Below are positions 1-33,754 of a stretch of 33,754 nt of DNA, piece after piece; position 1 is the first letter of the stretch, and every line of letters begins with the position of its first letter. The DNA comes from Bacillota bacterium (GTDB lineage: Bacteria; Bacillota; Clostridia; UBA1381), in assembly GCA_021203665.1 (NCBI GenBank), contig JAJQAT010000029.1, positions 1 to 33,754 on the forward strand, in the 5' to 3' direction. Position numbers and translations under genes: made by a program. The notes below the pieces were generated by a model. The model did no database searches. It saw only the letters and a program-made list of their open reading frames with translations, and was not told the origin of the DNA.

Positions 1-42
1 GGGTATATAATAGTAACTGCATTAAACATATGAGGAGAAATA

Positions 43-1437
43 ATGATGGATAGATTTGTTATGTCCGATATTGAAAGGGATGCTCTTATACATTTTATAG
101 GCATAGGCGGCATCAGCATGAGCGGACTGGCGCAGATAGCTTTAAAAAACGGGTACCGTGTGACCGGCTCGGACTGGAACAAAAGCGAAATAACCGAAAA
201 GCTTGAAAAAATGGGCGCGAATATTGTTTACGGACACGGCGCGGTGAACGAATACGGTATCGAAAACGCGTCGCTCGTGGTGTACACCGCCGCGGCAAAG
301 GCGGATAATCCCGAAATGATTGCCGCAAAGGAAAAGGGCGTGCGTACTATAGACCGCGCCGAATTTCTGGGCGCGATAATGAAAAGCTACAAGCACGCGG
401 TAGGCGTGAGCGGCACGCACGGCAAAACCACAACCACCTCAATGCTTGCGCACGCGCTTATAGGCGCGGGCATCGACCCCACGATAAGCGTGGGCGGAGA
501 GCTTGACCTTATCGGCGGCAATATCAGAACCGGCAATTCCGATTATTTTGTCACGGAGGCGTGCGAATACACCAACAGCTTCCTAAAATTTTATCCGACC
601 ATCGCCCTTATCACAAATATCGAGGAGGATCATCTCGATTTCTTCTCCGGCATTGATGAAATAATAGAAAGCTTCAGGCAATTCGCCTGTCTTACAAGGG
701 ATATAGGATATGTTGTCGCTTTCGGCAGCGACAGGAATATACAAAAGGCTTTAAGCGGCGTTGACGGACTTAACGTAATCACCTACGGTATGGAGGATAA
801 ATTTGACTACTATCCGGAAAATATCGTCTACCACGCGGGATTTCCGAGCTTCGACGTTATAAAGCGCGGAGAAAAAATTTGTCACATTAAGCTGAATGTG
901 CCCGGCGAGCATAATATTCAAAACGCCCTTGCCGCCGTTGCCGTATGCGAGCTGTCGGGAGTCGATGCCGAAACAGCCGCGAGAGGCATTGAAACATTTA
1001 AGGGTACGCACAGACGCTTTGAGAAAAAGGGATTTTTGAACGGCGCGGTTGTAATCGACGATTACGCTCACCACCCCACCGAAATCAAAGCCACTCTGCA
1101 CGCGGCGCGGCAGTTTCCGCATAATAAAATATGGTGCGTATTCCAGCCGCACACATATTCAAGAACGCGCACGCTGTGGGATGAGTTTGTCGGCGCGTTT
1201 GACGATGCCGATGAGCTTATTCTCACTCACATATACGCCGCGCGTGAAAAGCCGGACGGCGTTACAAAGCCGGAAAATCTTGCCGCGGATATACAAAAAA
1301 GAGGCGTGAGCGCGGTATATATAGATGATTTTGCCGATATTGCCGACCTTCTCAAGAAAAACGTAAGCGAGGGCGACATTGTGTTCACAATGGGCGCCGG
1401 CGACGTTGTGAAAATCAATGATTTGATAATTGAATAA
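43..1437 (+). CDS. murC: UDP-N-acetylmuramate--L-alanine ligase (MurC)
   Basis: 464 aa; HFIGIGGISMSGLA Rossmann motif, GTHGKTTTTSM Mur ligase P-loop, DDYAHHPTEI motif; AGGAGA upstream of ATG. Confidence 0.96.
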   Translation: MMDRFVMSDIERDALIHFIGIGGISMSGLAQIALKNGYRVTGSDWNKSEITEKLEKMGANIVYGHGAVNEYGIENASLVVYTAAAKADNPEMIAAKEKGVRTIDRAEFLGAIMKSYKHAVGVSGTHGKTTTTSMLAHALIGAGIDPTISVGGELDLIGGNIRTGNSDYFVTEACEYTNSFLKFYPTIALITNIEEDHLDFFSGIDEIIESFRQFACLTRDIGYVVAFGSDRNIQKALSGVDGLNVITYGMEDKFDYYPENIVYHAGFPSFDVIKRGEKICHIKLNVPGEHNIQNALAAVAVCELSGVDAETAARGIETFKGTHRRFEKKGFLNGAVVIDDYAHHPTEIKATLHAARQFPHNKIWCVFQPHTYSRTRTLWDEFVGAFDDADELILTHIYAAREKPDGVTKPENLAADIQKRGVSAVYIDDFADIADLLKKNVSEGDIVFTMGAGDVVKINDLIIE

Positions 1438-1447
1438 ATAAAAAAAG

Positions 1448-1480
1448 GGACTGTTGACATATATTCTGTCAACAGTCCTT
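1448..1480. terminator. Bidirectional intrinsic terminator between convergent murC and ilvC
   Basis: Perfect 12-bp stem GGACTGTTGACA(1448-1459)/TGTCAACAGTCC(1467-1478), A-tract on the left and TTTAAT on the right, between convergent genes. Confidence 0.85.
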
Positions 1481-1500
1481 TAATATTAGCCTGTTAAAAA

Positions 1501-3079
<1,579 letters not shown>

Positions 3080-3080
3080 A

Positions 3081-4757
3081 TTAGTTATCCTCCTTTTTCG
3101 GAAGAGTCGCTTCATTAAGCGCGTCGCCTGTCGGCTCAAACGGACTTACGTTTACAACAAGAAGATAAGAGCCGTCCGCCGCCATCATTTTGTCTATAGC
3201 CGCCTCAACGCCGCTGTTTTCCGTAACAACGCCGCTGTCGATTCCGTATGCCTTGGCAAGCATCGCAAAATCGGGTTTTCCGTCTATCGTAACCGCCTGA
3301 TAGTTCGACTTATACAAAAGGAACTGATGCTCATGCACCATACCGAGACGGTGATTTTGGAAAAGCACCATTTTAACGGGTATATCCCACTGCATCATGG
3401 TACCCATTTCCGGCAAATCCATCTGGAAGCTGCCGTCGCCCATTACGGCTATAACAGGCTTTGAACCAGCCGCCGCCACGGATGCGCCTATTGCCGCCGG
3501 AAGTCCGTAACCCATTGTACCGAATCCGCCGGAGGTCAAAAGTGAGCGCGGTGATGTGAATTTGAAATTATTCGCGCACCAAATCTGATTTTGTCCGACC
3601 TCGGTGGAAATATATACGTCGGAATTTGTCTTTTCCGAAAGCACGTTAAGAAAATACCTCGGATTTACATAGCCGTTATCTTCGCTGAAAGGCTTATGCG
3701 TGAAACGGCTGCGAAGCTCATCAGCCTCCTCAATCCACTGCTTATCCGCCTTAAAGCCGGTAATCTGCGGCGTAAGCTGCTCAAGCACGTCCTTTATATC
3801 GCCGACAACCGGAATATAAGGCTGTACGTTTTTACCGATTTCCGCCGGATCTATGTCTATATGTATCAGCTTGTTGCCCTGCTCAAGCCCCTTTACGTTA
3901 GCAACGGTTCTGTCGCCCAGTCTTGAACCCATTACGATTACAAGGTCCGCGCGGTTAAAAATCATATTTGCTCTTTTTACTCCGTGCGAGCCTATCATTC
4001 CGTAGTATCTCGGATTGTCCGTCGGAAGAGTGCCTATGCCCATCATTGTTGAAACAACGGGAATATTGGTTTCCTTAACAAATTTTCTGAACTCGTTTAC
4101 CGCGTCGGATATAACTATGCCGCCGCCCGCGAGTATAACAGGCTTTTTAGCGCCCTTGATTGCCTCGGCAACCTTTTTAACCTGGGATTCGTTCGCCTTG
4201 CCGATAAGCTTGTAGCCTCGGATACTGACCTCCTCATCCTCCTCGGGATAATCAAATTCCGCTTTCAGAATATCCATCGGGAAGTCAATAAGCACCGGAC
4301 CCGGGCGGCCCGTGTTCGCGATATGGAACGCCTCGTTCACAACCTTTGGAATCTCAAGTCCGTCTTTAATAAGATAGCTGTGCTTGGTAAAGGGCAACGT
4401 CGCGCCGGTAATATCAACCTCCTGGAACGCGTCCTTACCGATAAGGCTTGAAATAACCTGACCCGTAAGCGCTACCATCGGAACCGAATCCATATATGCC
4501 GTCGCGATACCCGTGATAAGGTTTGTCGCGCCCGGACCTGATGTAGCGGTACATACGCCCGCTGTTTTTGTAACCCTCGCATAGCCTGACGCCATGTGAG
4601 CGGCTCCCTGCTCGTTACGTGTTAAAATATGCTTGATTGAAGAAAACGACAGCCTGTCTATTATGGGACAGTTAGATGCTCCGGGATAACCGAATACAAC
4701 CTTGACGCCGTTTTTCTCCAGTGTTTTAACAACCATTTCAGCACCGGTCATTCTCAA
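3081..4757 (-). CDS. ilvB: Acetolactate synthase large subunit
   Basis: 558 aa ThDP enzyme; VFGYPGASNCPIID, EQGAAHMASGYAR, GDGSFQMDLPEM. Start may be TTG at 4757 or ATG two codons later. Confidence 0.95.
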   Translation of the reverse strand: MRMTGAEMVVKTLEKNGVKVVFGYPGASNCPIIDRLSFSSIKHILTRNEQGAAHMASGYARVTKTAGVCTATSGPGATNLITGIATAYMDSVPMVALTGQVISSLIGKDAFQEVDITGATLPFTKHSYLIKDGLEIPKVVNEAFHIANTGRPGPVLIDFPMDILKAEFDYPEEDEEVSIRGYKLIGKANESQVKKVAEAIKGAKKPVILAGGGIVISDAVNEFRKFVKETNIPVVSTMMGIGTLPTDNPRYYGMIGSHGVKRANMIFNRADLVIVMGSRLGDRTVANVKGLEQGNKLIHIDIDPAEIGKNVQPYIPVVGDIKDVLEQLTPQITGFKADKQWIEEADELRSRFTHKPFSEDNGYVNPRYFLNVLSEKTNSDVYISTEVGQNQIWCANNFKFTSPRSLLTSGGFGTMGYGLPAAIGASVAAAGSKPVIAVMGDGSFQMDLPEMGTMMQWDIPVKMVLFQNHRLGMVHEHQFLLYKSNYQAVTIDGKPDFAMLAKAYGIDSGVVTENSGVEAAIDKMMAADGSYLLVVNVSPFEPTGDALNEATLPKKEDN

Positions 4758-4796
4758 AAAAATTCCCCCTTTTGATTTAATAATTAATAATGCTTC

Positions 4797-4950
4797 GGCG
4801 CGCCGATTATCCGCGCCTTAAAAGACCATCGTATTGATTTGTCTTGTGGAAAATCGAATTTTCTAAAGCGTCATGCTTTATGAAAGGATGGTGCTGCTCT
4901 GCCTCCGCCCTTTTATGGCGGCGGCATGGTACAAGGATATTATCGTACCA
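4797..4950 (-). promoter_or_regulatory. Structured 5' leader RNA of the ilvBNC operon, class not recognised
   Basis: Minus-strand RNA can form ATGGTAC...GTACCAT, GCC-G-CCGCC/GGCGG-A-GGC, long-range ACCATC(4892-4887)/GATGGT(4830-4825) enclosing AAAGC/GCTTT and GAAAAT/ATTTTC hairpins, then GGCGCG/CGCGCC. No T-box signature seen. Confidence 0.6.
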
Positions 4951-4954
4951 TATT

Positions 4955-4983
4955 ATTTTATCAGCGAAAGGGTTGATTGTCAA
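4955..4983 (-). promoter_or_regulatory. Sigma-A type promoter for ilvBNC
   Basis: Minus strand TTGACA (4983-4978), 17-nt spacer, TAAAAT (4960-4955), ending just upstream of the first leader hairpin. Confidence 0.8.
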
Positions 4984-5067
4984 CTGTTTTTATAGATTAT
5001 TGTAACTGTTAAACACTTATATTTGCCTTAAATCGATTTTTTTGTATATTTATTAACCGCGCAAAAA

Positions 5068-5090
5068 AGGACTGCAATCAAAACAGTCCT
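5068..5090 (-). terminator. Intrinsic terminator of the DUF421 gene
   Basis: AGGACTG/CAGTCCT stem followed on the minus strand by TTTTTT. Confidence 0.8.
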
Positions 5091-5095
5091 CATTT

Positions 5096-5800
5096 TTACT
5101 GAAACGGGTCGTTTTTCGGAGCGTCCTTTGTCTTTGGGTAGACGTACAGCGTGCCGCCGTCACATTCGGCAAAATAAACGTCCTTTATATTTCCTATTTT
5201 ATGCTTATGCAGCTCCTTTTCGAGCCAGTGCCTGTTATTCCCCGAGCATTTAAGATTTTCCTCGACAACGTGTCCGTCAAGTATAACCGTATGCAATATT
5301 TTCCCGTCCGCGGCGGATAAATTCATATCGCGCGGAGTTACGGGACGCGCGGAGGATTTCGGCAAAAACGATATTTTTCCGTTCTGCTCGAGAACGGCGC
5401 TGTCAATGTCGTCAAGATTAAAATACCCGTTTACTCTGCATTGCACAAGAAAATCGTTAATATCTATCTTGGCCGTTTTAAAGTTTTTCTGATACAGTCT
5501 TCCGTTTTCCATCAGCAAAATCGACCTGCCGGTAAGAAAGCGTCTGCACCTTACATTCTTTTCCGTGACATATGATATAAACCACATAACGGCAGTATAC
5601 ACAACAATCGCTGACAGCGGGAAATAAAATTCACCGTCCGAGGATGTCGCCATCTCGGCGGCGATAGAGCCTATCGTTATCCCGTTGATATAGTCAAACA
5701 TACTCAGCTCCGACATCTGCTTGTTTCCTATTATCTTGGCGGAAATAAACAGCGCCGCTATGGAACCGATTGAGGTTAATATTACTTTTACAAATTGCAT
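5096..5800 (-). CDS. DUF421 / YetF-like membrane protein
   Basis: 234 aa; N-terminal TM helices, GNKQMSELSMFDYINGITIGSIAAEMA motif and C-terminal soluble domain typical of the YetF family. Confidence 0.88.
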   Translation of the reverse strand: MQFVKVILTSIGSIAALFISAKIIGNKQMSELSMFDYINGITIGSIAAEMATSSDGEFYFPLSAIVVYTAVMWFISYVTEKNVRCRRFLTGRSILLMENGRLYQKNFKTAKIDINDFLVQCRVNGYFNLDDIDSAVLEQNGKISFLPKSSARPVTPRDMNLSAADGKILHTVILDGHVVEENLKCSGNNRHWLEKELHKHKIGNIKDVYFAECDGGTLYVYPKTKDAPKNDPFQ

Positions 5801-5854
5801 AGCCTAACTCCTTTTTCGCTTAGTATATGCAAAAAGCAAAAATTAAAACAGTAT

Positions 5855-6694
5855 TTAAAAATACTGCTTTAATACCTCTATATTCTTCATTACCTCATAC
5901 ATATGCGGGTATTCGTGTACAATACGATTAATGCACCGGCGGCAGAAATCGTATCTCAGCGCGCCGTTATCGCGCATCTGCTGCTTCATGCCCCAGGTAT
6001 GGGTAAAGCGGTTTTCGCCGTCCTTAAACAGCCGTCCGAGGTCGGAAAACGCATTGACCCTTATATTCATCTTGCCCGCGCACATATTAAGCAGTCTTTG
6101 CTCGGCAAAAACCATGTATGTGAGGCGGTCGTCCTTTTCCTCGGCGTTTCGCATAAAATCAACAGACGTTTCGGTATAATACTTCAAAAGCGCGTCATTC
6201 TTTATAACGCAAAACGCCGTATTGCACGCTTTAAGTCCCCAATCAAAGCCGCTGTCAAACTCATAACCCGCCTTCATATTAAAATGCCCGCGCGGCGGGT
6301 ACACATCGGGATACAAATCCTCAAAATGTATAACCGTCACATCGGAAAGCGCGTCAAAATCAATGCTTTCCCATACGATAAAATCCGTGTCAATCATAGC
6401 CGTCGGAGCGGTGCGGCTTTTGAGCGCGAATATCTTTCCCGCCGCCCAAAACACATCGGGGTTCACGTCAACCTCGTCAAGTATGCTTTGCACATCGTCC
6501 CATATTTCGGTTAAACCGGTTTTTTCGTAATACTCCATACCCTCTTTATCGGTTATCATTGTAATATTGCCGTTCTTTTCGCGCCATTTCAGCGCGGAGA
6601 GAATTGTCGTCAGCACCTCAAAATCCTCAAGCTCGTAGGGACGGTTAAATTTATTTATAAAAGGCTTTGTCCAGTTAATATGTATCGCGTCCAT
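5855..6694 (-). CDS. DUF6734-like protein (putative GT-A type glycosyltransferase)
   Basis: 279 aa; WTKPF N-terminus, MITDKEGMEYYEKTGL, FWAAGKIFALKSRTAPTAMIDTDFIVWE (DxD-like). Family recognised from memory only. Confidence 0.6.
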   Translation of the reverse strand: MDAIHINWTKPFINKFNRPYELEDFEVLTTILSALKWREKNGNITMITDKEGMEYYEKTGLTEIWDDVQSILDEVDVNPDVFWAAGKIFALKSRTAPTAMIDTDFIVWESIDFDALSDVTVIHFEDLYPDVYPPRGHFNMKAGYEFDSGFDWGLKACNTAFCVIKNDALLKYYTETSVDFMRNAEEKDDRLTYMVFAEQRLLNMCAGKMNIRVNAFSDLGRLFKDGENRFTHTWGMKQQMRDNGALRYDFCRRCINRIVHEYPHMYEVMKNIEVLKQYF

Positions 6695-6704
6695 AATGAC
6701 CTCC

Positions 6705-7253
6705 CTATATTAAATTAACCCCGTATCCGTTCACCATAACACACATCTCTCCGTCCGAGCCGACGCTTGTCCCGAATTTCATCAAAAACGACGACATACT
6801 CGCGGAAAACGACGCCGAATAGGACGATACGTAAGACGACGCGTAAGACGACGCGAACGACGCGCCCGTTTCGTATTCGTATTCATATCTGTACATATAA
6901 GACGTGACATAGGACGTTATATAGGACGTCATAAAATAGCTTGACATAAAATAGGAGGATATAAAGCTTGACGCGGACGCGGCATATGAAGAAGCCGCCG
7001 GCAAAGCCGAAGCGTCCGCCGAAATTCCGGCATCCTTAAAGCGCGGCGAAAAACCGCCGCAGACAATGCCCTTTTTTGCAAATTCCTCCTCCGTTGCGTC
7101 TGCAAAAGCATAAACCTCGCCTATCGCGGTATAGGAAATATTCTCCGTTAAGGGTAAAACAAAAGTATTATCACATAATCCTATTGATGTGACACCCGCC
7201 TTCAGAGCCTGCAAAAGCTCCTGTTGTGAAAAAACAATTATATCAAATGCCAT
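6705..7253 (-). CDS. Hypothetical protein with degenerate Ser/Tyr-rich (SSY/TSY) repeat region
   Basis: Start set at ATG 7253 with AAGGAGGG 7 nt upstream. Contains SSYFMSSYFMTSYITSYVTSYMYRYEYEYE...ASSYASSYVSSYSASFSASMSSF, flanked by a non-repetitive N-domain and C-terminal VNGYGVNLI. Confidence 0.75.
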   Translation of the reverse strand: MAFDIIVFSQQELLQALKAGVTSIGLCDNTFVLPLTENISYTAIGEVYAFADATEEEFAKKGIVCGGFSPRFKDAGISADASALPAASSYAASASSFISSYFMSSYFMTSYITSYVTSYMYRYEYEYETGASFASSYASSYVSSYSASFSASMSSFLMKFGTSVGSDGEMCVMVNGYGVNLI

Positions 7254-7317
7254 TGCCTTTCCCTCCTTCGCAATCTTATGCACTTATTGTATCATAAAAC
7301 GCGGCTAAATGGTAGCA

Positions 7318-8154
7318 TTATTTTTTAAAAAATCCGTTTTCTATCATTTTATTTATCTGCGCGCCGTAAAGGAATATATTCATACAAAAATACAGCCACA
7401 GCATAAGGAGCACAACCGCGGCAAGAGAGCCGTAAACATAGGATTAGTTTGAGAAATTATTTATATAAATCGAATATATAAATGAGAAAACAATCCAAGC
7501 CACTGCCGAAAAAGCCGCTCCGGGGAGCTGACGCTTGAATGAAAGCTTCTTTTTGGGCAGGAAGGTGTAAAAAAGCGCGAACAAAATCGTCAAATACGCC
7601 ATTATGATGATTATTTTGCCCTTTAACAAAAACTGTATAACGCTCATTAAGGTTTCGGAATGTCCGCCTATGAAATATTCGAGCTTATTTCCGAAAACAA
7701 ATAATAAAGCCGCGAGAATAAGCGCCGCTATAAACGCGAGAGTGTATATAACGGAAAAAATGCGCTTGTAAAAATAATTGCGCGTCGGCGCGTGATATAT
7801 ACTGTTCAGACCCGTGTAAAGCGCCATAATACCTCTTGACGCGAGCCACAATGTGGACACGGCAGTTATGGAAATTACGGAAACAGACGAGGTTTTGTCA
7901 AACAGCTCGTTTGTAATCGTGGTCAAAAGTCCGCTTACCTCCGCGGGAGCCAACGAGTTAATTGTGTGAAGCAGCGTCTGCTGATCTATGTTTATGAACA
8001 GATTTATTATGGAAAAAATCAGCATGAGCAGCGGAATTGCCGATATAACAAGAAAAAATGACGCCTGCGCCGCGTATACGCTCACATTGTCACCGGTAAG
8101 GTTATCTATAAATTCAATCAGCTTTTTTAATTTACTATTTTGCGGCCTCATCAA
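7318..8154 (-). pseudogene. YihY/virulence factor BrkB family membrane protein, interrupted by an in-frame TAA (7444-7446)
   Basis: 236-aa ORF 7444..8154 matches the YihY family. After the TAA the same frame reads SYVYGSLAAVVLLMLWLYFCMNIFLYGAQINKMIENGFFKK* to 7318, the family's expected C-terminus. Confidence 0.85.
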
Positions 8155-8219
8155 ATTTCTCCTATTTTATAAAATACCCCCGAAAATCAAGACGGTTCCG
8201 CCCAAAAGGCGGAATCCTC

Positions 8220-9266
8220 TTAATTTTGTATCAGATTATACAATCTCACAACCGTCGCGACAGCCTGCTCGACGGTGTACGGGCCCTGCGGTGAAAATTC
8301 GGATGTCGTGATGCCCGTCATAATATTATATTCGTTCGCCCAGGTGACATAGAACACCGCCCACGGCGATATGCTCGAGGTGTCGTCATATGAGAGCCAC
8401 GTTTCCGTGCCCACCCACATATATTTTTCCGCGACGCCGCACAGAAGCGTCGCCGCCTCCTCGCGGGTTATGGTGCCGTAGGGGTCGAAATTATTATCGT
8501 CCCTGCCGTTCACTATGCCCATCGCGTACAGTATATCCACCGCGCTGTCTACGCCGTCGCAGTCGTCAAACACATTCCTCAGATACGCGCCCAGCTCGTA
8601 AGCCGCGTATGACTCCAAGGAGGTGTAGCTTTCCTTTACGGCAATCATATTGCCGAGAAGAACGCAAAACTGCTCGCGCGTTATGTTTTCGGAATACCTG
8701 CTTGTAAACTCGTACGGGAGCAGACTGTTTGCCGCCGCCTCCTTTGCGAAGGACTGCGCCCAAACCGCCTCGGGCAGCTTGAGGAAGTCATACGATGTGT
8801 CACGGTGAATTTCCTCACCGCTCACCTTCACGTCCGCGTCCTTGTATATGCTGTCGAGATACATCAGCGTGTCCGTGTCGTCCTCGCCGACCTTGTAGCA
8901 AATATAATTACCGCTTCCGTAAAGACCTATCTGAATACCGGAATTGAGGTAATAGCTTTTCACTCCCGCGTCGGTGTACACGTTTACCGCGATGCCCCGA
9001 AACGGCGTCGGATTAATTGTCCGGTAAGCCGTCATATTCTGAATATTGTAATAAAAATCGTTTATTTCCTCGCGCGTCAAATCGGTGTACTTGCCGTCCG
9101 CCACGTCCGAAATTGTCACCTGCGTTATCTCGTCCGCGCTGAAAATTCCCATCGCGTCCGCGACGGTCATGCTCTCCGGCAAATCAACCACGTTATACGC
9201 GTATCCGGTAATCGACAGCGCCAGCATAAATACCGCCGGCAAAATTATTTTTATAAACCTTTTGAT
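8220..9266 (-). CDS. Exported protein with C-terminal S-layer homology (SLH) repeats
   Basis: SLH-like segments (ITREQFCVLLGNMI, GIVNGRDDNNFDPYGTITREEAATLLCGVA, ITTSEFSPQGPYTVEQAVATVVRLYN). Signal peptide (M)KRFIKIILPAVFMLALSITGYAYN requires an ATC/ATT start near 9266; the given ORF starts at TTG 9242. Confidence 0.8.
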   Translation of the reverse strand: MKRFIKIILPAVFMLALSITGYAYNVVDLPESMTVADAMGIFSADEITQVTISDVADGKYTDLTREEINDFYYNIQNMTAYRTINPTPFRGIAVNVYTDAGVKSYYLNSGIQIGLYGSGNYICYKVGEDDTDTLMYLDSIYKDADVKVSGEEIHRDTSYDFLKLPEAVWAQSFAKEAAANSLLPYEFTSRYSENITREQFCVLLGNMIAVKESYTSLESYAAYELGAYLRNVFDDCDGVDSAVDILYAMGIVNGRDDNNFDPYGTITREEAATLLCGVAEKYMWVGTETWLSYDDTSSISPWAVFYVTWANEYNIMTGITTSEFSPQGPYTVEQAVATVVRLYNLIQN

Positions 9267-9281
9267 AATAATCCCCTCCGT

Positions 9282-9944
9282 TTAAAAAACGCAGTATGTG
9301 TCCATATATTTCTTCATTTTCGCGAGCATATCCCCATATGAACCGTCCTGCTCCAGGTATTCGTAAATATCACGCACCGTTATTATCGCGTGTACGTTTA
9401 TTCCGAAATCCTCCATAACCTCCATTATAGTGGTCTTTTTCGGGTTTTGTCCGACCTCGCAGCGGTTTACGGAAATAAACATATCGTTTACCTTAACGTC
9501 CGCGGCGCTTTTCAAAATCGGCATGGTTTCGCGAATCGCGCTGCCCGCGGTTATTACGTCCTCGATTATGATAACCCTGTCGCCGTCCTGCGGCTTATAG
9601 CCGACAAGCGAGCCGCCCTCGCCGTGGTCCTTTTCTTCCTTTCTGTTGAAGAAATACGGCTTGTCCGTTTTATATTCGTTGTAGAGCGCCGCCGCGGCGG
9701 ATGTCACAAGCGGAATACCCTTGTACGCCGGACCGAACATACAGTCAAAATCCGCGCCGCAGCTTTCGTTTATAAGCTCCGCGTAGAATTTGCCGAGCGT
9801 CGCAATCTGTCTGCCCGTTTTGAAATTGCCCGTGTTTACGAAATACGGCGTGTTTCTGCCGCTCTTTGTCACAAAATCTCCGAAGCGCAGCACGTCGGAT
9901 TCCATCATAAACTCAATAAATTCCTTTTTCTTTTCCGTTATCAT
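9282..9944 (-). CDS. pyrE: Orotate phosphoribosyltransferase
   Basis: 220 aa; GPAYKGIPLVTSAA, RVIIIEDVITAGSAIRE PRPP-binding motif. Confidence 0.95.
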   Translation of the reverse strand: MITEKKKEFIEFMMESDVLRFGDFVTKSGRNTPYFVNTGNFKTGRQIATLGKFYAELINESCGADFDCMFGPAYKGIPLVTSAAAALYNEYKTDKPYFFNRKEEKDHGEGGSLVGYKPQDGDRVIIIEDVITAGSAIRETMPILKSAADVKVNDMFISVNRCEVGQNPKKTTIMEVMEDFGINVHAIITVRDIYEYLEQDGSYGDMLAKMKKYMDTYCVF

Positions 9945-9955
9945 TGTTTTGCCCC

Positions 9956-10693
9956 CTAATCCTTAAAGTATAAATTTTTCAATTTTTTCAGTATTTTCTT
10001 TTCCATTCGCGACACCTGCATTTGAGAGGTGTTCATAATAACAGATATTTCCTTTTGACTCTTTTCATCGTAATATCTGTATTTGATGAACTCCCTTTCG
10101 CTTTCCGAAAGGTGCTTCATGCAAAAGCTTATGAAATCCCTGTCCTCAATCATGAGGTAATTCTTATCCTCGACTCCGACGACGTTTGAAAGAGACATCT
10201 CGCCGTCGGCATACGCCTCATATTCAAGGGATTTTATAAAGGACGCGTCGCCCAGCTCGTATATGCTCTCCAGAGTTTTCTCGGGAATGTTTAGTATTCG
10301 CGCGACCTCCTCGCGGGATATGCCCTCGGACATACGGCGGATTTTTTCCGCCTTGTAAAACACCTCGTAAAGCCGCCTCGGTATACGGATAAAATTACCC
10401 TTGTCGCGGAAATATTTTCGTATTTCTCCCATTACCGTGGGCGTGGCGAACGTGGCGAACTTAACGCCCTTGTCGGGGTCGAACCGCTCCACCGCGTATA
10501 ATATTCCCATGCACGCGACCTGATATATATCCTCGTATTCTACGCCTCTGTTCACAAACTTTCGCGAAAGTATTTCCGCGATATATATGTAAGAGGAAAC
10601 AATCTCATCGCGCAGACGCGTGTCCTTTGTTTCTCTGTAGCGTGAGAACATCTCATATTCACTTGTTATTATTTCGGGCTTGACAACTGCCAT
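9956..10693 (-). CDS. RNA polymerase sigma factor of the SigB/SigF/SigG type
   Basis: 245 aa; YEDIYQVACMGILYAVERFDPDKGVKFATFATPTVMGEIRKYFRDKG (region 2), SQKEISVIMNTSQMQVSRMEKKILKKLK (region 4). Confidence 0.92.
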   Translation of the reverse strand: MAVVKPEIITSEYEMFSRYRETKDTRLRDEIVSSYIYIAEILSRKFVNRGVEYEDIYQVACMGILYAVERFDPDKGVKFATFATPTVMGEIRKYFRDKGNFIRIPRRLYEVFYKAEKIRRMSEGISREEVARILNIPEKTLESIYELGDASFIKSLEYEAYADGEMSLSNVVGVEDKNYLMIEDRDFISFCMKHLSESEREFIKYRYYDEKSQKEISVIMNTSQMQVSRMEKKILKKLKNLYFKD

Positions 10694-10711
10694 TGTTACC
10701 CTCCTCGTGAT

Positions 10712-11371
10712 TTATTGTATAAGTATTTCCGCGATTTTAAGCGCGTCCTCATAGGACTGCACATCCTTTTCGCCGTCGCTGTAGTTTTGGCGTATCAGCA
10801 AATATAAATCGTCGCAATAGATGCTGTTTTCCTTTAAAACCGCGCTGTCCTTCAGATTTACGGCGTAGCCCTCGCCGTCCGAGCCGAGAAGTATTTCCGC
10901 GTCGGTATCCGCGGCGTAGACGTCGGTGTTTACAAAGGAGTCCGCGACGGATTCTCTTTGGAGATACAATGCCGCCTCAACCTCGTCCATCAGATAGATA
11001 TAGGTGTAATCATCCGTAAAGGAAAGGTCAAGCTTTGTCTGAATGGCGTAATCGTATTCCTCGTTGCCGGCGCCGTCCGAGAACATCATGGTTTGGAAAT
11101 AAACCGACTGCTTGCCGTTTCCGTCAATATCCGTTACGTATTGAGACAATATATCCCGGAGCTTTTCCGTTTCTGTTTCGGAATAGCTCATATGTCCCGC
11201 GTATACAACGGTCATATCGTATTTTTCGCGCGTGGCGCACTGCACAATCGTCACCGCCGCTACGATAACCGCAATCACGGTTATTATCGTGTGCCATTTA
11301 TAGTAATACCAAAAATAATCCCACCATTTCTTGGTAAATCTTTTCGGAACCTCTCCGTATTTCTCAGCCAT
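10712..11371 (-). CDS. Hypothetical protein with a single N-terminal TM helix
   Basis: ATG at 11371 with AAGGAGGAG upstream; KKWWDYFWYYYKWHTIITVIAVIVAAVTIVQCA TM segment then a roughly 170-aa presumed extracytoplasmic domain. Confidence 0.75.
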   Translation of the reverse strand: MAEKYGEVPKRFTKKWWDYFWYYYKWHTIITVIAVIVAAVTIVQCATREKYDMTVVYAGHMSYSETETEKLRDILSQYVTDIDGNGKQSVYFQTMMFSDGAGNEEYDYAIQTKLDLSFTDDYTYIYLMDEVEAALYLQRESVADSFVNTDVYAADTDAEILLGSDGEGYAVNLKDSAVLKENSIYCDDLYLLIRQNYSDGEKDVQSYEDALKIAEILIQ

Positions 11372-11529
11372 ACAGACTCCTCCTTGCTTTAACAGAGACC
11401 CTCGCCCGCCGCCAAACCGCTCCGCCGCGGCGGCGAAATCGAATTTTATTGATATAAAGCTATTATACCTCAAAGAGAGTAATCTGTCAATTTTTAAAGC
11501 CAAAAAAAGATTGAACAGTCTGTAAACAA

Positions 11530-11558
11530 AAAGAGGACTATCGGCGATAATCCTCTTT
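11530..11558 (-). terminator. Intrinsic terminator downstream of the 11570 gene
   Basis: AAAGAGGA/TCCTCTTT stem followed on the minus strand by TTTG. Confidence 0.7.
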
Positions 11559-11569
11559 GTGTGAAGCTG

Positions 11570-11950
11570 TTATATCGGTTCCTTTTCTATAATTCGCGGA
11601 TAATATTTTCTGGTTGAATGATATTTTTCCTGCTTTCTCACCGCGCCCAACAGCGCTCCGAGGCTGTTCAGCAGCTTTTTGTTTTCCTCGAGAAAATCCA
11701 TTATCGGCTCAAGCTCCTCCACCGCGTCCTTAAAAATTCGCCGCTGCTTTCTCGAATCGGCAAGGCGGGTTGCCAAACGCGCCCTGTCCTTGTATTTCAG
11801 CTCCTCCAGCTCTAAGCTGTGCAAAATATCCTGCGTTATTTTATCCTGTTTAATCATTTCCTCTTTCATATACGCGTATGAATATTTCGCGTCGGTTAAA
11901 AATTTTGTAAAATCCGAGATTGTTTCCGAAATCCTTTTTTCCTCATCCAT
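11570..11950 (-). CDS. Small hypothetical coiled-coil-like protein
   Basis: MDEEKRISETISDFTKFLTDAKYSYAYMKEEMIKQDKITQDILHSLELEEL...; ATG at 11950 preceded by AAGGAGG. Confidence 0.65.
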   Translation of the reverse strand: MDEEKRISETISDFTKFLTDAKYSYAYMKEEMIKQDKITQDILHSLELEELKYKDRARLATRLADSRKQRRIFKDAVEELEPIMDFLEENKKLLNSLGALLGAVRKQEKYHSTRKYYPRIIEKEPI

Positions 11951-12096
11951 TGCAAACCACCTCCTTATCGCTTGTTTTGTTAAATAAATTATAATATACT
12001 GCCTGTACAATAAACAGGACTATGTCGAAAAAACACTTTATTTACGGAATTATGTATGATACAATGTAATTACTATTAAAAAGGAGATTATTTATT

Positions 12097-13353
12097 ATGA
12101 AAGCAGAGGCAAAAACACCGCCTATGGGTTGGAACAGCTGGGATTGCTACGGCGCGAGCGTCACCGAGGATGAGGTAAGGCGCAACGCGGAATACATGGC
12201 GAAAAATTTGAGGAAATACGGTTGGGAATATATCGTTGTTGATATACAATGGTTCGAACCGAACGCGTCCGGCGCGGATTATAACGCGGACGCCGAGCTT
12301 GTGACGGACGAATATTCAAGGCTTATGCCGGCGGTCAATCGTTTCCCGTCCGCCAGGGACGGAGCGGGCTTTAAACCGCTCGGTGATTATATACACAGTC
12401 TCGGCTTGAAATTCGGCATACATATTTTAAGAGGTATTCCGAAGCAGGCTGTAAGACAGAACGCGAAAATTCTCGGCTCGCCGCGCCGTGCGGCTCAAAT
12501 AGCGGATTTCGGCAGCGTATGCGGTTGGAACGGCGATATGTGCGGAGTGGATATGTCCCGCGGCGGCGCGCAGGAGTATTACAATTCGATTATATCCATG
12601 TACGCGGACTGGGGTGTGGACCTTTTAAAGGTGGACGATATAGCAAGACCGTATCACGCCGACGAAATAGAGGCGATACAAAAAGCCGTTGAAAACACGG
12701 GAAGAAATATTGTTCTTTCGCTTTCTCCGGGAGATGCGCCGCTTAAGGAGGCGGAGCATTTATCCAAATACGCCAATATGTGGAGAATGACGGACGATTT
12801 TTGGGACGGCTGGGAGCAGCTGCGGAAGATGTTTGATTACTGCCGCGATTGGTTCCCGTATGTGCGCCGAGGCAGCTGGCCCGACTGCGATATGCTGCCG
12901 CTCGGCAGGATAGGTATACGCTCGCACGGCGGCGACAGAATGACGCGCTTTACCCGTGATGAGCAAAGGCTTTTGATGTCGCTTTGGAGCATTTTCCGCT
13001 CGCCGCTCATGTTCGGCGGCGATATGACCTATAATGATGAGTTTACTCTTTCGCTTATGCAGAACGAGGAAATTATTCGTATAAATCAGCGCTCGCACGC
13101 GGGCAGAGAAGTTTACAGAAGGGGCGGTGAAATTGTTTGGGCGGCAAACGGAGATGACGGCGAGTATTATCTCGCCCTGTTCAATATCGGCGAAAAGGAG
13201 ATAACCGCCGCGGCGCCGCTTTCATTTGTCGGAATAGAAAAAGAGGTGTCGGCAACGGAGCTGTGGACAGGCGGTGCCGCAGAGATAGTGAATAATGAAA
13301 TAATATCCTCCGTGCCGCCTCACGGAGTAAGGCTGTATAAAATAGTGGAATAA
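12097..13353 (+). CDS. Glycoside hydrolase family 27 alpha-galactosidase-like protein
   Basis: TPPMGWNSWDCYGASVTEDEV, DLLKVDDIARPYH, MWRMTDDFWDGW, RSPLMFGGDMT motifs; no obvious signal peptide. Confidence 0.9.
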   Translation: MKAEAKTPPMGWNSWDCYGASVTEDEVRRNAEYMAKNLRKYGWEYIVVDIQWFEPNASGADYNADAELVTDEYSRLMPAVNRFPSARDGAGFKPLGDYIHSLGLKFGIHILRGIPKQAVRQNAKILGSPRRAAQIADFGSVCGWNGDMCGVDMSRGGAQEYYNSIISMYADWGVDLLKVDDIARPYHADEIEAIQKAVENTGRNIVLSLSPGDAPLKEAEHLSKYANMWRMTDDFWDGWEQLRKMFDYCRDWFPYVRRGSWPDCDMLPLGRIGIRSHGGDRMTRFTRDEQRLLMSLWSIFRSPLMFGGDMTYNDEFTLSLMQNEEIIRINQRSHAGREVYRRGGEIVWAANGDDGEYYLALFNIGEKEITAAAPLSFVGIEKEVSATELWTGGAAEIVNNEIISSVPPHGVRLYKIVE

Positions 13354-13372
13354 AACCAAACCTTATGGTTAT

Positions 13373-13420
13373 TTCCTATTTTATCATATAAATTTTCGTA
13401 AAAATTCACGGCTGCCGTAA
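13373..13420. repeat. Intergenic repeat A, copy 1
   Basis: 48 bp, about 5 mismatches to 13627-13674. Confidence 0.8.
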
Positions 13421-13540
13421 AAACGGAGTACTTATTCGAAGACTATGCTATTTGTTCAGAAAACAAAAAGCCAGAATGATCGTAGCTGCAGGGGGTGAGG
13501 TTTGGAGAGGGGGGACGCAAGTCCCACCCTTTCCAAGAAA

Positions 13541-13581
13541 GGGGTTTTGATACTTTTGCCCCGACAAAAGTATGAATATTA
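13541..13581. repeat. Intergenic repeat B, copy 1 (palindromic ATACTTTTG...CAAAAGTAT)
   Basis: ggggttttgatacttttgccccgacaaaagtatgaatatta, near-identical to 13679-13719. Confidence 0.85.
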
Positions 13582-13626
13582 TAAATATAGAATAAATCAA
13601 AAAAAGAGGAAATGCCGGTATGACAC

Positions 13627-13674
13627 TTCCTATTTTATCATATAAATCTTTGTAAAAATTAACGTCTGCCGCAA
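13627..13674. repeat. Intergenic repeat A, copy 2
   Basis: ttcctattttatcatataaatctttgtaaaaattaacgtctgccgcaa; first 21 bp identical to copy 1. Confidence 0.8.
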
Positions 13675-13678
13675 GAGA

Positions 13679-13719
13679 GGGGTTTTGATACTTTTGCCCT
13701 GTCAAAAGTATGAATATTA
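13679..13719. repeat. Intergenic repeat B, copy 2, abutting the PHP gene stop codon
   Basis: ggggttttgatacttttgccctgtcaaaagtatgaatatta, ending one base before 13720. Confidence 0.85.
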
Positions 13720-14358
13720 TTATGGCAACGGAATATTTAAGCTTTGCAGCAGCTCGTTTGCTCTGCGTATTTGCTTTTTTCTGTATTCCGCGATAAAATG
13801 CGTGTCCGAGCCGACGCTTACCGGAATACCGCTTTCCTTTATGATGCGCTGTTTTTTCTCATTGGTTAGGAAATCGTAATAATATATGTAATTTCCGGAG
13901 GTGTTAAGCTCCCAAAAAATATCGTTGTCGCGCAGGGTTTTTATTATGTCAAGCCCGTACCGCTCACCCAATTTAAAAATATCGGTGTGGGCAAGACCCG
14001 CCTTGCATTTAAACAGTCTGCGCCATTCGAGAAATTCATAAAAATCCATAGCTCTTTCATCGTCAAGACTTTCAAACAGAACGTAATCGAATTGCTCGGT
14101 CGCTTTCGGCAGCGACTGCGGCGGCGCGGGACGCGTGCCTATCTCAAGACCGCACAAAACCTTTATTTTATCCGCGTATTTTACCTTGCAATGCTGAATA
14201 TACTCATAATAAAAAGAGAGGTTATCGCCTATGGTGAATTGATGGTCGGTTATGCCGATTACATCAATGCCGTGACGTATCGAATTTTCGATTATCTGCT
14301 CCGGCGTGTTTGAGCCGTCATAGCTGAATATGGTGTGATTGTGCAAATCCACATACAT
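13720..14358 (-). CDS. PHP-domain metal-dependent phosphoesterase
   Basis: MYVDLHNHTIFSYDGSNTPEQIIENSIRHGIDVIGITDH; GLAHTDIF; SVGSDTHF. Confidence 0.9.
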   Translation of the reverse strand: MYVDLHNHTIFSYDGSNTPEQIIENSIRHGIDVIGITDHQFTIGDNLSFYYEYIQHCKVKYADKIKVLCGLEIGTRPAPPQSLPKATEQFDYVLFESLDDERAMDFYEFLEWRRLFKCKAGLAHTDIFKLGERYGLDIIKTLRDNDIFWELNTSGNYIYYYDFLTNEKKQRIIKESGIPVSVGSDTHFIAEYRKKQIRRANELLQSLNIPLP

Positions 14359-14438
14359 CGCGCGTGCCTCCTTTTTAAAAGTATATATGTATTATAGCAC
14401 AAAAAACTCTGAAATTCAATCGCATAGAAGATAATTTA

Positions 14439-14467
14439 TTTACAAACAATATAAATTATGATAAAAT
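14439..14467 (+). promoter_or_regulatory. Candidate sigma-A promoter for the LOG-family gene cluster
   Basis: TTTACA, 17-nt spacer, TAAAAT. Confidence 0.6.
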
Positions 14468-14497
14468 AACTAAAAAATATATTCGGAGGCAATATTT

Positions 14498-15097
14498 ATG
14501 GATATTTGTGTATTTGGCGCGTCAAGCAGTACAATCGATAAATCGTATATTGACCGGGTGGAAGCGCTCGGAAAAAAGATAGCCGAAAGAGGACACGGCT
14601 TGGTTTACGGAGCCGGAGCGTCGGGACTTATGGGCGCGGCGGCAAGAGGCGTTTATGAAAAGGGCGGAAAAATCATAGGCGTTGTGCCGGACTTTTTCGA
14701 GGACGAGGATATGGGCGTTGACGGCAGAATTTTCCAAAACTGTACCGAGCTTATCAAAACCGACACAATGCGCGAGAGAAAGCGCATTATGGAGGATATG
14801 GCGGACGCGTTTATTATCACTCCCGGCGGCATAGGAACCTTTGAGGAATTTTTTGAGGTGTTCACTCTGAAACAGCTTGAAAGACATAACAAGGCAATCG
14901 CCATTCTCAATCTTAACGGCTATTACGACGCGATGCTTAATATGCTTAATGTCGCGGTCGAGCAGAAATTTCTGCGCGAGGCTTGTCATCTTCTGTACAA
15001 GGTATTCGACGATGAGGACGAAATGCTTGATTATATAGAAAATTACAAGGAGCCTCAAATAAATATATTTGAAATGAAGAATATTGAAAAGGGCTGA
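14498..15097 (+). CDS. LOG family / TIGR00730 Rossmann-fold protein (putative nucleoside 5'-monophosphate phosphoribohydrolase)
   Basis: VYGAGASGLMGAAARG, MRERKRIMEDMADAFIITPGGIGTFEEFFEVFTLKQL (PGGxGTxxE). Confidence 0.93.
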   Translation: MDICVFGASSSTIDKSYIDRVEALGKKIAERGHGLVYGAGASGLMGAAARGVYEKGGKIIGVVPDFFEDEDMGVDGRIFQNCTELIKTDTMRERKRIMEDMADAFIITPGGIGTFEEFFEVFTLKQLERHNKAIAILNLNGYYDAMLNMLNVAVEQKFLREACHLLYKVFDDEDEMLDYIENYKEPQINIFEMKNIEKG

Positions 15098-15110
15098 TAA
15101 AGGAAACGCT

Positions 15111-15974
15111 ATGAAAAAATTTGTAACGATAACAGCTATTGTGCTTGTGATAGCCGTTTGCGATTTGGCGCTGACCTATAACGGCTTTATGGTAAACAGC
15201 GATTATTTCGTGAAAAATGATTTTGAGATAACGCGGAGCGCGCACTCCGAAAAAACCTGGGACAGGGTGTTTTTCGGAAACAGCGCCGTAAGCGCCGCGT
15301 ATATTGAGGGTCAAAACGGCGGAGGATATGTAAATCTCGGAATCGATGAGGGTACCGTTACGGATTTGCGGACAATGATAGACCGAAGATTTATAAATAT
15401 CGGCTCGGAGCTTTTGATAGGTCTGAGCGGTCAAACCCTTTACGACGGGATTGAAAGGAATACGGAATATATATGGTATAAAAAGCTGTATGAGCCGTAT
15501 GTGTATTTTGAGCGCGCCAGGCTTTTGCCCGCATTGAAGAGCGCGGCTGAAAGACTTCGCAAAAAGGAAGCTCCGCTTTTGGACGAATATATATCGCAGA
15601 GCAAAGCCGTATACCGCGGAGCTATGCCGCGGAGGGCGGCGGAGGCTGCCGCGGCGGAATACGCGGAAATATATTCGGATGTAACGGCGGAGAGCTTTGA
15701 GGAAAATATATCCGCTTTGGAGGATATAATCAAATACTGCAACGAAAATGATATTCGCGTCAGAGTGGTTTGGATGCCGTGGAACGGCGCGTTTGAAAAG
15801 CCGGAGGCGTTCGATGCGGCGCGCGCCGCGGCGGAAGAGGTGCTTGGCGAATACAATGTGGAAACATTGGATTTGGAAAACGCGTTTGAAAGCGGCGGCT
15901 TTTATGACGCGGAGCATCTTAATTATGATGTCGGCTCGCCGGAATTTACACAATTAATCGATGAATGGCAATAA
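15111..15974 (+). CDS. Exported/membrane-anchored SGNH-hydrolase-like (DltD/AlgX-like) hypothetical protein
   Basis: N-terminal TM; VFFGNSAVSAAYIEG (block I-like Ser) and FYDAEHLNYDVGSPEFTQLIDEW (DxxH-like). Start at 15111 preceded by AAAGGA. Confidence 0.55.
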   Translation: MKKFVTITAIVLVIAVCDLALTYNGFMVNSDYFVKNDFEITRSAHSEKTWDRVFFGNSAVSAAYIEGQNGGGYVNLGIDEGTVTDLRTMIDRRFINIGSELLIGLSGQTLYDGIERNTEYIWYKKLYEPYVYFERARLLPALKSAAERLRKKEAPLLDEYISQSKAVYRGAMPRRAAEAAAAEYAEIYSDVTAESFEENISALEDIIKYCNENDIRVRVVWMPWNGAFEKPEAFDAARAAAEEVLGEYNVETLDLENAFESGGFYDAEHLNYDVGSPEFTQLIDEWQ

Positions 15975-16002
15975 TTTATCAAGAATTATTAAGGAGAAAC
16001 CT

Positions 16003-18906
16003 ATGAAAAAGCTTATACCCTTATTTATTCTCGCGTTGTGCCTCGCGGGCTGCGGTGAAACAGTGCAGGTGGAAAACCCCGATGCCTTGAAAGCCGCGGT
16101 AATCTCGGCGGCGGACAGCGTGACGGCTAAAAACACATATAACGCCCTAAACGAATCCACCGTCGCGACGCTAACGGCGGAAATGCTGGACGTGACGCAG
16201 ATAAGCAATCTTTCGGATTATGACGTGCTTTACATAGACAAAAGCGTCACCGAAACGCCGGACTTTGACGCCGCGGCGGTGCAGGAATATGTGTCGAACG
16301 GCGGCAGCGTGTTCCTCGATAACGAGGTGTACGGCGTGTTTGACAGCGATTTTATCGGTGCGCTGGAATTTGTCGCGCTTGACGCTTGCCCGCTCGATAT
16401 GGAGTACGGGGAGGGCGCGGACAGCGGCGCCGTCAGGAAAATTCAGGAGCTTATAAGCGATTTTTGCGGCGTTTACAAGAATTACGCCAATTATGAGGAA
16501 ACCCTTTCAAAGCAAAGCTACGGAGTGGGAGTTGTGCCGTCGACGGCGCAGTGTATAGCGTCCGCGAACGGAGTCGGAATATACACGCTTAATCAATACG
16601 GCGACGGATATGTGTTTTTCACCAATCCGCTTTTGCCGAACGCCTTTTCCGTGAATAATCTTTCTTCCGACGACGAGGGCGAATACCTTGCCGCGTCCAC
16701 GGTCGGCGCGAATAAGCTTATGCGCGACTATTTTGCCGAATTTGTGTCATTGCAAAAATACGGCTATGCCGTTGAGCATATATTCGGCAGCTTCGCAAGA
16801 CCCGCGGCGGCATGGGAGCTGTATTGCGAGGATATGACGGGTATAGAGAACGGCAGCGCGGTTACATTCACGGAAATGTGCGAGAAATACGGACAGGTTC
16901 CCTCGTTTTCGCTTGCGAGAAATCAATATATTTGGTTCCGCAGGGCGGAGAGCGTGACCTACGCCTTAAGCAATAACGGCGCGTTCGCGATGGACCCGTA
17001 TGAGAACGCCTATTCCTCCGGCACACATTTTGTTTCGGACAAGGAATGGCTGTCGCTCGATTATTACGATAACACGATAAGCTATTTCGAGGACAGTCAT
17101 GATTACATAAAGCGCGCGTATCCGTGCCCGACGGATTACAACGTGGACGGAAATATGGATTTAATCTGCGGCAGTGCCGACGGAAATTTATATTTTTACA
17201 GCGGAATCGGTATGGGTACGAATTACGAGTTTACCGCCGCCGCGCTTTTTACCGACTCGGACGGAACGCCCGTTTCGGTCGGAGCGTTTTCGTCGCCCGC
17301 GCTCGCGGATTTGGATATTGACGGAATAGCCGAAATAATTTCCGGCAGTGAGGACGGGAAAATATATTCCTTTAAGCCGCTCGGCGGGTTGGTTCTTGAA
17401 AATCAGGGAGTTATACTCGAAACCGGACTTACCGACGCGATGCCGTCCGTTGGCGACCTTAACGGCGACGGAATCGCCGATTTGGCTGTCGGCTCGAGAA
17501 ACGGCGAGCTTAGGATATATTACGGGTATATGGAGCATTACGGTGTGGCGTTCGGCGAGTATGAAACGATTGACAGCGGTCAGAGCTGGTGCGCGCCGTG
17601 CATCGCGGACGTTGATAACGACGGCGTGAACGAGCTGTACGCCGGCACCTTTGAGGGATATATCGCAAAATACGAGAACAATATTTTGAGCGGCTATCTT
17701 GATGGCAATGAGTGTAATTATTTGGGCAATATACATCTGAAATTCGGCACAAACTGCGTGCCGAGATTTTATGACATCGACAATGACGGCAATAAGGATT
17801 TAATTGCCGGCTCCTTGGAATACGGTATGGCGGTGCCGATAGACAGCGAGTATTTCTCGTATCAAGAGGAACTGCTGCGGCAGGTAAATTATTTTAAGGA
17901 TAAGGGAATATACATAGGCGCGCACACGCTCTCTCATGAGCATGCCGATATGTTCCACGACCAAAGGGAGCTTGAATATCATAAAAACGCCTTTGCCGCT
18001 TACGGACTGGATTTTGTCGGCGGCGGCGCGAATCAGCATACGTGGTATACAAGCAAAATCGGATATGACACGCATTATGACAACACGCGCGGCTACGACG
18101 GCACATACCGCGCCCAGCTTGAGGCGGGACTTTATTGGAACAGCGGCTCGCGCGCTCCGGACAGTATGGTGGAGCCGGCGGTGGGCGCGGAAAACGCGAT
18201 TCTTGTGCCGTTTTATCTCGATAACGGTCAGCTGATGCTCCAGCCTTCAAACTCTCCCGACGGAAACAGCGCGTACGCGCAGCTTTCGGCGAAATACGAG
18301 GTTCCTCTTTTGTTCGCGAATCATATTGATTATACCTACCGCGAAGCCGAGGAGGAAGAGGAAAAAATTAAAAGGGTCGGCACGCTTGTCGATGATTACG
18401 GGTATAATTTTGTTCAGGAAAATCAGCTCGCGAAAATGGTCGCGGCGGCGTATAACAGCCTCGTGAGCGCGAAATGGGAGGACGATACCCTGTATTTGTC
18501 CGCGCGGGCGAAGAGCGAGGATATTCCGCTGTATGATGAGGCTTATCAAGGCTCGACCGGAGTGAAAATCATTCTCGCGGACGGCGTCGCGGCGGACGAG
18601 TTTTGCGTCAGCGCGAGCGTTTATTATAAAAAGGATAACTGCATTTATGTGTCCCTCGACAAGGGCGCGAGCATTTCAAAAAACGGCGAGGACAACAATA
18701 TTAATGTGACGGCGGTAAATCTTCCCGCGAAAATCTCAAAGACGGAGAACGGAGCGGCGGTTAAATTCCTTGACGGCGGCATGATGACCGCCGAGGTGAA
18801 CGGAACGGTGAAAACCACGTCCGAGGGCTGGGAAACAACTTGGCAGGACGGCAAAACCGTGTTCAGAAAATACGGCGAAGCGGAAACGCTTAAAATTGTA
18901 AAGTAA
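16003..18906 (+). CDS. Large lipoprotein with FG-GAP/VCBS-type beta-propeller repeats and NodB-like (polysaccharide deacetylase-like) segments
   Basis: Lipobox LCLAGC; five DxDxDG blades (DYNVDGNMD, DLDIDGIAE, DLNGDGIAD, DVDNDGVNE, DIDNDGNKD) followed by IYIGAHTLSHEHADMF (HxxxH). AAGGAG upstream of ATG 16003. Confidence 0.75.
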   Translation: MKKLIPLFILALCLAGCGETVQVENPDALKAAVISAADSVTAKNTYNALNESTVATLTAEMLDVTQISNLSDYDVLYIDKSVTETPDFDAAAVQEYVSNGGSVFLDNEVYGVFDSDFIGALEFVALDACPLDMEYGEGADSGAVRKIQELISDFCGVYKNYANYEETLSKQSYGVGVVPSTAQCIASANGVGIYTLNQYGDGYVFFTNPLLPNAFSVNNLSSDDEGEYLAASTVGANKLMRDYFAEFVSLQKYGYAVEHIFGSFARPAAAWELYCEDMTGIENGSAVTFTEMCEKYGQVPSFSLARNQYIWFRRAESVTYALSNNGAFAMDPYENAYSSGTHFVSDKEWLSLDYYDNTISYFEDSHDYIKRAYPCPTDYNVDGNMDLICGSADGNLYFYSGIGMGTNYEFTAAALFTDSDGTPVSVGAFSSPALADLDIDGIAEIISGSEDGKIYSFKPLGGLVLENQGVILETGLTDAMPSVGDLNGDGIADLAVGSRNGELRIYYGYMEHYGVAFGEYETIDSGQSWCAPCIADVDNDGVNELYAGTFEGYIAKYENNILSGYLDGNECNYLGNIHLKFGTNCVPRFYDIDNDGNKDLIAGSLEYGMAVPIDSEYFSYQEELLRQVNYFKDKGIYIGAHTLSHEHADMFHDQRELEYHKNAFAAYGLDFVGGGANQHTWYTSKIGYDTHYDNTRGYDGTYRAQLEAGLYWNSGSRAPDSMVEPAVGAENAILVPFYLDNGQLMLQPSNSPDGNSAYAQLSAKYEVPLLFANHIDYTYREAEEEEEKIKRVGTLVDDYGYNFVQENQLAKMVAAAYNSLVSAKWEDDTLYLSARAKSEDIPLYDEAYQGSTGVKIILADGVAADEFCVSASVYYKKDNCIYVSLDKGASISKNGEDNNINVTAVNLPAKISKTENGAAVKFLDGGMMTAEVNGTVKTTSEGWETTWQDGKTVFRKYGEAETLKIVK

Positions 18907-18908
18907 AA

Positions 18909-18978
18909 AGACTGCAGACAGAACCTAATCGGTTTTGTCTACAGCCTCATGTCCCTGCTTGACGGCGGGGACTTTTTT
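18909..18978 (+). terminator. Tandem hairpins with T-tract downstream of the lipoprotein gene
   Basis: AGACAGAACC...GGTTTTGTCT hairpin, then GTCCCTGC/GCGGGGAC followed by TTTTTT. Confidence 0.75.
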
Positions 18979-18987
18979 GCGTAATTA

Positions 18988-19740
18988 TTAATAAAAGACA
19001 TTTCTTAAATGCTCGCAGTACATTTCCTGTATTTCGTCCGTTTCTCCGAGACCCGCGAGGGAGCAATCGACGTCAAAGCCGTTATCCTCAAATGCCTTTT
19101 TCCATTCCACCGCCATATCGTTTTGCGCGTGGTCGCCGCATACGAGCATAAGCGGCAAAAGAGTGACGCTTTTGATACTGCGCCTCTTTGCCTGCTTGAT
19201 TACGGTGTCGAGGTCGGGGAAGCCCTCCACGGTTCCGACGTAAACATTGCTCATACCGGCGTCCTTGAAGTGATAGTCGAGCGCGGAGTACAGCGAATTT
19301 GCGAAATGCTCGCTGCCGTGTCCCATAAATATGTATAATCTGTTTTTATCCGTAAGACGCTTTTTAAATATATTCACTATTTCAAAATAGTCCTCGGTTA
19401 TCGAAATAAGCGGACGCGAAACGCTAATGTTCATTTTGTCCTTAAAGCCGTCAATCATTTTACACGCCTTGTCGTATTCCGCGCCGTTCATAATATGAGT
19501 GGGGACACAAAAAATATCGGTGTACCCGCGCGAATATAATTTATCGAGCGCCTCCGTTACGGTGTCGACGTGAATACCGCTTTGTTCCCCGAGCTTTTTT
19601 ATTATCATTCCGCTTGTGAAGGTGCGAAAAACCTCGGTTTTAAATTCGTTTCGTATTCTGTTTTCGACAGCGGCTATTGTTTTTTCGAGAGTGTCGGGAT
19701 AGCTCGTGCCGAAGCTGATAACAAGTATTGCTTTTTTCAT
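18988..19740 (-). CDS. cbiK: Sirohydrochlorin cobaltochelatase CbiK-type
   Basis: MKKAILVISFGTSYPDTLEKTIAAVENRI; GHGSEHFAN; PLMLVCGDHAQNDMA. Confidence 0.93.
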   Translation of the reverse strand: MKKAILVISFGTSYPDTLEKTIAAVENRIRNEFKTEVFRTFTSGMIIKKLGEQSGIHVDTVTEALDKLYSRGYTDIFCVPTHIMNGAEYDKACKMIDGFKDKMNISVSRPLISITEDYFEIVNIFKKRLTDKNRLYIFMGHGSEHFANSLYSALDYHFKDAGMSNVYVGTVEGFPDLDTVIKQAKRRSIKSVTLLPLMLVCGDHAQNDMAVEWKKAFEDNGFDVDCSLAGLGETDEIQEMYCEHLRNVFY

Positions 19741-19750
19741 AAATTGACCG

Positions 19751-20356
19751 TTAAATCCTTTCGCAAAACTGAATTTTTTCCTTTATTTTGTCCTCAAACA
19801 GAGCCGTATCTCTTCTTGCGATTTCAAGCATCTCATCGGAGAGCATATAATTTATAAGCTCCTGTTTAGTGTCCCCGTGATTGGCGATTATAATTTGTCT
19901 GTATTTTTCAAGAAGCGGAAGAATTGAATTGTAAAAATCAATATCCGCGCTTTTTTCCGCGCAAAGCCTTTTTGCAAGCAGCGGGAGCTTGCCGTTTGTG
20001 GAAACCGATACGGTTAAATCTCCCGCTGCCGCCGAGGCGGCGGATATAAAATCCGAATGCTCCGCGTCGTCCGCGAGGGACACTAAAATATTTTTTTCTC
20101 TCGCGTCGGCGGCGATTTGCCTGTTAAGAGATTTGTTATCCGTGGCGGCGATTACGAGAAACGCGCCGATTATATCGGATTTGTCATAGCGCTTTTGAAT
20201 TTTTTCGGCGCAGTCAAAGCCGCCGCAAAAATTCGGACTTACAGCCGTGACCGCCGCGCCGGAGGCGGCAAGCTTTCGCGCCTTGCGCAAAGCGGTTTTG
20301 CCGCCGCCTATAATTACGCATTTTTTGCCGCTTATGTTCAGCATTACTGGATACAT
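19751..20356 (-). CDS. Precorrin-2 dehydrogenase (CysG N-terminal/SirC-like)
   Basis: MYPVMLNISGKKCVIIGGGKTALRKARKLAASGAAVTAVSP; start at 20356 overlaps the hemB stop. Confidence 0.9.
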   Translation of the reverse strand: MYPVMLNISGKKCVIIGGGKTALRKARKLAASGAAVTAVSPNFCGGFDCAEKIQKRYDKSDIIGAFLVIAATDNKSLNRQIAADAREKNILVSLADDAEHSDFISAASAAAGDLTVSVSTNGKLPLLAKRLCAEKSADIDFYNSILPLLEKYRQIIIANHGDTKQELINYMLSDEMLEIARRDTALFEDKIKEKIQFCERI

Positions 20357-21318
20357 CACATTTCCTCCAGCCATTTTGCCGCGTCAAGCGCGTAATATGT
20401 TATAAGCATTTTCGCGCCCGCGCGTTTCATCGCGGTAAGGCTTTCCATAACGATTGATTTTTCGTCAATCCAGCCGTTTTGCGCGGCGGCTTTAATCATC
20501 GAATATTCCCCGCTGACGTGGTATATTGCAAGAGGGACACTAAAAGTGTCGTCGATTGCTTTCGCAATGTCAAGATAGGGCAGGGCGGGTTTCACCATTA
20601 CAATGTCCGCGCCCTCGTCAATATCGGCTTGCGTTTCGATAATCGCCTCTTTTTTGTTGCGGAAATCCATTTGATAGCTTTTCCTGTCCCCAAATGCGGG
20701 CGCGCTGTCGGCGGCGTCGCGGAAGGGTCCGTAAAAGGAGGAGGAATACTTCACGCTGTACGCCATAATAAGCACATTTTCAAAATCGTTCTCGTCAAGG
20801 ACGCGCCTTATAGCGGCAACTCTGCCGTCCATCATATCCGACGGCGCGACAATATCCGCGCCCGCCGCGGCGCAGGAGAGCGCCGCTTTTGCCAAAAGCG
20901 GAAGAGTTTTGTCGTTTATGACGCAGCCGTTTTCAACAACTCCGCAGTGCCCGTGAGAGGTGTATTCGCACAGGCAAATATCCGCGATTACAATTAAATC
21001 GGGACAGAGCTTTTTCGTGAGCCTGATAGCCTTTTGAACAATTCCGTCGTTGTTGTACGCCTCACTGCCGTATTCGTCCTTTTTTTTCGGTATTCCGAAG
21101 TACAATACCGCCTTTACGCCCGCCTTTTTAACCTCGCCGAGCGCCTGAGGCAAATCCGCAAGCGAATAGCGCTTTATTCCGGGCATTGACGGTATGTCCT
21201 CCGTTTCGCCGTCAATAACGAAGATCGGATATATCAAATCCGTTTTGTCTATTGATGTTTCGTGCACAAGGTCGCGTATTTCCTTGGTGGCGCGAAGTCT
21301 TCTCGGTCGTTTTATCAT
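20356..21318 (-). CDS. hemB: Delta-aminolevulinic acid dehydratase (porphobilinogen synthase)
   Basis: RPRRLRATKEIRDLVHET; SDMMDGRVAAIRRVLDE; MVKPALPYLDI; YHVSGEYSMIKAAAQNGWID. Confidence 0.96.
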   Translation of the reverse strand: MIKRPRRLRATKEIRDLVHETSIDKTDLIYPIFVIDGETEDIPSMPGIKRYSLADLPQALGEVKKAGVKAVLYFGIPKKKDEYGSEAYNNDGIVQKAIRLTKKLCPDLIVIADICLCEYTSHGHCGVVENGCVINDKTLPLLAKAALSCAAAGADIVAPSDMMDGRVAAIRRVLDENDFENVLIMAYSVKYSSSFYGPFRDAADSAPAFGDRKSYQMDFRNKKEAIIETQADIDEGADIVMVKPALPYLDIAKAIDDTFSVPLAIYHVSGEYSMIKAAAQNGWIDEKSIVMESLTAMKRAGAKMLITYYALDAAKWLEEM

Positions 21319-21367
21319 TTTAATCTCCCCTTCCAATGCATTGCAGTGTAAATTATAACGCGGCGCG

Positions 21368-22804
21368 TCAGATTTCGTCTTTTAAAATACATTCAATAAT
21401 ATTTTCCGCGGTCGGTCTTTCGGCTGTTTTATATATTTCAATGCCGTATTTCCGCGCGGCTTTTGAGGTTTCCGCGCCTATCGAGATAAATTTGGCGTTT
21501 GTATAAGCCTGTGCCATTTCGGAAAACGCCTTTGCCGCCGAGCCGCTTGAAAGAATTATATAATCCGTATCGGGGACACATAAATTCAAAAGCTCCTTTT
21601 TGGAAAAATCCGTTTCCGTGCGGTAGAGCGGCATATCCGTAAATTGTATTTTACCGTCCGTCAGGATTTTCGGTATTGTGTCCGCACCGTTTTCCGCGCG
21701 TATTAAAAGAAGCCTGTCGCTTTTTTGGCATTGGGCGCAGAGCGTTTTTGCCAAATCCTCTCCGCGGTTATTTTTCGGAATTATGTCGGTGAAAATTCCT
21801 CTTTTTTCAAGAGCCGCCGCTGTTTTTTCGCCGACGGCGGCAAATTTTGCGCCGCATAAAAGACGTATATCCCTTTTGGATTTATTCATAAACTCAAAAA
21901 ATAATTCAACGCCGTTCGCGCTTGTAAATACGATATGGGTATATTTTTTTAAATCCGTTTTATCAAACAGCTCAAAATTTTGCGGCACTGTTTTTATAAT
22001 GGGAATTTCCGTTATATCCGTCCCTTTCGCTGCCCTTCTTATCCGAGCGTTCATTGATTTTGTACCCGTGGCAAGGATTTTTTTGCCCGACGGATAAAAC
22101 CACTCGCGGCGCAATTCGACAGCGCCGCCTATAATGATGACGGCGGGTGAGGAAACCTTTTTTGCCGATTCGGGCAGAGATTTTAGTGTCCCCGTAATAA
22201 TTTTTTGATTTTCCGCCGTGCCGTTTGAAATTATCGCCGAGGGAGTTTGGGCGTCCATACCGTTTTTTATAAGCTGCGATGAAATATTCGCGGCGTTTGA
22301 AAGTCCCATAAGAAACACAAGAGTTCCCCCGAGCTTTGCGATTGTCGAATAATCAAGGGTTTTTCCGGTTTTTCCGTGTCCCGTTATGACGTGAAAGGAG
22401 CTTGCCGCGTCGCGATGAGTTACCGGAATACCGCAGTATTCGGCGGCGCTGTAGCAGGAGGAAACTCCGGGCACAATTTCATACGGAATATTATTTTTCG
22501 CGAGAGCGTCCGCCTCCTCGCCGCCTCTGCCGAAAACAAACGGGTCGCCGCCCTTTAGGCGCACAACGTTTTTTTCCGCGCCGTGCTTTATAAGCTCGGC
22601 GTTTATTTTTTCCTGATTCATATGGTGATTGCCGGCGGCTTTTCCCGCGTAAATCAACGCGCAGCCGTCCTTAGCGCCGCTTAAAAGCGACGGATTCGCG
22701 AGGTGGTCGTATATAATGACGTCCGCGTTTTTTATACATTCAAGTCCCTTTTGAGTTATAAGACCGGTGCCGCCGGGACCGGCTCCCACAAGATATACCA
22801 TCAT
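21368..22804 (-). CDS. Uroporphyrinogen-III C-methyltransferase / uroporphyrinogen-III synthase fusion (CobA-HemD)
   Basis: N-half VYLVGAGPGGTGLITQKGLECI...RLKGGDPFVFGRGGEEADAL; C-half HemD-like (IVFTSANGVELFFEFM, IILSSGSAAKAFSEM). Confidence 0.95.
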   Translation of the reverse strand: MMVYLVGAGPGGTGLITQKGLECIKNADVIIYDHLANPSLLSGAKDGCALIYAGKAAGNHHMNQEKINAELIKHGAEKNVVRLKGGDPFVFGRGGEEADALAKNNIPYEIVPGVSSCYSAAEYCGIPVTHRDAASSFHVITGHGKTGKTLDYSTIAKLGGTLVFLMGLSNAANISSQLIKNGMDAQTPSAIISNGTAENQKIITGTLKSLPESAKKVSSPAVIIIGGAVELRREWFYPSGKKILATGTKSMNARIRRAAKGTDITEIPIIKTVPQNFELFDKTDLKKYTHIVFTSANGVELFFEFMNKSKRDIRLLCGAKFAAVGEKTAAALEKRGIFTDIIPKNNRGEDLAKTLCAQCQKSDRLLLIRAENGADTIPKILTDGKIQFTDMPLYRTETDFSKKELLNLCVPDTDYIILSSGSAAKAFSEMAQAYTNAKFISIGAETSKAARKYGIEIYKTAERPTAENIIECILKDEI

Positions 22805-23670
22805 TCAGTTCCTTTCATTTTGCCGAGAGTGATTTCCGCCATTTTCTTTCCGAGCAGCTTCGGGTCGCCGCCGGTCATTTTCAGATATATTTCATTTTTA
22901 GTGTCCCCAAAAAATGTGCGCATTGTGATATTATCTCCGTCAGACACAGCCGACGCTCCGCAAGGCGCGTGACAGCCGCCGCCGACGTGCTTTAAAAACG
23001 CGCGCTCGGCGTCAAGCTCCGCCATTGTTTTTTTGTCGTTTATCGCGTCGGTGTATTTTTTCATTTTGCCCGCCGCCGTTTCTACAGCCAAAATGCCCTG
23101 ACCCGCCGCGCATATAAAGCTTTCGCCCAAATCCGCCGTGCGTATGTCCGTGATTTCAAGGCGGCGAAGAGCCGCTTTTGCCATTATAACCGCGTCGTAT
23201 TCGCCGTTTTTTACCTTTTCAAGGCGAGTGTGTATATTCCCGCGTATGGGTTTAAAATCCGCGTTCGGGAAAAGCCTTTTAGCCTGCGCCTCGCGTCTTG
23301 CGCTGCCCGTCCCGATGATTTTAATGTCGGATAATTCTGTGTCGGCAAAGTATACCAAAACATCGTCTCTGTCCTCACGCAGAAGAGCCGCTCCTATTTC
23401 AAGTCCGCCGCTTATCTCGGTCGGCATATCCTTTGCGCTGTGCACCGCCATATCTATTTCGCCGCACAGCAGAGCGGTTTCCAGTTCTTTTATAAAAACG
23501 CCCTTGCCGCCGAAGCTTTGCAAATCCTTGTCAAGGCGGCGGTCACCCTTTGTTGAGATGCCGACAATTTCAAAGGTGTCGTCGGGGAAATGCTCCTTTA
23601 ATTTTTCGATTACCGCCTCGGTCTGCTTTATGGCAAGTGCGCTTTTGCGCGAGCCGATTTTAATATTCAT
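22801..23670 (-). CDS. hemC: Porphobilinogen deaminase (hydroxymethylbilane synthase)
   Basis: IKIGSRKSALAIKQTEAVIEKL; MAVHSAKDMPTE; GGGCHAPCGASA (cofactor Cys). Confidence 0.96.
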   Translation of the reverse strand: MNIKIGSRKSALAIKQTEAVIEKLKEHFPDDTFEIVGISTKGDRRLDKDLQSFGGKGVFIKELETALLCGEIDMAVHSAKDMPTEISGGLEIGAALLREDRDDVLVYFADTELSDIKIIGTGSARREAQAKRLFPNADFKPIRGNIHTRLEKVKNGEYDAVIMAKAALRRLEITDIRTADLGESFICAAGQGILAVETAAGKMKKYTDAINDKKTMAELDAERAFLKHVGGGCHAPCGASAVSDGDNITMRTFFGDTKNEIYLKMTGGDPKLLGKKMAEITLGKMKGTE

Positions 23671-24799
23671 ACGATTTCTCCTTCAGAGCCGTTACAAACT
23701 CATAAAATCTTGCATAGTCGTTTTCCGCTTTTAAATCATATATTTTATGGCGAAATTTGTATTTTTCGCCGTTGTTTTCAATTTTATTTTCCGCGTATTC
23801 AAAAAGAGGCTCATTTTCGGTGAATAATTTCCATACGCGAAATTCGTCTGTATATTTTTTTAAAATATTTTGTGCCTTTTTAATTTCCTTTTGCTTTATT
23901 TTGTTGTTGCCGTCGGCGATTTCAAGCAAATCGTCTATGTTTTTGTATATTGTGCTTTCGTTTTGCGCCACCTCAATGTCGCGCGGCACCGCAAGGTCGA
24001 TAAAAACCCTTGTTTTACACGTTTTTATAGCGGAGGCTATCTTATCCCTTTCAAGAGTAAGGTGAGGACTTGAGGTCGCGCTTATAACCGCGTCGTATAT
24101 ATCGAGATTATCGTATCTTTTTTCGTATTCCACGCTCACCGCGCCGTTATTATCACTCGCCCCGCCGCCCCGCGTGCGCGCTGTCGCGTATATATTCACG
24201 TTTCCGAGGGACAGTAAATCCTTTAAAACTATCGAGCCTGTTTTTCCGGACGCGCCTATTATAAGAATATTTTTATTGTTTAGTGTCCCCAAAATATTGC
24301 GGCAAAGCTTTATGGAAATGGTTGCCGCCGAAAGGGGTGTTTTTGAAAGGAGCGTTTCCGTTTTTACTTTTTTCGCGCCCGTAACCGCAAGGCGGAACAG
24401 CGTGTTTAAATACTTGCCGCAGCATAAATTCGCGCTTGAAAAGCCGCGCGCGTCCTTTACCTGCCCTAAAATCTGATCCTCGCCCAAAATCATGGATTTA
24501 AGTCCCGCCGCCGTGAGCATAAGATGCTCGCAGCATAGGTCATTTTCGTAAACGGTTATATAATCCGCCACAAAGCCGCCGACAAGGGACACTAAATAAT
24601 TAAGAAACGTCTTTTTGCAATCCCCGCCCGCCAAATAAAATTCACATCGGTTGCAGGTGGATAAAATCACACATTCGTCCGCGATATTCTGTTTTATATA
24701 CTTTAGAATTTCAGCCTGTTTTTTCTTTGTAAACGATACCCTTTCACGCACGCTTATCGGCGCTTTTTCGTGGCTGATGCTGACGCAAAGCAGCTGCAT
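23660..24799 (-). CDS. hemA: Glutamyl-tRNA reductase
   Basis: CVSISHEKAPISVRERVSF; LSTCNRCEFY; MILGEDQILGQVKDA; LIIGASGKTGSIVLKDL. Confidence 0.95.
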   Translation of the reverse strand: MQLLCVSISHEKAPISVRERVSFTKKKQAEILKYIKQNIADECVILSTCNRCEFYLAGGDCKKTFLNYLVSLVGGFVADYITVYENDLCCEHLMLTAAGLKSMILGEDQILGQVKDARGFSSANLCCGKYLNTLFRLAVTGAKKVKTETLLSKTPLSAATISIKLCRNILGTLNNKNILIIGASGKTGSIVLKDLLSLGNVNIYATARTRGGGASDNNGAVSVEYEKRYDNLDIYDAVISATSSPHLTLERDKIASAIKTCKTRVFIDLAVPRDIEVAQNESTIYKNIDDLLEIADGNNKIKQKEIKKAQNILKKYTDEFRVWKLFTENEPLFEYAENKIENNGEKYKFRHKIYDLKAENDYARFYEFVTALKEKSYEY

Positions 24800-25492
24800 T
24801 TAAAATCCCTTCTTTTTAATAATGACGGTTGTGAAATATCCGTAGGACTTTCCCTCCCGCAGCGGTTCAATCAATTCGTTCTCCATCCCGACGCGCGAGG
24901 AAACTATCGCGTTGCTTTCCATACCGCGGCGCTTTAACGCCTCATAAATCCCGTCGGTATCCGCGCCCGCCTTCATAATTATAACCGTGTCGAAATCGGC
25001 GGTATATTTTTCAAGGTCGGCGCCCTTTGCCGACGGAATAATCGCAACGGACTCGCCGCCCTCGCAAAGGCTTATCCGAGCCTTATCCGCCGCGGCGCAG
25101 AAAGAGGTTATGCCCGGAATTATTTCAATTTCAAAGCCGGCGTTTTTGACCGCGCCGTGTACGTATGAGCAGGTGCTGTAAATCGAAACATCGCCCAATG
25201 TAATCATAGCGACGTTTTTTCCCGCTTTCAGCGCGGCAATAATTCTTTCCGCCGATTTTTCCCGTGATAATTCGCGCTCCTTCGCGTCGGAGGACATGGA
25301 AAATTCAAGCTCAAGCAGCTCTTTTTTGCTTGTGTCGAACTCTTTGCTTATAATATTAAGCGCGGTGGATTTATTGCCGCTTTTTTTTGACGGAACCGCG
25401 ATTATATCCGATTTTTCCAAGGCGCGCAGTGCGCCGAGCGTTATATATGAGCCGTCGCCCGCGCCGACTCCGACGGAATAGAATTTTGCCAT
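24800..25492 (-). CDS. cobI: Precorrin-2 / cobalt-precorrin-2 C20-methyltransferase
   Basis: FYSVGVGAGDGSYITLGALRALEKSDIIAVP; VAMITLGDVSIYSTCSYV; IEIIPGITSFCAAA. Confidence 0.92.
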   Translation of the reverse strand: MAKFYSVGVGAGDGSYITLGALRALEKSDIIAVPSKKSGNKSTALNIISKEFDTSKKELLELEFSMSSDAKERELSREKSAERIIAALKAGKNVAMITLGDVSIYSTCSYVHGAVKNAGFEIEIIPGITSFCAAADKARISLCEGGESVAIIPSAKGADLEKYTADFDTVIIMKAGADTDGIYEALKRRGMESNAIVSSRVGMENELIEPLREGKSYGYFTTVIIKKKGF

Positions 25493-25494
25493 AA

Positions 25495-26337
25495 TTATTT
25501 GCTCCTGATAAGATTTAATATTTCCTCTCTCGCGCCGCCGATGGTGGCTTTTGAGAAGTCTGTTTCAAGGTTGTCGCATTTATTGAGAATTTCAAGCAAA
25601 TGCGAAATTCTCGGAAGTCTTAAATTATGCTCGCGCAGTATATCGGGATTTTTAAAAACCTCCGATGATGTGCCGCGGGTAAGCAGTCTGCCGCGGTCAA
25701 GCACGTAAATATAATCCGAATAAATCGGAACGACATCTATGTCGTGGGTGGACATTATGATGGTTGTCCCCTCGTTTTGGCAGATGTCCTTTAACAGGTG
25801 CATAAGCGAGCTTACGCCCATCGGGTCAAGACCGGCGGTCGGCTCGTCCAAAATGATAACCTCCGGTTTCATCACGAGTATTCCGGCGATTGCCGCGCGT
25901 TTTTTCTGACCGAAGCTCAAGGCGTGGGTGGGATTGTCCTTCAGGTGGGCGATGCCCGTGCGCTCGAGCGCGTCGTTCACGCGCCTCATCACCTCGTCCT
26001 CCGGAAGCTTCATATTCATCGCGCCGAAGGACACGTCCTGAAATACCGACGCGGAAAAAAGCTGGTCGTCGGGGTCCTGAAAAACTATGCCGACGCTGCG
26101 GCGCAGATTTTTAATTTCCGACCTTGTGTATTTTATGCTTTCGCCCATAAATTTTACCGTTCCCGATTCCGGCTTTAAAATGCCGTTCAAATTCAGAAAC
26201 AGAGTGGATTTGCCCGCGCCGTTCGCTCCGAGGATTGTTGTTATCCTCCCCTTTTCAAAGCCGATGCTTACATCGGATAACGCGTAGCTGCCGTCGTCGT
26301 ATTTATAATAAAGGCTTTCGGTTTCTATTATGTTCAT
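25495..26337 (-). CDS. cbiO: Cobalt ECF transporter ATP-binding protein
   Basis: ILGANGAGKSTLFLNLNGIL Walker A; LSFGQKKRAAIAGILVMKPEVIILDEPTAGLDP. Confidence 0.95.
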   Translation of the reverse strand: MNIIETESLYYKYDDGSYALSDVSIGFEKGRITTILGANGAGKSTLFLNLNGILKPESGTVKFMGESIKYTRSEIKNLRRSVGIVFQDPDDQLFSASVFQDVSFGAMNMKLPEDEVMRRVNDALERTGIAHLKDNPTHALSFGQKKRAAIAGILVMKPEVIILDEPTAGLDPMGVSSLMHLLKDICQNEGTTIIMSTHDIDVVPIYSDYIYVLDRGRLLTRGTSSEVFKNPDILREHNLRLPRISHLLEILNKCDNLETDFSKATIGGAREEILNLIRSK

Positions 26338-27117
26338 TTATATCCCCGCCCTTCCGCAAAGGATTGCCGCCGCCAAAGCCGCCGCGGTAAAAACAACCGC
26401 GAAAATTATAAACGGCGCGCAGTGATTTCTTTTCGGCATAATCACGTTAATATTGCCGTCATACCCGCGCGATTCCATCGCGGTGTACGTCTTCTCCGCC
26501 TGACGGAACGAGCGTATAAACAGATTTGACGCAAGACAGCTTGTCGAGCGGTAGCTTGTTTTGAGCGTGTCATAGCCGAGCCGCGCGTCCTGAGCCGTGC
26601 GTATCCGGCTTGAAACGTCAAACAGCACAAAAATATATCTGTAAATAAGCTCAGCCGTTTCTATTATAAAATTCGGAATAATACTTTTCCTCAGCAGAGT
26701 AAATAAATCTATCATCGGAGTGGTAAGCGACAGAAAGTACATACAGCTTACCGCGCCGAAGCATTTAAGCATTGTGCGAAGCGCCAATATAAGCCCGTCT
26801 CTGCCGATGCCGAAATACACGCCGCCGATGCGAAAGGAGGCTGTCATAGCGCCGTCCGACCTTCCTATGGAAATCGCGATTGCCGCCGCTCCCATGATTA
26901 CGAAGGCTATCGGAACCGTCATAAGGTGAAGGACGTTTTTCGTCGGTGTTTTTCCTATACATATAATGAGAAACAGCATGGTAAGCGCCGTCAGGACGCT
27001 TACCGTGAAGCTGTTTGCGGCAATGCAGATAAAAAGCATCGCCATTGAAAATAAAAGCTTTTCAATAGGCGCGATATTTCTCAGCCTTGAATTATACGCC
27101 AATTTATCTATAATCAT
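26338..27117 (-). CDS. cbiQ: Cobalt ECF transporter T component
   Basis: MIIDKLAYNSRLRNIAPIEKLLFSMAMLFICI; IRSFRQAEKTYTAMESRGYDG. Start at 27117; upstream ORF extension overlaps cbiN and is rejected. Confidence 0.93.
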   Translation of the reverse strand: MIIDKLAYNSRLRNIAPIEKLLFSMAMLFICIAANSFTVSVLTALTMLFLIICIGKTPTKNVLHLMTVPIAFVIMGAAAIAISIGRSDGAMTASFRIGGVYFGIGRDGLILALRTMLKCFGAVSCMYFLSLTTPMIDLFTLLRKSIIPNFIIETAELIYRYIFVLFDVSSRIRTAQDARLGYDTLKTSYRSTSCLASNLFIRSFRQAEKTYTAMESRGYDGNINVIMPKRNHCAPFIIFAVVFTAAALAAAILCGRAGI

Positions 27118-27407
27118 TGCTCCGTATTTTCCTTGTTCTTTTTGGAGGTTACTCTGCCGAGCGCAAAGCCGACTATTCCCGCGCCTATCGCCGCCTGCAC
27201 GCAGAAGAGCAGAGACTCTATTTCGCCTGAGGGCGGCTCCCACAGTGATTCAAACCACGGCTCATAGCTGCTGTCGATTTCGCTTATCGCGCTTGCCGCC
27301 TCATCGTCCGAGCCGCCGAATTCGCTGCCGCTCATAAACAGGAGCGGAACCGCTATAATCAGCACAAGCACAACCGCCAATATTGTATTTTTAACCCAAA
27401 GCTTCAT
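27114..27407 (-). CDS. cbiN: Energy-coupling factor cobalt transport protein CbiN
   Basis: 97 aa with two TM helices; EFGGSDDEAASAISEIDSSYEPWFESLWEPPSGEIESLLFCVQAAIGAGIVGFALG. Confidence 0.92.
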   Translation of the reverse strand: MKLWVKNTILAVVLVLIIAVPLLFMSGSEFGGSDDEAASAISEIDSSYEPWFESLWEPPSGEIESLLFCVQAAIGAGIVGFALGRVTSKKNKENTEQ

Positions 27408-27411
27408 AATC

Positions 27412-28155
27412 TCACGCCTCCTTTATAACGCCGAGAGCAGTAAGCTCCCTTTTGCAGTTCTTTTCAAGCACATTGAATATCATAACCGACAGAATACCCT
27501 CCGCTATCGCGATGGGAAGCTGCGTTGTCGCGAAAATACCCATAAACTTTACAAGCGACGCGAAGAAGCTCTGATCCGGAAACGCGAGAGCAAGCTGAGC
27601 CGAGGTTACGCAGTATGTAAACAAGTCCCCGATTGTCGCCGCGAGGAATACCGCAAGTCCTTTGGGCGCTTTCAGCTTTTGACAGAGCTTAAAGATTCCG
27701 AAGGACACAAAGGGTCCCGCTATTGCCATTGAAAATGTGTTCGCACCGAGAGTTGTAAGTCCGCCGTGCGCGAGCAAAAGCGCCTGAAACAGCAGCACGA
27801 TTATGCCGAGTATCGACATAACGGACGGACCGAACAATATCGCGCCGAGACCCGTGCCCGTGGGGTGCGAGCAGCTTCCCGTAACCGACGGGATTTTAAG
27901 CGACGAAAGTATAAATACAAATGCTCCCGCGAGGGCAAGAAGTATTTTCACCTTGTTATCCTTTTTAAACTGCTTCTGCATGCTTATTCCGCCCGCGATA
28001 AGGAACGGAACGCACAGAACGCCCCAAAAGATACAGTAACCGGCGGGAAGATAACCCTCCATAATGTGCATTGCGAATGCGTTTGTCATAGGAATGACCA
28101 GCAGCAGCGTCAGCGCCGCCACCAACAGCTTTGTTTTCCTGTTTGCTAAAGACAT
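27412..28155 (-). CDS. cbiM: Cobalt transport substrate-specific component CbiM
   Basis: [39 protein letters not shown]-terminus after signal peptide. Confidence 0.95.
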
Positions 28156-28258
28156 AAATTTTCTCTCCTTTTTATGTAATATATGTTTTAGCACACAAGT
28201 GACTTGAAGATAGTTATGAAACTTTAAGGCAGGCGGAAAACTTGTGGTTTTTACATAC

Positions 28259-28450
28259 CAAAAAAAGCCGTAAGGATTTTGATGTTATCCTATGGCTTAA
28301 AATCTTGATGATTTTGCCATTGTCCCATCGCTCGTAGGCACAAATGTGCTCGATTTCGGCAGGCGATCCGACTGTAACGGCAGCGTGACTGCGGAGGATT
28401 TTCGCCTCGCTTCTCCTTTTAAAAATGCGGCAGGGCATTTACCGAAAAAG
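28259..28450 (-). ncRNA. Cobalamin riboswitch with downstream terminator-like expression platform
   Basis: Minus strand: AAAAGGAGAAGCGAGGCGAAAATCCTCCGCAGTCACGCTGCCGTTACAGTCGGATCGCCTGCCGA..., then GCCATAGGAT...ATCCTTACGGCTTTTTTT hairpin; directly upstream of cbiM. Confidence 0.85.
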
Positions 28451-28472
28451 GATATTATTGAATATCGAATTA

Positions 28473-28501
28473 ATTTTACCACTAAATACGATAAAAAGCA
28501 A
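28473..28501 (-). promoter_or_regulatory. Candidate promoter for the riboswitch/cbi operon
   Basis: Minus strand TTGCTT (28501-28496), 17-nt spacer, TAAAAT (28478-28473). Confidence 0.6.
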
Positions 28502-28506
28502 GAGAA

Positions 28507-28536
28507 TTGACAAAGTATTGCTTTAAGTGGTATAAT
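28507..28536 (+). promoter_or_regulatory. Sigma-A type promoter for hemL
   Basis: TTGACA, 18-nt spacer, TATAAT. Confidence 0.8.
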
Positions 28537-28575
28537 TTTTTTGATGTAATTGTATTTAACGGGAGAGAAAAAATT

Positions 28576-29862
28576 ATGAAAACGGACAAAAGTAAAGCCG
28601 CCTTTGCCGAGGCGAAAAAATATATACCCGGCGGAGTAAACTCGCCGGTCAGAGCGTTTGCCAATGTCGGCGCGAATCCGCTGTTTATCGACAGAGCCAA
28701 GGGAAGTAAAATATACGATATAGACGGAAACGAATATATCGATTATGTAGGCTCGTGGGGACCTATGCTTCTCGGTCACGGCAACGAGCGCGTGAGGGCG
28801 GCGGTGAAGGCCGCCGCGGATAAAGGAATGTCGTTCGGCGCGCCGTGCCTTGCGGAAACGGAGCTGGCAAAAAGAATATGCACTACGGTCCCGTGCGTTG
28901 ACGAGGTGCGAATGGTAAATTCGGGCACGGAGGCGACAATGTCGGCACTGCGCCTTGCCAGAGGATACACCGGCAGAAATATCATAGTAAAATTCGAGGG
29001 CTGTTATCACGGACACAGCGACTCGCTCTTGATTAAAGCCGGCAGCGGCGCTGCCACATTCGGTGCCGCGTCATCGGCGGGAGTGCCGGAGGATTTTGCG
29101 AAATACACGCTTGTGCTGCCGTATAACGATACAAAGGCGGCTGAGGCATCTTTTGAGAAAATGGGCGGCGAAATAGCCGCGGTTATCGTTGAGCCGGTCG
29201 CGGGCAATATGGGCGTTGTGCCGCCGAAAGAGGGATTTTTGGTGAAATTGCGCTCTCTTACCGAGGAATACGGCAGCGTGTTCATAATGGACGAGGTAAT
29301 GACGGGGTTCAGGCTGTCTCTTTCGGGAGCGTCCGGCAGATTCGGCGTGGACGCGGATATAATTACCTTCGGAAAAATTATAGGCGGCGGTATGCCCGTG
29401 GGCGCCTACGGCGGAAGACGGGATATAATGGAATTTGTTTCGCCGTCGGGACCGGTTTATCAGGCGGGAACGCTGTCTGGCAATCCGCTCGCCATGGCGG
29501 CGGGCAACGCGCAGCTTGAATATCTGCGTACTCACGCATATATATATGAAGAAATCGAAAAAAAGGGAGAATATCTCGAAAGGGAATTTACCGCCGCCGC
29601 GAAAAGAAACGGAGTCGCGGCGAGGGTAAACAGAGTAGGCTCGATGATGAGCGTGTTTTTCGCGGACGCGGAGGTAACGGATTTTAAAACGGCGAGCCAA
29701 TCGGACACGGAGCGGTTTAAGAAATATTTCAACGAGATGCTGAAAAGAGGAATATATCTCGCGCCGTCACAGTTTGAGTCCGTGTTCCTGAGCGGCGCTC
29801 ATTCCGACGACGATTTGGAAAAAACGGTAAAGGCGTTTGGCGAGGTTATGGAAATATTGTGA
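28576..29862 (+). CDS. hemL: Glutamate-1-semialdehyde 2,1-aminomutase
   Basis: [53 protein letters not shown]; start at ATG 28576 with GGGAGAG upstream. Confidence 0.96.
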
Positions 29863-30776
29863 TGAATTATTATAAAAAATGCGTTTTGTGTCCGAGGAAA
29901 TGCGGCGTTGACAGGAGCACAGCCGCGGGGTACTGCGGAATGAGCGACAAGCTGTACGCCGCGCGAGCGTCGCTGCATATGTGGGAGGAGCCGTGTATAT
30001 CGGGCGGGAGCGGCAGCGGAACGGTGTTTTTTACCGGCTGCGGCTTGGGCTGCGTATACTGCCAAAACGGAGAGATTGCAAAGGGACGAATAGGCTTTGA
30101 AATAACGGCGGACAGATTGGCTGAAATTTTCCTCGAGCAGCAGGAAAGAGGCGCGAATAATATAAATCTTGTCACGCCCACCCATTATGTGCCGCATATA
30201 ATCGAGGCTTTGGACAAGGCAAGGGGACTTAACATTCCGATTTTATATAACTGCGGCGGATATGAAAGCGTGGAAACGCTGAAAATGCTTGACGGCTATA
30301 TCGATATTTATATGCCGGATTTTAAATATATTGCCGGCGCCGCCGCAAAGCGGTATTCAAACGCGGCGGATTATCCCGAAACGGCAATGGCGGCTTTGGC
30401 GGAGATGGTGCGCCAGACGGGCAAATGCGTTTTCGGCGCGGACGGAATCATGAGGAGCGGAACGCTTGTGCGGCATCTTGTACTGCCGTCGCATATTGAA
30501 AATTCAAAAAAAGCTGTGGAATACCTGTATAAAACCTACGGCAATGATATTTATATGAGCATAATGAGCCAATACACGCCCATGGAGCGCGTAAAGGCTT
30601 ATCCGGAAATAAACCGCCGCGTCACGCGGGAGGAATATGACGAGGTAATAGATTTTGCCGCCGATATAGGCGTGGAGAACGCCTTTGTGCAGGAGGGCGG
30701 CGCCGCGGAGGAGAGCTTTATACCGATATTTGACGGAGAGGGAATTTTAGTTATGGACAAACCTGTCGAAAAATGA
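29859..30776 (+). CDS. Radical SAM protein, PflA-activating-enzyme-like
   Basis: [12 protein letters not shown]...[20 protein letters not shown] (CxxxCxxC); [15 protein letters not shown]. Confidence 0.9.
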
Positions 30777-30824
30777 TACAATATAATATATTTTATAAGT
30801 ATGTTTAATTTGGGGGCGATTTTG

Positions 30825-31190
30825 ATGCAGGAAAATATGTATGTTACAATAACGGGCTTCTCGCATTACTACGGCAAAAAGCCGTTTAGCATAGGAAATT
30901 TGCTTGTCTGCGAAAAGGATCCCTCAAACAAGTACGATTCCGAGGCGATTATCGCGCGTCTGCCCATCATCGGACAGGTGGGATTTATTTCAAATTCCCC
31001 GTACACAATGGCGGGCGGCACAACGAGCGCTGGACGAATTTACGACAAGGTAGAGGATAAGTTTTACGTTCGGGTTATGTTCACAACACAGAGCAAGGTA
31101 ATATGCAGGGTCGAAAGCGGCTCCGACGGCGAGCTTGAAAAGGAAATACAAGCTCAGCTTGCGGGCGGCGGCGACTGGCTGCAAAAATAA
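30825..31190 (+). CDS. HIRAN-domain-like small protein
   Basis: VTITGFSHYYGKKPFSIGNLLVCEKDPSNKYDSEAIIARLPIIGQVGFISNSPYT; HIRAN-like pattern recognised by eye. Start could also be 30801. Confidence 0.6.
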   Translation: MQENMYVTITGFSHYYGKKPFSIGNLLVCEKDPSNKYDSEAIIARLPIIGQVGFISNSPYTMAGGTTSAGRIYDKVEDKFYVRVMFTTQSKVICRVESGSDGELEKEIQAQLAGGGDWLQK

Positions 31191-31221
31191 TCCGTCCCAT
31201 TATATTTTTGAGGTGAATCAC

Positions 31222-32418
31222 TTGAAGCAATTCAATTTACAGGAAATAAAAAACAAAAAAATAACACTGCCGAAAATAAAAATCAAACCGGCGGAAATAA
31301 CGGTGGTAATCGCGGTAATCACGCTCGCGGCGCTTATAATCGTCCCGTCCCTGGTGCAGTGCGTCACCAACCGCGACAAGGCTAAATGCGAGAGCCATAT
31401 GAACAATATGGTGAGCATACTTTCAACCGTTCTCGCGGAGGAAACCGAAAGCGGAAGCACCTATTGGCACGACCTTATAGCGAACGGAAATTATCAAAAG
31501 CTCATCTCGTCCCTTAACGACAGAACCGGAGAGGGCGATAAGTTTTCGCCGTCCGATTATTATATTCAGACCGGCGAGGAGAAGCTCATGCTGTACAGCA
31601 AAAAGCACAGGGATATATCCGCCAAGGAGATAAAGTTTTCCCTTATGCAGGATGTCAGCGTGGAAATTGGCGAAACGCGCTCCATAGGCGAAAAAATAGC
31701 GTATCTTATGGTCAGCGGACCGGACACGTACTATCAAAATCAATCCCTTGACGGCGATCATCCGTCAAAAATGATTTTCCGCGGTACAGAGGTGGACAAG
31801 GTAATAACGAATTTGAAGGTAACCGCCGTTTACGTTGGCGGAGCGTCGGCGGAGCTGGGCAGCAGCGAGTACACAATCATCGCTGACGAGCTTGATATGT
31901 CCGAGGCGGGACAGACGCGTCTTTTCGTCAAGGTAAATTCCAACTCGCTCTGGGACGGCAGTGCCTACGCGTCGTTCATCATAGACGTTATAGGCAGCGA
32001 GGAAATGGGACCGCTTGTGGTGGACGGCGGAATAAACGGCAAATTCGAGCTTGCGTCCTGGGATTGGAACGACTTCGTCGAGGAGGCGTCGCAGGAGGAC
32101 GGCGGCAAGGATTTCGGCGCGTCCATAGTAAGGTACAACGGGGATTATTACTATTATCCCGACGGCATGAGAATCACAAACAGCAATAAAAACATCAATC
32201 CGCTCGATTTCGCCCTCGACAGGGACGATAATTCCGAGAGCGCGTATTATATAAAATTCGACCCAAGCTCCGTTATAATGAACGACGACGATGAAAAGGA
32301 AATTCACAACGGCAGCGTAAAGGTTGAGAATGATTTGATATACATCTGGCAGGACGTTCCAAGCAAGGAATCCGACGCCGGCTGGATAAGAGTTTATTGT
32401 GATTTGAAAAAATATTGA
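31222..32418 (+). CDS. Pilin/pseudopilin-like single-TM exported protein
   Basis: TM segment AEITVVIAVITLAALIIVPSLVQCV followed by KCESHMNNMVSILSTVLAEE, as after class III pilin signals. TTG start at 31222 with GAGGTG upstream is better than the ATG at 31135, which overlaps the previous gene. Confidence 0.55.
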   Translation: MKQFNLQEIKNKKITLPKIKIKPAEITVVIAVITLAALIIVPSLVQCVTNRDKAKCESHMNNMVSILSTVLAEETESGSTYWHDLIANGNYQKLISSLNDRTGEGDKFSPSDYYIQTGEEKLMLYSKKHRDISAKEIKFSLMQDVSVEIGETRSIGEKIAYLMVSGPDTYYQNQSLDGDHPSKMIFRGTEVDKVITNLKVTAVYVGGASAELGSSEYTIIADELDMSEAGQTRLFVKVNSNSLWDGSAYASFIIDVIGSEEMGPLVVDGGINGKFELASWDWNDFVEEASQEDGGKDFGASIVRYNGDYYYYPDGMRITNSNKNINPLDFALDRDDNSESAYYIKFDPSSVIMNDDDEKEIHNGSVKVENDLIYIWQDVPSKESDAGWIRVYCDLKKY

Positions 32419-32427
32419 TAATTGATA

Positions 32428-32466
32428 AAACCCCTCAGTCATCAACAATGACTGAGGGGTTTAAAA
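32428..32466 (+). terminator. Strong hairpin downstream of the pilin-like gene
   Basis: 15-bp perfect stem AAACCCCTCAGTCAT/ATGACTGAGGGGTTT with CAACA loop. Confidence 0.8.
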
Positions 32467-32505
32467 ATTTGCGGCAATCATAAGCATCCCCTTTAAAAGG
32501 AGCCC

Positions 32506-32632
32506 AACCCTCATCCGTCACCCGCCTACGGCGGGCGCCACCTTCCCCCAAGGGAAGGCTAAGCAAATTCGCCGCAGTCCCCTAAGCCTTCCCCTTGGGG
32601 GAAGGTGTCGGCGCAGCCGACGGATGAGGGTT
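32506..32632. repeat. Inverted pair of intergenic palindromic elements
   Basis: aaccctcatccgtca...ccttcccccaagggaaggctaag inverted against ctaagccttccccttgggggaaggtgtcggc...gacggatgagggttt. Confidence 0.85.
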
Positions 32633-32660
32633 TGCGCCACATTGACGGCAACGGCAAGTA

Positions 32661-32784
32661 AGGCTCCCCTACTTAGGGGAGCTGTCACGAAGTGACTGAG
32701 GGGTTTGTTTTATAATAAGCAAAATTTGTACACAAACCCCTCCGTCACGGCTTTGCCGTGCCACCTCCCCTAGTAGGGGAGGCT
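32661..32784. repeat. Second inverted pair of related palindromic elements
   Basis: aggctcccctacttaggggagctgtcacgaagtgactgaggggtttg inverted against caaacccctccgtcacggctttgccgtgccacctcccctagtaggggaggct. Confidence 0.85.
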
Positions 32785-32870
32785 TTGGAGTTGCGGTAAA
32801 CGCGGGTTGCCCGTGGCGCCAATCTCTGCGGATAGCAGGCAGATTGACGGCATAGTAGTAGCGGAGGGTT

Positions 32871-32970
32871 CTAAGGGAACAAAGAGTTCCCTTAGTCGAT
32901 TTAAGGGGTTTCAAAGGGGGAAATCGAAATCCCCCTTTGAGTTTTTGGTTCTTTTTGCTGCAAAAAGAAC
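32871..32970. repeat. Three consecutive perfect palindromes
   Basis: CTAAGGGAAC/GTTCCCTTAG (32871-32895), TCAAAGGGGG/CCCCCTTTGA (32911-32940), GTTCTTTTTG/CAAAAAGAAC (32948-32970). Confidence 0.85.
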
Positions 32971-33020
32971 ATAAGAAAAAGACGGAAAAAGAAAGTCAAA
33001 ACAGAAAAAGAGAGAAAGAC

Positions 33021-33047
33021 AGCGGCGGGAGGCTCATTCCCGCCGCT
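33021..33047 (-). terminator. Hairpin downstream of rnhA
   Basis: AGCGGCGGG/CCCGCCGCT stem; minus-strand continuation is pyrimidine-rich (GTCTTTCTCTCTTTTTC). Confidence 0.6.
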
Positions 33048-33061
33048 TATAGCTCCGTCTT

Positions 33062-33649
33062 TTACTCCACACCCACGGCGTCCTTTGCGAGGCGGTCCGC
33101 CATATCGTTATACTTATCGCCGCTGTGACCCTTTACCTTAACAAAATCCACCCGTACTTTTTTACTTATATCATCATAAAATTTTTTATACGCGATTGTG
33201 CCGGGCTTGTTGGTTTTCCACGCGCCGGTACACCATTTTTCCACGCCCTCGTAATCGTAATAAATCCGAATTTCTTCTATATTATTATCCGCGCAGTATT
33301 GCATAGCCGCTTTCGCGCCCTCGATTTCTCCGGCGACGTTGCGCATTTGCGCGAGGTCGGGATCGGAAAAGGCTTTGCTGAAGATTATTTCCTTTTCTTT
33401 TAGGAAAATAACCACTCCGCAGCCGAACACCTTTGTTTTGATATTATAGCTGCCGTCCACGTAAGCCGTGGCGATATTTTTATTGCCCGCTTGCGTATCC
33501 ACCGACACATACTCACGCGCCTCGTCAAGGCTCGCGAAGCTTTTGTACTCCGCGCCGGAATATCCCGACACCTCCCTTTTACACTCGTCCCACGTGTTGA
33601 AAATCCCTATGTGAAAGCCGTTTTTGACGGCGTAATACTTCTTCGCCAT
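33062..33649 (-). CDS. rnhA: Ribonuclease H with N-terminal viroplasmin/RNase HI-binding domain
   Basis: KKYYAVKNGFHIGIFNTWDECKREVSGYSGAEYKSFASLDEAREYV; TAYVDGSYNIKTKVFGCGVV; VDFVKVKGHSGDKYNDMADRLAKDAV. Confidence 0.93.
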   Translation of the reverse strand: MAKKYYAVKNGFHIGIFNTWDECKREVSGYSGAEYKSFASLDEAREYVSVDTQAGNKNIATAYVDGSYNIKTKVFGCGVVIFLKEKEIIFSKAFSDPDLAQMRNVAGEIEGAKAAMQYCADNNIEEIRIYYDYEGVEKWCTGAWKTNKPGTIAYKKFYDDISKKVRVDFVKVKGHSGDKYNDMADRLAKDAVGVE

Positions 33650-33754
33650 GTAAATCCCCCTTTTTTATATCTATTATATATGAAAAAAAAATAATTTCAA
33701 TAAATTTTGAAAAAAAGCGGAACTTTTTAAAAAAATCAACGTCTAACATAGTGT

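Follow-up and report, generated by a model that had tools for sequence, protein, structure and literature searches.

The locus examined here, within a 33,754-nucleotide stretch of DNA (hereafter the window), raises the question of whether a ~190-nt structured leader upstream of ilvB on the minus strand is a regulatory RNA and, if so, of what kind and how it might act. An initial annotation of the same sequence had placed a good promoter immediately before a series of hairpins, and regarded the region as a candidate new leader class for branched-chain amino acid (BCAA) genes. Comparison of sequences indicates that the leader is real, conserved, lineage-specific, structured and ilvB-specific, and that it is recognisable as sequence in one genus only. 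Our favoured reading, with slightly better than even confidence, is that of a cis-regulatory leader, specific to this lineage, which belongs to the ilvBNC operon and would act on translation through competition between an internal helix, P1, and a sequestor of the start site.

Structure and conservation of the ilvB leader

The leader is followed by ilvB, ilvN and ilvC, in that order, on the minus strand. The features of the locus are:

1501–2529, minus strand: ilvC, ketol-acid reductoisomerase (Pfam)
2579–3139, minus strand: ilvN, acetolactate synthase small subunit with ACT domain (Pfam); listed ORF start overlaps the ilvB 3' end
3081–4757, minus strand: ilvB, acetolactate synthase large subunit (Pfam), the gene proposed to be regulated
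4739–4770, minus strand: ilvB start region, with Shine-Dalgarno sequence (SD) GGGGG, U7 spacer, UUG start (4757–4755) and codons 5–7, GGUGCUG (4745–4739)
4797–4817, minus strand: H3, GGCGCG/CGCGCC hairpin
4826–4830, minus strand: P1 3' strand GAUGG, proposed anti-sequestor (GATGGT of the initial annotation lies at 4830–4825)
4836–4855, minus strand: P2', candidate recognition hairpin GAUUUUC-CACAA-GA(C)AAAUC, built around the invariant 13-mer UUUUCCACAAGAC
4865–4879, minus strand: AAAGC/GCTTT hairpin, optional (about half of the genus has it)
4887–4891, minus strand: P1 5' strand CCAUC (ACCATC of the initial annotation lies at 4892–4887)
4890–4896, minus strand: anti-start strand CAGCACC, with 7 bp of complementarity to GGUGCUG (ilvB codons 5–7), overlapping the P1 5' strand
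4901–4925, minus strand: H2, GCC-G-CCGCC/GGCGG-A-GGC hairpin of variable sequence
4926–4951, minus strand: H1, ATGGTAC/GTACCAT 5' hairpin at the transcript start; sequence drifts between species
4955–4983, minus strand: promoter TTGACA-17-TAAAAT (TTGACA 4983–4978, TAAAAT 4960–4955) with extended -10 TG

Elsewhere in the window, a minus-strand ORF at 6705–7283 carries a repetitive SSYFMSSYFMTSYITSYVTSY tract (Ser/Tyr-rich repeats).

The promoter is strong, was present as first described with the extended -10 TG in addition, and would set the transcript start directly ahead of H1; the same promoter lies ahead of ilvB in most genera of the family. In the ilvB leaders of sister genera (L020–L031, L084–L105), whose lengths span ~30 to ~260 nt, both the promoter and a 5' transcript start similar to GTAYGAWAATA are seen repeatedly in different genera; several species of genus g9 are almost leaderless.

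The fold energy of the leader corresponded to z = -3.9 against 200 dinucleotide shuffles, none of which folded as well, and the sequences of all the inverted repeats named in the initial annotation were located on the minus strand. Of the proposed helices, ACCATC/GATGGT (P1) and GGCGCG/CGCGCC (H3) were retained, AAAGC/GCTTT proved optional, and the GAAAAT/ATTTTC arm (within 4863–4849) was abandoned: it contained zero covarying pairs and is superseded by the overlapping, better supported P2', the hairpin that appears instead when the leader by itself is folded to its energy minimum. H2 was found in nearly all 14 relatives with differing sequences and retained pairing; P1 pairing was kept in all aligned relatives, the helix being nearly invariant with two G-U variants. 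The examination of relatives' leaders for covariation, which the initial annotation had called for, revealed it in H3 (three pairs changed on both sides in the genus alignment, the best covariation within the genus) and in a single P2' pair (A-U to G-C). The functional unit reaches beyond the proposed interval of 4797–4983, into the ilvB start at ~4739–4770.

The leader was present in 14 of 16 genomes of the genus, the other two having no ilvB match, and occurred once per genome, solely before ilvB (14/14 ilvB-bearing genomes). A covariance model of its core gave exactly one match per genome of the genus (E 1e-12 to 1e-21), these 14 matches including the sequences used to build the model; run against 95 genomes of the order and a sample of 391 from the class, it produced no convincing copy. 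Two further matches, L050 (E=0.004) and L162 (E=0.003), were taken as chance because they lacked ilvB context. In the genus alignment UUUUCCACAAGAC was invariant, CAGCACCAUC and GAUGG were nearly so, and the sequences of H2 and H3 drifted. Conservation among relatives' leaders, on which the initial annotation had made its proposal depend, was thus found, and across the 14 genomes it was well above chance. The relatives' records carry the labels Oscillospiraceae, Lachnospiraceae MD329 or Clostridia, and the names of several suggest that they come from gut samples. No related leader was seen at ilvD of the genus, where ilvD closely follows an upstream gene.

Known RNA classes and the leader-peptide question

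T-boxes are a mechanism for controlling BCAA operons in many Firmicutes. In some Firmicutes ilv genes are controlled by a ppGpp riboswitch, ykkC-2a (PMC10272879). Searches against Rfam covering the window and twenty loci of relatives returned no match at the leader at curated cut-offs and chance-level matches only at permissive thresholds, so that the significant match which would have refuted the initial proposal did not appear, and no known Rfam class was found in sister-genus ilvB leaders. A lone tmRNA-like and Leu_leader match in L005 was discarded, being below cut-off and away from the leader. The ykkC-clan models were likewise unmatched in the leaders of the window and its relatives, which agrees with the reported lack of a ykkC core; the ilvB leader shares ilv genes with the ppGpp riboswitch and differs from it in lacking a ykkC-clan match and in copy number. 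Far from ilvB, an AdoCbl-II (cobalamin) riboswitch match barely over the Rfam cut-off was recorded at 28353–28426 on the minus strand of the window, upstream of an ORF (27412–28194) resembling by eye a CbiM-like cobalt-uptake membrane protein and of another ORF of CbiQ-like appearance.

Two established modes of control deserve consideration here. That the leader might be a T-box too divergent for the Rfam model is suggested by the occurrence of T-boxes in the genus and by the ACCA/UGGU contained in P1. Rfam detected T-boxes in 16/16 genomes of the genus, at loci that, where read, lay before thrS or pheS (genes identified by eye from protein starts); in the same genomes it found none at ilvB even at permissive E-values (RF00230), and the leader has no AGGGUGG-type bulge, in keeping with the initial annotation, so that we regard a hidden T-box as extremely improbable. 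A leader-peptide attenuator has precedent, since the earlier ilvB-OMG, Leptospira ilvB and Corynebacterium ilvB-II motifs were reinterpreted as upstream ORFs (uORFs; PMC10272879), and for this reason a uORF was tested for with care. A frame over H1 can be read as YDNIIVP in some species, and leuA of the same genus appears from its anatomy to be under leader-peptide control. Against this, the ilvB leaders of relatives had no shared start codon or shared upstream ORF, no SD before any conserved uORF candidate and in-frame stops at places differing between species, and none of 37 leaders, whatever the genus, had an Ile/Leu/Val density significantly exceeding that of its shuffles (best 7/100 shuffles, L030). 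Nor was a terminator-like site seen in the window leader on the minus strand; inspection of relatives' leaders found no strong stem with U-run before the SD, some having a short U-run after P1. We consequently rejected a leader peptide as an explanation, to which we assign very little probability, and the absence of a Leu/Ile/Val-rich peptide noted in the initial annotation extends to relatives.

The leuA leader peptide of the genus (L152–L161; in the window's own genome, G000:C229) has the form M...NNLLLLS followed by a stop, with the codons CTC CTA CTC CTA, and is succeeded by a terminator.

Structured leaders upstream of ilvB have been described by the Breaker laboratory as the ilvB-II, ilvB-OMG and Leptospira ilvB motifs. 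Two of these, ilvB-II and the Leptospira motif, do not extend beyond a single genus, and ilvB-II occurs once per genome (PMC10272879, PMC8632094). Those three motifs have their own uORF rich in Ile/Leu/Val codons, whereas this leader has none, and ilvB-II ends in a terminator, also lacking here. In Streptomyces the livJ motif (SRC-36-2), a candidate leader linked to BCAAs, is predicted to sequester the SD (PMC11109978); by its description it is set apart from the ilvB leader in genes, phylum and architecture.

Predicted pairing between the leader and the ilvB start

When the transcript was folded together with the coding start, CAGCACC (4896–4890) paired with GGUGCUG (4745–4739) in nearly all relatives. 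This pairing, which was missed in the initial annotation and gives a more concrete mechanism, is mutually exclusive with P1 because CAGCACC overlaps the 5' side of P1. The sequestor was the minimum-energy fold in 12 of 14 leaders and also in L090, from sister genus g16; in L014 it lay 1.2 kcal/mol above the minimum, and L008 was without it. States containing P1 were 1.5–9 kcal/mol above the minimum-energy fold. Many relatives have an A-rich stretch of leader, AAAAAAUUUC or UUUCAAUAAA according to the group and UCUUAAAAAA in L090, that lengthens the sequestor helix as far as the U-rich spacer separating SD and start; the stretches differ between species but the spacer targeted is the same. In the window species this second arm is ambiguous.

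The CAGCACC segment was the part of the leader most complementary to the start in most relatives, with no better window in 10/12 in a scan of all windows. Compared with shuffled segments its complementarity gave p values of 0.003–0.10 in 11/12, of 0.003 in L090 and of 0.017 in L094 (another genus), while shuffling of whole leaders gave modest duplex z-scores (-0.5 to -3.6), weaker than the segment tests. The ease with which an A-rich leader pairs with a U-rich spacer counts against the sequestor. In g2, g4, g8 and most of g6 the complementarity between leader and start did not exceed that of shuffles, and the claim of a sequestor is therefore restricted to g1, to g16 and, with less force, to a single species of g6; in g9 and g10 it is suggestive only.

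Codon conservation at the ilvB start favours the sequestor. Of the 68 fourfold sites in ilvB codons 1–170, no more than 5 are invariant across the genus, three of them lying at codons 4, 5 and 6 (hypergeometric 2e-4; 0.004 for codons 5 and 6 alone), whereas ilvD and leuA, taken as controls, showed no clustering of invariant fourfold sites at the start. Codons 4 and 5 (ACC and GGT) show conservation in further genera as well, ones whose leaders lack this strand, so part of the constraint may be general, which leaves codon 6 as the most informative of the three sites. The sequestor helix is nearly invariant, with two A-to-G changes that both still pair with U, and since it hardly varies, covariation cannot prove it and it remains a prediction. 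By prediction, a leader strand is complementary to the start region and is alternatively paired inside the leader, as would be expected of a translational sequestor switch.

Proposed mechanism, alternatives and significance

Because the leader can pair with the ilvB start region, it probably switches translation on and off. By computation, CAGCACCAUC pairs either with GAUGG, forming P1 around the hairpin with the CACAA loop, or with GGUGCUG of ilvB. With P1 formed, the ribosome would have access to its site (ON), which the long-range helix between leader and coding sequence would hide (OFF); by the order of transcription P1 may form first, the sequestor only after synthesis of the ilvB message has begun. 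The UUUUCCACAAGAC hairpin inside P1 could, speculatively, be the sensor: a ligand or protein signalling low branched-chain amino acids might bind it, stabilise P1 and allow ilvB translation. An activating signal of amino-acid shortage is favoured, with low confidence, because a conserved domain coexists with an exposed start. Neither an intrinsic terminator nor a leader peptide would take part. Two exclusive pairings, one hiding the ribosome site, are likewise found in translational riboswitches and autogenous operators that sequester the SD; here the side predicted to be hidden is the spacer and codons 5–7, and not mainly the SD.

Comparison with sister genera bears on what might be recognised. 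The ilvB leaders of g4, g8 and g10 have a hairpin with an invariant CCAUACG, and among 13 sequences (including the genus and g2) all nine positions of the stem of this hairpin type were changed on both sides. Stem covariation was 0.62 versus 0.21 in shuffles, in a test that favours these hairpins because they were chosen by loop and ability to fold. Across ilvB leaders of the family, ACA or CAUA was present in 48% of hairpin loops and in 16% of those in shuffled-leader folds. From the similarity of their loops, it may be guessed that P2' and the CCAUACG hairpin are homologous. The final hairpin of L090 contains CACAAGAC, an 8-mer identical to part of the invariant core of the window leader, on a different stem. 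A possible likeness of the CAC/CAU loops to tRNA anticodon loops (Val, Ile) was dropped, U33 being absent.

Several readings differ from translational control by a P1-sequestor switch in what the conserved core is held to be. An RNA-binding protein or other trans factor might act as in autogenous operators, reading loops that are CACAA in this leader and CAUAC in sister genera and thereby regulating translation or stability. Such an arrangement, which we rate as unlikely, is consistent with CCAUACG stems that change freely while pairing is kept and the loop stays invariant in three genera, and with loops containing ACA or CAUA being three times commoner than in shuffled-leader folds (0.48 vs 0.16); the cross-genus hairpins were, however, chosen by loop, A/C-rich loops may merely avoid mispairing, and there is no candidate protein. 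A riboswitch for a metabolite or alarmone (e.g. ppGpp, a 2-oxo acid or a BCAA), with P1, P2' and the optional hairpin as aptamer and the translational switch as expression platform, would account for a closed domain with a short invariant core in a ~190-nt leader, its specific gene context and the competing sequestor. It is rather unlikely in our estimation: a single copy per genome in a single genus is unlike most riboswitches, the core is small and AU-rich, and ykkC/ppGpp models find no match. The conserved block might instead be a DNA operator for a transcription factor, the AAAATTCGATTTT palindrome, lying within the transcribed leader. The AT-rich inverted repeat and the strongly conserved promoter fit this idea, but the palindrome is imperfect across species, the conserved stretch is asymmetric, reaching to CCACAAGAC, and the compensatory changes in H3 and P2' are those expected of RNA, which makes an operator improbable.

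The suggestion of a new BCAA leader class holds in so far as the leader is conserved, covarying and without an Rfam family; it is limited by a distribution that, by sequence, covers one genus, with one of the proposed arms wrong and another optional. A broader version is offered tentatively, at less than even confidence: a new regulatory RNA class for BCAA synthesis in a family of uncultured gut Clostridia, in which a near-fixed pentaloop (C-CAYAM-G) on a stem of freely changing sequence would recognise a metabolite or protein and be coupled to fast-evolving sequestor helices pairing with the first ilvB codons.

Riboswitch-like ilvB leaders of earlier work proved to be leader peptides, and the present leader passes the uORF test that those failed. 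In the same genomes leuA has a classic peptide attenuator, and thrS and pheS are preceded by T-boxes. The 7-bp helix between leader and coding sequence is a concrete prediction that can be assayed with reporters. If true, the P1-sequestor switch would give uncultured gut bacteria one more means of controlling the enzyme that carries out the first common step in branched-chain amino acid synthesis.
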